Shown here: positions 1-64,000 of the stretch, one piece after another
Layout: every line of letters begins with the position of its first letter
How positions within the stretch are numbered: the stretch's first letter is position 1
Assembly: GCF_020860705.1 (NCBI RefSeq)
Contig: NZ_JAJBTT010000029.1
Location: 60,460-124,459 of the forward strand
DNA from: Akkermansia sp.
GTDB taxonomy: Bacteria; Verrucomicrobiota; Verrucomicrobiia; Verrucomicrobiales; Akkermansiaceae
Direction of reading: 5' to 3'
DNA length: 64,000 bases
Program-made: the position numbers and the translations under genes
The notes under the pieces: model-generated
Databases searched by the model: none
What the model was told of the DNA's origin: nothing
What the model saw: the letters and a program-made list of their open reading frames with translations, nothing else

Positions 1-9
1 TTTACTGGG

Positions 10-30
10 AATGAAGGCCTCCGGCCTTCA
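10..30. repeat. Perfect short palindrome at window edge
   Basis: ATGAAGGCC-TCC-GGCCTTCAT is a perfect 9-bp stem with a 3-base loop. It could be the terminator of a gene lying to the left of the window, but no clear T-run follows on either strand. The rest of bases 1-181 shows no gene. Confidence 0.4.
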
Positions 31-73
31 TAGTTTGGGGCTGGGTAGAAGGGAAAAGAAGGGTGTGATTTAT

Positions 74-97
74 AAGGGCCGGGAGGCCCTTGTTCCC
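74..97. repeat. Dispersed palindrome, copy 1
   Basis: AAGGGCC-GGGA-GGCCCTT followed by GTTCCC. The 16-base core AGGGCCGGGAGGCCCT and the trailing TTCCC recur almost exactly at 39767-39791. It lies in the gap downstream of the small membrane-protein gene. Confidence 0.5.
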
Positions 98-181
98 GTT
101 AGAGAGTCCGTCAGGAGGCGGTGTGGAAGGGAAATATTTCCCCTTTTGGGAAAGCCTTGACCGGGAGAGGGCTCTCTACTT

Positions 182-832
182 TTATTCCCCGCTGAAGGAA
201 ACGCCCCGGAGCGCTCTGGGTTTGCCCAGAATTTCCTGGTAAAGAATGGCCGTTTTCAAGGATTGGGAACGGCGCAGGGAATCTTTCAGGGAAAGAGGTT
301 CAGACACGGCAATCGCCGGGAGCGGTTCAGGGCGGCTTTCCTTGAGTTCCCTTTCCTGTAAACGGTGCAGGGCGGCCTGTTCCGCATCAGACAGGGAACG
401 CATGGACTGTTCCGCTTCTTCCGTGGCTTTCACGTAGCGCTCCAGCACGTTCTGGGCGGTTTGCTGGGCATTTCCCCCGGCCCACTCAGGCATGGGTTCC
501 GGTGCGGGCCGGCGTTTGCGCGCCACGGCGGGAGTGGGGAGCTCAACGGGGGAGGCAGAGGGCCGCGGAGCATGTGCCGGAGCCTGGGACCGCGCCGGCT
601 GGGGCCGCTGCGGTTGAGGATTGGTCCGGCGCATTTCCGCAATGACTTCCTTCACGCGTTTTTCGTGATGGTTCTCCGTGTCTTGGACAGGCGTTTCCTC
701 GTCTTTCCCTTTGGATCGGAAAGATTCGATCCCTTTCGTGATGAGGTAGACCACCACGGCGATCAGCCAGAACCAGAGTTTCGTGTTGCTGCCTTCATCG
801 CCCGAGGCGAGCATGTATGCCAGTAAATCCAT
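182..832 (-). CDS. Small single-pass membrane protein, function unknown
   Basis: I do not recognise this 216-residue protein. One hydrophobic segment (about residues 19-38, LWFWLIAVVVYLITKG) follows a short N-terminus. After it come a charged stretch, a Pro/Arg/Ala-rich low-complexity linker (about 70-115) and a C-terminal region that may be helical (SLSDAEQAALHRLQEREL). It looks like a membrane-anchored protein with a cytoplasmic disordered tail. It lies 54 bases downstream of floA on the same strand, separated by a strong hairpin, so it may be expressed at a lower level than floA or only by read-through. A role near flotillin membrane domains is only a guess from position. Confidence 0.7.
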   Translation of the reverse strand: MDLLAYMLASGDEGSNTKLWFWLIAVVVYLITKGIESFRSKGKDEETPVQDTENHHEKRVKEVIAEMRRTNPQPQRPQPARSQAPAHAPRPSASPVELPTPAVARKRRPAPEPMPEWAGGNAQQTAQNVLERYVKATEEAEQSMRSLSDAEQAALHRLQERELKESRPEPLPAIAVSEPLSLKDSLRRSQSLKTAILYQEILGKPRALRGVSFSGE

Positions 833-843
833 AAAGAAAGAAA

Positions 844-879
844 GGCCTCCGGGGAGAAAATCCAGACTCTCCGGAAGCC
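844..879 (-). terminator. Hairpin with U-rich tail after floA
   Basis: On the minus strand GGCTTCCGGAGAG pairs with CTCCCCGGAGGCC across a 10-base loop, with one or two mismatches. It is followed by TTTCTTTCTTT directly before the ATG of the 216-residue gene. This looks like an intrinsic terminator or attenuator inside the floA unit, placed where a ribosome site would normally be. Confidence 0.55.
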
Positions 880-886
880 GGAAAAG

Positions 887-1948
887 CTATTTAATGGAAG
901 AGGGGGAAGCATCCGGTTTGGCGATGGAGTCCCTCATCCTGGTGTCCGCCACCACGTTCTGGTAGCGGGCGTAATCCAGCACTCCCAGGTTGCCGTTGCG
1001 GAAGGCTTCCGCCATCGCCATGGGAATCTGGGCTTCCGCTTCCACCACCTTGGCGCGCATTTCCTGTGTCCTGGCGGCCATTTCCTGTTCCGTGGCTACG
1101 GCGGCGGCCCGGCGGACTTCCGCCTTGGCCTGCGCAATCTGCTTGTCCGCTTCCGCCTGTTCGGCCTGAAGGCGTGCGCCCACGTTGCCCGCGACGTCCA
1201 CGTCTGCAATGTCAATGGAAAGCACTTCAAACGCGGTGGCGGCGTCCACGCCCTTGTCACTCACGGTGCGGGAGATCACTTCCGGTTTTTCCAGGACGTC
1301 CTTGTAGGAGGGCGCGGAACCTACGGCGGAAACGATGCCTTCCCCTACGCGGGCGACCACCGTTTCTTCCGTGGCGCCCCCTACGAAGAGGTCAAGGTTG
1401 GTGCGTACCGTCACGCGGGCGCGTACCGCCACGGCAATGCCGTCACGGGCCACCGCCGTCAGGCGCGTCTGGCCGGAAGAGGGGTTCGGGCAGTCGATGA
1501 CGCGGGGGTTGATGGAGGTTCTCACGGCTTCCAGCACGGTCTTGGACGTACCTTTCACGGCCAGGTCAATGGCGCAGGCGCGGTCGTAGCTCAGCGGAAT
1601 GCCCGCTTTTTCCGCGGCGATCAGGGCCAGCACGCAGTCCACAATGTCGCCGCCCGCCAGGAAGTGGGCTTCCAGTTCGTCCGTGCTGATGCCCAGGCCG
1701 GCCTTGGCTGCCGTAATGCGGGTGTCCACCACCAACGGGTAGGGCACTTTCCGGAGCCACATCCCCAGCATGTTGCTCATGGAGACGGGGGCTTTCGCCA
1801 GGCGCGCGCGCAGCCATGTCTTGAAGAATTTGGCAATGATGGCGAAGAAGATTACCAGAAAGATGACGAGAACGACTACCAGGATGGTTCCCCAAGCCGT
1901 TGTGTTGGATATGTTTGCTAACAGCAAGTTGTTCATGTCTCCTTCCAT
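887..1948 (-). CDS. floA: Flotillin-like protein FloA
   Basis: This is a bacterial flotillin of the FloA/YqfA (UPF0365) family, a scaffold of ordered membrane microdomains. The 353-residue protein has an N-terminal membrane hairpin (about residues 18-42, rich in V, I, L and F). A SPFH/PHB-type domain follows, with the family-typical stretch [21 protein letters not shown]. Near the C-terminus is an Ala/Glu-rich coiled coil ([20 protein letters not shown]). Length and layout match the family. An ATG four codons downstream (1936) has AAGGAG just before it and is an alternative start. The gene is divergent from queA, the two starts being about 80 bases apart. Confidence 0.93.
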
Positions 1949-2030
1949 ACCATAGAATGCGAAGCTGGGTAAAGATATAATTGTGTTACCTATGGTTTAA
2001 AGGTATTGACCTTTCAGCGGATTCGTGGCA

Positions 2031-3020
2031 ATGCACTTGGCCGTGCGCACCATTGATTTTGATTATCCGCTGCCGGAAGAGCTGATAGCGGACCGTCCCC
2101 TGCCGGACCGCGCCGCTTCCCGGATGATGGTCATCCACCGGGAGACGGGTCTGATAGAACACAGGCATTTTTGTGATCTGCCGGAATACGTGCGGGAAGG
2201 GGACCATTTCATCCTGAATGACACCAGGGTGGTTCCGGCGCGGTATTTTTCCAACGACGGGTCTATTGAAATCGTGCGTGCCGAAGTACTCAATCCCCTG
2301 CTGTGGAAGTGCATGGTGCGTCCGGGGCGCAAGATGAAGCTGGGGCGTACGGTTGCCATAGGAGACGCGGAGGGCACCGTGGAAGGCATTGACGAGGAGG
2401 GATACCGCCTGATCCGGTTTGACCGGGAGGTGGACGAGGACAAGTACGGACGCCTGGCCCTTCCCCATTACATGAACCGGGAAAGCGACCCGTCCGACAA
2501 GGAGCGCTACCAGACCGTGTACGCCAGGCATGAGGGGGCCATTGCCGCTCCCACGGCCGGACTGCATTTTACGCCGGAGCTGCTGGCGGCCGTTCCCCAT
2601 GATTTTCTGACGCTGCACGTGGGCGTGGGGACGTTCCGTCCCGTGAAGGCAGACAGGATTGAAGACCACCAGATGCATACGGAGCATTTTTTCCTGCCTG
2701 AAGCCACTGCCCGGGCGATCAATGAGGCCCGGAGGGTCATTGCCGTGGGAACCACCAGCGTGCGCGTACTGGAGCATGTGGCCACCGCGGAAGGGCTGCC
2801 GTTAAGGGAATGTGCCGGATCAACGAACATTTTTATCTATCCCCCCTACAAGTACAAGGTGGTGGATGCCCTGATCACGAATTTCCACCTGCCGCAGAGC
2901 ACGCTCCTGATGCTTGTAAGCGCTTTTGCCGGGAAGGATCTGGTCATGAAGGCTTATCTGGAAGCCATACGGGAGCGTTACAGGTTCTTCTCCTACGGGG
3001 ACTGCATGCTGATTCTGTAA
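2031..3020 (+). CDS. queA: S-adenosylmethionine:tRNA ribosyltransferase-isomerase
   Basis: QueA transfers the ribosyl part of SAM to 7-aminomethyl-7-deazaguanine in tRNA and rearranges it to epoxyqueuosine, the penultimate step of queuosine synthesis. Family features are the N-terminal DFDYPLPEELIADRPLP block, FILNDTRVVPAR, AAPTAGLHFT and TNFHLPQSTLLMLVSAFAG near the end. About 329 residues is normal for the family. The longest frame opens with GTG at 2025. ATG 2031 is the simplest start, but GTG 2043 aligns best with the usual QueA N-terminus; none has a Shine-Dalgarno sequence. queE, from the same pathway, lies 13 kb away at 15840-16523. Confidence 0.95.
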   Translation: MHLAVRTIDFDYPLPEELIADRPLPDRAASRMMVIHRETGLIEHRHFCDLPEYVREGDHFILNDTRVVPARYFSNDGSIEIVRAEVLNPLLWKCMVRPGRKMKLGRTVAIGDAEGTVEGIDEEGYRLIRFDREVDEDKYGRLALPHYMNRESDPSDKERYQTVYARHEGAIAAPTAGLHFTPELLAAVPHDFLTLHVGVGTFRPVKADRIEDHQMHTEHFFLPEATARAINEARRVIAVGTTSVRVLEHVATAEGLPLRECAGSTNIFIYPPYKYKVVDALITNFHLPQSTLLMLVSAFAGKDLVMKAYLEAIRERYRFFSYGDCMLIL

Positions 3021-3124
3021 GGTTCCTGCGCTCTTTCCGCCAATCATTCGGGAAGGGGCGGCTCCCTTTCAGGATTTGCCGCCCGGCGGCTTTTCCGGTG
3101 AGCGGCGGGAAGACGGAACGCCGT

Positions 3125-3742
3125 CTAAGGAGCAATGGAAATTTGTTCCCGCCTGAGCGCCAGCATGTTTTCTCCGTGATCCCTGATTTGACGGAGGGAG
3201 ACCAGGAAGCGCAGGATTTCCCCCAGCATGATGTGCATCATGTTGGCGTAGTGGCCGTCCGTGTTTTTCAGGCACAGCCGGGGAAAATAGGAGGCCTCCA
3301 GCTCCGGAGCGTTCCACTTGTCCCGGATGATGCGGCTTTTGCGGGAGGCCGGAGGCCAGCAGGAATGATGCCGTTCCCTCAAATAAAGGAGATAGCAGTT
3401 TTTCAGCATGTCAAGCTGGTGGGTGACTCCCTCTCTTGCAAGTGTTTCAGCAGTTTTCTCCCCGTCTTTCACCCCCTGAAGCATCATGTGGATGTTTGTT
3501 TCCGCAAGGACGGTCCAGTAAAGGATGGGTTCCGCCAGGGCGCGGCTCCGCCTGCGAAACCTCAGGTAGAAGCGGTGGCTGAGTTCCAGGACTGAGAGCG
3601 CTTTTACGTAATGCATCAGGACTATCCGGCCGTATTGCCTGGAAATGAAGTGTTCCAGCTTTCGCTGGAGGAGGGCGTCCTTCATTTCCGTCTCCTCCCT
3701 GAGGATGGTCCACTGTTCCTGGAATATTGAATCTTCAGCCAT
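3125..3742 (-). CDS. Hypothetical protein, no recognised family
   Basis: I do not recognise this soluble protein of about 205 residues. It is rich in Arg, Leu and His, has no signal peptide or membrane helix, and looks mainly helical (ILYWTVLAETNIHMMLQGV, MMHIMLGEILRFLVSLRQI). The frame opens with TTG at 3766; the ATG at 3742 (MAEDSIFQEQ) is the more likely start. A TATAAT about 30 bases upstream on the minus strand may be its -10 box. The gene stands alone, convergent with queA and separated from the autotransporter by a terminator, with no operon context to suggest a job. Confidence 0.6.
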   Translation of the reverse strand: MAEDSIFQEQWTILREETEMKDALLQRKLEHFISRQYGRIVLMHYVKALSVLELSHRFYLRFRRRSRALAEPILYWTVLAETNIHMMLQGVKDGEKTAETLAREGVTHQLDMLKNCYLLYLRERHHSCWPPASRKSRIIRDKWNAPELEASYFPRLCLKNTDGHYANMMHIMLGEILRFLVSLRQIRDHGENMLALRREQISIAP

Positions 3743-3997
3743 GAATGCGGGGAATGATATGTTCAATAAATATGAATTATATTCCCATTAAATCAAATAA
3801 AAATAACAATAATTGGTAAGAAATGACAAATAAACCTAATAGGAAATGCTTTAATCCTGTGCCAGGGCTGTCGCCTGGAACACGCATGGCATAGGGGAGC
3901 GGAGAGAACCGCCGCCTGAAAAGGAGGAAGCCGTGCGGAACTTTCTTGGGGCCAGTTCGTGTGCGGCGGCCATGGATGATGGGAACGGATCATGAAA

Positions 3998-4031
3998 AAG
4001 CGCCATGCCTGTAGTTCCAGGCATGGCGCTT
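3998..4031 (-). terminator. Rho-independent terminator of the first autotransporter
   Basis: A perfect 14-bp stem (AAGCGCCATGCCTG / CAGGCATGGCGCTT) with a 6-base loop is followed on the minus strand by TTTTT, about 25 bases after the stop codon. Nothing else is seen in the 3743-4053 gap. Confidence 0.9.
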
Positions 4032-4053
4032 GTCTAATAGAACAGGGGACGGA

Positions 4054-7000
4054 TTAGAAGTTGTACCGGTAGCCAAGGGCGCCGCCGATGGAGGTGTCTC
4101 CGGAGCGGAGGTCGGCATTGCCGTCCACGTAAACGGTGCCGTAGTCGGAACAGGGGATGTTGAGGCCCACGCCCAGCTGAACGCCGGTACGGCCAAGCTT
4201 GGCTCCCCTGATGGTCTGGACGAGACCCGGATTGGCAAGGTAGGCCACATTGGCCTGGGCCTTGTCATCTCCGAAGTCCTGCGAGACAAGAGCACGGAAT
4301 TCGCCCGTAATGTCACGCCCGGTCAGATTGGTGCCCAAGACGCCTTTCAGGCGTAAACCGGCGGCAATGCTTCCCGTGGTGATGTCCATGTCATCCACGC
4401 GGAGTCCTGCGCCGCCTGCTCCGGCTTCATTGAAACCGTCCACGGAGGAATGCATGACGCTGACGTTGGCAACCGGCTGGAGAATGGTTGTCTGGCGTTT
4501 GTTGAGAACCAGGTCATAAGTGAGCTCGTACATGGCTCCGAAGCTCATGCCGGAGGTGCTGAAGCTGGTCTGGTAGCTGCCCAGGTTATGACGGACATCA
4601 CGGGTGATGTCTGCATCCGACCAGCCGCCGGACAGAATGAGGGAGTGGCCCCATTTCTTGTGACGGTAGTGGCCGAAGAGGCTTACATAGTAGGTGTCAA
4701 GGTCACCGGAAGCGTAGTCGGCTCCGTTAGAGGAGTAATCCCCGTAATTGGCGGAGAAGGCTGCGCCCAAAGTGAAATTCTCCGAGCAATTGACGTCCAT
4801 GCCGACAGTGCCGCCCCAGGAGTTAAGGGTAAAACCGCTGCCTTCATTGGAGCTGTCCAGGGAGTCCCTGCCTGCGTTGGCTTCAATCCAGCCGTTCACC
4901 TGGGGAATATCTCCCTGGATGTAGTTGGGATTGAGGCCCATGGTCTCCGCACGGTTGCGGATGAAGGTCATTTCCCTCCGCAGGCCGGACCTTTGAGCGG
5001 CCAGGATGCCGGGAATGGCCGTTCCGGCGGAAGCACTCAGCAGGCGGTTGGCCCTGGCGTAGTCTCCGTCATTCCAGGCATCGGAGACGGCGCGGTTCAA
5101 ATAGCCCAGTTCCGTTCCGTCTTGAATGTTGTCACAGTTCCAGAGCAGGACGGCGCCTGCCACGGAATTGGAGGTATCTGCCGTAGCAAGCAGGGCGTTG
5201 TCCGCCTTGCGCGTTCCAGTCAGTACGACCTGGCCTTCCCGGTTTTCCGCATGCAGATTGGAGTAATAGGTTCCCAGTGCGCCATAGGCATTGATGTTGA
5301 GGTCACTACCCACCATGTCCCCTTCAAAGAGCACCAATTCCAGCCTTCTTTCAGATGCGGCGACATTGGATTCAATATTAAGGGTGGTTCCGTTGCGGTC
5401 TCCCTGGATGGTCAGCGTAGCCCCGTCTTCCGTAGAGATGAAAGGAGTGTTGTTCTGCGCCAGCAGGGGATTGATCACGAGCGTGATGGTGGAACCGTCC
5501 ATGAATTGGCTCGTTCCGCTGAGAAGGAGCGTGGTGTTATGGGCGGCACCGGCGGATTCCATGGCAAGCGTGAGCGTGCCGGTGGAACCTACAGTCAGTG
5601 AATTGAGAAGAATGGGATTGGCGGAATCCCGGATCAGGGCCACTTCCCCTTCCGTAATATTGAGATTCAGGGTGTTTGAGCCTGCACCGGTGTAAGTCCA
5701 AGCCGCCTTACCCGCCTTGTTGATCGTGCCGTTCCCCTGGAAGGAGCCGGCAAAGGCGGATGCCTTTTCCGCATGGAGGGCAAGTTCTCCATTATTGAAG
5801 GTCACGGAGCCTTTCCCAAGCAGTCCGCCCACCACGGATTGGCGCGTGGAACCCAGATCCAGCGTAGCTGCTGCCGATTCCGGTCCCACGGCAACGGCCG
5901 TGCCGTCAAACCTGGCATTTCCGGACAGGGTGAAGGTTCCTTCCTGGACTACCACCAGGCCGGAGCCGGCAACAGTGATGTCCGTGTCCAGCTTGTTGCT
6001 GTTGCGGATGGCCAGCATGGAATCCCCGTTCAGCCGCAGGATGCCGGTGCCGGTGATGGAGGCCTGTTCCGTCAGGGTGTTCGCCGTTCCGCTCATGGAC
6101 AGGGTGGCGTCATTCAGCGTCAGGGTTCCTTCCTTCCCGGTGAAGCGGGTAGTGGAAGACGTATGGGAAATGGAAATGCCGCCTCCATTCAACGTCATGG
6201 CACCGTAGGCGGAGGATTCGGATGTCAGGATGATGGAGCCGCTGGTGGCGTCCAGATGGAATCCGGCGTTCCCGGTCCCTGCCAGTGTCAGGTCACCGGT
6301 TCCTTTCTTGCTGAGTGTGCCCGTGCCTTGGAGAGTTCCGTTCCAGATAAGGGGATTTTCCGTGTCCAGAGTGATTTTGCCGCCCTGGGCCGCCAGAACG
6401 CCGTCTCCCGTGATGGAATGGATGACAATGTCCTGGGTGGTTCCCGCATTCAGGGTGGAAGTGCCGGAATCCAATGCCAGCGTAGCTATTTCCATCCGGG
6501 CCTGGTTGGTGAAGGACAGCGTTCCCTGGGTGATGTGCAGGGTGCCATTTTGAGTGCCGTCAATGTAGATGGCGTCTCCGATGGTGTTGCTGCCGTCAAA
6601 AGTGAGCGATTTTCCTTCCGCCAGGGCAATGGTACCGGTGCCTACCAGTTTCAGGCCGCTGGAAATGGTATTGTCCGTGCCGGTCAGGGTTAGGGAGGAC
6701 TGGAGAAGATTAATGGAGCCTTTGGTGCCCGTCAGCTTTCCTATCTCCGCCGTAGTTGCTTCCTGGGCAAGCTTGGATACGCCGAAGATGCCTCCATTGA
6801 TAGTCAGTTCCCCGATGGTGTTGGTGGCACCGGAGAGCACCAGCCCTCCCTCCCGCACATCCAGCGTGCCGGTAGTGGAAAAGCCGCCGGCCAGAACGAG
6901 GTTTTTAACCCCTGTCTTGGTGAAGTTGGCGTCATTGCCGATGACGGCTCCGGCGCAGATGGAATCCATCTTCGTGTTGGACAAATTGACCGTCAGGGAT

Positions 7001-8016
7001 TTCCCGGCGGTGATGGTGACATTGTATTCCGCCTTGTCCCCTCTCAGGGAAGGCAGGACGATGGTGGCTCCGTTATCCGGATCAATGGTCATGTTCCTGT
7101 TGACGAGAACGGAGGTAAAGAAATCCAGGTCAATCTGGTTTGTAATGGAAGACCCGTCCACGGAAGCGTAGTAGGTGGGGTCATCCTTGAGTACCCAGCC
7201 CATCTCCGCAAGGAGGGCTTTTTCCTTGTCACTGGCATCTCTTCTCTGGGTGCCCTCCCCGATGGCATATTGCATCAGGGCGTTTGGGTCGCTTGTTGCG
7301 TCCACATGGGACATGCTGGAGCCGAGAGCGAAAACAAAGGGATTGTAAACAGTGAGGCCGCCGGAACCAATGGTATAGGAAACACCGGTTTCGTAATGGA
7401 AATTCGGGTCTCCCGGATGGTTGCCCTGGGCATCCGTGATCAGGGAATCCCAGATCGTGTAGTATTCTCCGTATGTTCCTGTATCGTTCCTGGAGTTAAA
7501 ACCAACGTTGTGCCCGATTTCATGCAGGAGAACGCTGATGAAATCAATCGCGTCCGCGGGCGTGGTGTCGGCAACGCTGAATTCGTACTCCGGATTGAAT
7601 TGAAGCCTGAAATCCGTCTCTCCTCCTGCCAGAGCTGCGTCTCCCCCCTCTTTCCAGATCACTTCCGTGGAGGTGGCTGTATTGTAGCTTCCTCCTTCGT
7701 AGGCAACGTAATTGGAAAAAGACGCTGCCAGAACGCCTGGATCAAGATCTCCCCAGGAAATGGTGGCTTCAATTTTCCGGGAAGCGGTGTTGCGGAAGGT
7801 ATCGTCCCAGATATTAAGTGTGGTGGTGACAGCCTCTATTTGCTCGGTACTCCAGTCACGGGTTCCCTTCCAGTCGTCCGGGCCGTCCCCGTTGCCGAGA
7901 AGCGTGATGTGGAAGTTTTTAGTGTTGATTTCCTGGGTAGCTGCCCAGCCCGCAGGAGCCAGGATAGAGAGACCCGCCAGATATGATAGGATAGAGAGAG
8001 TGAGTTTCATTAACAT
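4054..8016 (-). CDS. Autotransporter with N-terminal metzincin-like protease domain
   Basis: This 1320-residue protein has a signal peptide (residues 1-25, ending PAGWA), a globular N-terminal domain, a long beta-helix passenger and a C-terminal outer-membrane barrel. The N-terminal domain carries VLLHEIGHNVGF (H165, E166, H169), typical of zinc metalloproteases, and a Met-turn-like ALMQY at M248. The passenger (about 300-1000) has many TGTLxVxxG / LTLxGT repeats, as in autotransporter-associated beta-strand repeats. The barrel covers about the last 280 residues and ends YRYNF with the expected terminal Phe. In metzincins HExxHxxGxxH/D supplies the third zinc ligand; here that place is Ser, so activity is uncertain. 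A second ATG two codons in (8010) may be the true start of a leaderless message. Confidence 0.88.
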   Translation of the reverse strand: MLMKLTLSILSYLAGLSILAPAGWAATQEINTKNFHITLLGNGDGPDDWKGTRDWSTEQIEAVTTTLNIWDDTFRNTASRKIEATISWGDLDPGVLAASFSNYVAYEGGSYNTATSTEVIWKEGGDAALAGGETDFRLQFNPEYEFSVADTTPADAIDFISVLLHEIGHNVGFNSRNDTGTYGEYYTIWDSLITDAQGNHPGDPNFHYETGVSYTIGSGGLTVYNPFVFALGSSMSHVDATSDPNALMQYAIGEGTQRRDASDKEKALLAEMGWVLKDDPTYYASVDGSSITNQIDLDFFTSVLVNRNMTIDPDNGATIVLPSLRGDKAEYNVTITAGKSLTVNLSNTKMDSICAGAVIGNDANFTKTGVKNLVLAGGFSTTGTLDVREGGLVLSGATNTIGELTINGGIFGVSKLAQEATTAEIGKLTGTKGSINLLQSSLTLTGTDNTISSGLKLVGTGTIALAEGKSLTFDGSNTIGDAIYIDGTQNGTLHITQGTLSFTNQARMEIATLALDSGTSTLNAGTTQDIVIHSITGDGVLAAQGGKITLDTENPLIWNGTLQGTGTLSKKGTGDLTLAGTGNAGFHLDATSGSIILTSESSAYGAMTLNGGGISISHTSSTTRFTGKEGTLTLNDATLSMSGTANTLTEQASITGTGILRLNGDSMLAIRNSNKLDTDITVAGSGLVVVQEGTFTLSGNARFDGTAVAVGPESAAATLDLGSTRQSVVGGLLGKGSVTFNNGELALHAEKASAFAGSFQGNGTINKAGKAAWTYTGAGSNTLNLNITEGEVALIRDSANPILLNSLTVGSTGTLTLAMESAGAAHNTTLLLSGTSQFMDGSTITLVINPLLAQNNTPFISTEDGATLTIQGDRNGTTLNIESNVAASERRLELVLFEGDMVGSDLNINAYGALGTYYSNLHAENREGQVVLTGTRKADNALLATADTSNSVAGAVLLWNCDNIQDGTELGYLNRAVSDAWNDGDYARANRLLSASAGTAIPGILAAQRSGLRREMTFIRNRAETMGLNPNYIQGDIPQVNGWIEANAGRDSLDSSNEGSGFTLNSWGGTVGMDVNCSENFTLGAAFSANYGDYSSNGADYASGDLDTYYVSLFGHYRHKKWGHSLILSGGWSDADITRDVRHNLGSYQTSFSTSGMSFGAMYELTYDLVLNKRQTTILQPVANVSVMHSSVDGFNEAGAGGAGLRVDDMDITTGSIAAGLRLKGVLGTNLTGRDITGEFRALVSQDFGDDKAQANVAYLANPGLVQTIRGAKLGRTGVQLGVGLNIPCSDYGTVYVDGNADLRSGDTSIGGALGYRYNF

Positions 8017-8018
8017 GC

Positions 8019-8048
8019 GTTATAGAGAGTTTATGTTGGGGAAGTCAA
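8019..8048 (-). promoter_or_regulatory. Sigma70-like promoter of the autotransporter
   Basis: TTGACT (8043-8048), an 18-base spacer and TATAAC (8019-8024). The -10 box ends only 3 bases from the ATG at 8016 and 9 bases from the ATG at 8010, so transcription should start at or beside the codon. Confidence 0.65.
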
Positions 8049-8257
8049 TCAGAAACAGTTCAAAATACAATTAAAACAGAGTTTTTACTAAAGATAAAAT
8101 ATGATAGAGATTGTTTCCCGGATTCTGAATTCACCGTGGTCGGAAAGTGCGACTGCATCCCGATGCGGCGCAATGCGTTCTTGTGGGAGGTAATCAAACG
8201 CGATAGCGTAGGAACGGCCTGTTGGCCAAGTACACTTTTTAGACCTGTTACGCGCGC

Positions 8258-9985
8258 ATGGATCACGATTTCAGCCTCATTTTCACTTTTGTCGGCGGAT
8301 TGACTGCCGCCCTCCTCTTCGGCCTTATTGCCAGAAAACTGCACTTGTCCCCGCTGGTAGGGTATCTGCTGGCCGGGGTGGTGGTAGGGCCGTATTCACC
8401 GGGATTTGTAGCGGACTCCCATACGGTGGAACAATTTGCGGAGCTGGGCGTCATTCTGCTGATGTTCGGAGTGGGGCTGCATTTTCATTTGAAGGATCTG
8501 ATTGCCGTGCAGAGGGTGGCGGTGCCGGGGGCCGTTGTTCAGATATCCGTGGCTACCGTGCTGGGGGTGATGGTAGGGTGGTTGTTCGGGTGGTCCACGA
8601 TTTCCGGGCTCGTATTCGGCATGGCCATCTCCGTGGCGAGTACGGTGGTGCTTACGCGGGTGCTGGAAGACAACCAGAATCTTCACACGCCGGGCGGCCA
8701 TGTGGCCCTGGGCTGGCTGGTGGTGGAAGACTTGTTCACCATCCTGCTGCTGGTGCTTATTCCCGCTGTGATGGAGGCGCGCCAGAGCGGGGCTGAAGAC
8801 TGGAGCGGCATTCTCACGGAACTGGGCTGGATGTTCGTCAAGCTGTCCCTGCTGGTGGCCCTGACGCTGTTTGCCGGGAAAAAGATTATTCCGCTGGTGC
8901 TGCGCTATGTGGCGCGGACGGGAGCACGGGATTTGTTCACGCTGGCCGTGCTGGTCATTGCGCTGGGCGTGGCGGTGTGCTCCGCGGAATTTTTTGGCGC
9001 TTCCATGGTGCTTGGCGCGTTTTTGGCGGGAATGGTCGTCGGACAATCGGACTTCTGCGCGCGCGCAGCGGCGGAAGCCATGCTGATGAGGGATGCCTTT
9101 GCGGTGCTTTTCTTTGTTTCCGTAGGCATGATGTTTGACCCGATGTCCGTGGGGGATTGCTGGCCGCTGGCCCTGGCGACGCTGGCCGTGGTGATGATAG
9201 GCAAACCGCTGGCGGCCTATGTGGTGGTGCGGTGCCTGAGGCGTCCGCTGCCGTTGGCTCTGAGCGTATCCGTGGCCCTGGCGCAGGTGGGGGAATTTTC
9301 CTTCATTCTTGCCGGGATAGGATTGATGTACAACATTTTGCCGCCGGACGCCAATCAGGCCATCATTCTGGCGTCCGTGGTTTCCATTTCCCTGAATGCC
9401 ATCCTGTACCGCCAGATCGGTCCTGTGGTCAAGTGGCTGCAAAAGCGTGGCATCGGCCTTGCCGGCATGGGCGGGGAGAACAGCATGGACCCGCCGTTGC
9501 CGGACGCACGGCGCGTGGTGCTGGTGGGCTTTGGCCCCACAGGGCGCATGCTTAAAAGGATATTAAATGACAACGGAGTGGAAGTCGTCATTGTGGAAAT
9601 GAACATAGATACGGTCACAGCTATACGGGAACAGGGCGGAGACATTGTTTACGGGGATGCCAGGCAGCGGGAAATCCTGCGCCATGCGGGCATTGAATAT
9701 GCAGAAAGCCTGATTCTGTCCGCCTCCATTCCGGATGCCAGGGAAATCGTGGAAATGGCTCTGGAGCTTAACCCGCACATTGACGTGATGATTCACACCA
9801 AATACATGAGGGACGTGGACGTGCTGAAGGAAGCCGGCGCCACCCAGGTCTTCTCCTCGGAGTCGGAAGTGGCCCTGTCCATGGCGGAATACTTCCTGCG
9901 GGAAGGCGGTGCGGACGACGAACAGATCGTTTCCGAACGCCAGCGCATCCGTGCTGAACTGGACAGGGAGGTGCTGGGAGGCTGA
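8258..9985 (+). CDS. KefB/YbaL-type cation:proton antiporter with TrkA-N domain
   Basis: This is a CPA2-family monovalent cation:H+ antiporter in the inner membrane, likely exporting K+ or exchanging Na+/K+ for protons. Residues 1-395 are hydrophobic with about 12 helices (for example AALLFGLIARKLHLSPLVGYLLAGVVVGP). Residues 415-545 form a Rossmann TrkA-N/RCK domain (VVLVGFGPTGRMLKRIL, then IVYGDA), which usually binds NAD(H) or nucleotides and gates the channel. The 575-residue length fits YbaL/KefB members without a TrkA-C domain. The gene is divergent from the autotransporter and ends 11 bases from the convergent methyltransferase. No ribosome site is visible; TTGGCC-18-TGTTAC lies 6 bases before the ATG as a weak promoter candidate. 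Confidence 0.9.
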   Translation: MDHDFSLIFTFVGGLTAALLFGLIARKLHLSPLVGYLLAGVVVGPYSPGFVADSHTVEQFAELGVILLMFGVGLHFHLKDLIAVQRVAVPGAVVQISVATVLGVMVGWLFGWSTISGLVFGMAISVASTVVLTRVLEDNQNLHTPGGHVALGWLVVEDLFTILLLVLIPAVMEARQSGAEDWSGILTELGWMFVKLSLLVALTLFAGKKIIPLVLRYVARTGARDLFTLAVLVIALGVAVCSAEFFGASMVLGAFLAGMVVGQSDFCARAAAEAMLMRDAFAVLFFVSVGMMFDPMSVGDCWPLALATLAVVMIGKPLAAYVVVRCLRRPLPLALSVSVALAQVGEFSFILAGIGLMYNILPPDANQAIILASVVSISLNAILYRQIGPVVKWLQKRGIGLAGMGGENSMDPPLPDARRVVLVGFGPTGRMLKRILNDNGVEVVIVEMNIDTVTAIREQGGDIVYGDARQREILRHAGIEYAESLILSASIPDAREIVEMALELNPHIDVMIHTKYMRDVDVLKEAGATQVFSSESEVALSMAEYFLREGGADDEQIVSERQRIRAELDREVLGG

Positions 9986-9996
9986 TATCCCCGGCG

Positions 9997-10731
9997 CTAC
10001 TTTTTGCGGGCGGAGATAATCAACATCATGGGACGGCGCAGTTCCTCCTGCATGCCGGGAACGGAATCCAGAAATTCCCGGGAGGGGCGCGGTTCCTCCA
10101 GCGCAGTGACTTCGAATCCGTTTGAGGCCAGAGCGCCAAGATAAGAGGTAAGCGTCCTGTGGTATTTGGTCACTTCTTCTCCCAGAAAAACAGCTTGCCG
10201 CGGCCCTTCCATGAAATAACGGTCTACGGGCCAGTGCATGATCTGTCCCGACTCTCCGTAATGCCAGTCCTGCGTGCCCTGGGCGGTGAAAACGGGATGC
10301 TCCACGGAAAAAACAAAAACGCCTTCCGGCTTGAGCCAATGGGAGACATTCCGGCAGACCTGGTTGAAATCCGGCGTGTAATGGAAGGCCAGGGAGCTGA
10401 GAACAATGTCGAAGGAGGCTTCCGGCAGCCGGATATCCTCCATGGGCATGCAGCGGTACTCAATAATGCCTTCATTTCCCATGGCTCTGGCCTTGGCGAT
10501 CATCTTGGAGGAAATGTCCACCCCCAGGACGGAGGCCGCCCCGTGTTCCGCCGCATACCGGCAGTGCCAGCCGAATCCGCATCCCAGGTCCAGAACGTGT
10601 TTGTCACGGAAATCCGGCAACAGCCGTTCCAGCGTTTTCCATTCTCCGGCTCCGTCCAATCCCTTGACGGAGCGGTCCATCCGGCTGTATTTCTGGAAAA
10701 AAACGTTATCGTCATATTTGTTTTGTTTCAT
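9997..10731 (-). CDS. Class I SAM-dependent methyltransferase
   Basis: This 244-residue cytoplasmic protein is of the Methyltransf_11 type. Motif I is VLDLGCGFGWHCRYAAEHGA, the acidic end of strand 2 is VLGVDIS, and the motif IV region is SFDIVLSSLAFHY, followed by RNVSHWLKPEGVFVFSVEHPVF. The substrate cannot be read from the sequence; the EHPVF block and the W/Y-rich segment after it are common in small-molecule methyltransferases of this group. It lies 43 bases downstream of the CDF exporter on the same strand and may be co-transcribed with it. Confidence 0.85.
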   Translation of the reverse strand: MKQNKYDDNVFFQKYSRMDRSVKGLDGAGEWKTLERLLPDFRDKHVLDLGCGFGWHCRYAAEHGAASVLGVDISSKMIAKARAMGNEGIIEYRCMPMEDIRLPEASFDIVLSSLAFHYTPDFNQVCRNVSHWLKPEGVFVFSVEHPVFTAQGTQDWHYGESGQIMHWPVDRYFMEGPRQAVFLGEEVTKYHRTLTSYLGALASNGFEVTALEEPRPSREFLDSVPGMQEELRRPMMLIISARKK

Positions 10732-10774
10732 GGCGGCGGGAAAGCAGTTTTTTGGAATGGAAGTAAATGCTGTT

Positions 10775-12193
10775 TTATTGGGTCGGTTTCAAGATGACGG
10801 TAACGCGGCCCAGGTGATGCAGGGCGTTTTCTATCTGGTCCTCCAGCTGTGAGGCGATCTGGTGGCATTCCCGGATGCTCAGGGCTCCGTCCGCGGAGCA
10901 CACGCACGTCAATGTCGGGAAATTGTCCTCCCGTGCCAGGTCCAGTTTGAGAACCTTGCAGATATTCCTGTTCTGCTGAAGGATGAGGTTCACCTTCAGG
11001 CGCACTTCCTCCGGGGGAACATGTTCCGGAATGGCGTTCGCCTTCATGTCGCGGCAGTCCGGTTCAATGCGGCAGATCACCTTTTCCGGCTTGAGCGCAT
11101 GCAGGACGGAATTCCTGAACTCCTTTACCACCTGGTAGCCGCGTTCCAGAGGCCAGTCTGCCGGAATCTCCACATCCATGAAATAGCAAGGCGCATGTTT
11201 CCCCCTGCCGGCGTAAAAACCGTGGATGCGGACATGGTGGCGCAGGGCCAGCCGGTGGACGATCGTGTCCGGCTCCATGTTGGAAAAATTCTCTTGTGCG
11301 GGTTCAATGTGAACGATGACGTCAGCTTCCGGTAGCTCGTACTTCACGATGCCTTCGATGGACTCCGCTACGTCATGAGCGTCATCCACATGCAATTCCG
11401 CCGGCGCTTCCACGTCCAGCTCCACAAAAATGCGCGCGCCGCCGTCACGCAGACGGATGCGCTTGACCGGATAATCCGGGGCGTTCTTCTTCATGGCGGC
11501 CAGCACCTGGTGCGTCAGGGCGGAAGATCCCCCGTCCATCAGGGCGTGAATGGAGCGTTTGGCAAGGCCGAAGGCCACGGAACAGACCAGGGCCGCCACA
11601 AACAGGGCCGCTATGGCGTCCGCCTTTTCCAGCAGGCCGTGCCAGATGGAATCCGCGGGAACCAGATGGGCCAGCCACACGCAGAAAAGCCCCAGCAGCA
11701 CCACCGCGGAAGACCAGATGTCCGTGGTAAAATGAAGGGCGTCCGCCTCCAGGGCCTGGCTCTTATGCTTTCTGGCTACCCTGCGGAGCATAGCGGAGCG
11801 GTTTACGTCCACCAGCAGGGAGACGGCCACCACGGCAAAGGCCCACCAAGTGAGCGTGATCTCCGCTTCATTATAAAACAGACGGTCCACGGCCTCCCAG
11901 ACAATCCACGCGCAGGTGATCAGGAGCAGGGCCGTTTCCGCCAGTGCGGAAAGGTTCTCCACCTTCTCATGCCCGTAAGGGTGGCTCTCGTCGGCTGGCC
12001 GGGCAGCCACCTTCACGGCATAAAAAGTCATGGCCGCAGCCATCAGGTCCAGGCCGCTGTGCAGGGCTTCGGAGATAATGCCCAAGCTGCCCGTTACGAT
12101 ACCGGCCCAGAGTTTGATCCCCGTCAAAAAGGCGGACCACAGGACGGACGAGAAGGCCGCGTGTTTTTTTTCCTGGTGCGCTGCTTGATCCAT
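10775..12193 (-). CDS. Cation diffusion facilitator metal exporter with extended C-terminus
   Basis: This is a CDF-family divalent metal (Zn/Co/Fe/Mn):H+ antiporter in the inner membrane. Both metal sites are visible: HSGLD in TM2 and HFTTD in TM5, the HxxxD pattern typical of zinc or mixed-specificity members. Cytosolic dimerisation domains normally end a CDF protein at about 300 residues. This one has 472, and the tail appears to hold three related ferredoxin-like units, each closing with a similar strand (VIVHIEP, VICRIEP, VTVILKP). The start MDQAAHQEKKHAAF is the only plausible one. It is divergent from yebC. Confidence 0.9.
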   Translation of the reverse strand: MDQAAHQEKKHAAFSSVLWSAFLTGIKLWAGIVTGSLGIISEALHSGLDLMAAAMTFYAVKVAARPADESHPYGHEKVENLSALAETALLLITCAWIVWEAVDRLFYNEAEITLTWWAFAVVAVSLLVDVNRSAMLRRVARKHKSQALEADALHFTTDIWSSAVVLLGLFCVWLAHLVPADSIWHGLLEKADAIAALFVAALVCSVAFGLAKRSIHALMDGGSSALTHQVLAAMKKNAPDYPVKRIRLRDGGARIFVELDVEAPAELHVDDAHDVAESIEGIVKYELPEADVIVHIEPAQENFSNMEPDTIVHRLALRHHVRIHGFYAGRGKHAPCYFMDVEIPADWPLERGYQVVKEFRNSVLHALKPEKVICRIEPDCRDMKANAIPEHVPPEEVRLKVNLILQQNRNICKVLKLDLAREDNFPTLTCVCSADGALSIRECHQIASQLEDQIENALHHLGRVTVILKPTQ

Positions 12194-12916
12194 AAGACAG
12201 AGAAAAGAGACAGAAGCCCATCTAAGACCGCTCCCGTTTCTTAGTCAATGATAACACAGGCGGCGTTGAACTTCCGCTGTGTTCCATGACGGAATATGCG
12301 TTCTTCCGGAAAGGAGTGAAGCGGAATGTGTGGGTATTTTTAACATGGATGCTCAATTTGAATATTTTTTGGATTGGCTTCTAACGGACAAGACGCGTTG
12401 AACATGCCAGTAAACCGGAAGAGCCAAAAGTGTTGAAGGGAATTTTTAAAGGCGGCCGATTGAACGTGAGAAGGAGTGCTTCGTCCAAGTTCAAGAAAAT
12501 GAAGGGGAAATAATGGAGTGTGAAGCGGATTGGCGGGGAAGAATGGGGCGGCTTGTTCACTTTTTCCCGAAGGTGCCCGCTCTTCCATCAAATTAAATGG
12601 AACGGCGATCTTTCCGTGGAATAATTTCTCAAGACTGATAAAGGAATTCTTGATCCGGTTCCTTGGGGATGCTCCGGTGCTTCCGTGACCTAAAAAAGTG
12701 TTGCCAATGCCAGGAAATACGTTATTTTGCATGTGTTGAGAGTGACTGCCAAGCGGTGGCCGCAACCCCTTGCGGGAGCGCGGCGTGTCCCCCCGGCAGA
12801 GTAGCCGGCCTCCCTGTAACCTATTTACGGATAGCCGCACCCTGATTTCCTTCCTCCGTGGTATTTGCGAAAGACAATGTGTTCGCCCGGGTTGAAGAAC
12901 AGTTCCGCTTGTTAGT
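12194..12916. other. Long divergent intergenic region with a possible structured RNA
   Basis: About 720 bases without a credible gene. A 198-codon minus-strand frame (12340-12936) has no family-like features. The notable part is 12755-12841. It has a hairpin CCGCAA-CCCC-TTGCGG (12760-12775), a second CCGGC-AGAGTA-GCCGG (12793-12808), and possible closing pairs GGTG (12755-12758) with CACC (12838-12841). This could be an untranslated structured element, but I match it to no known RNA family. Confidence 0.3.
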
Positions 12917-12946
12917 TTGTCTCTTTCCACATTCACTTACTATTAT
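12917..12946 (+). promoter_or_regulatory. Sigma70-like promoter of yebC
   Basis: TTGTCT (12917-12922), an 18-base spacer and TATTAT (12941-12946). Only 10 bases separate the -10 box from the ATG at 12957, predicting a leader of about 3 bases and no ribosome binding site. Confidence 0.55.
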
Positions 12947-12956
12947 TCCCAATTCT

Positions 12957-13712
12957 ATGTCCGGACATAATAAATGGTCTAAGATCAAGTACGTTAAGGC
13001 TAAGGAAGACGCCAAGAAGGGCAAGGTTTTTGCCCGCTTTGCCCATGAAATCATGCTGGCCGCCAAGAGCGGCGGCGGAGATCCGGATCTGAACCCCCGC
13101 CTGCGCGCCGCCATTGACGGTGCCAAGGCTGTGTCCACCCCCAAGGAAAATATTGAACGGGCCATTAAGAAAGGCACCGGGGAATTGGGCGGCGCAACCA
13201 TTCAGGAGATCACCTATGAAGGTTATGGTCCGGCGGGTACGGCTTTCCTGATTGAAGTGGCTACGGACAACACGAACCGTTCCGCTTCCGAGCTGCGCAC
13301 GCTGTTTACCAAGAATGGCGGCAGCATCGGCACGCCCGGTTCCGTGGCCTACCAGTTTGAACGCAAGGGAGAGGCCCGCATCATGGCGGAAGGCCTTACG
13401 GATGATTCCGCGATGGATTTGGCTCTGGAATGCGGCGCGGACGATGTAGAACAGGGAGATTCCGACAATGAATGGGTGTTTGTAACGGACCCGACGGAAT
13501 TGAATAATGTGTGCGCCGCCCTGCGTGAGGCCGGCCATACGGTGATTTCCATGAAGCTGATTTCCGTAGCCCAGAATGTTTCCGTGATTAATGATCTGGA
13601 AACGGCGAAGTCCGCCCTGCGCCTGTACGAAGCGCTGGACGACTACGACGACGCACTGAACGTCTTCTCCAATTTCGACGTGGCGGAAGAAATCCTCGAA
13701 CAGCTTGACTAA
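12957..13712 (+). CDS. yebC: YebC/PmpR-family protein
   Basis: This is a 251-residue member of the YebC/TACO1 family. Members act as DNA-binding regulators (PmpR) or help ribosomes through difficult proline-containing motifs. The N-terminus MSGHNKWSKIKYVKAKEDAKKGK is the family signature and fixes the start, although the frame extends 33 codons upstream. KENIERAIKKGTGE and the central EITYEGYGPAGTAFLIEVATDN block are also typical. No Shine-Dalgarno sequence precedes the ATG. rho follows 50 bases downstream and may share the transcript. Confidence 0.95.
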   Translation: MSGHNKWSKIKYVKAKEDAKKGKVFARFAHEIMLAAKSGGGDPDLNPRLRAAIDGAKAVSTPKENIERAIKKGTGELGGATIQEITYEGYGPAGTAFLIEVATDNTNRSASELRTLFTKNGGSIGTPGSVAYQFERKGEARIMAEGLTDDSAMDLALECGADDVEQGDSDNEWVFVTDPTELNNVCAALREAGHTVISMKLISVAQNVSVINDLETAKSALRLYEALDDYDDALNVFSNFDVAEEILEQLD

Positions 13713-13762
13713 CGCCGTTGTCTTCCAGGAGACGCCTGTTGTTGCAGTCCAATTTTTTTTCC

Positions 13763-15751
13763 ATGTCTGATACTCCCCCAGATTTGACTCCGGAACACGC
13801 TTCTCCGGAGCCGGCTCCCAAAAAACGTGTTGTCCGCAGAGTCAAGTCTGCGGCGGAAACTCCCGAAGCCGCCCAGGCTGCCGCGGAGTCTTTCACCCGG
13901 GAAGAGGGTTCTCCCCCTGTTCCCCGCAAGCGAACGGTAAGGAAGAAGGTGCCGGAAACGGCGGTTGAAGGGATGGAGGATGCGCCGCAGAAGAAAAAGG
14001 CTGTACGCAAAAGCGACCCTGAGATTCCGGCTGTGGAAGAGACGGCGGAAGCCCCGGCCAAGCCGAGGCGCGGACGTCCCCGCAAGAAGCCCGTGGAGGA
14101 AGTTCCGGAAATGGGCGGCACTTCTGACGCTCCCGTAACGGAGGCTGCCGTCAAACCGGTGCGCAAGCGTTCTATTAAGACAGTTGCTCCTGAAAGCGAT
14201 GCCCCCCAGGGCGCCGGGGTGGAAGCGGCCGTTCCCATGGTGCCTTCCGTGCCGCCTGCCGCTCCTGCGGAGCCCTCTCCGGAACAGTCCGGCGAAGGCA
14301 GGCCCAAGGTGATCCGCCAGAGGTTTGTAAGAAAACCGCGTCTGCAGGAGACGGCGGCGGATGAAGGTATTTCCAGCCCGTCCATCAAGGTAGTGCAGGA
14401 AGGCGCAGCGGATTTCTCCGGAGATGGCGCCCGGGATTCCTATCGACCGAATGAGCCGCAACGGCAGCGCTTTGACAAGCAGAACCGTCGTAATAACAAT
14501 GACCGTTTCAACAAGAACCGGAACAACCGCCAGGACGGCCGCAATGGCAGGAACGGCAATGACCGGGTTAAAAACCGCTGGAACAATAACCACCAGGAAG
14601 GGACGGCTCCCCAGAATAATGCTCCCCGTGAGCTGGGACCTCCGGAACCGGTGGACGGCCTGTTGGAGATCACGAATAAGGGATTCGGCTTTTTAAGAAA
14701 ACCTGACAATGATTTTGACGCCTTTGCGGAAGCCGTGTACGTTCCGCAGGACATGATTCGCAAGTTCGGCCTGCGTCCTGCCGTATGGGTGCACGGGCAG
14801 GCCTGCCGCCATGACCGCGGCATTCTTCTGACGGAGATTGCCACCATCAACGGGGATGCTCCTGAAAAGGCGCGCAAGACCCCGCATTTTGAAGAACTTA
14901 AAGCGGTCAATCCGAACAAGCGCATTTCCTTTGAAACCCGTCCGGAACGCTATACTACGCGCACGCTGGACCTGATTGCCCCCATCGGCCGCGGCCAGCG
15001 CGGTTTGATCGTTTCCCCCCCCCGCGCGGGAAAGACGACGCTGCTGCAGCACATGGCGGAGGCCATTCTGGAGAATTACAAGGATTCCATTCACCTGATG
15101 GTGCTGCTGGTGGACGAACGTCCGGAAGAAGTGACGGAATTCAAGCGTTCCCTCCCCGGAGCCGAGGTGTACGCCTCTTCCAATGACGGAAAGGTGCGCG
15201 ATCATTGCCGCATGGCGGAGCTTTGCATTGAACGCGCCAAACGGCTTGTGGAAGCCGGCCAGCATGTTTTCCTGCTGATGGATTCCATCACACGCCTTGC
15301 CCGTGCTTATAATAATGCGGACAAGGGAAGCGGACGCACCATGTCGGGCGGCATTGATGCCCGTGCGCTGGAAATGCCCCGGCGCCTTTTTGCCGCCGCC
15401 CGCAATACACGCCAGGCCGGTTCCCTGACGATCATCGCCACTGCCCTGGTGGAAACCAACAGCCGCATGGACGACCTGATTTTCCAGGAGTTCAAGGGAA
15501 CGGGCAACATGGAGCTTGTGCTGAACCGCCGCATTGCGGAGCAGTATATCTTCCCTGCCGTGGATATCCTGAAATCCGGAACGCGCCGGGAAGAGCTGAT
15601 CATGCCGGAAGCATGGCTGTACAAGATGAATCTGATCCGCCGTGCTCTGGCAGGGCACAAGCCTGTGGAAGCCATGGAACGCTTCCTGTTCTTCCTGAAC
15701 AAGTATCCCAGCAACGCCCAGATGCTGCTGGACCTGAAGCAGAAGGCCTGA
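13763..15751 (+). CDS. rho: Transcription termination factor Rho with long disordered N-terminal extension
   Basis: Rho is a hexameric RNA-dependent ATPase that ends transcription. The core from about residue 298 contains the Rho N-terminal/cold-shock RNA-binding part (GLLEITNKGFGFLRK). It then has LIAPIGRGQRGLIVSPPRAGKTT with the Walker A motif at about residue 425, LLVDERPEEVTE and the Q/R-loop region. The first 298 residues are not part of ordinary Rho: an acidic/basic Pro-Ala-rich segment (KKRVVRRVKSAAE, KPRRGRPRKKP), then an Asn/Arg-rich stretch (RRNNNDRFNKNRNNRQDG). The frame opens with TTG at 13718, but ATG 13763 (MSDTPPDLTPEH) is the likely start. A 9-C run codes the Ser-Pro-Pro of the P-loop region. 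Confidence 0.95.
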   Translation: MSDTPPDLTPEHASPEPAPKKRVVRRVKSAAETPEAAQAAAESFTREEGSPPVPRKRTVRKKVPETAVEGMEDAPQKKKAVRKSDPEIPAVEETAEAPAKPRRGRPRKKPVEEVPEMGGTSDAPVTEAAVKPVRKRSIKTVAPESDAPQGAGVEAAVPMVPSVPPAAPAEPSPEQSGEGRPKVIRQRFVRKPRLQETAADEGISSPSIKVVQEGAADFSGDGARDSYRPNEPQRQRFDKQNRRNNNDRFNKNRNNRQDGRNGRNGNDRVKNRWNNNHQEGTAPQNNAPRELGPPEPVDGLLEITNKGFGFLRKPDNDFDAFAEAVYVPQDMIRKFGLRPAVWVHGQACRHDRGILLTEIATINGDAPEKARKTPHFEELKAVNPNKRISFETRPERYTTRTLDLIAPIGRGQRGLIVSPPRAGKTTLLQHMAEAILENYKDSIHLMVLLVDERPEEVTEFKRSLPGAEVYASSNDGKVRDHCRMAELCIERAKRLVEAGQHVFLLMDSITRLARAYNNADKGSGRTMSGGIDARALEMPRRLFAAARNTRQAGSLTIIATALVETNSRMDDLIFQEFKGTGNMELVLNRRIAEQYIFPAVDILKSGTRREELIMPEAWLYKMNLIRRALAGHKPVEAMERFLFFLNKYPSNAQMLLDLKQKA

Positions 15752-15830
15752 CCGCCGGAAATGATGGGATGTTGAGGCCGGAAAGGCTTGCGGGAGTTGT
15801 AAAAGTGCTTCCCCTTTCCAGAGATGGTGA

Positions 15831-15854
15831 AGGGCGTCTTCAGACGCCCTTTTT
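15831..15854. terminator. Bidirectional terminator shared by rho and queE
   Basis: AGGGCGTC-TTCA-GACGCCCT followed by TTTTT on the plus strand; the minus strand likewise gives a T-rich end. The hairpin overlaps the stop codon of queE (15840-15842), so the last queE codons form part of the stem. Confidence 0.8.
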
Positions 15855-16523
15855 GCTGCCCCAAATGGCAATGTGCAGGCGGTCTGAAAAACGGAGGCCG
15901 TAGCGGAGGCACCATGCTACCGTTTGCGCACGCATGGCGTTCAGTTCCTCCCGGGTGGAGGCCAGCGGCATGATCAGGATGCGTTCTGCGGGAATGCCGG
16001 CCTCGGAAGCCAGCTGAAGGATGGCTTTTACGTCATCCTCGCACGCCACTACAAATTTGAACCAGGCTTTTTCCGTGGCCGCCAGCCGGCGCAGGATGTC
16101 CGGCTTCCAGGCTCTGGCGGCGTCATTGCCGGAGTGGGGGAGTTTGGGCGACACATTGAATTGTTCAATGCGTTCCAGCAGTTCATCCTCCGGCATGATG
16201 GTGCCGTTGGTTTCCATCTCCACGTCATGTTCCGGCAGAAGACGGAGCAGGGCGGGAAGGGCTTTCTGCTGGATCAGCGGTTCCCCTCCCGTCAGGACCA
16301 GGCGGCGGCAAGGATAATGGAGCACCAGTTCCGCCACCGTTCCGGGCTTGAGCCGTACGACAGGAGCCGACCCGTTCCAGGAATACGCCGTATCACACCA
16401 GGAACACGCCAGGTTGCAGCCCGCCAGGCGCAGAAAAACGCAGGGAGTCCCCTGGGAGACGCCCTCCCCCTGGATGGAATGAAAGATTTCCGGGTGTCCG
16501 TTAAGCTGTGCCAGTGTGAGCAT
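15840..16523 (-). CDS. queE: 7-carboxy-7-deazaguanine synthase
   Basis: QueE is a radical-SAM enzyme that converts 6-carboxy-tetrahydropterin to 7-carboxy-7-deazaguanine on the way to preQ0 and queuosine. The [4Fe-4S] motif CNLACSWC (C36, C40, C43) has the CxxxCxxC spacing. The N-terminus EIFHSIQGEGVSQGTPCVFLRLAGC is the classic QueE start, and LVLTGGEPLIQQ and VEMETNGT are conserved core blocks. The 227 residues are normal. It is convergent with rho and a standalone unit; queA in the same window serves the later tRNA step. Confidence 0.95.
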   Translation of the reverse strand: MLTLAQLNGHPEIFHSIQGEGVSQGTPCVFLRLAGCNLACSWCDTAYSWNGSAPVVRLKPGTVAELVLHYPCRRLVLTGGEPLIQQKALPALLRLLPEHDVEMETNGTIMPEDELLERIEQFNVSPKLPHSGNDAARAWKPDILRRLAATEKAWFKFVVACEDDVKAILQLASEAGIPAERILIMPLASTREELNAMRAQTVAWCLRYGLRFSDRLHIAIWGSKKGV

Positions 16524-16651
16524 GATCAGGCTGGCCTGAGACTATCATAACTCTGCCGCCCGTCAACGCCTCCCTGCGGAGGCTGCCGGAAGAGCGGAAT
16601 AGGATCCAGGACATGTCCTTCATGCAGTGTTTCCGGTTTCTCCCGGGCGGG

Positions 16652-17701
16652 TTAACCATTGCTGCGCCGGAAGGCCCCTACGGTGAACAGGAGAAGGATA
16701 AAACCCACCACGGAGGAAGCTGCCGTGAACAGCTTCTGGAAGGAGGCATGGTCTTTTTCCTCCTTCTCCATTTTTTTTACCTCGTCTCTGGAGGCCCTGT
16801 GCATTTCCGCCCGTGCCCCATCATAAGCCAGGGAGGCCTGTTCTTCCTCTTTCCTGGCCTTTTCCAGAGCTTCCCGGACGGCTTTGGATTGCTCCCGGTA
16901 GTCGGCTGTAGCCAGAAGCTCGTCATCTCCCAGGTCCGTGGCGGCAACGCTTTCATGGCTGTCGTCGGTCAGGACCTTGTTTTTTTGTTCGGTCAGTTTT
17001 TCTTCCGCTTTTTGCATCTGGATCTCCTGTCTGCCCGCTTTTTCCTCCAGGGCTTCCAGAGAGGTGTTCAGGAGGTTCATTTTTTTCTTCGTGGCGGCGG
17101 CCGCCTGGCGGATGCGGTTCATTTGCGCCTGAAGTTCTGCAATATTTTCCTTTTGGGGAGCGGCTCCGGAAAATTTCTTTTTGGATTTAGCTTCTTCACG
17201 GTTCTTGGAGAGTTCGCCTTGCGCCTGTTCCAGTTCCTTTTGAACGTTCCGCTGCTTTTCGGCTAATTTGGCGAGCATGGCTTTCATTCCTTCCTTCTTC
17301 TGCAGCAATTCTTCCCTGGCGGCTTGGGAATTTTCCTTCTGCTTGCTCCTGCGCTGGCGCAGCTGGTCAATTTTCTGATTGTGTTCCTCCACTTCCTCCT
17401 GCTGGCTTGCCATGTTTTTCTGATAAGCGGCATCCAGCGCTTCCTGCTGTTTCTGCCTTTGCTGCTCAAGATAGGTTTCCTGGAATTTATCCATGGCTTC
17501 TTCCGCAGCCCGTGTAGCGTCCTGGGTGTCGTCCAGCTTTTTCCTGGTCTGGCTGACGGTTTTCTCCAGAATGACGGCGTCCTGTTCCATAGCCGTTTTC
17601 CGGGCGGCCAGTTCCTGTCCTTCCGGGGAGATGCGGTTTTGATAGTACCAGACGGAGAATCCGGCAGTTAAAATAGTCAGCAGAAGCAGGATGTAGCGCA
17701 T
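16652..17701 (-). CDS. Coiled-coil protein with N- and C-terminal membrane segments
   Basis: I recognise no named family. The 349-residue protein starts with a hydrophobic anchor (MRYILLLLTILTAGFSVWYY). It then runs almost entirely as a Lys/Glu/Gln-rich coiled coil (about residues 30-310, for example ELEQAQGELSKNREEAKSKKKF). It ends with a second membrane segment (ASSVVGFILLLFTVGAF) and a short basic tail RRSNG. Both ends therefore sit in the inner membrane with the rod looping into one compartment, probably the periplasm. The frame opens 11 codons earlier (17734), but the ATG at 17701 starts directly at the anchor. Confidence 0.75.
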   Translation of the reverse strand: MRYILLLLTILTAGFSVWYYQNRISPEGQELAARKTAMEQDAVILEKTVSQTRKKLDDTQDATRAAEEAMDKFQETYLEQQRQKQQEALDAAYQKNMASQQEEVEEHNQKIDQLRQRRSKQKENSQAAREELLQKKEGMKAMLAKLAEKQRNVQKELEQAQGELSKNREEAKSKKKFSGAAPQKENIAELQAQMNRIRQAAAATKKKMNLLNTSLEALEEKAGRQEIQMQKAEEKLTEQKNKVLTDDSHESVAATDLGDDELLATADYREQSKAVREALEKARKEEEQASLAYDGARAEMHRASRDEVKKMEKEEKDHASFQKLFTAASSVVGFILLLFTVGAFRRSNG

Positions 17702-17771
17702 GAGAGTGTTCCAACGATTCGGGTAAAAGTACAAAAAGGAGGGAGCCTTGTCAACATGGCAGAAATAAATG

Positions 17772-17810
17772 CAGCCCGCTTCCTGCCGGGGAGGGCGCAG
17801 AAGCGGGCTG
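17772..17810 (-). terminator. Terminator hairpin after serA
   Basis: CAGCCCGCTTC pairs perfectly with GAAGCGGGCTG across a 17-base loop, followed on the minus strand by the T-rich CATTTATTTCT. It lies about 50 bases after the serA stop. Confidence 0.65.
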
Positions 17811-17857
17811 TGTGGAAAGCGGCATTCCGGAAGACACCGGAAGCGTTCCTTTTCCGG

Positions 17858-19429
17858 TTAAAGATTCAGGGAGAAGGCGGAGATGGCGTCTATCTCTTCC
17901 GCAATCTTGTTCAGCAGCTCGTCGGAAACGGGCTTATTGGTCTTAAGCACGGCCAGAGCTTCCCGGGTGGCATGGTCGGCGGGTGCGGCGATGTTGTCAA
18001 TGTTGATGCCGTTGGAGTACAGGGCCGCCCCGATGGTGGCGATGATGCCGGGACGGTCCTTGTAGCGCAGGAACAGCGTGGTGCCACGCAGGTCTGCATA
18101 CAGTCCGTTAAAGTTGTTGAGGCGGGAGACCATGGGGATGCCTTCCGTAACCACGCCGCGCACGCTGGTGGAGACGTATTCTCCGTCTTCTTCCATGGCT
18201 ATGTCCAGTGTGATGGAATCTTCATAGGGCTTGTCGTCCTTCGGTTCCCGTGCCTTGAAGACGATGCCGTGCTCGCGCAGGGATTCCTCTGCTGCCGCAG
18301 GCATGAGGCCTTTTTCCGCATGCGGCAGCAGCCCTTCCAGGATGGGGGCTGTAAACCATTTGCGGAATACGCGCAGATTGCCGTAAAAAGTGCATTCCAC
18401 GCGGCGGATGGGCTTGTTGCCGCCGGCGTTGCGCGCCAGGGCGGCAAGCAGGAAGGCGAGCTGGAGATGGGCCGGATTGAGGCCGTTGGGGGATTCCCCG
18501 TTTACCACGCAGGAGGTGTCCCCATCGGAAAAATAGGCCACCATCTGTTCCGCGGCGCGCTTGGCCGCCTTCGTGTTGGCTTCCTGTGTGTTGGCGCCCA
18601 GGTGGGGCAGGATCAGGTCCGCTACGGCGGCGGAGGGTTTGTCTCCGGCAGCGTCCTTGGGATGCACGTCCGTCAGGTAGCCGATCTTTTTGCCGGATGC
18701 CCTGACGGCGGCCAGAGCCTCTTCATCCACGACCCCGTAGCGGGAGCAGTTGATGAGCACGGCCCCGTCCTTCATGCTGGACAGGAGGTCCGCATTCACC
18801 ATGTGGTGGGTGGAGGGGCCGCCCGGAACGTGCAGGGTGATGATGTCGCACTGGGAGAAAATGTCTTCAATGCTGGTGGGGGTGACCCCGATGTTCAGGG
18901 CGCGCTGCCGGGCCAGGAAGTGGTCATAACCCAGGAGGGTGGGTTCAAACCCCTGGAGGCGTTTGACGAGGTTGCGGCCGATGTTGCCCAGGCCGATGAT
19001 GCCCACGGTCTTCTTGGTCAGCTCGTTGCCCATGTACTTTTTCTTTTCCCACAGTCCGGCGCGGGTGGTGGTATCCGCCTGGACGATGTGGCGGTAATAC
19101 GCCAGAATCATCGCCACCACTTCTTCCGCCACGGCATTGGAATTGGCGCCGGGGGTGTTCATGACGTCCACGTTTTTCTTGCGGGCGTACACGATGTCGA
19201 TGTTGTCGTAGCCGGCTCCGGCGCGGATGACCAGTTTCAGGGACGGCAGGGCGTCCATGATTTCCGGAGTGACTTTTTCACTGCGCACGATCAGGGCCAC
19301 GGTGTCCGGATGGGAGGCTGCCTGCTTTTCCAGGGGAGTATCCGCGTCCTGAATGACTTCATAACCGGCCGTTTTAAGCGTATTGGCCGCAACGTCGGAG
19401 AGTTTGGTGGGAATAAGAACCTTGTTCAT
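17858..19429 (-). CDS. serA: D-3-phosphoglycerate dehydrogenase
   Basis: SerA oxidises 3-phosphoglycerate to 3-phosphohydroxypyruvate, the first step of serine synthesis. The 523-residue length is the long form with an intervening domain and a C-terminal ACT domain. Visible are RAGAGYDNIDI (substrate loop), TVGIIGLGNIGRNLVKRLQGF (NAD Rossmann motif), the catalytic-region blocks INCSRYGVVDEEAL and LPHLGANTQEANTKAA, and a C-terminal ACT-like part (RDRPGIIATIGAALYSNGINIDNI type) for serine feedback. It is 20 bases downstream of the DUF1015 gene and closes the serine block. Confidence 0.95.
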   Translation of the reverse strand: MNKVLIPTKLSDVAANTLKTAGYEVIQDADTPLEKQAASHPDTVALIVRSEKVTPEIMDALPSLKLVIRAGAGYDNIDIVYARKKNVDVMNTPGANSNAVAEEVVAMILAYYRHIVQADTTTRAGLWEKKKYMGNELTKKTVGIIGLGNIGRNLVKRLQGFEPTLLGYDHFLARQRALNIGVTPTSIEDIFSQCDIITLHVPGGPSTHHMVNADLLSSMKDGAVLINCSRYGVVDEEALAAVRASGKKIGYLTDVHPKDAAGDKPSAAVADLILPHLGANTQEANTKAAKRAAEQMVAYFSDGDTSCVVNGESPNGLNPAHLQLAFLLAALARNAGGNKPIRRVECTFYGNLRVFRKWFTAPILEGLLPHAEKGLMPAAAEESLREHGIVFKAREPKDDKPYEDSITLDIAMEEDGEYVSTSVRGVVTEGIPMVSRLNNFNGLYADLRGTTLFLRYKDRPGIIATIGAALYSNGINIDNIAAPADHATREALAVLKTNKPVSDELLNKIAEEIDAISAFSLNL

Positions 19430-19449
19430 GTTGGTGTGTGGTAGGAAAA

Positions 19450-20703
19450 TTATTGTTCAATGGTATGGACGAAAAGTCCGCTGCGGAGCTTGGGCTCAAA
19501 CCAGGTGGACTTGGGCGGCATGATTTCTCCGGCGTCCGCCACGCGGAAAAGGTCGTCCATGGTGACGGGGTACAGGGAAAAGGCCAGCGTCATTTCACCG
19601 CTGCAGCGGCGTTCCAGTTCGCCCAGGCCGCGAATGCCGCCTACGAAGTCAATGCGGTTGCTCGTGCGGGGATCTTCAATGCCCAGGATGGGGGCGAGCA
19701 CATTCGCCTGGAGAATGGCGCAGTCCAGGCTTTCAATGGGATGGTCCGAAGGGAAGGTTCCCGGCACGGCGGTGACGGAATACCAGCGGCCCTCCAGGTA
19801 CATGCCGAATTCATGTTTGGCGCGGGGGGAGTACCCTTCTCTGGGAACGGTTTCCACGGGAACCACGTCAAAGGAGTTTTGGAGCTTTTCCATGAACTCC
19901 TCCCGGGTCAGTCCGTTCAGGTCGCGCACGACCCGGTTGTAATCCATGATAAAAAGGTCTTCGTCACAGAAAACCACCGCCATCAGGTAGTTGAATTCTT
20001 CCTGCCCCGTGTAGCCCGGATGTTCCTGGCGCCGTCTGGAGGAAACGGCAGCACTGGAGGCCGTGCGGTGGTGGCCGTCCGCAATGTACAGGGCATCCAC
20101 TTCTTCAAAGCCTTTCCGGATGGCCTCCACCGTATCGGGATCGGAAACGGGCCACAGGATGTGGGTGACGCCGTCGTCCGTCGTGAAGTCATATTCCGGT
20201 TTGTGGAACTTGATCCATTCCCGGATGATGCCGGAAAGGCCCTCGTGTTTCCGGTAAGCCAGGAAGACCGGTTCCGTCTGGGCGGAGCAGGCGTCAAAAT
20301 GTTCAATGCGGTCCTGCTCCTTTTCCTTGCGGGTCAGCTCATGCTTTTTGATGACGCCGTTGGCGTATTCGTCCACGGAGGCGCAGCCCACGATGCCCGT
20401 TTGCACACGGCCCCACATGATCTGGCGGTAAATGTAAAAGGACGGCGCTTTATCCCGCACCAGGTAGCCCTTGCGCACGAATGCCTCCAGGTTTTCCCTG
20501 GCCTTGGCATAGGTTTCCGGGTCATGGATGGCGGTTTCGCTCGTATCAATGTCGGAGCGGCAGATATGGAGGAAGGATGCGTCATTCCCGGCAGCCATGT
20601 CTTTGGCCTCCCGGTGGTTCATGACGTCATAGGGGAGTGAGGAAACCTGCGCAGCCAGTTCCCGGGGGGGACGCAGGGCGGGGAAGGGATGGAGAGTGGA
20701 CAT
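19450..20703 (-). CDS. DUF1015-family protein between serA and serC
   Basis: This 417-residue cytoplasmic protein belongs to the DUF1015 (SpoIIAB-unrelated, HTH-annotated) family of unknown activity. Family blocks include the N-terminal AAQVSSLPYDVMNHREAK and the strongly conserved LYIADGHHRTASSA (about residues 205-218), whose two His and Asp look like an active or metal site. NYLMAVVFCDEDLFIMDYNRV follows. In many bacteria this family is linked to serA and serC, as here, suggesting a role in serine or phosphoserine metabolism; the reaction is not known to me. It lies between the aminotransferase gene and serA on the same strand. Confidence 0.85.
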   Translation of the reverse strand: MSTLHPFPALRPPRELAAQVSSLPYDVMNHREAKDMAAGNDASFLHICRSDIDTSETAIHDPETYAKARENLEAFVRKGYLVRDKAPSFYIYRQIMWGRVQTGIVGCASVDEYANGVIKKHELTRKEKEQDRIEHFDACSAQTEPVFLAYRKHEGLSGIIREWIKFHKPEYDFTTDDGVTHILWPVSDPDTVEAIRKGFEEVDALYIADGHHRTASSAAVSSRRRQEHPGYTGQEEFNYLMAVVFCDEDLFIMDYNRVVRDLNGLTREEFMEKLQNSFDVVPVETVPREGYSPRAKHEFGMYLEGRWYSVTAVPGTFPSDHPIESLDCAILQANVLAPILGIEDPRTSNRIDFVGGIRGLGELERRCSGEMTLAFSLYPVTMDDLFRVADAGEIMPPKSTWFEPKLRSGLFVHTIEQ

Positions 20704-20922
20704 GAGAACGTGAGAGAATACAAGAAGTTAACGATGGAAGCGATGATATAGCGCACGGAGGCCGGAGACAAGCCCCGCCGGAATACATGCCGCAATGAAC
20801 AACAGCAGATGCCGCATGGGGCGTCTGACGATTCGAGAACACCCGGGGGCAGGTCCGGAGAAGGCGGGCAAGTTCCCCTTTCCCCGGAAGGCTGTTCAGC
20901 AGCAGGGACATGCGGAGCAGCG

Positions 20923-20953
20923 CCCTCTTTCCCGGCGTGGCCGGGAAAGAGGG
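20923..20953 (-). terminator. Strong hairpin after the serC-type gene
   Basis: A perfect 14-bp stem (CCCTCTTTCCCGGC / GCCGGGAAAGAGGG) with a GTG loop, 13 bases after the stop codon. No T-run follows, so it may protect the 3' end or cause only partial termination before the DUF1015 gene. Confidence 0.55.
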
Positions 20954-20966
20954 GAGTCAGGAGGAA

Positions 20967-22040
20967 TTACTTGAGCTTCAGGATGTCCACGATGTTGGAC
21001 GTAATGGAACGCATGTCGTCCATGGTCAGCTCACCCATGTGGGCGATGCGGAAGGTTTTGTTCTTCAGGTCTCCGTAACCGTTGCCCAGCTGCATGCCGC
21101 GTTCAATCAGCACATTGTTCAGGGCTGCAACGTCAATGTCCCGTGTGTTGCTGATGACCGTCAGGGTGCGGGAGAGGTGGTCACGGTTGGCGAAAACGCT
21201 GAAATATTCATCCGCCCAGGAGCGCACGAATTCGGCCATGGCTTCATGGCGCGCAAAGCGGTTTTCCACGCCTTCCTGCATAATGCGCTGGAGCTGGAGG
21301 TCCATGGCGTACATGATGGAGACGCAGGGGGTGTTCGTGTACTGGTAATCCTTCTTCTGGATGGTGTCGTAAATGGAACGCAGGTCAAAGTAACAGCCGC
21401 GGTTGGGCACGGAAGCGGTACGTTCATAGGCCTTCTGGGACAGCGTGCAGATGGCCATGCCGGGAGGAAGGGCCAGGGCTTTCTGGGTGGAAGTCACCAG
21501 GACGTCCACACCCAGCTTGTCCGTTTCAATCCGGGAGCCGGCGGCGGAGCTGACGGCGTCCATGCACCATACGATGTCCGGATACTTTTTAAGTACTTCC
21601 GAGATTTCTTCCACAGGGTTCTGAATACCGGTGGAAGTTTCATTATGCGTGATGCAGATCGTATCGTACTTGCCTGTGGACAGGGCGGCATCCACCATTT
21701 CCGGTGTGGTGGGCTGGCCGAGTTCGCTCTTGAAAATATCGGCGGGAACGCCGTTGCCCGTAGCAATCTTGTACCATTTGTCGCCAAAGGCGCCCACGGA
21801 GAAAATGGCGGCGCGCTTGGCGGTGCAGGAGCGCACGGCGCCTTCCATCAGGCCCGTACCGGAAGAAGTGGAAAGCAGGATTTCCTGTTCCGTCAGCAGA
21901 ATGCGGCGCAGATTGTCGGAAATGCGGCGCTGCAGGGCGGAAGCCGCCTTGGATCGGTGACCCATCATCGGGCCGCTCATGGCGGCGAGTACTTCAGGTG
22001 CTACTTCGGTGGGTCCGGGAATGAATAATTTGGTTGCCAT
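20967..22040 (-). CDS. Class V aminotransferase, probable phosphoserine aminotransferase
   Basis: This 357-residue PLP enzyme is of the alanine-glyoxylate/SerC-like class V group. The N-terminus MATKLFIPGPTEVAPEVLAAM and GHRSKAASAL are typical, and the PLP lysine is in DVLVTSTQKALALPPG. CITHNETSTGIQNP and WCMDAVSSAAGS carry the cofactor-binding Asp. On sequence alone it could be an alanine-glyoxylate or serine-glyoxylate transaminase. Its place upstream of DUF1015 and serA argues that it makes phosphoserine from 3-phosphohydroxypyruvate. A possible promoter is TAGCCA-17-TATAGT about 35 bases upstream. Confidence 0.85.
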   Translation of the reverse strand: MATKLFIPGPTEVAPEVLAAMSGPMMGHRSKAASALQRRISDNLRRILLTEQEILLSTSSGTGLMEGAVRSCTAKRAAIFSVGAFGDKWYKIATGNGVPADIFKSELGQPTTPEMVDAALSTGKYDTICITHNETSTGIQNPVEEISEVLKKYPDIVWCMDAVSSAAGSRIETDKLGVDVLVTSTQKALALPPGMAICTLSQKAYERTASVPNRGCYFDLRSIYDTIQKKDYQYTNTPCVSIMYAMDLQLQRIMQEGVENRFARHEAMAEFVRSWADEYFSVFANRDHLSRTLTVISNTRDIDVAALNNVLIERGMQLGNGYGDLKNKTFRIAHMGELTMDDMRSITSNIVDILKLK

Positions 22041-22270
22041 TGGTTTTAGAAACTGGGTACGTGTACTATAGCGTTTCCAAATGGTTTGGCTATGAATTTT
22101 TATGGGGTTAAAAGAGGAATGGTTCCGGTGGGCCGGAGAGCGCCCCAGGCTTCTCCGGCCATAAAATAAAAAATCTGAGCGTTAGCGGACTCTTTTTACT
22201 GAATGCCAGTACGTTCTGGCGGTCGTGCGAATTTCGGTTGCTGCAGAGGCCTGTGGCTTTCCCTATTCGT

Positions 22271-23314
22271 TTAGAAGCTAATCAGTTTGACCAGCCAGTA
22301 ACCGCCGAAGAAGAGCCAGACATACAGGAGGCCTGCAAGCAGGAAAGGCCGCGCTCCGGCTTTCTTGAACTTTTCAAAGCTGGATTCCGCGCCCAGAGCC
22401 GTCATGGCCATGGTCAGCAGGAACGTATCCAGGGAATTGATGGCGTCCACCAGTCCGGAGGGAAGCAGATGGAGGGAATTGAAGCCGATGACGGCCAGGA
22501 ACAGGAAGGCAAACCAGGGGATGGTGATTTTTCTTTTTCCTTCCTTTGTGCCGTTCGCGGAATCCCGGCGTGCCAGGATAATGCTCAGAATGACCAGGAC
22601 GGGGGCCAGCATCATGACCCGGATCATTTTGACGATGATGGCCGAGTCGGAAATGGATTGCCCCATGGCGTTCCCTGCGCCTACCACGTGGGCCACTTCA
22701 TGCAGCGTGGCTCCCGTAAAAAGCCCCATCTGTTCTGTCGTCAGTTCCAGCATTCCGGTCCGGAACAGGGCCGGATACAGAAACATGGAGATGGTCCCGA
22801 AGATGACGACGGTGGAAACGGCCACGGCCGCCTTGTACGGCTTGCTTTTCACCACAGGTTCCGCGCCCAGTACGGCCGCGGCTCCGCAAATGGAACTGCC
22901 GATGGAGGTCAGCAGGGCCGTATCCCGGTCCATTTTCAGCAGCCGTCCCAGTCCCACCCCCAGCAGAATGGTAAGGGTGACGACAATCATGTCAATGAGC
23001 AGAGCCGCACCGCCGATGTCAATCACGCTCTGAAACGTCAGCTTGAATCCGTACAGCACAATGCCGGTTCTCAGCACCTGCTTGGTGCAGAACTGGATGC
23101 CCGGCACCCAGGGTTCCGGAAGATGGTTGCGCAGGCTGTTGGCGTAAAGCATCCCCAGCACAATGCCGACGATCAGCGGGCTGAAGGAGAGGTGTTTCAC
23201 CCATTCAAAATCCGCAATATAAAAAGCGGAAAAAGAGAACAGGACAATAAGCAGAATGCCGTTGAGGGGACTGGCTAGGTGTTTGGGAGACATGAGCTGT
23301 AGAATGATGAGCAC
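22271..23314 (-). CDS. yeiH: YeiH-family putative sulfate/sulfite-type exporter
   Basis: This 347-residue polytopic inner-membrane protein of the YeiH/UPF0324 (Cons_hypoth698) family has about 10 hydrophobic helices. Conserved blocks are PLIVGIVLGMLYANSL, GIVLYGFKLTFQSVIDIG, GSSICGAAAVLGAEPVVKS and the TGATLHEVAHVVGAGNAMG segment. Some members are called putative sulfate exporters; the substrate is not proven. An inner ATG (23293, MSPKHLASP) is an alternative start. The gene follows a LysR regulator on the same strand, a pairing also seen in other bacteria (YeiE/YeiH). Confidence 0.88.
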   Translation of the reverse strand: MLIILQLMSPKHLASPLNGILLIVLFSFSAFYIADFEWVKHLSFSPLIVGIVLGMLYANSLRNHLPEPWVPGIQFCTKQVLRTGIVLYGFKLTFQSVIDIGGAALLIDMIVVTLTILLGVGLGRLLKMDRDTALLTSIGSSICGAAAVLGAEPVVKSKPYKAAVAVSTVVIFGTISMFLYPALFRTGMLELTTEQMGLFTGATLHEVAHVVGAGNAMGQSISDSAIIVKMIRVMMLAPVLVILSIILARRDSANGTKEGKRKITIPWFAFLFLAVIGFNSLHLLPSGLVDAINSLDTFLLTMAMTALGAESSFEKFKKAGARPFLLAGLLYVWLFFGGYWLVKLISF

Positions 23315-23379
23315 TGCCGCCGGAAACGTCCGGATGAAGACGCCCTGGAGCGAATGCGGGGGAGATATACCCCACTATC

Positions 23380-23422
23380 ATTATAAAATCTAATCAGAAA
23401 TTCTTATAGACAATTAGATTTT
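23380..23422 (-). promoter_or_regulatory. Probable LysR operator and yeiH promoter
   Basis: An exact inverted repeat AAAATCTAAT (23385-23394) / ATTAGATTTT (23413-23422) with an 18-base centre overlaps the stop codon of the LysR gene. A perfect TATAAT (23380-23385) touches its inner end, with no recognisable -35 box, as expected of an activator-dependent promoter. The same repeat could instead act as the LysR gene terminator. Confidence 0.5.
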
Positions 23423-24313
23423 GTTATAATAGTTCCGGCAGAATTTGATGAATAACTCGTTGATTCTGCTATGGTCTCCATGCCCTGTGGCAAAATGGAA
23501 GGAGCGGCGGATTTCCAACTGGCGGACGTGGATTTTTTTCAAATCGCCGCGTTTAAGTTCTTCCCGGACTGCGAGGGTGGAAAGAAACGAGCAGGCGTCC
23601 GAATGCGCCAGATACAGCTTGATGCTCTCCGTATTGCCCAGGGTCATCAGGACGCGAAGCCCGGAAGTGTTGATTCCGTGGTTTTTCAGGGCTTCCTCCA
23701 CCACCCGCCGCGTGCCGGACCCCGGCTCCCGCATCAGGAGGGGAAGGCTGGACAGTTGGGAAAGGGAAAGGCCTTCCCGGGGGGCTGCGGCATGAGTTCC
23801 CCCCGCCAGAATGATTTCATCTTCCATGAAGGGCTGGTAATGCAGGTCCGTCCGCGTCGCCGTGCCTTCCACGATGCCGAGGTGAACGGCTTCATGCTGC
23901 ACGGCCTGCTCCATCTCTTCCGTATTGCCGCTTTTCAGCTGTATCCGTATTCCCGGATAGTGGCGGTTGAAGAGGGCCAGCAGGGGGGGCAGCACGTACT
24001 GGGACATGGTGGAACTGGCCCCGAGGCTTAATTCTCCGGAGATGGGAGCATCCCGGCCGGAAGACAGGTCTTCCTCCAGGGCCTCATATTCTTTCAGAAT
24101 GCGGCGGGAATGGGCCAGCAGCCGGCTGCCTTCCGTCGTCAGGGCGATGCCGCGGCCCTCCCTCTTGAACAGGCGCGCGTCAAGCAGGCGCTCCAGCTCC
24201 TTGATATGGCGGGTAACGGCCGGCTGGGTGATGAACAATTCTTCCGCCGCGCGGGTAAAGTTGAGCCGCCGCGCAACGGTTTCAAAAACTTTCAGCCGGA
24301 AATCCGTAATCAT
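23414..24313 (-). CDS. LysR-family transcriptional regulator
   Basis: This 299-residue LTTR has an N-terminal winged helix-turn-helix (FETVARRLNFTRAAEELFITQPAVTRHIKELERLLD) and a C-terminal substrate-binding domain (about 90-295), including LSLGASSTMSQYVLPPLLALF. The likely start is the ATG at 24313 (MITDFRLKVFE), five codons inside the frame. It probably controls the downstream yeiH through the inverted repeat at 23385-23422. CysB/Cbl/YeiE-like ligands are possible but unproven. Confidence 0.9.
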   Translation of the reverse strand: MITDFRLKVFETVARRLNFTRAAEELFITQPAVTRHIKELERLLDARLFKREGRGIALTTEGSRLLAHSRRILKEYEALEEDLSSGRDAPISGELSLGASSTMSQYVLPPLLALFNRHYPGIRIQLKSGNTEEMEQAVQHEAVHLGIVEGTATRTDLHYQPFMEDEIILAGGTHAAAPREGLSLSQLSSLPLLMREPGSGTRRVVEEALKNHGINTSGLRVLMTLGNTESIKLYLAHSDACSFLSTLAVREELKRGDLKKIHVRQLEIRRSFHFATGHGDHSRINELFIKFCRNYYNKI

Positions 24314-24465
24314 GGGAGCAGGCGCCATTCAACCATGCCTCCGTGTTCCCGGCAAGCTCCTTTCCTTCATGCGGTTGCCCGTTGAAATGAAAAAGGCGTG
24401 AAATCGGGATGATGACATGATGGCGGCTCGTGCGGTGTGGCCGGAAGAAAGAGAACAGGGACAAC

Positions 24466-24537
24466 ATGAGTATTAAATGGCGGCTGGCGGCCGGAGTAGC
24501 GTTGTGCATGATCGGAGGAGCGTTTTCTCATGTTTGA
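24466..24537 (+). CDS. Possible 23-residue hydrophobic peptide
   Basis: A short frame reads MSIKWRLAAGVALCMIGGAF followed by SHV and a stop. It looks like a signal peptide or a tiny membrane peptide: basic start, then a hydrophobic core. It could be a real microprotein, the remnant of a decayed exported protein, or chance. No ribosome site is seen. Nothing else convincing lies between the LysR gene (24313) and the glycosidase (24719). Confidence 0.2.
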   Translation: MSIKWRLAAGVALCMIGGAFSHV

Positions 24538-24707
24538 TCCGGAAGGACGTTCACGGCAGGTATTCTTTTTTCTTGTTGGAAGAGGAATTGTTTTTGTTAA
24601 TCTTGCCTTGCCTGTCCGGTACATGATTGACTGGATTATTCCGGAAAGGTGGAAGGATCCGGTGGCGGTTCCATGCCTTTTTCAGGATCTGAATATTTTC
24701 CATTGCC

Positions 24708-24713
24708 TATAAT
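24708..24713 (+). promoter_or_regulatory. -10 box of the GH36-like gene
   Basis: A perfect TATAAT lies 5 bases before the ATG at 24719, so transcription would begin at about the start codon. No good -35 box is present 16-18 bases upstream (GGATCT occupies that place). Confidence 0.45.
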
Positions 24714-24718
24714 TGAAG

Positions 24719-26824
24719 ATGAATAGCCATACAATACAAAGCATGGGCGTGGCGCTGGCCGCCGTCGTGTGCCTGCCGTCCCCGGGAGCGGAACCGGCTC
24801 ATGCGGTTCCCCCCGTTTCTCCTGCTCCCGCCGCCGTGGACAGTTCCCTGTTCCCCATCGGGAATGAAAAAGTCGGCCTGGATGTGCGCGTGACGGGTAA
24901 TACGTTTGCAGACGCTGTGTTCCATGACAAGGTGAACGGCCGTTCCTACAGGCTGGGGCCCGATATTTTTGCCCTCATGGTGGTGGATGAAGAGAAGGAT
25001 TTGCGTCCGGAAGTGACGATTGAAAGCAAAAACGCGCCCAGGAAGGAAATCAAATCCCGCTATAAAAAGTTTTCCGCCCGTGATTTCATGGCTCGCACGC
25101 CCAGTGTGGAGAAGATTCCCGCCCGGCCGGACGCCCGCCGTCTGGCGGACCGCCGCCCCGGTCAGCGTGTGACCGTTCCCTTTGTGGGGAACAGGGATGG
25201 ACTGGCTCTTCTCTGGACGGCGGAGGTGCGGGAAGGCTCCCCGTACGTGCGCCTTTCCCTGAAGGTGGAGGCCCGGCATCTTCCCGCCGCCGTCCGCGTG
25301 ATCAGGCTGCTTGACCTGTCAGCTCCGGATGGCCGGGTGATGGGATCCGTCAAGGGGGCTCCCGTTACGGCTTCCGGCGGCACGCTTTTTGCGGGCGTGG
25401 AACATCCCATGTCCGTAAACCGGGCAGAGAAGGACGGCCGCATCCAGGCCCAGATGGAACGCCGTCTGGATATTCCGGCCTGTGCGTCTGTAACTGTTTC
25501 CGCCGTGGTAGGCGTGGCCGCGCCCGGACAGTTGAGGCGCGCTTTTCAGGTGGATTATCTGAATCAGGAGCGCGCGAGGCCCTACGGCGCGTTCCTGAAT
25601 TATAACACGTGGTACGATATCGGCTATTTTGACCGCTATTCCGAGAAAAAAGCCCTGGATGTGATCAATACCTACGGCCGGGAACTCGTGAAAAAACGCG
25701 GTGTAGTGATGGATTCCTTTATGATGGATGACGGCTGGGACGATACGGAGACCCTCTGGAAATTCAATAAGGATTTTCCAGACGAATTCCACAAGGTGCG
25801 TCAGGCCGCAGAATCTTTCGGCGCGGCTCCCGGGGTGTGGCTCTCTCCGTGGGGTGGTTATGGAGACCCCAGGAATAACCGCCTGAAGGCGGCCAATGGA
25901 AAGTTTGAAACGAATGAGGTTGGCTTCGCCCTGGCAGGTTCCAGGTATTACAACTATTTCAGGGACATGTGCGTACACATGATCAGGGAGAATGGCGTTA
26001 ATCATTTCAAGTTTGACGGCACGTCCAGTGTGGAAACCCAGGTTCCGGGCAGCAGGTTCTCCAGTGATTTTGAAGCGATTATCCATTTGATTGAAGAATT
26101 GCGCGGCGTGCGGCCGGACCTGTATGTGAACCTGACCACGGGGACCTGGGCTTCCCCCTTCTGGTTTGGAATTGCAGATTCCATCTGGCGTGGCAACTGG
26201 GACCATGAATTCCGGGGAGAGGGAACGCCGCGCAATCAATGGATGACTTTCCGTGATGCCAAGATTTACGAGAATAACGTGGAAGTATCCCCTTTGTTTC
26301 CGGTCAATTCCCTGATGACCCACGGCGTCATTTACACCAAACGCGCTCATAACCTGGAGAAGGTGGAGGGAGATGACTTGAAAAATGAAATCTGGTCCGG
26401 CTTCGGTTCCGGTACGCAGATGCAGGAAATTTACGTTTCTCCCGGCCTGCTGACGCAGGATGAATGGGATACGCTGGCCGCCGCCGCCAAATGGACCCGT
26501 GCCAACGGAGATACGCTGGTAGATACGCATTGGATCGGCGGGAGCCCTGCGGATATGGAGGTGTACGGCTGGGCTTCCTGGTCCCCGCGGAAGGGTATCC
26601 TGACCCTGCGCAATCCCTCTTCCAGAACGCAGACAGTGAGTTTTGACCCCGCAGCCGTGTTTGAACTGCCGGCTGGGGCTCCTGCGGAGTACAGGCTTTC
26701 TTCCCCCAAGGGGGATTCCCTGCCAGCGGAAGTAATCAGGGCCGGCACTCCGTTTTCCATCACGCTCCAGCCGTTTGAAGTCCTGGTGCTGGAGGCGGTT
26801 TCTGAGAAACAAGACGTGAAATAA
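24719..26824 (+). CDS. Secreted GH36-like glycosidase (alpha-galactosidase type)
   Basis: This 701-residue protein has a signal peptide (cleaved near PSPGAEPAHA), a beta-rich N-terminal part, a TIM barrel (about 280-560) and a C-terminal beta domain. The barrel resembles clan GH-D enzymes. MMDDGWDD (D337-D338) is the usual substrate-binding block. HFKFDGT (about D433) is in the place of the catalytic nucleophile, and GNWDHEF (about D495) in the place of the acid/base. Substrates of such enzymes are alpha-galactosides; in a mucin degrader this could mean glycan caps, but that is inference. The flanking residues KFDGT differ from the usual KxDxN of GH36, so the subfamily is uncertain. Confidence 0.72.
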   Translation: MNSHTIQSMGVALAAVVCLPSPGAEPAHAVPPVSPAPAAVDSSLFPIGNEKVGLDVRVTGNTFADAVFHDKVNGRSYRLGPDIFALMVVDEEKDLRPEVTIESKNAPRKEIKSRYKKFSARDFMARTPSVEKIPARPDARRLADRRPGQRVTVPFVGNRDGLALLWTAEVREGSPYVRLSLKVEARHLPAAVRVIRLLDLSAPDGRVMGSVKGAPVTASGGTLFAGVEHPMSVNRAEKDGRIQAQMERRLDIPACASVTVSAVVGVAAPGQLRRAFQVDYLNQERARPYGAFLNYNTWYDIGYFDRYSEKKALDVINTYGRELVKKRGVVMDSFMMDDGWDDTETLWKFNKDFPDEFHKVRQAAESFGAAPGVWLSPWGGYGDPRNNRLKAANGKFETNEVGFALAGSRYYNYFRDMCVHMIRENGVNHFKFDGTSSVETQVPGSRFSSDFEAIIHLIEELRGVRPDLYVNLTTGTWASPFWFGIADSIWRGNWDHEFRGEGTPRNQWMTFRDAKIYENNVEVSPLFPVNSLMTHGVIYTKRAHNLEKVEGDDLKNEIWSGFGSGTQMQEIYVSPGLLTQDEWDTLAAAAKWTRANGDTLVDTHWIGGSPADMEVYGWASWSPRKGILTLRNPSSRTQTVSFDPAAVFELPAGAPAEYRLSSPKGDSLPAEVIRAGTPFSITLQPFEVLVLEAVSEKQDVK

Positions 26825-26850
26825 GGAACCGGAGGCAGTCATAAAACAAG

Positions 26851-26884
26851 ATGGACAGGGAACAGCCGTCTCTGTCCATTTTTG
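26851..26884 (+). terminator. Terminator of the GH36-like gene
   Basis: ATGGACAG pairs with CTGTCCAT across a 13-base loop, followed by TTTTTG; it starts 27 bases after the stop codon. Confidence 0.85.
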
Positions 26885-26984
26885 TTTGCCAGTTAATCAT
26901 TAATAGATTTTTTGGGCATGCGGGAAGGCTTTGGAATTGTCCATCGCCTGAACGGAACGGGATGCCGGGGACTCCAATGCCTAT

Positions 26985-27404
26985 ATGAAACTGCATTCCA
27001 TGATCATTACCGGCGCCGCCGGATTTCTGCTGTTGGGGGCCTGTTCCCCCTCTTCTTACCAGACTACGTTCCCGGAACCGGCCTATGTGAAGGTTTCCGC
27101 CAATAATGGAGCCTATGCGCCTTATCCGGACAATCCCCAGGGCCAGCAGGAACTGGTATACTGGTATGAATCCCTGCGTGAGCCCCTGACTGTTGTTGCG
27201 GAAGTTCCGCCGACTCCCATCGTCACCAAGGGCCCCGGGCCGGTGATTCTGGATTCCGATAATTTCTCCGCGAAGCTTTACCGCGACAGGACGGAAGTGA
27301 AGAAGAAGGACAAGGATGGCAAGTGGGTCACGAGCGTGCGCCCCACCACTCCCGCCGACCAGCGCATGAGGAATTACGTGATAGCTTCCAGGAAAGCCCG
27401 TTAA
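26985..27404 (+). CDS. Small lipoprotein, function unknown
   Basis: This 139-residue protein has a lipoprotein signal peptide with lipobox LLGAC, the lipidated cysteine at about residue 20. The mature part is short, proline- and lysine-rich, with no recognised domain (VVAEVPPTPIVTKGPGPVILDSDNFSAKL). It is probably anchored in the outer membrane or the inner-membrane periplasmic face. It is monocistronic, convergent with the zinc-ribbon gene at 27424-27879. Confidence 0.75.
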   Translation: MKLHSMIITGAAGFLLLGACSPSSYQTTFPEPAYVKVSANNGAYAPYPDNPQGQQELVYWYESLREPLTVVAEVPPTPIVTKGPGPVILDSDNFSAKLYRDRTEVKKKDKDGKWVTSVRPTTPADQRMRNYVIASRKAR

Positions 27405-27423
27405 CCGGGACTTTCATCAAGAT

Positions 27424-27879
27424 TCAGGAAAACTTGTCCGGCCTGTTTCCCTCTCCGGAGGAAACAGGCCCGGTTTGCGTATGGGCAGGTTGTTCATCCC
27501 ATTCATCCGGGGAAACGGCACGGCGGCGGATGCTTTTTCCCGGCCAGGGAATATAGGCGTCCGTGTAGAAGGTGGAGGCGCAGCTCCGGCACGTCAGCAT
27601 AATGCCGGTATCCGGTCTTCGTTGTTCCTCCGGCGTCTGTGTAGCGGGATGAAGCCTGGCGTATCCGCAATGCGGACAGTGGATAGGGAGAGGTGCGGCA
27701 TATAACACAGCCAGTGCCGCCGTGCAGACAATGGCCCAGGCAATGTACACCGCCCAGAAAGGCCATTCAGGATTCAGCAGCCAGATGGTGGCAATGGCAG
27801 GAATGGAACAGAGGACATAGAGCAGGGTGCGCTTTTGTCTCCTGGCGAGGAAGTGGAAGCAGTAGATCGTATCCTGCAT
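27424..27879 (-). CDS. Membrane protein with a zinc-ribbon-like motif
   Basis: This 151-residue protein has two hydrophobic segments at the N-terminus (TLLYVLCSIPAIATIWLL and FWAVYIAWAIVCTAALAVLYAA). They are followed by a soluble tail with two cysteine pairs, CPHCGY and CRSC, about 30 residues apart, the pattern of a zinc ribbon. The tail ends in a disordered region. No family is recognised. It begins 19 bases after the stop of the first GH43 gene and is therefore the probable last gene of the seven-gene operon starting at 34563. The end of its coding sequence overlaps the terminator hairpin at 27440-27470. Confidence 0.65.
   Translation of the reverse strand: MQDTIYCFHFLARRQKRTLLYVLCSIPAIATIWLLNPEWPFWAVYIAWAIVCTAALAVLYAAPLPIHCPHCGYARLHPATQTPEEQRRPDTGIMLTCRSCASTFYTDAYIPWPGKSIRRRAVSPDEWDEQPAHTQTGPVSSGEGNRPDKFS
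27440..27470. terminator. Hairpin between convergent genes
   Basis: GGCCTGTTTCC / GGAAACAGGCC is an 11-bp perfect stem with a 9-base loop, between the lipoprotein gene and the zinc-ribbon gene. It lies inside the last codons of the latter and may end both transcripts. Confidence 0.6.
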
Positions 27880-27898
27880 GGGAAGGAGAAGAAACCGG

Positions 27899-29008
27899 TT
27901 ACAGATCCTTCAGTGTCCATTCATCCTTCCATTCCAGCCTGATCTGGTCTCCGTCCCATTTCATGGGCAGCCACAGGTAGCGGCCGTCAATGGCGTTTTT
28001 GGGACGCCAGATGTCCGCCATGAAGATGAATTTGCCGGGCTTGCCCTGCACGGGCAGGATGTAGGTGCTCTGGCCGCCGAAGGTGATGCCGGCTTTGGGC
28101 CCCACGCAGGGGTTCTTGAGCTCCGTCCATGGTCCGGCAATATTGTTGGCTACGGCGCTGCGCGCCGCATTGGGAGCCCAGCCGGAGCATCCGGAGGCGA
28201 TCATGTAATATTTGCCGTTGTATTTGCAGATGGCGGGGGCTTCCATATAGCGGTTGACGAAGGCCCGGACGTATTTTCCGCTATGCCCGGTATAGTCCGG
28301 CGTGAGTTCCGCAATGTGCAGGGTAATGTTCCCCTCGGAGGAGTAGATGTGGTAGGCCTTGCCGTTATCATCGACGAAGATGGTCATGTCCCGGCTCATC
28401 TGGCCGCCGGGAAAGTCCCGCCTGATGATGCGGACGTAGTCGGGCATGTCCATGGTGAATTCCGTGGTCTGGTCCTTTTTATCCAAATTCATGGGCCATT
28501 TGCCCGGATTGACGCGTCCGGCTTTCAGGAACTTGAACGGTCCGGTGGGTTTGGTGGCCGTCGCCACGCCCGCCTGGGCTGCCCCGTATCCCTTGCCCCG
28601 GAGTTCCAGATGGAACCACATCACGTATTTTTTGGTCTTCTTGTTGTACACGACCTTGGGGCGTTCCAGAATGCAGCCCTTGGCGATGGGGTGGGAGTTG
28701 TCCCCTTCCACCACTTTCAGGGCGATTCCCTCGTCCTTCCAGTTGTACAGGTCCTTGGAGGAATAGCAGTGCACGCCCACCTGGGCGCGGTTTCCGGCAT
28801 CTCCCTCCACCTTGTGTTCCCCGTACCAGTAGTAGGTTCCCTTGTCATAGAGGATGCCGCCGCCATGGGCGTTGATATGGACGCCGTTGTTGTCCGTCCA
28901 GATTTCTCCGGGCTTGAAGGACGTGTGCTTTACGGGGGTGTCAGCCGTGGAGACGGAGGAAAGGCAATAGGCCAGTCCGGCAAAAAAGGCAAGCGTTAGC
29001 GTTTTCAT
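27899..29008 (-). CDS. GH43 subfamily 24-type exo-beta-1,3-galactosidase, copy A
   Basis: This 369-residue secreted protein (signal peptide about 1-22, LAYCLSSVSTA) has the five-bladed propeller signature of GH43: INAHGGGILYDKGTYYWYGEHK, ERPKVVYNKKTKKYVMWFH, YMEAPAICKYNGKYYMI and a GGQST block. Known subfamily 24 members remove galactose from beta-1,3-galactans, and this fits mucin core chains. In characterised relatives a glutamine replaces the usual catalytic base; the Gln of GGQST might be it, but I cannot confirm that. It is very close to copy B upstream (29033-30178), with long nearly identical DNA stretches, so the pair is a tandem duplication. Confidence 0.85.
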   Translation of the reverse strand: MKTLTLAFFAGLAYCLSSVSTADTPVKHTSFKPGEIWTDNNGVHINAHGGGILYDKGTYYWYGEHKVEGDAGNRAQVGVHCYSSKDLYNWKDEGIALKVVEGDNSHPIAKGCILERPKVVYNKKTKKYVMWFHLELRGKGYGAAQAGVATATKPTGPFKFLKAGRVNPGKWPMNLDKKDQTTEFTMDMPDYVRIIRRDFPGGQMSRDMTIFVDDNGKAYHIYSSEGNITLHIAELTPDYTGHSGKYVRAFVNRYMEAPAICKYNGKYYMIASGCSGWAPNAARSAVANNIAGPWTELKNPCVGPKAGITFGGQSTYILPVQGKPGKFIFMADIWRPKNAIDGRYLWLPMKWDGDQIRLEWKDEWTLKDL

Positions 29009-29032
29009 GAATAACAGGGAGGGGTGGGGAGG

Positions 29033-30178
29033 TTACAGGTCTTCCAGTTTCCATTCATCCTTCCATTCCAGCTTGATCTGGTCTCCGTCAAACTGGATGG
29101 GCAGCCACAGGTAGCGGCCGTCAATGGCGTTCTGGGGCCGCCAGATGTCCGCCATGAAGATGAATTTGCCGGGTTTGCCCTGCACGGGCAGGATGTAGGT
29201 GCTCTGGCCACCAAAGGTGGTGCCGGCCTTGGGGCCTACGCAGGGATTCTTGAGCTCCGTCCACGGTCCGGCAATGCGGGGCGCCACGGCGCTGCGGGCG
29301 GCGTTGGGGTACCAGCCGGTGCATCCGGAGGCGATAAAGTAGTATTTGCCCTTGTGCTTGAAAATGGCGGGGGCTTCCATGAAGCGGCCTGGAAATGCCC
29401 GGACGAATTTTCCGGTGTGCTCCGTGTAGTCCGGCGTAAGCTCCGCAATGTGGGTGGTGCTGTTTTCTTCGGAGGAATAGATGTGGTAGGCCTTGCCGTC
29501 GTCGTCTACAAAAATAGTCATGTCCCGGCTCATCTGGCCCTTTTCAAAATCCTTCTTGAACATATCCTCGGAGCGCACTCCTTCCGGCAGGGCGCTGGAA
29601 GTCAGACCGGGAACCCCTTTGAACGTTTTCATGGTCTGGTCCTTCTTGTCCATGTTCATGGGCCATTTGCCCGGATTGACGCGTCCGGCTCTCAGGAAGG
29701 TGAATGGTCCGGTGGGTTTGGTGGCCGTCGCCACGCCCGCGTAAGCCGCGCCGTAGCCTTTCCCCTTGAGTTCCAGATGGAACCACATCACGTATTTTTT
29801 AGTCTTCTTGTTGTATACAACCTTGGGACGTTCCAGAATGCAGCCCTTGGCGATGGGGTGGGAGTTGTCCCCTTCCACCACTTTCAGGGCGATTCCCTCA
29901 TCCTTCCAATTGTACAGGTCCTTGGAGGAATAGCAGTGCACGCCCACCTGGGCATAGTTCCCGGCGTCTCCCTCCACCTTGTGTTCCCCGTACCAGTAGT
30001 AGGTCCCTTTGTCGTAGAGGATGCCGCCGCCGTGGGCGTTGATATGGATGCCGTTGTTGTCCGTCCAGATTTCTCCGGGCTTGAAGGACGTGTGTCTGGC
30101 CGGGGTTTCCCCCATGGAAAGGGCGGTTGCACCGCAGAACAGGCAGAGCGCCAGAAGTGATTTCATGGTGTTTGTCAT
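29033..30178 (-). CDS. GH43 subfamily 24-type exo-beta-1,3-galactosidase, copy B
   Basis: This 381-residue paralogue of copy A has the same propeller blocks and a signal peptide (MKSLLALCLFCGATALSMG). It differs mainly in a loop after DKKDQT, where it carries KTFKGVPGLTSSALPEGVRSEDM in two pieces while copy A has a shorter DYVRI loop. This loop may alter substrate fit. The start at 30178 overlaps the upstream stop codon (ATGA), implying translational coupling; the ATG at 30166 is an alternative. It is followed by copy A after 24 bases. Confidence 0.85.
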   Translation of the reverse strand: MTNTMKSLLALCLFCGATALSMGETPARHTSFKPGEIWTDNNGIHINAHGGGILYDKGTYYWYGEHKVEGDAGNYAQVGVHCYSSKDLYNWKDEGIALKVVEGDNSHPIAKGCILERPKVVYNKKTKKYVMWFHLELKGKGYGAAYAGVATATKPTGPFTFLRAGRVNPGKWPMNMDKKDQTMKTFKGVPGLTSSALPEGVRSEDMFKKDFEKGQMSRDMTIFVDDDGKAYHIYSSEENSTTHIAELTPDYTEHTGKFVRAFPGRFMEAPAIFKHKGKYYFIASGCTGWYPNAARSAVAPRIAGPWTELKNPCVGPKAGTTFGGQSTYILPVQGKPGKFIFMADIWRPQNAIDGRYLWLPIQFDGDQIKLEWKDEWKLEDL

Positions 30179-31428
30179 GGCCGGGATGGTTTGGAGATAA
30201 GCGTGGATGGTGGTTCCGGCTGTCCGTACAGCTTGTCCCACGCACGGGAAAGGGCGTACAGGGCATACCCGGTGCCGTAAAATTTGTGGTAATTGTACAG
30301 GGGGTAGTCCCACCAGGAGCCGTCCTTTCCCTGCCGGGCAAGGATGTCGTTAGCCAATAAAGACGCATGGCGTTTTACCTGATTTGGAGCCAGCATGTCC
30401 AGACACATTCCTGAGTAATAGTAACCGTAGTAAAAGAAATACCCGGAATTCTGGGCGAAACTCTCATGGGGGGTGGGTTTGTGGAGGGCCATCGTAAGCC
30501 AGCCCCGGCGGCTCCACAGGCGGTCCAGGCCGTCAATGAGCTGGCGCATGGAGATGGTCTCCGGTTCCCACAGCCTGATGGCGTAATCACAGGCGGGAGT
30601 GCGGGCCAGGCTGCCGGTGTGGCGGTTGATGGGCCTGCCGGGATAAAAGGCGTGCCCCAGGGAATAGACGTAGGTTCCCGCGGGCGTTCTCTGGGATTTG
30701 AGGAATTTCAGCGCGCGGCTGAATATTTTGTCGTCCAGGGCAAGGCCGAACGATTTTCCGGCCATCCAGGCGGAGATGAGAACCGTACCCGTCAGGAAGG
30801 AGGTGGGCTGTGCTGCGGGCCGTTGGCTGAATCCGGAGTAGGTAAGGTAGCCCCACCCTCCCATGGCGGAGGCCAGTTCATTGAGCTTGTCCACCTGGGC
30901 GCGGGCGCACTCCATGAGTTCCCGGTAACGCGGACTGTTCCGGTCCAGCGCCGCCGCCCGCATGCTCATGGCGTCCAGCACATAAGTGTGGGCCCAGGTG
31001 TTGTACACGCAGAGGGCGTCTCCCCGTTTCAAATGGGGCATGGTGCGGATCAGGTAGTCTTCCGCACGGGTCATGGCCTGCTGCACCGCCGGTTCGTTCC
31101 TCAGGGGGCTGGCGTTCAGCCCCGCGATGCACAGGGCCGTGCTGGCCGTCTTGAACGTCAGGGGGCCGTCCGGATAGGGGCATGTGACGTTCCACGTGCC
31201 GATCACCCGGTGGTCTCCCCAGGAGCCGTCCGCGTTCTGTTCTTTCAGCAGGAAATCCACGCCGCGGCGGAAGGCCTGGTCAAATTGTGCGGCTTCTGCG
31301 GGAGGAACGTCCGGTATCTTGGCGATGGGAAGGACATCGGCCTTGCCTGGTGCCATGGATTCCGTTTCCTCTGCGGAAACGTGCAGGGTCGCTGTCAGGA
31401 GCAGGCAGGTGAGCAGCAGGCGGAACAT
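30175..31428 (-). CDS. Secreted prenyltransferase/squalene-cyclase-fold toroid, copy A
   Basis: This 417-residue protein has a signal peptide (MFRLLLTCLLLTATLHVSA) and an alpha/alpha-toroid of the terpene cyclase/prenyltransferase superfamily. Two QW-type motifs frame it: EQNADGSWG near the start and QGKDGSWWDYPLYNYHKFYG near the end. No DxDD motif of squalene-hopene cyclases is seen and no thioester motif, so an enzymatic role is doubtful. Export also argues against terpene synthesis. Shared with copy B are FYPGRPINRHTGSLARTPA and HESFAQNSGYFFYYGYYY. It starts 4 bases after the stop of copy B. A structural or glycan-binding role beside the GH43 enzymes is possible. Confidence 0.75.
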   Translation of the reverse strand: MFRLLLTCLLLTATLHVSAEETESMAPGKADVLPIAKIPDVPPAEAAQFDQAFRRGVDFLLKEQNADGSWGDHRVIGTWNVTCPYPDGPLTFKTASTALCIAGLNASPLRNEPAVQQAMTRAEDYLIRTMPHLKRGDALCVYNTWAHTYVLDAMSMRAAALDRNSPRYRELMECARAQVDKLNELASAMGGWGYLTYSGFSQRPAAQPTSFLTGTVLISAWMAGKSFGLALDDKIFSRALKFLKSQRTPAGTYVYSLGHAFYPGRPINRHTGSLARTPACDYAIRLWEPETISMRQLIDGLDRLWSRRGWLTMALHKPTPHESFAQNSGYFFYYGYYYSGMCLDMLAPNQVKRHASLLANDILARQGKDGSWWDYPLYNYHKFYGTGYALYALSRAWDKLYGQPEPPSTLISKPSRP

Positions 31429-31432
31429 GATG

Positions 31433-32665
31433 TCAGGGTGCGGATGCAGGGTTGGCAGGGTACAGGGAATCCCGCACGCGGGAAACAGCGTACAGGGCAT
31501 ACCCGGTACCGTAGAATTTGTGGTAGTTGTACAGGGGATAATCCCACCAGGAACCGTCTTTTTCCTGCATGGGCAGCAAGTCGGCCGCCAGGTGGGAGGC
31601 GTGGCGGGTCAGGCGTTCCTGAGGCACCTCGGACAGGCAGCGGGCGGCGTAATAGTACCCATAGTAGAAAAAGTAGCCCGCATTCTGGGCGAAGCTTTCA
31701 TGCGGAATGGGTTTTTTCACGGCCAGTGAAAGCCATCCTCCGCGGCTCCAGATGCGTTCCAGGCCGTCCTCCAGCTGCCGTCTGGAAATGAAATCCGGAT
31801 CGTACAGGAGGAGGGCCAGGTCACCTGCGGGGGTGCGGGCCAGGCTGCCGGTATGGCGGTTGATGGGCCTGCCGGGATAAAAGGTGTGGGAGATGGAATA
31901 GACATAGCTTCCGGCAGGCGTCCGCAGTTTTTCCAGCCCGGCCACCGCCCGCTTGAGAATACGGGGATCTGGTTTGAGGCCAAAGGCCCGTTCCGCGTCC
32001 TTGTAGGCGATCAGGACCGTAGCCGTCAGGAAGGAAGTGGGTTCTCCGATGGGGCGTTTGGAAAAGGTTTCAAACGTGTAATAGCCCCATCCTCCCTGCA
32101 CGTCCGCCATCTGGTCCAGCGCTTTTACCTGGAGATCGGCCACTTTTTTGAGTTCCGCGTACAGGGGGGAATTGACCGGAAGGTTGCTGGCGGCCCTGCT
32201 CAGGGCGGAAAGGCCGTACGCATGCCCCCATACGCCGAGCACGGTGCGCGTATCCCCCCGTTTCAGGGTGGGCAGTGTGGTGAGCAGGTACTGGATGGCC
32301 CTGTCTACGGCCGTTTTCACGGCGGGGTCCTCTTTCAGCGGGCTGGCGAGCAGGCCGATGACGCACAGGGAGGTGGAGGCCGTCCTGAAGGACCTGGGGC
32401 CTTCCGGGTAGGGACAGATGACGTTCAGCCCCTTGGTGCGCGTGTGGCTTCCCCAGGAACCGTCCCTGTTCTGGCTGCCGAGCAGGAAATCCGCCGCCTT
32501 GCGGATGGAAGCGTCCAGCTTTTCCCGCGAGGGCGGCGGTACGTCCGGCACCCGGGCAATGGGAATGGTATCCCTTTTCTCCTTGTCCGCATGTTCTGCC
32601 CGGACGGGGGCGCAGAGCGCCGTGCAGGCTCCCAGGGCGGCAAGAAGGAGGAAGGCCTTGTTCAT
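31433..32665 (-). CDS. Secreted prenyltransferase/squalene-cyclase-fold toroid, copy B
   Basis: This 410-residue paralogue of copy A has its own signal peptide (MNKAFLLLAALGACTALCAPVRA) and the motifs SQNRDGSWGSH and QEKDGSWWDYPLYNYHKF. As in copy A the superfamily fold is recognisable but no cyclase DxDD motif is present. The frame could open at TTG 32686, overlapping the upstream stop; the ATG at 32665 directly begins the signal peptide and is preferred. It lies between the HlyD-like gene and toroid copy A, all on one strand. Confidence 0.75.
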   Translation of the reverse strand: MNKAFLLLAALGACTALCAPVRAEHADKEKRDTIPIARVPDVPPPSREKLDASIRKAADFLLGSQNRDGSWGSHTRTKGLNVICPYPEGPRSFRTASTSLCVIGLLASPLKEDPAVKTAVDRAIQYLLTTLPTLKRGDTRTVLGVWGHAYGLSALSRAASNLPVNSPLYAELKKVADLQVKALDQMADVQGGWGYYTFETFSKRPIGEPTSFLTATVLIAYKDAERAFGLKPDPRILKRAVAGLEKLRTPAGSYVYSISHTFYPGRPINRHTGSLARTPAGDLALLLYDPDFISRRQLEDGLERIWSRGGWLSLAVKKPIPHESFAQNAGYFFYYGYYYAARCLSEVPQERLTRHASHLAADLLPMQEKDGSWWDYPLYNYHKFYGTGYALYAVSRVRDSLYPANPASAP

Positions 32666-32682
32666 GGATGGTCCGGGGTGGC

Positions 32683-33867
32683 TCAAGCCTGCTGGTCCTT
32701 GATGGTCACCTGAACGGGAAGGCCGGGCGCAAAGATCTGGCTGGCGGGAACCTTGGGCGTGATAATGATGCGGCGCTTTCCGTCGGCGCCCGGAATGGGG
32801 CTGGCTTCCGTGATGATGCCGGGAATCTGCATGTTCGTCACCTTGATGACGACGGTTTCCCCGACTTTGGGCGTAGCCGTGGAGTCCGGCAGGGTGGCCT
32901 GCACGATCAGTTCCGAATCAGGGGGCACGATAGTGGCGAGTTTGTCAAAGGCTTCCAGTTTGCCGCCGGGCTTGAGCTTTTCCGCTACCGGAATAGCCAC
33001 CCATTTGTCAGCCACGTAGCCGCCGTAAAGCAGGATGCCGTTTTCCGGTGCCTTGAAGGCGGCCATTTCCCGGTCCGCTTTCAATTCATTGTATTTGTCC
33101 TGAAGGCGGCGCAGGGAGACTTCCGCTTCCGTCAGGGCAATCTTCTTCTGTTCCAGGTCAAACTCCGCCTGTTTCCGGGTTTCCGCCAGGTCCATCTGCT
33201 TTTCCTTGACGGCCGTGGCGTAGTCTTCTCCCAGGCGGTGGATATTGCGCAGTTTGGCAAGCTCCGCGACGAGCTTGGCTCCCTGCACGGCAAATTCACT
33301 TTCCCCCAGTTCGTTTTTCAGGCGTTTCAGGATAATTTCCTCCGTTTCTTCCGCCACCTGGTCATCCTTGTACATCTTGGTGAGCTGGTTCAGCTCCTCC
33401 TGCTTGTAGGACATGTGGCGGAGGGCCTTGTTCACGCGTTCCTCCTCTTCCGCCAGCATGCGGGCCTTCCGTTTTTCCAGAAAGTCCTTCTGGTCCTCTT
33501 GCGTGCGCGCCAGGGCAGTCTGGGACTTTTGGAGGGCCAGGGCGGAGCGTTCCTTTTGCTGGTCCAGGGCGTAGCGGAGTTTCAACACCTCCAGGTTCTT
33601 GCTTTTAATGGTGCGTTCGTAATCCTCAATGCTCTTGTCCAGAATGCGGAAATCCGCCTGCGCTACGGATTCCCCTTTCTTGACGGAACTGCCCTGGGGC
33701 ATGATGCCCAGCAGGAAAATATCCGAAGACCCCTTGGGGGAAAAGGAAATGGACTTGGTATTCTTTTTGGGCAGCAGGATGCCCGGGGCAATGGAGTCCG
33801 CCATGGCGGGAACTCCCATCAGGAGAGCGGCCAAAAGGCCGGCGGTGGTGAGGAATAGGTGCTTCAT
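32683..33867 (-). CDS. Secreted HlyD-like coiled-coil protein (membrane fusion protein type)
   Basis: This 394-residue protein has a cleavable signal peptide (MKHLFLTTAGLLAALLMGVPAMA). A first half-lipoyl-like segment (IFLLGIMPQGSSVKKGESVAQADF) is followed by a long coiled coil (about 75-265). The returning half-motif is FKAPENGILLYGG, and a beta-barrel part follows (ELIVQATLPDSTATPKVGETVVIKV). This is the layout of periplasmic adaptor proteins of efflux or secretion pumps. No inner-membrane pump, ABC partner or TolC is nearby. It lies 15 bases after the methyltransferase-like gene and just before the two toroid genes. Confidence 0.75.
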   Translation of the reverse strand: MKHLFLTTAGLLAALLMGVPAMADSIAPGILLPKKNTKSISFSPKGSSDIFLLGIMPQGSSVKKGESVAQADFRILDKSIEDYERTIKSKNLEVLKLRYALDQQKERSALALQKSQTALARTQEDQKDFLEKRKARMLAEEEERVNKALRHMSYKQEELNQLTKMYKDDQVAEETEEIILKRLKNELGESEFAVQGAKLVAELAKLRNIHRLGEDYATAVKEKQMDLAETRKQAEFDLEQKKIALTEAEVSLRRLQDKYNELKADREMAAFKAPENGILLYGGYVADKWVAIPVAEKLKPGGKLEAFDKLATIVPPDSELIVQATLPDSTATPKVGETVVIKVTNMQIPGIITEASPIPGADGKRRIIITPKVPASQIFAPGLPVQVTIKDQQA

Positions 33868-33882
33868 ATGGAAATGATGAAA

Positions 33883-34563
33883 TCAGGACTGGTGGGCGGA
33901 GAAGGGGACGAAACGACCCTTCTTTCCCAATATAACGGTGTGAAAAGTGGTTTTCTTTCCTTTATGTGAAGCAGGCACGGCTTCCGTGCTGACTTCAAAG
34001 CCCGCTTTTTGCAGGGTGCGGGTCAGCCGGGTATCCGGCCGGGCCACGGTGATGACCAGAAGGCCGCCCTGCTTGAGCGCGGCAAAATAGTCGGAAGCCT
34101 CCGCCACGGTCAGGTTCATGCGTTCATGGGTGGAACGGCACAGGATGGCGTGGAAGCTCTTCGGGTTTTTGCGGGCTACCTGGAGAGCCGGGGCAAATTC
34201 CACGCTGACGCGCGGATCGTGTAAAAAACCGGGCCGTTCCTGGTCCATGAACTGCTGGTGCCAGTCAACGAGCTGCCTGCATGGTTCCGCCACGATGAAG
34301 CGGGCCTTTTCCCTCTGGACCTGGTCCATCAGGGCAAACAGGGTGAAGCCCAGGCTGAGGCCGTCCAGAAGAAAAGAGGGCTGGTTGGCCCTTTTAACCG
34401 GGGCCGCCGCCATGGCCGCCGCCGCTTCATTGCTCCCATGGGAAAAACTGGATGCCAGCTGCACGCCGTCGCGGAGAAGAAAGTGGAAGCCGTCCCGTTC
34501 CCAGAGGTCGAGAATGGAACCGTCAGGCAAGGTAGTGAACGCTAGTTTGGTAATGGGTTTCAT
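33883..34563 (-). CDS. Spermidine-synthase/methyltransferase-like protein
   Basis: This 226-residue cytoplasmic protein resembles the Rossmann fold of spermidine synthases. It has a beta-rich start (TLPDGSILDLWERDGFHFLLRDGVQLASS), FLLDGLSLGFTLFALM at the cofactor-loop place, ARFIVAEPCRQLVDW after strand 2 and a later FHAILCRSTHERMNLTVAEASDYFAALKQGGLLVI strand. The Gly-rich motif (DGLSLGFT) departs from the canonical GxGxG, so activity is uncertain. It is the first gene of the operon that runs down to 27424. Confidence 0.65.
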   Translation of the reverse strand: MKPITKLAFTTLPDGSILDLWERDGFHFLLRDGVQLASSFSHGSNEAAAAMAAAPVKRANQPSFLLDGLSLGFTLFALMDQVQREKARFIVAEPCRQLVDWHQQFMDQERPGFLHDPRVSVEFAPALQVARKNPKSFHAILCRSTHERMNLTVAEASDYFAALKQGGLLVITVARPDTRLTRTLQKAGFEVSTEAVPASHKGKKTTFHTVILGKKGRFVPFSAHQS

Positions 34564-34751
34564 ATGAAATAATGCCGGTTACACAGCGTAGGAAAGAACG
34601 CTTTTCAGGGCAAGTCCGGACAGCGTGTTTAGGATGGAATACGCGCCAAATTAAAAAAAATTGCACGGAATTTGGGCTTTGCGCATTCTTTTTCTTGATT
34701 TACGGACGGAAATAAGCGAGAGCTATCGTTCAGCACAGTTATTTTTCCGAT

Positions 34752-35429
34752 ATGAGTAATCCACCTCCTCCCTCCATCCCGGGCGGTACTCCGCCTCCGC
34801 CCAGCATTCCGACTCCTCCGGCTGCCCCGGCTGCTCCTTCCGTGCCCAATGCACCGGCAGCTCCTGCGGCTCCCGCTGCTCCGCCCGCTGCTGCTGCGCC
34901 CACCATTCCCCTCCGTCCCGCCGGACTTGGCGGCGGCATCAAGCTTGGAGGCGGGTTGAAGACGGTGGCTCTTGGTTCCGCCACGACGCCCGTGGCTCCG
35001 CCCGCCGGGGCCGCTGCGCCTACCGTCCCCCTGACTCCTCCCGGAGCAGGCATGGCGACCGCCCAGCTTCCGCAGGCTACCATCGGATTGAACACCGCTC
35101 CCGCGGCCGCTCCCGTTTCTTCCGCTTCCTTTACAGCCAAGAAATTTGAAGAGGATACGGAGGCAGCTCCCAATACGCTGCTCAATGTCCTTTCCTTCGT
35201 AGCTCTTGCCTTTGCGCTTATTTTCGTTGGTTATCAGTATTCCACGGATACCTTGGAAGCCCGCAGCATGACGGGCTGGCTGGGCGGCGACTCCAAGCCC
35301 GCCGCGGCGGCTCCCGCCTCCGCCAGTGAAGAAACGACCGACGACGCTGCCGCTGAATCTTCTTCCGATGACGCCGCTTCCGACACTGCTGCCGAGGAGC
35401 CTTCCGAGAGCGCCGATGCAGAAGAATAA
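34752..35429 (+). CDS. Pro/Ala-rich membrane protein with acidic tail
   Basis: No family is recognised. The 225-residue protein has a Pro/Ala-rich N-terminal half (PPPPSIPGGTPPPPSIPTPP and PTIPLRP / PTVPLTP repeats). One transmembrane helix follows at about residues 142-163 (LLNVLSFVALAFALIFVGYQYS), then an acidic Ala/Glu/Ser-rich tail (about 185-225). The composition is of low complexity, so homology searches would be weak. It is divergent from the operon at 34563 and 38 bases upstream of trxA, perhaps in one transcript. Confidence 0.75.
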   Translation: MSNPPPPSIPGGTPPPPSIPTPPAAPAAPSVPNAPAAPAAPAAPPAAAAPTIPLRPAGLGGGIKLGGGLKTVALGSATTPVAPPAGAAAPTVPLTPPGAGMATAQLPQATIGLNTAPAAAPVSSASFTAKKFEEDTEAAPNTLLNVLSFVALAFALIFVGYQYSTDTLEARSMTGWLGGDSKPAAAAPASASEETTDDAAAESSSDDAASDTAAEEPSESADAEE

Positions 35430-35467
35430 GTGAACGTAATGATTGTTGAAATACTCTAAGCGGTACT

Positions 35468-35785
35468 ATGGCAAACGTATTTTCTGAAGCAAATTTTGAG
35501 GATGAAGTTCTGAAATCCGACATTCCTGTGCTTGTCGATTTCTGGGCTACATGGTGCGGCCCCTGCCGCATGATCGCCCCGATCATCGACCAGCTCTCCA
35601 CGGAACTGGCCGGCAAGATCAAGGTGGGTAAAGTGGATGTGGACGCCAATAACGGCCTGGCCGCTACCTACGGCGTGCGTACCATTCCCACCCTTCTGAT
35701 TATCAAGAACGGGGAAATCATGGACACGATGGTGGGCGCCTCTTCCAAGGATGCCATCATGCAGCGTTTGCGTCCGTTCATGTAA
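35468..35785 (+). CDS. trxA: Thioredoxin
   Basis: This is a 105-residue cytoplasmic thioredoxin that reduces protein disulfides. The active site is WCGPC with C30 and C33, in the context [15 protein letters not shown]. The cis-proline block [13 protein letters not shown] is intact. There is no signal peptide and no fusion. The preceding ORF for the Pro/Ala-rich protein ends 38 bases upstream. No Shine-Dalgarno sequence is visible before the ATG. Confidence 0.97.
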
Positions 35786-35808
35786 CCGACTGGTTTATTT
35801 ATTCAAGC

Positions 35809-35847
35809 CGGCCTGCTGCGGAATTTACCGTGGCAGGCCGTTTTTTT
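35809..35847 (+). terminator. Terminator of trxA
   Basis: CGGCCTGC pairs with GCAGGCCG across a 16-base loop, followed by seven T. Confidence 0.9.
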
Positions 35848-36011
35848 CTCCAGGGGTTTTGACTGAATAAGCCTGATGCGGGGAAAGTGAGTGGCGGAGC
35901 ATTCCGCCGGGGGGGAAGGCGCATTTTTTCTTGGCAGAACCGTCAGGGAGGAATACATTGTCAGTATGGGTCCCGGACTGCGGGACGGTTTTCTCCAACT
36001 CCTTTGCCGTG

Positions 36012-37292
36012 ATGCGATTCATCTCTTCAGTTCTGTCCATCCTTTCCGCCTGCTGCCTCCTTCCCGCCGCTTGGGCTGCGGGTGACCTGGCGCCGGATTT
36101 AAAGTCCGGCGCGTTCTGGAATCTGCAGCAGCCGGAGTTATTCGGGAAATATTTTAACGGAGAATCCGGAGGCTGGGTGGACAAGGACAAGACCCAGCTG
36201 CGGATTGCGAAGCCTGCGATCAAGATAGGGGACATGTCCCTGGGGGAAATGCTGGTGCATTGGAAGGAGGGAGTTCCCCAGTCCATGACCATCATGATGT
36301 ACAACAAGGGGGACAACGGAGCCATTGACAAGGACGAATTTGAAAAACGGCTGGCCCGCATCAAGGAGGGACTGACCACGCTTACCGGAGTTCAGCCCAA
36401 GGAATACCGGGCTTCCCGGCGGGAAGCGGTGGTCAAGGTCAATGGCTGGTCCTGGATCTGGGACAAGGGAGCGCTTGCCCTGGAAATCAATACCTCAAAA
36501 GAGGGCAGGGAATTTGAAGCGGAGTTCATCCGGTTGAAGGCCGGTCCCACGGAAGCCTCCATTGCAAGGGGGGACGCTTCTTCCCGCGCTAAAAAGGCTG
36601 ACATCAAGCAGCATGTCAGGAAGGAGGGAAAGAGAGTGGTGATCCAGGACATTCCCATGGTTGACCAGGGGCAGAAGGGTTATTGCGTGGTGGCTACCGC
36701 CGCCCGCATTTTTGCCTATTACGGCATGGATTACGTGGACCAGCATGAGCTGGCTTCCCTGGCCAATTCATCCGCTTCCGGAGGCACCAGCACGGCGGAA
36801 ATGGCGGAAAACCTGAAAAAGATAGGGGCGCGTTTCCAGATCCGGATCAAGGTGCTGGATTCCCTGGCGGACACCCGTGATTTCAGGAATCTGCTGAAAG
36901 CCTACAACCGCGCCGCCGCCAAATTGAAAAAGGAGAAGGTGGAGAATGAGTATGACTGGCCCGGCTTCTGGGAGAATGCAGACGGTGAGGCGCTGAAGCT
37001 GGCGCGTGCCGGATCTCCGGCCCAGGTAGATAAATGGCTCAATGCCATTAAGCCCTACATTTCAGCAGGCATTCCCGTGCTGTGGTCCGTACAGCTGGGC
37101 GTAGTGCCGGAACCGATGCGCCTGTCCCAGACGCGGGGAGGCCATTTGCGGCTCATCATCGGCTTTGACGAGGAAAAGAAGACGCTCATTTTCTCGGATT
37201 CCTGGGGCGTGGCGCACACGGAGAAGGAAATGCCGCTGGCGGACGCCATCGCGATTACGACGGGCCGCCAGGTCATGCAGCCCTCCAAATAA
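36012..37292 (+). CDS. Secreted C39-like cysteine protease family protein
   Basis: This 426-residue exported protein has a signal peptide at the ATG 36012 (MRFISSVLSILSACCLLPAAWA); the frame is open 27 codons upstream. The C-terminal half (about 220-420) has the papain-like C39 layout. The catalytic region is PMVDQGQKGYCVVATAARIFAYYG (Cys), the His lies in GGHLRLIIGFDEE, and an Asp/Asn-like SDSWG ends the strand. The N-terminal part (about 25-200) is unrecognised. C39 enzymes often mature bacteriocins; the signal peptide and lack of an ABC transporter here suggest a secreted or periplasmic hydrolase instead. Confidence 0.8.
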   Translation: MRFISSVLSILSACCLLPAAWAAGDLAPDLKSGAFWNLQQPELFGKYFNGESGGWVDKDKTQLRIAKPAIKIGDMSLGEMLVHWKEGVPQSMTIMMYNKGDNGAIDKDEFEKRLARIKEGLTTLTGVQPKEYRASRREAVVKVNGWSWIWDKGALALEINTSKEGREFEAEFIRLKAGPTEASIARGDASSRAKKADIKQHVRKEGKRVVIQDIPMVDQGQKGYCVVATAARIFAYYGMDYVDQHELASLANSSASGGTSTAEMAENLKKIGARFQIRIKVLDSLADTRDFRNLLKAYNRAAAKLKKEKVENEYDWPGFWENADGEALKLARAGSPAQVDKWLNAIKPYISAGIPVLWSVQLGVVPEPMRLSQTRGGHLRLIIGFDEEKKTLIFSDSWGVAHTEKEMPLADAIAITTGRQVMQPSK

Positions 37293-37364
37293 AGCCGGGG
37301 TGTACGCTCTTCTTCCTGTGCCGGGATCCCCGGAATATTTCTCTGCGGGGGAAAAGTAATTCTG

Positions 37365-37393
37365 CTGGCATGGAAAAGGCGCTGTATTATACT
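37365..37393 (+). promoter_or_regulatory. Sigma70-like promoter of asnS
   Basis: CTGGCA (37365-37370), a 17-base spacer and TATACT (37388-37393), 6 bases before the ATG at 37400. Transcription would start within the start codon. Confidence 0.5.
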
Positions 37394-37399
37394 TGCGCC

Positions 37400-38770
37400 A
37401 TGATCAGCAGAACATTGGTGAAACATGCCTTGTCCAGTGAAGCGGAAAGGCCGGACATCCTGATTCAGGGCTGGGTGCGCACGCGCCGTGATTCCAAGGC
37501 TTTTTCTTTTCTGGAAGTGAACGACGGCTCTTCCGTGGCTTCCCTGCAGGTGGTGGCGGATGAAGGCATACCCGGTTATGAACGGATTGGGGAGATGACC
37601 ACGGGGTCCGCCGTGAGCATCCGCGGTGCGCTGGTGGCCGGGCAGGGCAGGCAGCGCTGGGAACTGCGCGCCGCCTCTCTGGAGCTGGTGGGGAACGCTC
37701 CGGACTCCTACCCCTTGCAGAAAAAGGGGCATACGCCGGAGTTCCTGCGTTCCATCGCCCATCTTCGCCCCCGCACCAACCTGTTCGGTGCCGTGTTCCG
37801 CATGCGCAGCAGGCTGGCCTTTGCCATCCACCGGTTTTTCCAGTCCAGGGATTTTTCCTGGGTCAGCACGCCTATCATTACGGCCAGCGATTGCGAGGGC
37901 GCCGGTGAAATGTTCCGCGTAACGACATTGGAGGTGGGCGAGGCCGCTTCCCGGGACGCCGCCCGGGATTTCTTCGGCAAGGCGGCCTACCTCACGGTGA
38001 GCGGCCAGCTGGAAGGGGAAGCTTTCGCATGCGCCCTGAGCAACATCTACACCTTTGGCCCCACGTTCCGGGCGGAAAACTCCAATACCACGCGCCACGC
38101 GGCGGAATTCTGGATGGTGGAGCCTGAAATGGCCTTTTGCGACCTGTACGGGGACATGGATATGGCGGAGGCGTTCATTCGCTTCCTGGTCAGCGACGCC
38201 CTGGAAAACAGCGCGGAGGAAGTCGAATTTCTGACCCGTTTTGTGGACAAGGGCCTGCGGGAACGCCTGGAGCACGTGAAGGAGACTCCGTTTGTGCGCT
38301 GTTCCTATACGGAAGCCGTGGATATTCTTCTCAAAAGCGGAAAAACGTTTGATTATCCCGTTTCCTGGGGAATCAACCTCCAGAGCGAACACGAACGCTT
38401 CCTGACGGAAGAGCATTTCAAATGTCCGGTCATCGTGTACAACTACCCGAAGGAAATCAAGCCCTTCTACATGCGCTTGAATGAAGACGGAAAAACCGTT
38501 ACCGCCATGGATGTGCTGGTTCCCGGCATCGGGGAAATCGTGGGCGGCAGCCAGCGTGAGGAAAGACTGGACATCCTGCTGGAAAACATGCGCCGCACGG
38601 GCATGAATGAGGAAGCGTACCAGTGGTATGCCGACCTGCGCCGCTACGGCAGCGTGCCGCACGCCGGGTTCGGGGCCGGTTTTGAACGGCTACTGATGTT
38701 TGTAACCGGAGTGAACAACATCCGCGACGTTCTGCCCTTTGCCCGCACGCCGCGGAATTGCGAATTCTGA
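37400..38770 (+). CDS. asnS: Asparagine-tRNA ligase
   Basis: This 456-residue class II aminoacyl-tRNA synthetase has an OB-fold anticodon domain (ILIQGWVRTRRDSKAFSFLEVNDG) and the class II catalytic core. Motif 2 is FRAEN-type (TFGPTFRAENSNTTRHAAEFWMVEPE) and motif 3 is GAGFERLLMFVTGV. The QLEGEAFACALSNIYTFGPT block is typical of AsnRS rather than AspRS. The start is the ATG at 37400 (MISRTLVKHAL), ten codons inside the open frame. Single gene downstream of the C39 gene. Confidence 0.95.
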   Translation: MISRTLVKHALSSEAERPDILIQGWVRTRRDSKAFSFLEVNDGSSVASLQVVADEGIPGYERIGEMTTGSAVSIRGALVAGQGRQRWELRAASLELVGNAPDSYPLQKKGHTPEFLRSIAHLRPRTNLFGAVFRMRSRLAFAIHRFFQSRDFSWVSTPIITASDCEGAGEMFRVTTLEVGEAASRDAARDFFGKAAYLTVSGQLEGEAFACALSNIYTFGPTFRAENSNTTRHAAEFWMVEPEMAFCDLYGDMDMAEAFIRFLVSDALENSAEEVEFLTRFVDKGLRERLEHVKETPFVRCSYTEAVDILLKSGKTFDYPVSWGINLQSEHERFLTEEHFKCPVIVYNYPKEIKPFYMRLNEDGKTVTAMDVLVPGIGEIVGGSQREERLDILLENMRRTGMNEEAYQWYADLRRYGSVPHAGFGAGFERLLMFVTGVNNIRDVLPFARTPRNCEF

Positions 38771-38937
38771 CCAGCGCTGGAAGCTGTCCATTTTTTACCG
38801 GGAAAGGCCTCAGACTGCCCCGGAGAAGAAAGCCGCGTTATACAGAAGGGGCGTGCGGGAATGAACTTTCCGGAAAAAGAAAACCCCGACTTTTCCTTCT
38901 GAGGATCAGCCGGGGAGGATCGATGATGATAAGGTGG

Positions 38938-39511
38938 TTACTTTCTCCTGCGTCTTAACAGCAGGGCTTCCAATCCCAGGAGGCCCAGCGTCGCAGTGGC
39001 GGGTTCCGGAAAGGCTGCCCATGTCCAGTGTTTCAGTGAAGGAGACGGTGTGGTTTTTGGTCCAGAAGTCAGGGTATCCGCGGCAGTCCAGGAACCGTGT
39101 TCCGCGGCGCTGAAGGTGCCGAAATTCAGCATAAAGTCCTTATTGATGCCGAAAGCGTTTGTGGATTCGAAAACCAGGTGGGCATTCCCTTCCAGCGTAA
39201 CCGTGTTGACCTGGAAATCTCCCACTCCTGCGTAAGTGGTGCATAAAAGGGTATTTCCGGATCCCAGCTGATGCTCCGCAATGATCTTGCTGGTTAGACC
39301 AGATAATGGTTCCGACGCTTTCTCCAATGATGGCGTCGTCACCGCTGCTCTGCGGATAATAGCCATTCGGTGATCCATTTACCGTCCAATTGTTTGTATC
39401 TCCATAAATTCCGTTTCCCGCCGCTCCGCTCCAGATATAAGTGGTGGCAGCCTGGGAAATACCCGCGGACAGGAAGCATAACATGCAAAGTGTAGATAGT
39501 CTCATGCGCAA
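38938..39511 (-). pseudogene. PEP-CTERM protein interrupted by a frameshift
   Basis: The N-terminal half is in one frame (start 39511: signal peptide MRMRLSTLCMLCFLSAGISQA, then TYIWSGAAGNGIYGDTNNWTV). The C-terminal half is in the next frame (open to 39378): KIIAEHQLGSGNTLL and FQVNTVTLEGNAHLVFES, ending FPEPATATLGLLGLEALLLRRRRK, a PEP-CTERM sorting tail. The switch falls near 39280-39310, at about TCTAACCAGCAAGATCATT. A one-base indel would restore a protein of about 190 residues. It may be a true pseudogene, a sequencing error or a programmed shift. Confidence 0.7.
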
Positions 39512-39972
39512 TAGGTACTTTAGCTATGCCGCACATAACGGATTTAGAAATCCGGAGTCACGTCAGAAACATCTAAAAGAAAAATGTTTCCGGGAATTTT
39601 TCCTTTCCAATCCCCCCGTGAATCGTCAACTTCTGCTTCAGCAGCAGATTTACGCCTCCGGCGCCTGGGAACGGAAGGCTCCCGCCTTTCGTGATTGAAA
39701 ACCTTTCTGGAGCACGGCGGAAGCTCTCGTTTAACAGTCTTCACTCTGCTCCTGCAAGAGCATCCATTAGGGCCGGGAGGCCCTAATTCCCAGGCGATAT
39801 GCGGCCGCAAAAAAATTATGTAAGTGTTTGTTAAACATAAATTTGCTATTTCTAAGATTTCCGATTGAAACATCTCCGGAGCTCTACGAATTGCTAATCA
39901 GGTGAATGGTTCATTCTTAGTCTGGAAATGTAAATTTTCCATGAACAAAGCTTGAAAAATCATGGTATATGG
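39512..39972. other. Gene-poor gap
   Basis: About 460 AT-rich bases without a credible gene. The only notable structure is the palindrome at 39767-39791. No promoter was assigned. Confidence 0.5.
39767..39791. repeat. Dispersed palindrome, copy 2
   Basis: TTAGGGCC-GGGA-GGCCCTAA is a perfect 8-bp stem with a GGGA loop, followed by TTCCC, which could pair with the loop GGGA. It shares the 16-base core and the TTCCC tail with the copy at 74-97. Confidence 0.5.
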
Positions 39973-39977
39973 AAAAA

Positions 39978-40004
39978 CCCTTTCCCGCATTAAGCGGGAA
40001 AGGG
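39978..40004 (-). terminator. Terminator of the second autotransporter
   Basis: CCCTTTCCCGC / GCGGGAAAGGG is an 11-bp perfect stem with a 5-base loop, followed on the minus strand by TTTTT; about 45 bases after the stop codon. Confidence 0.9.
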
Positions 40005-40048
40005 CCTACCATAACCAAGTAAAAGCATGCGCTGGAGCGCCGTCCTAC

Positions 40049-43000
40049 TTAGAACGTATAGCTGATGGCGCCGTTAATGCCATGGGCGGTCAGCTTGTTG
40101 CGGGTCTCGAACTGATAGCAGATGCGGGCTCCCCAGTTGCTGGAGAAGAGCACGTCAATGCCGGCATTCAGGCGGAACGCGGTGCGGCCTACATTGACGC
40201 CGCGGGCGTTCCAGTCTCCCAGAGGCCCGGAAACATTGGATTTGGGATTCATGCGGCTCACATCCTGGGCCGCGGCTACCGTCAGCGCCGGGGTAATGGA
40301 GGTGCCGCCGTCCGTCTGATAGGTGCGGGCAATCGTGATGCCGACCGGGATGGTCCAGTTCTGGGCACGGGCGTGGCCAAAGGTACGTCCGTAGGGGCCG
40401 CTTTCAGAGAATCCCTTGAGTTCGGAAGTCATGAATTCGATACCGGTGTAGGGCGTCACGAAAGCTCTGCCCAGGGCGAAGCGTTCCGTCCAGGTGCCGT
40501 ACAGGCCGCCGCTGAAGGTATCCGTGTCTGCCCTGCCATTGGCGGCAGAACCCATCATGTAGGAATCACCTTTGAAACGGGAGCGTCCGTAGGCGCCGTA
40601 GCCGTCCAGGGTGAACTTGCTGTCCCGGAAGGGATGCATGCGTCCGTAGATCATGGCCAGGAAGGAATCGACGTCGTAATCGGCTCCGATGCCCGTCTTG
40701 TCCTTGAAGTCACCGAAGCTCTGGCCGGCGGCGATACCGATCAGGGAACCCTGCGCAGCCTTGTAGTCGATGCCCACGGCATAACCGCCGACATTGTACT
40801 TGTATCCGGAAACACCGTCACGGGCGTCCTGGTCATCCCAGATGCCCATGCCGCCTACCCAGATGTTGCCGTTGCCCTTGGCGATCGTCTTGCGGGCGAT
40901 CGGGGAGCCCTTGGCGTCCACCACTTCAATGGTGTCTTCCGTCTGGCGGGCCATGGATGCGGCGGACTGGATGCGGCCCAGGTCGGCAAAGTTCCGAACT
41001 GTGCGGCTGGCGGCCCAGGTGAAGTTCACCACATGTTCGCCGCTGACGGACTGGATGAGGCTGGCGGCTTCATCCGCGTTCGTGGAACGCAGCAGGGTTT
41101 CGTAGAACTGGGCGGCGGGAGTTCCGGCCGCTACATTCAGGCGGTTGTTTTCCAGAGCGGCTGCTACGGTGTAAACGTTGCCGTTGTAGCCGGACAGGGG
41201 ACCGTCAATGCCTTTCATGTTCTGGGTGATGGTGGTGGTTCCGTCAGCGGTACCGGGAGCCATCGTGGTGGACAGGAACAGGTTGTTCAGCAGACGGCCG
41301 GAAATGTCCGTTCCGTTCAGCGTGACTGTCACGCTTTCCGTGCCCTTCTTCAGCTGGGCGAGGGGAACGGGGCTGCCGGTGGCATCGGAAACCTGGATAC
41401 CCACGCGGGAATCGTCCTTGAACGTGGCCGGAGTGCCGAAGTCCAGCACGGAGCCATCGCTCAGCAGCAGGGTGGAATCACCGCCAAAGGTGGCGGAAGC
41501 GCCCTTCATGGTGGAACCCTGGGCCAGCGTCACGCTGCCGGTCTGGATATCGTAAACGGTGTCGTCCGTACCCATGGTGGCGGAGCCGATGGCCGGGGCA
41601 GTTGCAGCCCTTTCAGCGGCGGCGTTCGCCGTTCCGAAGGTGGCGCGGCCGATCACCAGGTTGCCTTCCAGCTGCTTGTAGGTGCCGCCGAAGGTGTCCG
41701 CACCGGTAGTGCCGCCGTACACGAGCGTGCCGGCACCGGTCTTCGTCATGACGGCTGCCTTGTCATTGACCGTGGCGGGAGCCGCGGTGGCGATGCCGTC
41801 ATTGATGTAGGTGTAGGCGGTGGCGTCCGTGTAGACGTTGATCTGGGAATTCTGGCCCGCATGCACGGAACCGGCTACGCCGTTGGCGGTATTGCCGGAA
41901 AGAACGGCCCCGGAACCAATGTACAGGGTCTGGCTTTCCGCCAGGTTGATGGCGGCCTTGTCGGCATTGGTGGCGGTATTGTCCACCACCTGCGTTCCGT
42001 CTCCGATGGAGATCTGGCCTCCGGCGGTCACGATGCCGTCAGCGGCGGTATTGCCGGTGATGACGCTGTTGTTGCCGATGGCGATATTGTCGTCCGCCGT
42101 CAGTGTGGCGTTCCCCTTTACGGTGGAATTGTTGCCAAGCGTGATGCTGCCTTCGATGGTGTCCAGCCTTTCCGTATTTGCTACGGTGTTCCAATTGCCG
42201 TCGTCGTTGCTGTAGACCGTCTTGTTCAAGTCAACGGATTCCGCGGAAACGGTGGTGCCGTTCAGGACAGTATTGTCTCCCAGGGAAACATTGCCACCCT
42301 GGGTCTTGATGTTGATGGCTCCGGCCGTGGTTTCGCCAAGGACGATGCCGCCTGAAACGCTGTCGTCCAGGGAGTCGATGACGGTTTTGCTGGTCTGGGT
42401 GTTGGACGCGTCAAATTCTTCCGTAGTAACGTTGCCGATGCCTGCTGTGGAGGTCACGTCTCCGTTCAGCGTGATTTTGGACGCCGGATCGCTTACGATC
42501 TGGCCGGTAGCCGTTACGGTACTCTGCATGGTGACGTTATTGCCCAGAACCACCGCCTGTTCGTTGGAATCATTGTAAGTGGAATAGGTGGTGCGGGTAT
42601 AGGCCTGGCCTGCCGGAGGTGTTTGGGGATCCACTGTTTTGGTTGCCTGATCATTCACCGTGATGGCTTTTTCCATGGAAACATTGTCCCCGATGCCTAC
42701 CTGTCCGTTCGTGGAGGTGATCAGAGCACCGATGGTCTTGGGATGAGCGGCGTCATCCGTACCCATGATGGCGACGTTTCTGCCGTCGATGGTGTCGGTG
42801 TTCGTCGCGTGCGTCACCACAATGTCGTTATCGCTCCCAAGAGGTTCGCTCAACGTGATGTCATTGAATGAAACCTGGTCGTTAACCAGGTCATAATTGA
42901 AATTGATCAGTTTTCCACTGGGATCCGCCATTTGGATGGTGATGTTTCCCGTTCCGGAGATGGCTTGCATCTGGACTCGTTGTTCCTGGGTCAGCGTGAG

Positions 43001-43186
43001 GCTATCCTCTCCCGGGGGAAGGGTAATCGTGATGGTGGAAGCCTCGTTGGAGGCGGCGGCCTGGTTCCAGGCTGTAACCAGTGAGTCGGCGCTGTCGACC
43101 GGGTAATCCGCTGCCGTGGCGACGGAGAAACTGCCGAGACAGGCAATAACTGCTGCGAGCAGCACTTGTGGGAGTCTTAATTTCAT
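40049..43186 (-). CDS. Autotransporter with beta-helix passenger
   Basis: This 1045-residue protein has a signal peptide (MKLRLPQVLLAAVIACLGSFSVATA), a passenger made of irregular repeats (GNNVTMQSTVTATG, IGNNSVITGNTAADG, LGNNSTVKGNATLTA) and a C-terminal barrel. The barrel (about 750-1045, from FADLGRIQSAASMARQ) ends ISYTF with terminal Phe. No catalytic motif is seen in the passenger, unlike the metzincin-like autotransporter at 4054-8016. It probably builds a surface adhesin or exported scaffold. It has its own promoter and terminator and is divergent from the helical-repeat gene at 44030. Confidence 0.9.
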   Translation of the reverse strand: MKLRLPQVLLAAVIACLGSFSVATAADYPVDSADSLVTAWNQAAASNEASTITITLPPGEDSLTLTQEQRVQMQAISGTGNITIQMADPSGKLINFNYDLVNDQVSFNDITLSEPLGSDNDIVVTHATNTDTIDGRNVAIMGTDDAAHPKTIGALITSTNGQVGIGDNVSMEKAITVNDQATKTVDPQTPPAGQAYTRTTYSTYNDSNEQAVVLGNNVTMQSTVTATGQIVSDPASKITLNGDVTSTAGIGNVTTEEFDASNTQTSKTVIDSLDDSVSGGIVLGETTAGAINIKTQGGNVSLGDNTVLNGTTVSAESVDLNKTVYSNDDGNWNTVANTERLDTIEGSITLGNNSTVKGNATLTADDNIAIGNNSVITGNTAADGIVTAGGQISIGDGTQVVDNTATNADKAAINLAESQTLYIGSGAVLSGNTANGVAGSVHAGQNSQINVYTDATAYTYINDGIATAAPATVNDKAAVMTKTGAGTLVYGGTTGADTFGGTYKQLEGNLVIGRATFGTANAAAERAATAPAIGSATMGTDDTVYDIQTGSVTLAQGSTMKGASATFGGDSTLLLSDGSVLDFGTPATFKDDSRVGIQVSDATGSPVPLAQLKKGTESVTVTLNGTDISGRLLNNLFLSTTMAPGTADGTTTITQNMKGIDGPLSGYNGNVYTVAAALENNRLNVAAGTPAAQFYETLLRSTNADEAASLIQSVSGEHVVNFTWAASRTVRNFADLGRIQSAASMARQTEDTIEVVDAKGSPIARKTIAKGNGNIWVGGMGIWDDQDARDGVSGYKYNVGGYAVGIDYKAAQGSLIGIAAGQSFGDFKDKTGIGADYDVDSFLAMIYGRMHPFRDSKFTLDGYGAYGRSRFKGDSYMMGSAANGRADTDTFSGGLYGTWTERFALGRAFVTPYTGIEFMTSELKGFSESGPYGRTFGHARAQNWTIPVGITIARTYQTDGGTSITPALTVAAAQDVSRMNPKSNVSGPLGDWNARGVNVGRTAFRLNAGIDVLFSSNWGARICYQFETRNKLTAHGINGAISYTF

Positions 43187-43204
43187 GCTTTTTTATTTGT
43201 TTAA

Positions 43205-43232
43205 TGATTAGGTGGTTACGCATTCGTGACAA
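43205..43232 (-). promoter_or_regulatory. Probable promoter of the second autotransporter
   Basis: TTGTCA (43227-43232), a 16-base spacer and TAATCA (43205-43210), predicting a leader of about 12 bases before the ATG at 43186. Confidence 0.45.
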
Positions 43233-44029
43233 TCACGGCGTCCAGCATTTTAGATGATTCCTATTCTAAAGCGTTCAGTGGGATGACATGCAGTAATTTG
43301 TTTGAAACGAAAATTAAAATGTAGGAATATCAATGCCTTATCTGAATATTTGAAGCCGTTCGATTATGACAGCGTTTCTAAACGGTACCTGTGCAGGTCA
43401 TCCGTTAAAGATTTTAACCCGAAGATGTCTTTTACGGATGAGAAAAGACGAAGAGAAACGGAAATAAAACATTGAAATTCACCCGGGGATCTCTGGGAAA
43501 TGCTGGGAAGTAACATGTCTATTTTAATTCGGTTGGTTGGATGATTTATTCCTGTGGAAATAACGGCCGGGTCGGTATTTCCCCCGTGCCGCCTGTCTGC
43601 GTACTTGCCTCTCTTGAACTTCATGGGGTGTATCAATCCCGGACCTGGATAAAAAGCCTCCGGCAAAACCCTTTCCGCAGGCTGCCATTCCGGCAAAAGA
43701 AAAGTTGTTCTGAACCCGGTACAGGGCCGGCCAATGGAAATTCCTGTTTTCAGCCTGCCAGGGGGACAGCCAGGTGAAAAAACTGTGGCATGCACTATCA
43801 GGGAGTTCGCTTTTCCGGGAGTGCATGAAATGCCGCCGGGCAAACATTTGATGGAAGCCCCCGTGACAACAGGGGAAACATTTCCCGCGGTCTTCCTATG
43901 CGGAAAATGTGGTGTCTAATGATTGAAATATTTGACAATAAAATGTTTACATCATTTTTGAAATATGGCATTCATTGATGATGCAACAGGAACTTGCTGC
44001 TTTTTCCCCTTGCATCCCTTCTTTCCGCC
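43233..44029. other. Divergent gap without a gene
   Basis: About 800 bases. The longest frames (43364-43843 minus, 43541-43777 plus) lack family features and overlap one another on both strands, so I treat them as chance. A TTGACA at 43931 lies about 100 bases upstream of the 890-residue gene, but no convincing -10 box follows it. Confidence 0.4.
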
Positions 44030-46702
44030 ATGAATAGAGCGCGTTTTTTTCTGGTACCTTTTTTACTTCTGCTGGGCTTTTGTTCCATGCACGGGCGTTG
44101 CGTGGGAGATGAGTGCCCTGTTGGCAGCCAGTGCAGGCAGTCCATCGGAAAAAATCTGGACCTGTTTGACCGGACCATGGAGCCGGGTTATCTGGACATG
44201 GTGGTGAAAGATCTTGAGAAAATGGCAGACTGCGATGAACAGGAACAGCCTGTCCCGGAAGTCCGGAGATACAAGCTGGATATTTATTTCCGGATGTTCC
44301 GCGCCGTGACGGAGGCCATTGATCCCGATTATCTCCCGGAGATGGCCCGGATGATGATGTCCCGCGGGGAAAAGAACATGCCGGAAAAGGAGCCGCGGCC
44401 GATTCCGGAAAAGGTTGCCAGTTCCTACCTTTACGACTACCTGCAATCCGGGTTGCGGGTGTTCCGTTTTCAGATCAGGCTGGCTATCCTGGATTATATC
44501 CGTTCCGCCTATCGGGGCGTACCGTCTCCGGAAGAGCGGCGGGAGGCTCTTGCCCTGGCGGAGGGGGTGGATGATGAATTCCTTGCTTTGTTACGAAAAT
44601 TCATTCAGACGGACGTATCCTGGCGGCCGTCCAGGAAAGGCAAATCCCCCGTTCCGGAGGATGGAAAGGCGGAAGAGGAGGAGATGACGGCGTTCCTGCG
44701 GCATATTTATTTTCTGAAACATTCCCGGGATCCTCTTTATCTGTCGGAAGACTATGGCTGCATGAACATTTCTCTGCCTCTGCTTCCCGGGCAGGATGGC
44801 TTCATTGTTTCCGGGCAATCCCCCGACAGCGTTAAAAATCCGGAGGCCCGCAGGCAGTATCTGATTGCCAGAAAGGAAAATGGAAGGAAAAGCCGGGGCG
44901 TGGATTTGAGCCGGAAAGCGGAGGAAGAAGTGAGGAATGCGCAGGAAATGTTTTTTGGGAAAATAAAGTCATCCAAATGGCTGGATACCCAGGGCGGCAG
45001 GAGTCTTTTGAAGAAGGCCGCGGAATTTGGAATGGATGCCGTGTTCCTGGACAACCTCCGGGAAGAATTGGAAATCAGGGAGATCAGGGGAGCCCTGGCC
45101 CGTTTCAGGAAGACGAAAACCAGGGCCGATCTTGATGCGGCCTGCTTGCTGGTGCACCAGTTCCGGCGCGCGCGGGAGGAAGCTAAAGGCCGGTGGAAGG
45201 CCGGGTCCACTTTTCAATTGGAGAAATGGCTGGAACTGTACCACGTCATTGCGCAGGAGCCTTCTTTTGAAGATGGCGAGCGCATCAGGGAGGATCTGGA
45301 AAAGAAGATGATGGAACATATCTGGCGGACATGTTCCAATTCCTGTAGTGCATTAAGAGAGGTCGGATGGTGGCTCCGGGCCTATGGCATGGACAAAAGG
45401 CTGGTCGGGCAGGTTAGCGCGGAATGCCAGCGCGTCCTGACGGCGCAGAAGCAGGAGATAGGGAATCTTCTGCTGTCCATGGAGCTGGCTTGTACCCCGG
45501 AAAAGGTGAAACAGGCGGCCAGAGCCATCGGCAGGCTGACGCACCGTAATAGTGGGGGCAACGGGGATATTCCCTCCATTCTTGATTTCAAACTGCATTC
45601 CTGGCTTCAGCTGATGAAGATGCTGGAGAAGAACCTGGACCCCCTTTATAAGGACTATCCGGAACGTTCCCTGCTGTTCAGGAGAAGCGGAGGGAATGAT
45701 GGGGACATTCAGCCCGGTTTCCAGAAGGATCTCTGCCGCCATCATCAGGATATCCGCTACAGTGTGGAGAGCCTGGTAAATGGTGATTATGACGGGACGC
45801 CGGAGATTCAGCAGCGAGCCTTGCGGATGTTGGAAGGCATGAATGTAAGACCGGAATTTCTGAACTCCTGCCGGCATTATTTCGATACCGGGAACCTGAG
45901 GAAAAGCATCCAGCAGCTGAAGGAAGAAGGAAAGGGAAATCCGGAACAGATATGGAAAGACATTCAGGCATGGGCGGAGGATGAAGAGGCTCCTCCCGAC
46001 TGGCCTTATAAATGTTTTCTCGAAAAGATGTCCAGGCAGTTTAGTTTGTTTGAGGCCATGCAGAAAAGCGGGAACCTGGGGCCGGCTGGTTTTTCCACGT
46101 CCTTTCAGGAGCAGATCATGGCGGAAATTCAGGAAACCCTGCCGGATGACAAGGCCGGACGTTCCGCACTGGAGGAAATTTTCCGCAGGGCCGGAGAGGG
46201 TCCTTTGAAAGATTCCGTGAGGGAATTACTGGAAAACAGAATGACTGCCAAAACGGCTCTTTTCTTTGAACATGTGGCCCGGTTTGAGGAAACAGGATCC
46301 CTGGAATCGTTGGATAAAGCGTTCTCCGTCCTGGATTATATCATTTATGGGGAAAACAACGGCAGGGACGAGCGTGCCGTCCGGAGGGAAAAGACGGATA
46401 TTTATTTAAGATTGATCAGGGCGCTGGACCATTTCCAGCCTGTGGATTTGGTGGCCAGGCAGAAGCTTCCTCCCGACCAATGGGGAAAGGGCTGGAATGA
46501 CAAGCTTCCTCCCCTGGAGCGCATGAAACTGCTTCTGGAGAACAGGAAGGATTGGGTACGTTCCTATTTTTTCTCCCATATCCGCTATCGGTATGGGGCA
46601 ACCCGGGAGGAACTGGAGGAAGTACGGCAGCTGGTCCGGAACCATGGAATGGATGAAGCATTCCGCAAGGAAGTGGAAGAACGGCTTACGTTAAAGGAAT
46701 AA
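44030..46702 (+). CDS. Exported helical-repeat protein, function unknown
   Basis: I recognise no family. The 890-residue protein starts with a signal peptide or anchor (MNRARFFLVPFLLLLGFCSM) at the ATG 44030; the frame is open 12 codons upstream. The mature part is almost all helical, charged and without membrane segments. A short block recurs at least five times: ALAEGVDDEFLALL, KKAAEFGMDAVFLDNL, LRAYGMDKRLVGQV, RMLEGMNVRPEFLNSC and LVRNHGMDEAFRKEV. The helices before it (YKLDIYFRMFRAV and EKTDIYLRLIRAL) also match, so it seems built of diverged repeats of roughly 150-200 residues. It is convergent with the helicase gene, 14 bases away. Confidence 0.75.
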   Translation: MNRARFFLVPFLLLLGFCSMHGRCVGDECPVGSQCRQSIGKNLDLFDRTMEPGYLDMVVKDLEKMADCDEQEQPVPEVRRYKLDIYFRMFRAVTEAIDPDYLPEMARMMMSRGEKNMPEKEPRPIPEKVASSYLYDYLQSGLRVFRFQIRLAILDYIRSAYRGVPSPEERREALALAEGVDDEFLALLRKFIQTDVSWRPSRKGKSPVPEDGKAEEEEMTAFLRHIYFLKHSRDPLYLSEDYGCMNISLPLLPGQDGFIVSGQSPDSVKNPEARRQYLIARKENGRKSRGVDLSRKAEEEVRNAQEMFFGKIKSSKWLDTQGGRSLLKKAAEFGMDAVFLDNLREELEIREIRGALARFRKTKTRADLDAACLLVHQFRRAREEAKGRWKAGSTFQLEKWLELYHVIAQEPSFEDGERIREDLEKKMMEHIWRTCSNSCSALREVGWWLRAYGMDKRLVGQVSAECQRVLTAQKQEIGNLLLSMELACTPEKVKQAARAIGRLTHRNSGGNGDIPSILDFKLHSWLQLMKMLEKNLDPLYKDYPERSLLFRRSGGNDGDIQPGFQKDLCRHHQDIRYSVESLVNGDYDGTPEIQQRALRMLEGMNVRPEFLNSCRHYFDTGNLRKSIQQLKEEGKGNPEQIWKDIQAWAEDEEAPPDWPYKCFLEKMSRQFSLFEAMQKSGNLGPAGFSTSFQEQIMAEIQETLPDDKAGRSALEEIFRRAGEGPLKDSVRELLENRMTAKTALFFEHVARFEETGSLESLDKAFSVLDYIIYGENNGRDERAVRREKTDIYLRLIRALDHFQPVDLVARQKLPPDQWGKGWNDKLPPLERMKLLLENRKDWVRSYFFSHIRYRYGATREELEEVRQLVRNHGMDEAFRKEVEERLTLKE

Positions 46703-46716
46703 GGGAGGGAAAGCCG

Positions 46717-48726
46717 TTATTCCACTTGCCATTCCTCCACCAGGCTGGCCGGGAATTCATCCAGAAAACGGGAGGGCATCTGCATGAAGGTTCCTCCCTG
46801 GGCGCGGCAGTTCCAGCGGGGATAGGTCAGGTAAAGCTGGTCCTTGGCGCGGGTGATGCCTACGTAAAAGAGGCGGCGTTCCTCTTCCAGCCCCGCCAGA
46901 TCGCCGTCGTCAATCACGCGCTGGTGCGGGAACATGCCGTCGCACAGGCCGATCAGGAAGACGACGGACCATTCCAGCCCCTTGGCCTGGTGGATGGTGG
47001 ACAGCGTAACGGCGCCCCCGGACAAGTCCGCCGCGGCGCTTTCGTCATCCGTATTGCCCAGCAGGGAAAGCTGGGAAAGGAAATCCTCCGTGGAGTCAAA
47101 CCGTTCAGAGAATCCGGCCAGGTGCAGGAGATCCTGCCTGCGCTGGTCGTAGTTCTCAAAAGCGGACTGCATGTACTCGTCATAAACGGCTTCATGGATG
47201 GAGACGAGCATGGAGGCCGGCCCGGCGATTTTCCCGGCAGGGGCCAGTTCATCCAGCGTGTAGCAGAGCTGCATCCAACCCGTTTTGGATTTGGCCGGGA
47301 CCGGGAAGTCCAGCATCAGGGCGGAGAAGGATTCCGGAGGCGTTTCCAGCCGGCTTTCCGGACAGGCCGCCCAGCGTGTCCAGAGCTTCTGCGCCATGCC
47401 TGGACCGATGCCGGGCAGGAGCATGACCATGCGGCGGAAGGAAAGCTCGTCCCTGGGATTGACCACAAAGCGCATGAAGGCCACGACGTCCTTGATGTGG
47501 GCCTGTTCAAAAAACCTGATGCCGCTGGTGATGCGGAAGGGAATTTCTCCGCGGGTCAGTTCCATTTGCAGTTCCATGCTGTGGAAGTGGGCGCGGTAGA
47601 GCACGGCTATTTCATTGGGGTCCGTGCCTTCTTCAATGAGGTCCCTGATGCGCTGGGCAACGAATTTGGCCTGCATCCGGTCGTCGTTGAGCGGGACGAG
47701 GGCGGGTGGCATTTCCCCGGTGGGGCGCACGGAGCGGAGCTGTTTTTCAATCTGCACCTCGTTGGCGGCAATAGCTGCATTGGACAGTTCCAGAATCTCC
47801 GGCACGCTGCGGTAATTGGTTTCTATCTTGAAGGTTTTTGCGGCCGGGTAGCGGGTGGTGAAGCTGAGGATGTTCTCCATGTCCGCGCCGCGCCAGGAGT
47901 AGATGCTCTGGGCGTCGTCCCCCACCACCATGAGCTGGCCATGTTCCCGGGCCAGCATGTCGATGAAACGGCTCTGGAGGTAGTTGGTGTCCTGGTATTC
48001 GTCCACCAGGATGTGCTGGAAGCGGGAGCCGTACAGGGCGCGCAGGTGCTCCTGTTCCTGAAAGAGCCTTACGACGTTGAGCAGCAGGTCGTCAAAGTCC
48101 ATGCTGTTGGTTTCCTGCTTGCGGGCCACATATTGTTCATGCACGTCCAGGATGGCGTCCAGATGGTTGGAGAGGTACGGATAGGCGTTTTCCAACGTTT
48201 CCTGGATGTTGGCGCCTTCGTTGTCCGCCAGGCTGAACAGGGAGGAAAGGACTTCCGGCTTGGGAAAACGGGTGGATTTTTCATCCAGCTTGAGGGATTT
48301 GACCACGCTCTTGATCATGGATTTGCGGTCGTCTGAATCCATGATCGTAAAGGCCGGGGTATAGCCCAGGTATTCGGCGTGCTGGCGCAGGATGCGGTTG
48401 GCAATGGAGTGGAACGTGCCGCTCCACAGGCGGGACAGGTCAAGGGGGATCAGGGAACGCACCCGTTCCGTCATTTCCCGCGCCGCCTTGTTGGTAAAGG
48501 TAAGCAGCAGGATATTCCACGGGTCCGTGCCGTGGTCCAGCAGCCACGCCACGCGGTAGGTCAGTGTACGCGTTTTTCCCGAACCGGCTCCCGCAATGAC
48601 GAGCGCCGGCCCCGGTTCCGAAGAGACGGCGGCATACTGTTCTTCATTGAGAGCCGTGCGGTAGTCGATCCCGGAGACAGGCGCGGCCGGAGCGGCGTCC
48701 TGCTTGATGACGTAACGGCGGGCCAT
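46717..48726 (-). CDS. UvrD/PcrA/Rep-type DNA helicase
   Basis: This 669-residue superfamily 1A 3'-5' DNA helicase acts in repair and replication restart. Motifs in order: the Q-motif-like YRTALNEEQYAAV; Walker A AGAGSGKTRTL; Ia LTFTNKAAREM; II LVDEYQDTN; III VVGDDAQSIYSWRGA; IV KTFKIETNYRS; V TIHQAKGLEWSVVFL; VI RRLFYVGITRAK. The length is close to Rep and a bit shorter than PcrA/UvrD, so the exact paralogue is left open. The start codon follows from the aligned N-terminus. It is the last gene of the minus-strand envelope run; promoter not seen. Confidence 0.93.
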   Translation of the reverse strand: MARRYVIKQDAAPAAPVSGIDYRTALNEEQYAAVSSEPGPALVIAGAGSGKTRTLTYRVAWLLDHGTDPWNILLLTFTNKAAREMTERVRSLIPLDLSRLWSGTFHSIANRILRQHAEYLGYTPAFTIMDSDDRKSMIKSVVKSLKLDEKSTRFPKPEVLSSLFSLADNEGANIQETLENAYPYLSNHLDAILDVHEQYVARKQETNSMDFDDLLLNVVRLFQEQEHLRALYGSRFQHILVDEYQDTNYLQSRFIDMLAREHGQLMVVGDDAQSIYSWRGADMENILSFTTRYPAAKTFKIETNYRSVPEILELSNAAIAANEVQIEKQLRSVRPTGEMPPALVPLNDDRMQAKFVAQRIRDLIEEGTDPNEIAVLYRAHFHSMELQMELTRGEIPFRITSGIRFFEQAHIKDVVAFMRFVVNPRDELSFRRMVMLLPGIGPGMAQKLWTRWAACPESRLETPPESFSALMLDFPVPAKSKTGWMQLCYTLDELAPAGKIAGPASMLVSIHEAVYDEYMQSAFENYDQRRQDLLHLAGFSERFDSTEDFLSQLSLLGNTDDESAAADLSGGAVTLSTIHQAKGLEWSVVFLIGLCDGMFPHQRVIDDGDLAGLEEERRLFYVGITRAKDQLYLTYPRWNCRAQGGTFMQMPSRFLDEFPASLVEEWQVE

Positions 48727-48820
48727 GGGTGGTCAGTTAATGGTTAATAGAGAAGAGTTAACAGAGTTGGCGGGAATAATTTTCCCTCTCCGCTCTCCAC
48801 TCTGCTTCCTGATTACTCTT

Positions 48821-50140
48821 TTAAAAGTCCAGGTACATTTCCGCCCGGCGGTTTTCCTTGCGGGCTTCATCGCGTGTTCCTTCATCCGCCGTGGGAGCGT
48901 AAGTGCGGCGCGGCTGTGATTTGCCGAATCCCTTGGTGACGATTCTTTCCGCGGGGACGCCGAACTGGACCAGCTGGGCTTTGACAGCCGCCGCCCGGCG
49001 TTCGGAAAGGCCCTGGTTGTAGCGTTCGCTGCCTACGTCGTCCGTGTGGCCGCTGATTTCCAGCTTTTTGCCGCCGTCCGTCTTGATGGCTTCCGCCACG
49101 ATCTGGAGCTGGCGTTCGGAGCGCTTGGAGAGCGAGTCTTCATTGAAGCCGAAGAACAGGGCCAGGGAATCGCCTCCCTGCGGATTTTTCACGATGGGGA
49201 TGAAAATGTCGTCTCCAGCTCCCTGCCGTTTTGTGTAGGCTTCCAGCATGCTGTCCAGGGAAGCCTCCGCAATCAGCCATTTTTCGTCCGTTTTAGCTAC
49301 CGTCAGGCCCACGTTCCCCGCCTTTCTTCCCTGATCGTCCTGAAGGTGCACGAAGAATCCCGCATTGGTGGGCGCTTCATAGGCGGTTTTGATGGGGGCG
49401 TCTTCCCGGAGGCGGAAGGCTCCTTCCTCAAACAGGATGCACAGGCCGGCGATGGTGGCGTCCTGCACCTTGGAGCTGTCCACGAATTTCCGCGCCGTGC
49501 GGAAGTCCGCCTTGGCGACGGCGTCCATGAAGGAGCTGACGATGCCCATGGGGTCGTTCATGGCCATGGGGGCGACCTTGTCCTTGGCCAGGTCCTGCTT
49601 GCTGGGCAGGGTAAGGGAGTCCAGCATCCATTGCTGCTTGTCATTGCGCTTCATGTCCAGGTAGCCGCGCGCGCCGCTGCTGAAGTTGAGCGTGTATCTG
49701 GCCGTGGGATTGGTCCCCTGGTTGTTGGCGCCGATGCTCGTGATGCCGGGGGAGGAAAGGCGCACGTGGCGCGCTTCCATGAGTTCCCTGATGGTGCGGC
49801 TCTGCACCTCCGTGACCGCCTGCTGAATTTCCAGGGATTTCAGAGTATTCAGGTCCCTGTCCTGAATGACCTTGGCAATGGCCTGCGCCAGCGTCTGGGG
49901 GGAGTCGAGATTGACCAGGGAAGACGGAGTGGCCGTCTGCCGGCTGATGTCTTCCTTCGTGAGCGGGTCCACGGTAGGCTGGGGCGTCACCGTCTGGCGC
50001 GCCGGAACTTCCGTTTGCGCCGCCGGTTCAGCGGCGGCAGGCTCCTCCTCCTGGTTGCCCAGGAACAGGAAGACCAGGGCCAGGCTGCCCACGACCAGGA
50101 AACTGATGATGAAGGCGGTGATGGTGGATGCGTTTTTCAT
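48821..50140 (-). CDS. OmpA-family protein with N-terminal membrane anchor
   Basis: This 439-residue protein is anchored by an N-terminal helix (ITAFIISFLVVGSLALVFLFLG), followed by a Pro/Ala/Glu linker and a central domain (about 85-300) of unknown type. It ends in an OmpA C-terminal domain (about 310-439) with ISGHTDDVGSERYNQGLSERRA and GKSQPRRTYAPTADEGTRDEARKENRRAEMYL, the peptidoglycan-binding motif with conserved Asp and Arg. It should tie the inner membrane to the cell wall. It follows mpl after 24 bases on the same strand. Confidence 0.85.
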   Translation of the reverse strand: MKNASTITAFIISFLVVGSLALVFLFLGNQEEEPAAAEPAAQTEVPARQTVTPQPTVDPLTKEDISRQTATPSSLVNLDSPQTLAQAIAKVIQDRDLNTLKSLEIQQAVTEVQSRTIRELMEARHVRLSSPGITSIGANNQGTNPTARYTLNFSSGARGYLDMKRNDKQQWMLDSLTLPSKQDLAKDKVAPMAMNDPMGIVSSFMDAVAKADFRTARKFVDSSKVQDATIAGLCILFEEGAFRLREDAPIKTAYEAPTNAGFFVHLQDDQGRKAGNVGLTVAKTDEKWLIAEASLDSMLEAYTKRQGAGDDIFIPIVKNPQGGDSLALFFGFNEDSLSKRSERQLQIVAEAIKTDGGKKLEISGHTDDVGSERYNQGLSERRAAAVKAQLVQFGVPAERIVTKGFGKSQPRRTYAPTADEGTRDEARKENRRAEMYLDF

Positions 50141-50164
50141 GGGAGGTGAATGTGGAAAGAGGGA

Positions 50165-51547
50165 TCAGGCTTTCAGGGCTTCCAGCAGTTTGGCGTGAAT
50201 ACCTTCAAAACCGCCGTTGCTCATTACCAGAATAACGTCTCCCTCCTGCGCTTTCTTACAGACGGCGGAGACGATTTCCTGGGCATGGCCCCCGATCAGG
50301 GCATCCTTGCCCAGGGCGGAAAGATCATTGGAAAGTTTGGTCAGGTCCAGGCGTTCTTCCAGGGCCACCTTGTCCGGGTGGTCCACGGCGGCTACCACGG
50401 GGAAATCCGCCGTAGCGAGGGACAGGGCCAGTTCATTCTGGAAAATGTTTCTGCGCGTGGTATTGGAGCGCGGTTCAAAAATGGCCCAGATGCGTGATCC
50501 GGGATAGCGCTGGCGCAGGCCCAGGATGGACTGCTTGATGGCCGTGGGGTGGTGGGCGAAGTCATCCACCACGGAGATGCCGTTGACCACGCCTTTGACT
50601 TCCTGGCGGCGCGCCACGCCTTCAAAGCGTGCCATGGAATCCGCCAGCTGCTTGACGTTCAGCCCTGCAAACTGGGCGGCGGCAATGGCCATGGCGGCAT
50701 TGCGGATATTGAATTCCCCGATCATCGGAACATAGTAACGGGTGCCTTCCAGCGTGAAACTGCTGCCGTCCGTGGAGGTCTCCACATCCAGAATGCGGAT
50801 GTTGGAAGAGTCGGCAAAGCCCAGCGTCTTGACAGGGCAGGGAGCTCCCTTGACGACGTCCAGGCAGTTGGGATCGTCTGCATTGACCAGCGCCAGGCCG
50901 TTGCGGGGGATGATCGCGGTCAGGCGGCGGAAGCTCAGCTTGATTTCCTCCAGGGAATTATAAATGTCCGCATGGTCAAACTCAATGTTGTTGATGACCA
51001 CCAGTTCCGGCAGGTAGTGCAGGAATTTGGACCGTTTGTCGAAAAAGGCCGTGTCGTACTCGTCCCCTTCCAGCACGGAGAAGTCGGAATCCGTAAAACG
51101 GCCGCCGCGGCCCAGGTTGCGGGCAATGCCGCCGATCATGAAGCTGGGGTTAAGCCCGGAGTCCTCCATCAGCCACGCCAGCATGGACGTGGTGGTAGTT
51201 TTGCCGTGGGTGCCGGTCACCACGTAGTTGCGCTTGCCGCGCAGGAAATATTCTTTCATCGTCTCCGGCAGGGAGAGATAGCGCAGGCGGCGCTGGAGCA
51301 CGGCTTCCACCTCCTCATTGCCGCGGCTCATGGCATTGCCGATGACGATGACGTCGGCGTCCTTCGGGATGTTGGAGGCCTTGTAGCCTTCAAACAGGGT
51401 AATGCCCTCTTCCTCCAGGAAGGTGGACATGGGGGGATAAACGTTGGCGTCAGAGCCGGTGACGGTGAAGCCGCGGCGCGCCATGGCGGCGGCGACGGCC
51501 CCCATGGCGGTTCCGCAGATGCCGAGGAAATGAAAATGGTTGTTCAT
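50165..51547 (-). CDS. mpl: UDP-N-acetylmuramate:L-Ala-gamma-D-Glu-meso-DAP ligase
   Basis: Mpl attaches recycled murein tripeptide to UDP-MurNAc. The 460-residue Mur ligase has FLGICGTAMGAVAAAMARRG (N-terminal fold) and the ATP loop VVTGTHGKTTTTSMLAWL. EGDEYDTAFFDKRSKFLHYLPELVVINNIEFDHADIY is typical of Mpl rather than MurC, and the later VVDDFAHHPTAIK fits too. Its presence means the cell recycles cell-wall peptides. It lies between the HAD phosphatase and the OmpA-like gene in one run. Confidence 0.93.
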   Translation of the reverse strand: MNNHFHFLGICGTAMGAVAAAMARRGFTVTGSDANVYPPMSTFLEEEGITLFEGYKASNIPKDADVIVIGNAMSRGNEEVEAVLQRRLRYLSLPETMKEYFLRGKRNYVVTGTHGKTTTTSMLAWLMEDSGLNPSFMIGGIARNLGRGGRFTDSDFSVLEGDEYDTAFFDKRSKFLHYLPELVVINNIEFDHADIYNSLEEIKLSFRRLTAIIPRNGLALVNADDPNCLDVVKGAPCPVKTLGFADSSNIRILDVETSTDGSSFTLEGTRYYVPMIGEFNIRNAAMAIAAAQFAGLNVKQLADSMARFEGVARRQEVKGVVNGISVVDDFAHHPTAIKQSILGLRQRYPGSRIWAIFEPRSNTTRRNIFQNELALSLATADFPVVAAVDHPDKVALEERLDLTKLSNDLSALGKDALIGGHAQEIVSAVCKKAQEGDVILVMSNGGFEGIHAKLLEALKA

Positions 51548-51571
51548 GACGGAAGGAGGGATGGAGCGGGT

Positions 51572-52456
51572 TTATTTGGAAAAGGAGGGAGCTGCGGCGC
51601 AGGAATCCGCCAGGGCCCGGTCCCTGCGGCGCACGATGCCGTTGGCGATGTCCGTGACCATGCCGGACAGCACGCGGGTAAGATGGCTTCCGGGCGTATA
51701 ATCCGCAGGGGCGATGAAGTTCACGCGGTCGGAGCTGGAGGCCAGGTTGTAGCACTTGCGGAAGCTGCGGCCCGTTTCGTCATCCGGATTATACACGGCC
51801 ACGGCGTGGCCGCCGTTCCTGCGCATGACGGTGAAGCAGGGGACGTCCGTGGGGCCGTCTCCGATGTAAATCATGTTGGCGAAGGGGATGGGGCGCATGT
51901 CTTCCGGCATGTGGTCGTTCACGTCCTGGTCGTAATCCAGCATCCCCTTGTTGATGCGGAAGAGGTACTGGGTCTTGGTGGTATGGGAGATGACCCTCTT
52001 GGGAAAGTTGATATGGCCGTTCTCCTCACTGAACTCGCACCCGAACACGGCCTTGAAATAGGGGCGCAGGCCGGAGCCGTCAATCAGGGCTTTCAAGCCG
52101 GAGGAGATGATATAGTATTCAATGTTGATGCCCAGATCCGTATGAAGGGAGGAGAGCGTCATGGACGGAAAGGCGTCAAAGAACTCCGGAAGGCCGGGGT
52201 AAAAGGTAAGGTGTTTCCCCAGCTGGGTGAGCCGGGCGTTGCTGACGCGGTCCAGGGAGAGGGCGTCCAGCAGGCTTTTCATGTAAATCAGCTCTCCGTC
52301 CCAGCCTTCCCGTTCTCCGGTGGCGTTGCACTTGTCCCAGAATTCCTGCGGGGAGATGCCGAATTCCGGAAAAATGGCCTGGTCCTGCATGTAGAAGGGG
52401 CTGAGGGTCTGGTCATAGTCGAAAACAAGGGCGATCGTATTTTGGGGAGAGGACAT
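51572..52456 (-). CDS. HAD-superfamily phosphatase
   Basis: This 294-residue cytoplasmic hydrolase begins with the HAD motif [13 protein letters not shown] (DYDQT in place of DxDGT). A motif II-like IIS follows in [13 protein letters not shown], and motif IV is [13 protein letters not shown] near residue 200. The cap domain between is helical. The fold resembles phosphoserine-phosphatase-like members; the substrate is not known. It is placed between lptB and mpl on the same strand, so a role in envelope precursor metabolism is possible but only by position. Confidence 0.85.
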
Positions 52457-52475
52457 GGAACTGGCGGAAGATGGG

Positions 52476-53222
52476 TTACATGCGGAACTGGTCGCCCAGA
52501 TACTGCTTGCGGGCGATGGGGTCGTTGGCGATTTCCTCGGAAGAGCCGTGCTTGATCACTTTCCCTTCAAACAGGATGTAGGCGCGGTCCACGATGTGCA
52601 GGGTTTCCCGCACGTTATGGTCCGTAATCAGGATGGAAAGGCCATCCGTGTCACGCAGCTCCATGACGATCTTTTGAATGTCGGAAACGGCGATGGGGTC
52701 CACGCCGCTGAATGGTTCGTCCAGCATCAGCAATTTCGGGTTGGTGGCCAGGGCGCGCGCGATGGTCAGGCGCCTTTTTTCACCGCCGGACAGCTGAATG
52801 GCCATGGAACGGCGCAGCTTCGTAATGCCGAAGCGGTCCATCAGCTCCACGGCGCGGTCTTTCTGCTGGCGGGAGGTCATGTCCTTGCGCGTCTGGAGAA
52901 TGGCCAGGAGGTTGTCTTCCACGGAAAGCTTGCGGAAGATGGATTCTTCCTGGGGCAGGTAGCCCATGCCGCGCCTGGCGCGCAGGTTCATCGGCAGTTC
53001 CGTGATGTTCTCATCCGCAAAAATGACGCGGCCCTCGTCCGGGCGCACCAGTCCCGCCACCATGTAAAAGGAAGTGGTTTTTCCCGCGCCGTTCGGTCCC
53101 AGCAGGCCCACGATTTCCCCGTGGCCCACCGTCAGGCTGACCTGGTCCACGACTGTCCGCGTCTTATAGGTTTTGCAGATGCCTTCGGCATTCAGCAAAT
53201 AGGAAGATTGGGAGGAACTCAC
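52476..53222 (-). CDS. lptB: LPS export ABC transporter ATPase LptB
   Basis: LptB is the cytoplasmic ATPase that drives LPS extraction by the LptB2FG complex. The 248 residues contain Walker [14 protein letters not shown], signature [15 protein letters not shown], Walker [14 protein letters not shown] and the switch His in [10 protein letters not shown]. The N-terminus begins with a GTG whose G overlaps the lptA stop (GTGA), so translation is probably coupled. lptF/lptG are not in this window. Confidence 0.95.
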
Positions 53223-54202
53223 GGTTTGCGGTTGGTTTTCTGTTTTTCCCGGTCGGAAAGCTTTTTATCTACGTGGCGGAACGTGGTTTTGGTTCCACGG
53301 CTTCCGTACATGCTTCCGTTCGCGTACACGCGGATGAAGGCGTCCTTATTCGGATTCTCCACGATGGCGTCCGGAGTGGTAATGACCGGGGACCCTGTCA
53401 GGATGATTTCCCCGGTTTTGGCGTTGTAGGTGATCTTTTCCGCCCTGGCGGTGCTGGTTTCCCCGTCCTTGTTGGTGTAACGGGCTCTCACATTGCCGGA
53501 GGCCGCGACCGTTTTAATGGAATTGTAGTCAAAATTGCCGCCGTTGGGGAGAGTCACCTGGGGCTTGCTGTCTTCTTGATCCTTTCCCTTTTCCTTCTCT
53601 TTCTCCCGCTTGAGTTCGGAAGGTTTTTTGTCTCCCGGCTTCTTTGGAACGAACTCCGCGTAAATCTTCACGTGGTCCGTACAGTCCATGGAAAGGTTGG
53701 GGTTGCGCACCCGTACGTTTTTCATGAAGACCAGCACGCCTTCTTCCATGTCAAAGTACAGGTCCCCGTCACAATCTATGGAATACAGGTCGTTTGCGGA
53801 ATTCGTGCGCATGAAATTTTCTTTCGGATCAGGCTCTGCGGGCGCGGCGGCTTCCGTATCCGTGGCGGCGGCATTGGTATTGCCCGTGACGTTGTGTTGC
53901 TGGCGGAAATTCTGAATCTGCCCGTCAACGGCCTTTTCCTGCGCGCTGTAGGTGTTGATCGCTTTTTCCCCGTCTTCCTTCAGGTTTCCCGTTGGAACGG
54001 GGGCCAGTGCCTTTTCCCTCCGGGCGGTTTCTTCCTCCGTCATGGGGCGCACGATCTGGGCAGGGGGCGTCAGGGGCGGTTCCAGGCGGGGATCCAGTTC
54101 CTTCGGCAGGGGCTGGACGATATGGGCGGGTACGCCGTCAGTCGCCCCGCAGGCGAAGCCCCCGGTCAGGGCGAACAGCAGCAGTGAGGAAATTTTCTTC
54201 AT
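53219..54202 (-). CDS. lptA: LPS transport periplasmic protein LptA (OstA-like)
   Basis: This 327-residue periplasmic protein has a signal peptide (MKKISSLLLFALTGGFACG). It carries an OstA/LptA jellyroll segment (about 135-300: DGDLYFDMEEGVLVFMKNVRVRNPNLSMDCTDHVKIYAEF, then TARAEKITYNAKTGEIILTGSPVI). The fold forms the periplasmic LPS bridge. An unusual Pro/Ala/Lys-rich insert (about 30-130) and a lysine-rich segment (KREKEKEKGKDQEDSK) make it longer than E. coli LptA (about 185). The start is the ATG at 54202; an earlier TTG (54211) is unlikely. The stop overlaps the lptB start. Confidence 0.85.
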   Translation of the reverse strand: MKKISSLLLFALTGGFACGATDGVPAHIVQPLPKELDPRLEPPLTPPAQIVRPMTEEETARREKALAPVPTGNLKEDGEKAINTYSAQEKAVDGQIQNFRQQHNVTGNTNAAATDTEAAAPAEPDPKENFMRTNSANDLYSIDCDGDLYFDMEEGVLVFMKNVRVRNPNLSMDCTDHVKIYAEFVPKKPGDKKPSELKREKEKEKGKDQEDSKPQVTLPNGGNFDYNSIKTVAASGNVRARYTNKDGETSTARAEKITYNAKTGEIILTGSPVITTPDAIVENPNKDAFIRVYANGSMYGSRGTKTTFRHVDKKLSDREKQKTNRKP

Positions 54203-54214
54203 AAAAAGCAATGG

Positions 54215-54694
54215 TTACTTGTTGCGTTGATCCATGCGGATGGTGGTTTTAACGGGGCCAAGGATGATGCCCCTCTTGATATTGGTATCCAGGTAAAGAC
54301 CGGTTCCCTTCGCGGAAAGATTCTCTTCCTTGAGGGTGCTTTCCGTATGGGAGACGGCCAGTTTTTTGTCCAGAAAGTAGGAGGCGGCCCTGGTGGAAAG
54401 ATGGGAGGTCCGGGCATCCTTTCCGTACAGGTAGACATTCAGGATGCTGGCGGCAATTTCCTGCGGGGCGGCCACCGTCACGCTTGAGGCGGTCAGCAGC
54501 ATGGAAAGGCGCGGCCCTTCGTACCGTGACAGGCTGACCTTGGGGAGTACCTTGCCCACGGGCAGAAGTTCCAGCATGGGAAATTTCTTGTCCACTCCGG
54601 CAAAAGGCGTGGCTGTGGGCAGGCTGGTATCCGCCTGCGCCGCCGTGCCGTACGCGGCCGTCGCCAGAATGCATATGAACAAGAATTTCATCAT
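54215..54694 (-). CDS. LptC-like small exported protein
   Basis: This 159-residue protein has a signal peptide (MKFLFICILATAAYGTAAQA) and one domain. Its tail, ENLSAKGTGLYLDTNIKRGIILGPVKTTI, resembles the final strands of LptC/LptA proteins, where a G-x-G-x-x-x-D pattern precedes a last strand. The family match is weak, but the position between kdsA and lptA, where lptC normally lies, supports an LptC-equivalent role. The start overlaps the kdsA stop (ATGA). Confidence 0.6.
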   Translation of the reverse strand: MMKFLFICILATAAYGTAAQADTSLPTATPFAGVDKKFPMLELLPVGKVLPKVSLSRYEGPRLSMLLTASSVTVAAPQEIAASILNVYLYGKDARTSHLSTRAASYFLDKKLAVSHTESTLKEENLSAKGTGLYLDTNIKRGIILGPVKTTIRMDQRNK

Positions 54695-55506
54695 GGATGA
54701 ATCGCCTGGTGGATGGCTTGAAGACGCTTCAGCACGCCTTCCAGCAGATGGAGGGGAATTTGGTTGGGACCGTCGGAAAGCGCCTTGGAGGGATCCTTGT
54801 GCACTTCCATGAACACGCCGTCAATGCTGCCCGTCGCCATGGCGGCGGACGCCAGCACGGGGGCCAGTTCGCTGTCTCCGCCCGTTGTGCCGCCCAGGCC
54901 TCCGGGCCTCTGGACCGCGTGGGTGGCGTCAAATACGACGGAAAAGCCTTCCTGCTTCATCCAGTACAGGGAGCGCATGTCCACCACCAGATTATTATAG
55001 CCGAAGGAGGTTCCGCGTTCGCACATCATGAAATCGTCACAGCCGAAGGCGCGCATCTTTTCCCCGATGTTCACGGTATCCCACGGAGCCAGGAACTGGC
55101 CTTTCTTGATATTCACGGGGCGGCCGCTCTTGGCGCAGGCTTCCAGAAGGTCCGTCTGGCGGCACAGAAAGGCGGGGATTTGGAGCAGGTCCACATATTC
55201 GGCGGCGATTTCCGCTTCCTGGGCGGTATGCACGTCCGTGACCACGGGCAATTTCAGCTCCTTCCCGATTTCCGACAGGATGCGGCAGCCTTCCCGGACG
55301 CCCGGGCCCCGGAAGGAAGTGACGGACGTTCGGTTCGCCTTGTCGTAGGAGGCTTTGAAGATCAGGGGTATATCCAGGTTTTCCGCGATGGATTTAATGG
55401 AGCGAGCCATTTCCCAGACGAAGGATTCGCATTCCAGAGAGCAGGGGCCCAGGAGGTAGAACGGCCGCGGGCCGCCGATTTCAACGGATTGAATAAAAAA
55501 CGACAT
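54691..55506 (-). CDS. kdsA: 3-deoxy-8-phosphooctulonate synthase
   Basis: KdsA condenses arabinose 5-phosphate with phosphoenolpyruvate to Kdo 8-phosphate, the core sugar of LPS. The 271-residue TIM barrel shows FYLLGPCSLE, FKASYDKANRTSVTSFRGPG, VVTDVHTAQEAEIA, IPAFLCRQTDLL and VNIKKGQFLAPWD. It also has FDATHAVQRPGGLGGTTGG and FMEVHKDPSKALSDG. All key residues expected for the family are present. It leads the lpt block. Confidence 0.96.
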   Translation of the reverse strand: MSFFIQSVEIGGPRPFYLLGPCSLECESFVWEMARSIKSIAENLDIPLIFKASYDKANRTSVTSFRGPGVREGCRILSEIGKELKLPVVTDVHTAQEAEIAAEYVDLLQIPAFLCRQTDLLEACAKSGRPVNIKKGQFLAPWDTVNIGEKMRAFGCDDFMMCERGTSFGYNNLVVDMRSLYWMKQEGFSVVFDATHAVQRPGGLGGTTGGDSELAPVLASAAMATGSIDGVFMEVHKDPSKALSDGPNQIPLHLLEGVLKRLQAIHQAIHP

Positions 55507-55827
55507 AAAACAAAACCTGTATGTCCTTGTATCATGACGGTTTCAAGTCCTCCGGTCAAGCCGCTATCCTGCCTCCGCAGGGAGATTCGAAGGGAAGGTT
55601 TCATTTTTCTACAAGAAGATGTTTGCGTGGTTAATGAAGGATTAAATGTCAGTGTGATGAACGAATTTTTCATCTACGGCGGGGGCGTCTGGAGAACATG
55701 GACGAGAAAGGTTGTTATGGGATTGCCGCCATCCGGCATTTCTGTTACAAACGGCAATCATGCGCATCCCGCATGGATGAATGACGGGATGAGCTGAACA
55801 CCGCTTCCCTCCCGTGGTCTCATTGAC
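55507..55827. other. Divergent gap between kdsA and the CbiX-like gene
   Basis: About 320 bases. The plus-strand open frame through this gap has no family features, and no repeat or RNA motif is seen. A weak TTGAAA-17-CATACA upstream of kdsA may be its promoter. Confidence 0.35.
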
Positions 55828-56493
55828 ATGCCCAGAAAGATTTACAAATTATGCGTTTCCTATGATGAAGCAGGAGCGGATGTCCGGGGACAGGTGGCGG
55901 AAAGGGTTCAAGGGATAAGCGACCGTGTCTGGCAGGCGTCTTTCCGTAGGATGGAGGCCGCCGAGTTGCCGCCGGCTGACGGCGTGGTCTGGGTTTATCC
56001 CGTCTTCATGCAGAGTGGCGTGACAGTAACGGAAACACTTCCGGAATTGTTGCGTTCCCTCTATGCGGAACGCGGGCAGGTTCCGGAATTTGTCTTTAAG
56101 CCCGTATGGGGAGCGGAGCGGGGTGCCGATTTGGGCACGGTGGAAGTTTTACGGAAGGAATTGGAAGGGAACGCCTCCCTGCTGCTGGTGGCCCACGGCG
56201 TGACCGGAAGGGAACTTCCGCCGGAACCCTCCCGGTATCTCCAGCGGTTGGGATTCATGCTTCCGGAAGGAATCGACATGGCGCTGGCTTATTTTGGCGC
56301 GTCTCCTTCCGTGGAAGAGGTTCTTCCTGCGTTGAAGGGAAGCAAGGTAGTGGTGCTTCCGTTCCTGATCGGGGAGGGAAAGCATATGCGGGAGGATATG
56401 CCAAGTCCGGAACTGGCTGCGCAATATGGGAAGACGCTGAGGGTTCTGCCGCCTTTTGGAGCCTTGTATTTACAGGCGGAACAGGAGTACTGA
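55828..56493 (+). CDS. CbiX-like chelatase-family protein
   Basis: This 221-residue cytoplasmic protein resembles CbiX/CbiK-type sirohydrochlorin (cobalto/ferro) chelatases. Both metal-binding His blocks are visible: SLLLVAHGVTGRELP and VVLPFLIGEGKHMREDMP. The first half is a diverged repeat of the fold (WVYPVFMQSGVTVTETLPELL). Such enzymes insert Co2+ or Fe2+ into sirohydrochlorin. No tetrapyrrole or cobalamin genes are near, so the actual substrate is unclear. Alone, divergent from kdsA. Confidence 0.7.
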   Translation: MPRKIYKLCVSYDEAGADVRGQVAERVQGISDRVWQASFRRMEAAELPPADGVVWVYPVFMQSGVTVTETLPELLRSLYAERGQVPEFVFKPVWGAERGADLGTVEVLRKELEGNASLLLVAHGVTGRELPPEPSRYLQRLGFMLPEGIDMALAYFGASPSVEEVLPALKGSKVVVLPFLIGEGKHMREDMPSPELAAQYGKTLRVLPPFGALYLQAEQEY

Positions 56494-56557
56494 AGGGCAA
56501 AAGCGGTCGAACCGCCGTGGGATAAAATGAGGAACAGGTGCGAGCTGCCGCCTGGCG

Positions 56558-57964
56558 TTACGCCGCCTGCCGGGCGGCTTCCGTTTCTTCCTCACAGCAT
56601 GGGGGAAAGGGCTGTTTCATGGAATGCCCCAGCTTTCTGCTGGTGAAGTAATAGGCGATGGCGAGCGGCACGCAGGAGCCGATCCACGCGGCGGGGCTGG
56701 CCATGCTGACCCCCTCAAAGCCCAGGTAACGGGCCAGGACGACGGCGGCCAGGGCGCGCATGCACAGTTCCATGACGCCCGCGAAGGTGGGCACGATGCT
56801 CTGGCCTAGCCCTTGCAGGGTGTAGCGGAAGACGAAGAGGAGAGCCAGCACCCAGTACATGGAGGCATTGATGTTCAGGTAGGTCTGGGCCAGGCTGACG
56901 ACTTCCTTTTCCCCTTCTCCCACGAACAGCCTGATCAGTTCAGGCCCCCAGGCAATATTGACGGCGGCCACCGCAATGCTGAATCCCACGGACATCAGGT
57001 TGCACTGGAGAACGCCCCGGCGGATGCGTTGCAGGTTCCTGGCTCCGTAGTTTTGGGCCACGTACGTAGCCATCGTGATGCCGAAGGACATCATGGGCAG
57101 CGTGGCGACCATGTCGATTTTCTGGGCTGCGCTGAAGGCGGCCACGGACTGCGCTCCCAGCCGGTTGAGGGCGAATTGCACCAGAATGGCCCCGATGGCG
57201 ATGATGGAAGCCTGGAACCCCATGGGGAGGGCCACGCGGATGTGCGCCCACAGGTAGCGGCGGCTCATGTTCCAGTCCGTTCTGGTCAGCCGGAGAATGG
57301 GAAATTTTTTAAAGACGTAAACGGTACAGCACAGGCCTGCCACCAGTTGGGAGGCCACGGTGGCGATGGCCGCTCCCGCCGGCCCCATGCCGAACCGGAG
57401 GATCAGCACCAGGTCCAGCGCAATGTTCAGCAGACAGGCCAAAACCAGGAAATACAGGGGCGTCCTGCTGTCCCCAAGGGCGCGGAGGACGTTGGAAAGG
57501 AGGTTGAACAGCATGGCCGCGCCGATGCCCCAGGAAATGACGATGATGTAGGAATGGGCCGCTTCCAGGATTTCCGGCGGCGTTTGCAGCAGTTCCAGCA
57601 CGGGCCGGGCAACGGCGACGCCGATGGCCGTCAGCAGGACGGTCATGACGGAGCTCAGGACGATGCAGACGGCAAAACTGCGCCTTACCGCCCGCCTGCG
57701 CCCTGCTCCAAAGCGCTGCGCCGTGATGATGGCCAGCCCCGCTGTGAATCCGATGACGAAGCCGAGGATGAAAAACATCAGCCCTCCCGTGCATCCCACG
57801 GCCGCCAGCGCCTCCACGCCCAGCGTGCGCCCCACGATCAGGGTGTCCGCCATGTTGTAAAACTGCTGGAACAAGTTGCCGATCAGCAGGGGAATGGTAA
57901 ACAGGAAAATCAATTTGGCGGGATTGCCGCTTGTCAGGGTCTTGGTCATCCGGAACGCCCGCAT
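56558..57964 (-). CDS. MATE-family multidrug/Na+ or H+ antiporter
   Basis: This polytopic inner-membrane transporter of the MATE (NorM/DinF) family has about 468 residues and 12 helices. Visible are the N-terminal GNLFQQFYNMADTLIVGRTLGVEALAAVG and the symmetrical later block GAQSVAAFSAAQKIDMVATLPMMSFG. It exports organic cations or drugs against Na+ or H+. The long open frame begins at 58255, but the ATG at 57964 has a clear GGAAGAGG ribosome site 7-8 bases upstream, a rare strong Shine-Dalgarno in this window. ATG 57949 is the other possibility. Confidence 0.93.
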   Translation of the reverse strand: MRAFRMTKTLTSGNPAKLIFLFTIPLLIGNLFQQFYNMADTLIVGRTLGVEALAAVGCTGGLMFFILGFVIGFTAGLAIITAQRFGAGRRRAVRRSFAVCIVLSSVMTVLLTAIGVAVARPVLELLQTPPEILEAAHSYIIVISWGIGAAMLFNLLSNVLRALGDSRTPLYFLVLACLLNIALDLVLILRFGMGPAGAAIATVASQLVAGLCCTVYVFKKFPILRLTRTDWNMSRRYLWAHIRVALPMGFQASIIAIGAILVQFALNRLGAQSVAAFSAAQKIDMVATLPMMSFGITMATYVAQNYGARNLQRIRRGVLQCNLMSVGFSIAVAAVNIAWGPELIRLFVGEGEKEVVSLAQTYLNINASMYWVLALLFVFRYTLQGLGQSIVPTFAGVMELCMRALAAVVLARYLGFEGVSMASPAAWIGSCVPLAIAYYFTSRKLGHSMKQPFPPCCEEETEAARQAA

Positions 57965-58122
57965 GGAACGCCTCTTCCATGTTTTTTCCAAGACTGTTTT
58001 GTGGCATGTTCCTGTTTTTTGTACGATAAGGGTTCGGGGAAAGATGGACGGCGCCGTAGAGAAGATCCGGCGGCAGCCCTCTCCGGATGACGGAACGGTT
58101 GCGTAAATCAATGATTTATGCT

Positions 58123-58151
58123 TTGACAAGAAGGGTGGTGAGAAGTATATT
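58123..58151 (+). promoter_or_regulatory. Strong sigma70 promoter of rpsB-tsf
   Basis: Exact TTGACA (58123-58128), a 17-base spacer and TATATT (58146-58151). This is the best promoter match in the window and suits a ribosomal protein gene. It predicts a leader of about 110 bases before the rpsB ATG. Confidence 0.85.
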
Positions 58152-58267
58152 ATTTGTCCCTCGCGTGATTCGGCGCAACCTAAACAATGGGGATCGGAGG
58201 GGTAGAAAGCGTCGAAGTCCCCAAAAACCGCTTTTCCTGCCGCAAGGAAAGCCACCTACATACATAT

Positions 58268-58963
58268 ATGATTAATGATCTGATTAACCAGATGGTTGAA
58301 GCCGGTGTTCATTTGGGCCACCAAACCCGCAAATGGCACCCCAGCATGAAGAAGTACCTTCTCAAGGACAAGGCCGGTATCCATATCATCAACCTTGAAG
58401 AAACGGAAAAATGCCTGGACAAGGCTTGCTCCTTCCTGGCCGATCTGGCACGCCGCAACAAGAAGATCCTCTTCGTCGGCTGCAAGCGCCAGGCCCAGGA
58501 AGCCGTCCGCGAAGCCGCGGAAGCCACTGGTCAGTACTACGTCAACCACCGCTGGCTGGGCGGCATGCTCACCAACATGAGCACGATCCGCAAGAGCATC
58601 GAACGCCTTTCCTACCTTGAAGGGATTGAAAAGACCCCGGAATTCAAGAGCATGTCCAAGAAGGAACTGGCCGCTCTGGACCGCGAACGCCAGAAGCTGG
58701 AACGCAACCTTCAGGGTATCCGCAACATGGGCGGCGCTCCGGACGCCATGGTGGCCATTGGCGCCGATCATGAAGACATCGCCATCCGCGAAGCCCACCG
58801 TCTGAACATCCCCGTCTGCGTCCTGGTTGACACCAACGCCGACCCGAAGGAAATCGATTTCCCGATTCCCGGCAACGACGACGCCGTCCGTTCCATCCGC
58901 CTGGTGCTTGACTGCATTGTCAAGGCCATCAACGAAGGCAAGGGCGCTTCCGCCGAAGCCTGA
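58268..58963 (+). CDS. rpsB: 30S ribosomal protein S2
   Basis: This 231-residue S2 is located on the 30S head-body side. The start ATG (MINDLINQMVEAGVHLGHQTRKWHP) is the family N-terminus, although the frame opens at 58187. HRWLGGMLTNMSTIRKSIERL, GIRNMGGAPDAMVAIG and VLVDTNADPKEIDFPIPGNDDAVRSIRL are all typical. No Shine-Dalgarno sequence precedes the ATG. tsf follows after 31 bases, the usual order; the leader RNA may be the target of S2 autoregulation. Confidence 0.97.
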   Translation: MINDLINQMVEAGVHLGHQTRKWHPSMKKYLLKDKAGIHIINLEETEKCLDKACSFLADLARRNKKILFVGCKRQAQEAVREAAEATGQYYVNHRWLGGMLTNMSTIRKSIERLSYLEGIEKTPEFKSMSKKELAALDRERQKLERNLQGIRNMGGAPDAMVAIGADHEDIAIREAHRLNIPVCVLVDTNADPKEIDFPIPGNDDAVRSIRLVLDCIVKAINEGKGASAEA

Positions 58964-58994
58964 ACCAACCCCATTTAGAAAGAATAGAAACACT

Positions 58995-59867
58995 ATGGCA
59001 GAAATTACTGCAGCTCTCGTCAAGGCCCTCCGTGACAAAACGGATGCCGGCATGATGGATTGCAAGAAGGCCCTCAACGAATGCAACGGCGACATGGACG
59101 CCGCCGTCAAGTATCTTCGTGAAAAGGGCATTGCCAAGGCTGCCGCCAAGGCTGACCGTGATGCCAAGGAAGGCGTGATCCGCGCCATCGTGGCTCCCTG
59201 CGGCTGCTCCGGCATCATCCTTGAACTCAACTGTGAAACGGACTTCTGCGCCAAGGGCGACAAGTTCCAGGGCCTGGTGGACGACGTTGCCAAGGCTCTC
59301 ATGGATTCCAAGGCCGTCACGCTGGAGGAAGCCCTCCAGGTTGCCATGCCTGAAGGTTCCACGGAAGAATACATCAAGGCCATGTGCAGCTCCATCGGCG
59401 AAAACATGGCTCTGCGCAAGTTCGGCCGCCTGACGGTGGACGGTTGCGGTTCCGTGGTTTCCTACATCCACATGGGCGGCAAGGTAGGCGTTCTGCTGTC
59501 CATCAAGGCCGGCAAGGAAGAAACCGTCAAGTCTGACGCGTTCAAGACCCTGGCCAAGGACCTGACCCTGCACATCGCCGCCGCCGCTCCCAAGAGCGTC
59601 AGCTCCGACAGCCTGGATCCCTCCTTCGTGGCCGAAGAACAGGAAATCGCCAAGCAGCAGCTCATTCAGGAAGGCAAGCCGGAACATCTGCTGGAAAAGA
59701 TTCTTCCCGGCAAGCTGAAGGCCCTGTATGCCCAGTCCTGCCTGCTGAACCAGGGATTCGTGAAGGATCCCGGCGTCACGGTGGACGCCCTGCTCAAGCA
59801 GGCCGGCAAGGAACTCGGTGACGAAATCACCGTCGTGTCCTTCATCCGCTACCAGCTCGGCGCGTAA
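58995..59867 (+). CDS. tsf: Elongation factor Ts
   Basis: EF-Ts recycles EF-Tu by exchanging GDP for GTP. The 290-residue protein begins MAEITAALVKALRDKTDAGMMDCKKALNE, with the UBA-like N-terminal domain and TDAGMMDCK signature. The core follows with FCAKGDKFQGLVDDVAKAL. The start at 58995 has no ribosome site and is 31 bases after rpsB. Its last codons and downstream terminator recur as a decayed copy at 60578-60669. Confidence 0.97.
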   Translation: MAEITAALVKALRDKTDAGMMDCKKALNECNGDMDAAVKYLREKGIAKAAAKADRDAKEGVIRAIVAPCGCSGIILELNCETDFCAKGDKFQGLVDDVAKALMDSKAVTLEEALQVAMPEGSTEEYIKAMCSSIGENMALRKFGRLTVDGCGSVVSYIHMGGKVGVLLSIKAGKEETVKSDAFKTLAKDLTLHIAAAAPKSVSSDSLDPSFVAEEQEIAKQQLIQEGKPEHLLEKILPGKLKALYAQSCLLNQGFVKDPGVTVDALLKQAGKELGDEITVVSFIRYQLGA

Positions 59868-59891
59868 GCTCCGCGGCAGCATCAATCTCAG

Positions 59892-59923
59892 GAGCCGTTC
59901 CCTTAATGGGGAACGGCTCTTTT
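59892..59923 (+). terminator. Terminator of rpsB-tsf
   Basis: GAGCCGTTCCC / GGGGAACGGCTC with a 5-base loop and TTTT, 25 bases after the tsf stop. Confidence 0.9.
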
Positions 59924-60005
59924 GCATGGTGCGGGTAAGCCGCTTTTCCCATTCCGGCGGTCCATTTTGCTTGATGTCTGACTGTTAAATATTTAATCTA
60001 TAAGG

Positions 60006-60449
60006 ATGCAGGAAGAGCCTGAAAAGCAGAACAAGGGGGAAGAGCCAGCGGGCGGTGATCCGGTCCTGCCCCTGATCATTGCCTCCATCGTGGGCGCTGC
60101 CCTTTGGAATGTCTTCATGGCGGCGCAGTGTGGTGGTGTCATGGGATTGCTTTTTGCCCTTGTATTCGGGCTTTGGTATTTCCTCGCGGTATTGGTGTTC
60201 TTCATGAAGACGAACAAGCGGTGGAAATGGGAAACGGCAGCTTTTGTCATCATCGGCCTTCTTTGCTATTATCACATTTACTGGTCCCAGGTGACTCCAG
60301 GGTACTTGCGGAGTGATGCCCAGGCAGGGCTGGTTTTCGTTTTCGGGCCGATTTGGGCCGGAATGGCGGCTCTCGCAGGAGATGCCGTGGTGGTTCTTGG
60401 TTCCCTGCTTGTCCGCGCCTTCATCGGGAAGAAAAAAGAGGAGCAATAA
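60006..60449 (+). CDS. Small membrane protein, paralogue A of the duplicated pair
   Basis: This 147-residue protein has four likely membrane helices (about 22-40, 47-66, 79-95, 107-136) and a charged N-terminus. Its family is not known to me. Blocks shared with the next copy are DPVLPLIIAS / DPVLLLIIAS, WYFLAVL, KTNKRWKWET / KTNRRWKWET, CYYHIYWS / CYYELLWS and a FGP...ALAGDAVV / ALLGDAVV segment. The pair looks like a tandem duplication that included the end of tsf. It probably needs its own promoter, as it follows the tsf terminator. Confidence 0.75.
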   Translation: MQEEPEKQNKGEEPAGGDPVLPLIIASIVGAALWNVFMAAQCGGVMGLLFALVFGLWYFLAVLVFFMKTNKRWKWETAAFVIIGLLCYYHIYWSQVTPGYLRSDAQAGLVFVFGPIWAGMAALAGDAVVVLGSLLVRAFIGKKKEEQ

Positions 60450-60577
60450 GGCCGCTGCCAGGAAGAAAGGCTTTCTGTAGGACAGGGCCCTGTTGCTTCA
60501 AAATATAAGGCTGCCGAAGGAGGTTAAAAGGAATATATGGTTGCCTCATCATTCGGGACGCTGGAGTCTATTTGCTT
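60450..60577. other. Short gap between the duplicated units
   Basis: Bases 60450-60577 hold no gene-like features; a plus-strand frame through 60493-60750 is chance, as it reads across the tsf relic. Confidence 0.4.
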
Positions 60578-60669
60578 GTGTCCGTCATCCGCTACCAGCT
60601 CGGCGGGCAAGCTACGCGGCAGCATCAATCCCAGGAACCGTTCCCTTGGCGGGGGACGGCTCTTTTGCT
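60578..60669 (+). repeat. Decayed second copy of the tsf 3' end and terminator
   Basis: From GTGTCCGTCATCCGCTACCA onward this matches the tsf end at 59835 onward (GTGTCCTTCATCCGCTACCA), including CAGCTCGGCG, GCGGCAGCATCAATC, CCGTTCCCTT and GACGGCTCTTTTGC, with scattered changes. The stop TAA has become CAA. The terminator hairpin can still fold (CCGTTCCC / GGGGGACGG). The offset between copies is 743 bases. Confidence 0.85.
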
Positions 60670-60755
60670 TGGCGTGAGGATACCCTTCCTTCCTTTCTGG
60701 GCCGGCAGACTTTTTTGCTTGAGATGGGTTCCTTAAAGATTTATTCATAAACCTT

Positions 60756-61181
60756 ATGCAGGGAGAAACCGGAAGTCCGGATATGGATCATCAAAACGTG
60801 CGGAGGAGAAAAGATCCGGTCCTGCTGCTGATTATCGCCTCCACTGTGGTAGCTGGTTTCTGGAGCGCTTTTGTGTTGAGGAATGTTTTTGGCCTTGTGT
60901 GGGGACCTTGGTATTTCCTTGCGGTGTTATGGTTCTTCAAAAAGACCAATAGACGGTGGAAATGGGAAACGATCTCTTTTGTTGTCATCGGTCTTGTGTG
61001 TTACTATGAACTCCTTTGGTCCCGGGTGAATCTGGAAGATATGCGTGATGCCCAGTCGGGGGTGATTTTCATTTTTGGTCCGTTTTTTTCTGGAATAGCG
61101 GCTCTCCTTGGAGATGCCGTGGTAGCTCTTCTTTCTTTCCTTGTCCGTTCATCCTGCGGCAAAGATGAGAAGGAGAAGTAA
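60756..61181 (+). CDS. Small membrane protein, paralogue B of the duplicated pair
   Basis: This 141-residue protein is the paralogue of the gene at 60006-60449, with about half its residues the same by eye. The N-terminus differs (MQGETGSPDMDHQNVRRRKDP), and the second helix is VFGLVWGPWYFLAVLWFF. Membrane topology is the same and the C-terminus is charged (CGKDEKEK). It follows the tsf relic and is preceded by a copy of the same type of gap as paralogue A. Function unknown. Confidence 0.75.
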   Translation: MQGETGSPDMDHQNVRRRKDPVLLLIIASTVVAGFWSAFVLRNVFGLVWGPWYFLAVLWFFKKTNRRWKWETISFVVIGLVCYYELLWSRVNLEDMRDAQSGVIFIFGPFFSGIAALLGDAVVALLSFLVRSSCGKDEKEK

Positions 61182-61351
61182 AGCTGTTTTCGGTAGAAGG
61201 ACATCTATCGGTACAGGATGCTGCGGCAGTAAAAACAGACTGGATTTTTCCTGCGTATTCTTCAGGCTGGCCTCAGTGTTTTTGGAGAAAGGCTTGAATG
61301 GGGGATGCGCATGGGTGTCCTGATGTTGACGGAGCTGGCACGGTTGGGGTC

Positions 61352-61380
61352 TTGTCTTGCCTCCGGAGGCTTGTTAAAAT
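61352..61380 (+). promoter_or_regulatory. Sigma70-like promoter of the oppF-like gene
   Basis: TTGTCT (61352-61357), a 17-base spacer and TAAAAT (61375-61380), 6 bases before the ATG at 61387; leaderless transcript predicted. Confidence 0.55.
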
Positions 61381-61386
61381 GCCGCT

Positions 61387-62175
61387 ATGTCTTTTCTGGA
61401 ACTGGATCATGTGAGCGTGGTCTTTCCTGCGGTGCAGGGGCTGCTCTCATCCCGCAAGCCCGCGTCCGTGGTGGCGGTGGACAGGGTGTCCCTTTCCGTC
61501 GAGAAAGGGGAGATCCTGGGGCTGGTGGGCGAGTCCGGCTGTGGCAAGTCCACCTTGTCCCGTACGGTGATGCTGCTCCAGAAGCCCACGGAGGGCCGCA
61601 TTTTTCTGGAAGGAGAAGAGCTGACGGCCCTTTCCCCGTCCGAGGTCAAGAAACGCCGTCCGGATTTCCAAATGGTTTTCCAGGACCCCTATGCTTCCCT
61701 GAATCCCCGTTTTACGGTGTATGCGACGTTGAAGGAAGCGTTGGAATGCCGCAGGCGCAAAAGGACTTTCGCCCAGATGAGGGACGATGTGGCGGAACTG
61801 ATGGAACGAGTGGGGCTGAATCCCTCCCTGATGCGGAAATATCCCCATGAATTTTCCGGCGGGCAGCGCCAGCGCGTGGCCATTGCGCGCGCCCTGGCGC
61901 CGGAACCCCGGCTGGTTATTGCGGATGAACCCGTTTCCGCCCTGGACGTTTCCATCCAGTCCCAGATTCTGAATCTTCTCATTTCCCTGGCGCGGGATCT
62001 GAACCTGACCATGATCTTCATTTCCCATGACTTGTCGGTGGTCCATTACATTGCAGACCGCATTGCCGTGATGCGCAAGGGCCGCATTGTCGAATACGGG
62101 GATGCGGACGAGGTGTTTTCCTCTCCGGCCCATGAATATACGCAGGAGCTGCTGGCTGCGGTGCCGCGTTTGTAA
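61387..62175 (+). CDS. ABC transporter ATP-binding protein, OppF/DppF type
   Basis: This 262-residue ATPase powers peptide or nickel import systems. Walker A GESGCGKST (about 48-56), Q-loop FQMVFQDPYASLNPR, signature FSGGQRQRVAIARAL, Walker B LVIADEPVSALD and switch ISHDLS are intact. The Opp-type C-terminal zinc/regulatory tail is short, ending at HEYTQELLAAVPRL. No permease or binding protein is adjacent; partners must be elsewhere. It may work with the secreted M20 peptidase downstream in peptide uptake. Confidence 0.9.
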   Translation: MSFLELDHVSVVFPAVQGLLSSRKPASVVAVDRVSLSVEKGEILGLVGESGCGKSTLSRTVMLLQKPTEGRIFLEGEELTALSPSEVKKRRPDFQMVFQDPYASLNPRFTVYATLKEALECRRRKRTFAQMRDDVAELMERVGLNPSLMRKYPHEFSGGQRQRVAIARALAPEPRLVIADEPVSALDVSIQSQILNLLISLARDLNLTMIFISHDLSVVHYIADRIAVMRKGRIVEYGDADEVFSSPAHEYTQELLAAVPRL

Positions 62176-62311
62176 AGGTGAGGCTCGCGCAAAGTTTGCT
62201 TCTTTCCTTTTTCTGCTGGGGAAAAATTCAATAGGATGGCGCGGTTTTTACGGAATGGAATTAATTGTAAAATGGTCTGAATAAAAGACTGTCTTTAAAT
62301 TTCCTGTAACC

Positions 62312-63529
62312 GTGAAAAAGTCATTTTTAATCCCCCTGCTTCTTTTCTGCTGCCCCCTTGCCGCAACCGCGGTGGAACAACAGGAGGTACAAGACTCCGT
62401 CAGGGAGGCCGTGGAATGGCGGCATCACCTTCACCAGAATCCGGAACTTTCCTTTCAGGAATACAAGACAAGCAGCTACGTGGCTGAGCTTCTTTCCTCA
62501 TTCGGTTCTATTGAAGTGCTGCGGCCTACGGAGACTTCCGTGGTCGGTATCCTGCGCGGCGGAAAACCAGGAAAAACCGTGGCATTCCGGGCGGACATGG
62601 ACGCCCTTCCTGTCCAGGAGCAGACGGGGTTTTCCTTTGCCAGTAAAACGCCGGGCGTCAGCCATGCCTGCGGGCATGACATGCATACGGCCATGCTGCT
62701 GGGAACGGCCAGGGTTCTCGCCTCCATGCAGAAGGAACTGCCCGGCACGGTTTACTTCATTTTCCAGCCGGGAGAGGAGAAATCACCGGGAGGCGCGCTG
62801 CCCATCATCAAGAGCGGCGTGCTGAAAGGCGTGGACGCCATTTTCGGTGCACACGTCATGCCTCATGCTCCTACCGGGTCCATCGGCATTCTGCCTGCGG
62901 GACCCGCTTCCTCTTCCTCGGACGGTTTTTTCCTGACCATCCAGGGCAAAGGTTCCCATGGTTCCATGCCTCAATTGGGCGTGGATCCCATTGTCACGGG
63001 AGCGGAGGTCGTCATGGCGCTCCAGACGGTTGTGTCACGCAGCGTTACTCCTGGAGACATGGCCGTGGTAACGATCGGAAAATTCCAATCGGGAAATGCC
63101 CCCAACGTCATTCCGGACAAGGCGGAACTGGGCGCATCCATTCGTTCCGTGACGCCGGAAACCCGCAAGCTGCTGGAAGAACGCACCCGTTCCATCATCG
63201 ACCATGTATGCAAGGCCAACGGGGCGCGGTACAAACTGGATTATGAACTGGGCTATCCGGCCATTGAGAATAATTCCGCCCTGCGCGAGTTGGCGAAGAA
63301 GGCGGCCATTCAGGCGGTAGGAGAGAAAAACGTGTTTGACGCTCCCCGCATTCCCGCCAGTGAGGATTTTTCCTATTATGGGCAGGTGGCTCCCATCTAT
63401 TTCATGACGATCAGCTCCGGGGATGGCCCTGCCAACCACAATCCGGGGTTCAAGGCGGACGATGCGGCCATTTCCAACGGAATCAAGACGGAGGTCCGGA
63501 TCATTCTGGATTACCTAAATAGCAAGTAG
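62312..63529 (+). CDS. Secreted M20D-family metallo-amidohydrolase
   Basis: This 405-residue protein starts at GTG 62312 with a signal peptide (MKKSFLIPLLLFCCPLAATA). The M20D layout is clear: WRHHLHQNPELSFQEYKTS, FRADMDALPVQEQTG, ACGHDMHTAMLLG (zinc ligands), FIFQPGEEKSPGGA and a lid domain (about 190-300) with HGSMPQLGVDPI. This family hydrolyses N-acyl amino acids or aminoacyl conjugates (hippurate, IAA-amide or acetyl-aminopimelate hydrolase type). A periplasmic location is unusual, since most are cytoplasmic, and suggests processing of imported acyl-peptides. Confidence 0.88.
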   Translation: MKKSFLIPLLLFCCPLAATAVEQQEVQDSVREAVEWRHHLHQNPELSFQEYKTSSYVAELLSSFGSIEVLRPTETSVVGILRGGKPGKTVAFRADMDALPVQEQTGFSFASKTPGVSHACGHDMHTAMLLGTARVLASMQKELPGTVYFIFQPGEEKSPGGALPIIKSGVLKGVDAIFGAHVMPHAPTGSIGILPAGPASSSSDGFFLTIQGKGSHGSMPQLGVDPIVTGAEVVMALQTVVSRSVTPGDMAVVTIGKFQSGNAPNVIPDKAELGASIRSVTPETRKLLEERTRSIIDHVCKANGARYKLDYELGYPAIENNSALRELAKKAAIQAVGEKNVFDAPRIPASEDFSYYGQVAPIYFMTISSGDGPANHNPGFKADDAAISNGIKTEVRIILDYLNSK

Positions 63530-63546
63530 GGAGATAGCCCCTCCGT

Positions 63547-64000
63547 TTATTCAGCGCATCCCGCCGCGTTCCGCATTTCCCGGATGCATTCCTCCATCAG
63601 GGCGGCGTCTATTTCATGGACGTCTTTCCCGCGGCCGATGCCGGTGAGCATCAGGACGGTCAGATGTCCCCCCAGATGTTCGCGGAAAGCTTCCAGCCCT
63701 TTCAGCACTTCGCAGTGGCCGTCCTTCGCCCTGCGGGAGAGCAGGGGATGGAACACGGGGAGCCCCAGGGCTTTCAGCACGGAGATGATTCTTTCCGCTT
63801 CCCCGGCAGACAGCCATCCCTTCCTGACGGAGTAAAGGATGTCCAGGCACATGCCCGCGGATACGGCTTCCGCATGGCCCAGCGTGTACCCGGACATGGT
63901 TTCCATGTAATGGGCGGCCCAGTGCCCGAAGTCCAGGGGACGGCTGGAACCCAGTTCAAAGGCGTCTCCCCCGTGCGCGATGTGTGAGGCGTGCAGCAGG
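63547..64000 (-). CDS. 3-dehydroquinate-synthase-like protein (EboD-like), 3' part
   Basis: The frame runs off the window end. The visible 150 residues start HASHIAHGGDAFELGSSRPL and continue DFGHWAAHYMETMSGYTLGHAEAVSAGM. The GHAEAV/GHWAAH metal-ligand pattern matches dehydroquinate-synthase-like enzymes. SSRPLDFGHWAAH is closer to the EboD-type branch than to AroB, which has GHTFGHAIE-type motifs. The rest encodes the C-terminal helices. AroB makes the shikimate ring; EboD-type enzymes act in a different pathway with unclear product. The C-terminus is complete at 63547. Confidence 0.65.
   Translation of the reverse strand, partial: LLHASHIAHGGDAFELGSSRPLDFGHWAAHYMETMSGYTLGHAEAVSAGMCLDILYSVRKGWLSAGEAERIISVLKALGLPVFHPLLSRRAKDGHCEVLKGLEAFREHLGGHLTVLMLTGIGRGKDVHEIDAALMEECIREMRNAAGCAE

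What the first reader, a model, noticed from the sequence alone, without database searches (positions are those of the whole stretch)
27424..34563. Seven-gene operon joining secreted toroids, an HlyD-like protein and GH43 enzymes
The genes are packed with gaps of 4-24 bases or overlaps, all on the minus strand: spermidine-synthase-like, HlyD-like exported coiled coil, two exported squalene-cyclase-fold toroids, two GH43_24-type galactosidases and a membrane zinc-ribbon protein. None but the GH43s has an obvious role. The set reads like a cell-surface or periplasmic machine that binds, cuts or presents a galactose-rich glycan, and I know no described system with this composition.
Basis: partly seen in the sequence, partly recalled or inferred. 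Interest (0 to 1): 0.72.

Follow-up and report, generated by a model that had tools for sequence, protein, structure and literature searches.

The report
Pumpless adaptor and toroid pair
At the heart of this seven-gene Akkermansia operon is a pair of exported proteins, a long coiled rod related to drug-pump adaptors and a ring-shaped helical protein with one conserved pocket, that lie side by side in many Verrucomicrobiota and Planctomycetota without any pump gene regularly beside them; their job is unknown.

Summary
Seven minus-strand genes at 27424-34563 are packed with gaps of 4-24 bases or a 4-base overlap, and a terminator-like hairpin lies at the end of the last gene. The interpretation needs correcting. 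The conserved unit is not the seven-gene set but two genes: an EmrA/HlyD-like exported adaptor directly upstream of a single (alpha/alpha)6 toroid. The pair is adjacent in 70 of 77 assessable named loci, and 78 of 96 strong adaptor hits in 294 Planctomycetota genomes have a toroid next to them. The GH43_24 pair is a late addition in one Akkermansia clade; two divergent Akkermansia carry a GH36 galactosidase there instead. Both core proteins carry short signal peptides, no pump gene recurs beside them, and conservation sits on two surfaces: the hairpin tip and one mouth of the toroid. Best reading: a two-protein periplasmic machine, an adaptor rod plus a ligand-binding or catalytic toroid, to which Akkermansia attached galactosidases. 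Module, fold and export are well supported by sequence and prediction; physical contact, ligand and function are inferred. A covariation test for tip-mouth contact was explained by phylogeny.

The parts
33883..34563 (-). SpeE-like (degenerate polyamine-aminopropyltransferase / SAM-methyltransferase fold) protein without signal peptide, 226 aa; first gene of the operon
   Evidence: profile of 20 relatives matches spermidine synthases in PDB at E 1.6e-6; found in 58 of 241 Verrucomicrobiota genomes, also in 8 Akkermansia without the rest; lacks the Asp residues of the SpeE active site (IIDLTDP in 1uir corresponds to ILCRSTH here)
32683..33867 (-). HlyD/EmrA-like exported adaptor, 394 aa, signal peptide, no membrane anchor predicted; CORE gene 1
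   Evidence: AF2 model pLDDT 90.4; best solved match EmrA 4tko, Z 15.9, rmsd 10.8, 317 aligned; profile matches MexC/MacA/AcrA-type adaptors down to E 8.6e-15
33316..33405 (-). hairpin tip of the adaptor (residues 155-184), signature EEL-QL-KMY--DDLTEETEEIILKR
   Evidence: residues E158 Q161 L162 M165 Y166 R182 invariant in 66 relatives; the only strongly conserved stretch
31433..32665 (-). toroid 1, exported single (alpha/alpha)6 barrel, 410 aa; CORE gene 2
   Evidence: AF2 model pLDDT 90.8; Z 20-23 to terpene cyclases and to sugar-active (alpha/alpha)6 enzymes alike; 38 of 40 near-invariant polar/aromatic residues on one mouth
30175..31428 (-). toroid 2, exported, 417 aa, 55% identical to toroid 1; duplicate found in Akkermansia
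   Evidence: departs from consensus at T77, K78, K317, where toroid 1 keeps it, while toroid 1 departs at Y143, N144
29033..30178 (-). GH43_24-type exo-beta-1,3-galactosidase a, exported, 381 aa; lineage-specific add-on
   Evidence: E 1.4e-130 to 6eug, 1.4e-54 to galactan 1,3-beta-galactosidase 7bys; same E, E, Q positions as GH43b (alignments)
27899..29008 (-). GH43_24-type exo-beta-1,3-galactosidase b, exported, 369 aa; lineage-specific add-on
   Evidence: E 3.9e-124 to 6eug; E (LERPKV), E (MEAPAI), Q (GGQSTY) align with 7bys
27424..27879 (-). small membrane protein with CxxC...CxxC zinc-ribbon-like motif, 151 aa; weakest member, not found in the G021 operon
   Evidence: no family over cut-off; 63% identical copy in L100, none in L101
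27438..27473 (-). terminator-like hairpin followed by GTTTT at the end of the operon
   Evidence: -25.3 kcal/mol, z -2.4, 5 of 200 shuffles as good

Best explanation
The core is a two-protein envelope module of Verrucomicrobiota and Planctomycetota. Shown by sequence and prediction: an adaptor of the EmrA/HlyD fold, with a hairpin of two helices of about 95 residues (roughly 140 angstrom) and a short cleavable-type signal peptide in place of a membrane anchor, is encoded directly upstream of an exported single-domain (alpha/alpha)6 toroid; no pump gene recurs beside the pair. Inferred: the adaptor forms a periplasmic rod or tube whose hairpin tip docks on a partner (an outer-membrane channel or the toroid), and the toroid's single conserved, aromatic and mostly basic mouth binds or processes an extracytoplasmic ligand, most likely a saccharide. 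In gut Akkermansia the toroid was duplicated and two GH43_24 exo-beta-1,3-galactosidases were added downstream, so here the module probably works on, or holds, galactose-containing glycan fragments.
For: Adjacency in the same order: 70 of 77 assessable loci of Verrucomicrobiota and Planctomycetota, two more with one gene between; conversely 78 of 96 adaptor hits over 150 bits in 294 Planctomycetota genomes have a toroid within 2.5 kb on the same strand, while low-ranked toroids (ranks 101-160) rarely lie beside such a hit, 4 of 60. Confident folds and matches. Signal peptides in nearly all members, median uncharged span 15 residues, short for a membrane anchor. One-sided conservation of the toroid, Fisher p 9e-12, and conservation of the adaptor mainly at the tip. 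No neighbour family other than SpeE-like is recurrent. Galactosidases of two families follow the toroids in different Akkermansia lineages. GH43 proteins Amuc_0697/0698, probably the type-strain counterparts (inferred, not tested), are detected on mucin and listed as important for growth on it (PMC12834350).
Against: No direct evidence of contact: tip-mouth covariation in 154 pairs is reproduced when partners are shuffled within clades, so phylogeny explains it, and the charge switch rests on very few events. The fold matches terpene cyclases as well as sugar enzymes, and the only widespread Pfam match is SQHop_cyclase_C. The saccharide idea leans on Akkermansia alone. The galactosidase paper's text names no activity for the GH43_24 enzymes it assayed (PMC11790493).
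Confidence: 0.42

Rival explanations
1. Conventional tripartite export: the adaptor serves an inner-membrane pump encoded elsewhere and a TolC-family channel, and the toroid is its cargo, cap or an accessory enzyme.
For: Adaptor fold closest to EmrA, MacA; OEP/TolC-family proteins are present in all 23 genomes tested; conservation peaks at the hairpin tip, the part that docks on TolC in known pumps (background knowledge). One locus, L096, has an OppC-type permease downstream.
Against: No membrane anchor, unlike EmrA, HlyD and AcrA (anchors of those are background knowledge); no pump family among recurrent neighbours; OEP proteins are equally present in module-less Akkermansia; no such toroid partner is known to me in these systems.
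Confidence: 0.25
2. One reading: all seven proteins form one cell-surface machine that binds and cuts a galactose-rich glycan.
For: Tight packing and probable single terminator; intact GH43_24 catalytic residues; GH36 in the same place in divergent Akkermansia.
Against: GH43 and zinc-ribbon genes are not part of the conserved unit; the pair occurs without glycosidases in Planctomycetota and other Akkermansiaceae; the SpeE-like protein has no signal peptide and occurs alone.
Confidence: 0.14
3. The toroid is a terpenoid or hopanoid enzyme or lipid-binding protein and the pair moves or modifies membrane terpenoids.
For: All 78 toroids match SQHop_cyclase_C; fold matches type II terpene cyclases; Akkermansia has squalene/phytoene-synthase-family genes.
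Against: DxDD motif in 2 of 78 only; exported; module-bearing G236 and G086 show no squalene-synthase-family gene (86% and 92% complete), while module-less Akkermansia have one.
Confidence: 0.08
4. A protein-sorting or envelope-assembly scaffold: the toroid mouth and adaptor tip bind proteins or peptides.
For: In one Planctomycetota group (L203-L205) a third exported toroid with up to four inserted PDZ domains precedes the adaptor gene; adaptors are structural proteins; the tip is acidic and the mouth basic in most members.
Against: PDZ-toroids occur in a minority of loci; nothing ties the main toroid to peptides.
Confidence: 0.11

Closest known systems
EmrA / HlyD-type periplasmic adaptor (membrane fusion) proteins
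   Same: Barrel-sandwich, beta-barrel and long alpha-hairpin; fold match to EmrA 4tko Z 15.9; profile match to MexC/MacA/AcrA-type proteins
   Different: Signal peptide instead of a membrane anchor; no recurring pump or OEP gene nearby; its own invariant tip signature; partnered with a toroid
Squalene-hopene and type II terpene cyclases (SQHop_cyclase superfamily)
   Same: Remote sequence similarity (Pfam over cut-off), QW-like motifs, (alpha/alpha)6 fold
   Different: Single exported domain, no DxDD, its own set of invariant residues on the mouth
Sugar-active (alpha/alpha)6 enzymes: GH76, GH88/GH105, AGE-type epimerases, AprG
   Same: Fold matches of equal strength, Z 20-23; aromatic-rich single mouth
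   Different: No clear sequence similarity found; catalytic residues of these families not identified in the toroid
SecA_DEAD/HlyD module of Planctomycetes and Verrucomicrobia (PMC4452313)
   Same: Another conserved PVC gene module with HlyD-domain proteins and no ABC transporter
   Different: Contains SecA_DEAD, M50-like and GAF proteins; no squalene-cyclase-type protein is mentioned (term search)
GH43_24 exo-beta-1,3-galactosidases with solved structures (6eug, 7bys)
   Same: Both window GH43s align over the catalytic domain with the E/E/Q residues kept
   Different: Operon context; substrate of the Akkermansia enzymes not established

Membership tests
Periplasmic adaptor (HlyD/EmrA/MFP) family | lipoyl/barrel-sandwich + beta-barrel + alpha-hairpin fold | tested here: met
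Periplasmic adaptor (HlyD/EmrA/MFP) family | N-terminal inner-membrane anchor or lipid anchor | tested here: not met
   69 of 84 relatives with a plain signal peptide, 6 with a possible lipobox; the window protein has no lipobox. Crude script, not SignalP
Periplasmic adaptor (HlyD/EmrA/MFP) family | works with an ABC, MFS or RND pump | tested here: inconclusive
   no pump family recurs as neighbour, but an unlinked pump cannot be excluded
Periplasmic adaptor (HlyD/EmrA/MFP) family | tip motif docking on TolC | tested here: inconclusive
   tip strongly conserved but profile alignments to known adaptors do not cover it
Class II terpene cyclase / squalene-hopene cyclase | (alpha/alpha)6 fold with QW-like motifs | tested here: met
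Class II terpene cyclase / squalene-hopene cyclase | DxDD catalytic acid | tested here: not met
   2 of 78 sequences contain it anywhere
GH43 subfamily 24 exo-beta-1,3-galactosidase | GH43 domain and the Glu, Glu, Gln active-site residues | tested here: met
GH43 subfamily 24 exo-beta-1,3-galactosidase | releases galactose from beta-1,3-galactan | not testable with these tools
   needs an assay; the published panel's text credits GH2/GH35 enzymes only (PMC11790493)
Spermidine synthase (SpeE) | passes the family model | tested here: not met
   no PF01564 match in the genome; NCBIfam 11 bits against cut-off 260
Spermidine synthase (SpeE) | active-site Asp residues | tested here: not met
   IIDLTDP of 1uir corresponds to ILCRSTH in the window protein; relatives outside Akkermansia often keep the first Asp

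The most novel reading that the evidence does not exclude
A new class of envelope machine: a pumpless, unanchored adaptor rod whose acidic hairpin tip plugs into the basic, aromatic mouth of a toroid, present across Verrucomicrobiota and Planctomycetota, with the toroid acting as the catalytic or gating end in place of a pump or TolC.
Probability: 0.25. Interest if true: 0.82.

Novelty: new variant of a known kind. Interest (0 to 1): 0.56.

Why it matters
It defines a gene pair shared by two environmentally important phyla, including human gut Akkermansia, that the open-access papers searched do not describe. Adaptors are thought of as pump parts; an adaptor family that lives without a neighbouring pump and next to an exported toroid would widen what this fold does. 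In Akkermansia it gives a concrete, testable target beside two galactosidases reported as important for growth on mucin.

Tried and rejected
Tip-mouth contact by covariation: 75-78 of the top 200 inter-protein pairs were tip x mouth against about 10 expected, but shuffling partners within clades gave the same count, and tip and mouth are each over-represented independently (99 and 146 of 200), so no contact is claimed. Charge anticorrelation of tip and mouth (rho -0.52) and the E176/K317 association rest on very few tree changes, with no shared branch. Apparent long toroid ORFs in Planctomycetota were mostly upstream open frame overlapping the adaptor gene, not fusions. Squalene or hopanoid link weakened. 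OEP presence was uninformative. Papers: no hit for the core locus tags Amuc_0693-0696, none for a PVC HlyD-squalene cyclase pair; a genetic-screen paper that may be the source of 'important for growth on mucin' is not in the library. No plasmid record matched toroid 1. The 703-aa neighbour was tested against the GH36 of L098 and the PDB without a meaningful match.
Full report
What is there. The window lies in an Akkermansia genome (G000, 3.07 Mb; the genus is inferred from close Akkermansia relatives). Refined starts give toroid 1 at 31433-32665, toroid 2 at 30175-31428 and GH43a at 29033-30178, with gaps of 15, 17, 4, -4, 24 and 19 bases. A convergent gene ends 19 bases beyond the zinc-ribbon gene, and a strong hairpin with a short T run overlaps the end of that last gene. 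Co-transcription is therefore likely but not shown.

Which part is conserved. Searches of 241 Verrucomicrobiota genomes with toroid 1, the HlyD-like protein, the SpeE-like protein and GH43b separate the genes into layers. All 12 Akkermansia genomes with the toroid have the HlyD-like gene directly upstream; 8 other Akkermansia genomes show no match for toroid, HlyD-like gene or GH43 but keep the SpeE-like gene. Other Akkermansiaceae (G176, G213) have SpeE-like, HlyD-like and one toroid but their GH43s are elsewhere; G235, G238 and the distant G236 and G086 have the HlyD-toroid pair without the SpeE-like gene beside it. In G229 and G093, the divergent Akkermansia, a GH36 (melibiase, E 1e-107 or better) follows the toroids instead of GH43, and their GH43 lies elsewhere.

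Breadth. A toroid alignment found at least 339 relatives in named genomes; the best 80 give 79 loci, nearly all titled Verrucomicrobiota or Planctomycetota. A HlyD-like gene is immediately upstream in 70 of 77 assessable loci and one gene further up in two more; SpeE-like in 23 of 79; no other family recurs consistently. To avoid seeding on the toroid alone, 294 Planctomycetota genomes were searched with each protein separately: toroid at E below 1e-30 in 150, adaptor at E below 1e-20 in 167. Of 96 adaptor hits over 150 bits, 78 have a listed toroid downstream within 2.5 kb, and several of the rest lie near contig ends. Genes directly downstream of the toroid outside Akkermansia look unrelated (for example a YqgF-like, an S4-domain-like and a MutS-like protein, read from their sequence; in 57 of 79 loci no co-directional gene follows closely).

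Structure. With 66 and 78 sequences AlphaFold2 gave confident models: adaptor pLDDT 90.4, toroid 90.8. The adaptor has two helices, residues 74-168 and 173-268, in a hairpin of about 140 angstrom (95 residues at 1.5 angstrom, my arithmetic), and its best solved match is EmrA (Z 15.9, rmsd 10.8, 317 aligned). The toroid is one (alpha/alpha)6 barrel, tied between squalene-hopene and type II terpene cyclases, GH76, unsaturated glucuronyl hydrolases, AGE-type epimerases and AprG (Z 20-23), so the fold does not decide function.

Conserved surfaces. Of 40 near-invariant polar or aromatic toroid residues, 38 lie in the loops leading into the inner helices or at their N-termini, that is on one mouth (p 9e-12). 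They include W146, Y150, Y195, F212, Y256, R277, H322, E323, Y331, D375, Y379, Y381, H382 and Y385. The adaptor is conserved mainly at its hairpin tip, with E158, Q161, L162, M165, Y166 and R182 invariant. DxDD, the terpene-cyclase acid, is absent. Signal peptides without membrane anchors are the rule for both proteins; a few toroids look like lipoproteins.

A test that failed. I paired 154 adaptors and toroids and asked whether tip and mouth residues covary. They top the list, but shuffling partners within clades gives the same enrichment, and tip and mouth are each over-represented on their own, so the signal is phylogenetic. The charge anticorrelation and the E176-K317 pattern collapse to very few changes on a tree. 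Direct contact remains an untested idea.

The rest of the operon. Both GH43s keep the Glu, Glu and Gln positions seen in galactan 1,3-beta-galactosidase 7bys (the roles of these residues are background knowledge). In the type strain, GH43 proteins Amuc_0697 and Amuc_0698, probably these genes (inferred from their being adjacent GH43 genes), were detected in mucin-grown cells and listed as important for growth on mucin (PMC12834350), while the enzyme survey that included GH43_24 names GH2 and GH35 enzymes as active in its text (PMC11790493; the figure could not be read). The SpeE-like protein is a degenerate relative of aminopropyltransferases without the active-site Asp residues. The zinc-ribbon gene is not conserved.

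Mechanism and verdict. Shown by sequence and prediction: a two-gene unit spanning Verrucomicrobiota and Planctomycetota, export, folds, and two conserved surfaces. Inferred: physical association, rod-like spanning of the periplasm, a ligand in the toroid mouth, saccharide as the likeliest ligand (aromatic mouth; galactosidases of two families following the toroids in different Akkermansia). The known system it most resembles is a tripartite pump adaptor, but it lacks the anchor and any recurring pump neighbour, so it is filed as a new variant, with a categorically new machine left open at about one in four.

Noticed in passing
window 24713-26824 (+): 703-aa exported protein with a DDGW/HFKFDG-type glycosidase look but no Pfam, NCBIfam or PDB match; possibly an undescribed glycosidase.
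   Followed up: partly
L203 728-3445, L204 304-2955, L205 6979-9570: Planctomycetota loci with a third exported toroid carrying inserted PDZ domains just upstream of the adaptor.
   Followed up: partly
L111 1173-4103: One ORF joins the toroid to further domains that read like a phosphodiesterase-like and an SGNH-like part; could be a fusion.
   Followed up: no
G218:C1 1450245-1451472: Toroid 2 is interrupted by a stop and split over two frames in one Akkermansia genome while toroid 1, adaptor and GH43s read through, so toroid 2 may be dispensable.
   Followed up: no
L141 and L173, between adaptor and toroid (about 6.3-8.9 kb): An 858-869-aa lipoprotein-like protein with MORN-like repeats (read from its sequence) is inserted between the two core genes.
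   Followed up: no
window 38938-39511 (-): Two overlapping frames look like one PEP-CTERM-type protein split by a frameshift; L100 2701-3477 has a longer relative.
   Followed up: no
window 31433-32665 and 30175-31428: Toroids 1 and 2 deviate from the family consensus at different mouth positions (toroid 1: Y143, N144; toroid 2: T77, K78, K317), as if specialised after duplication.
   Followed up: partly
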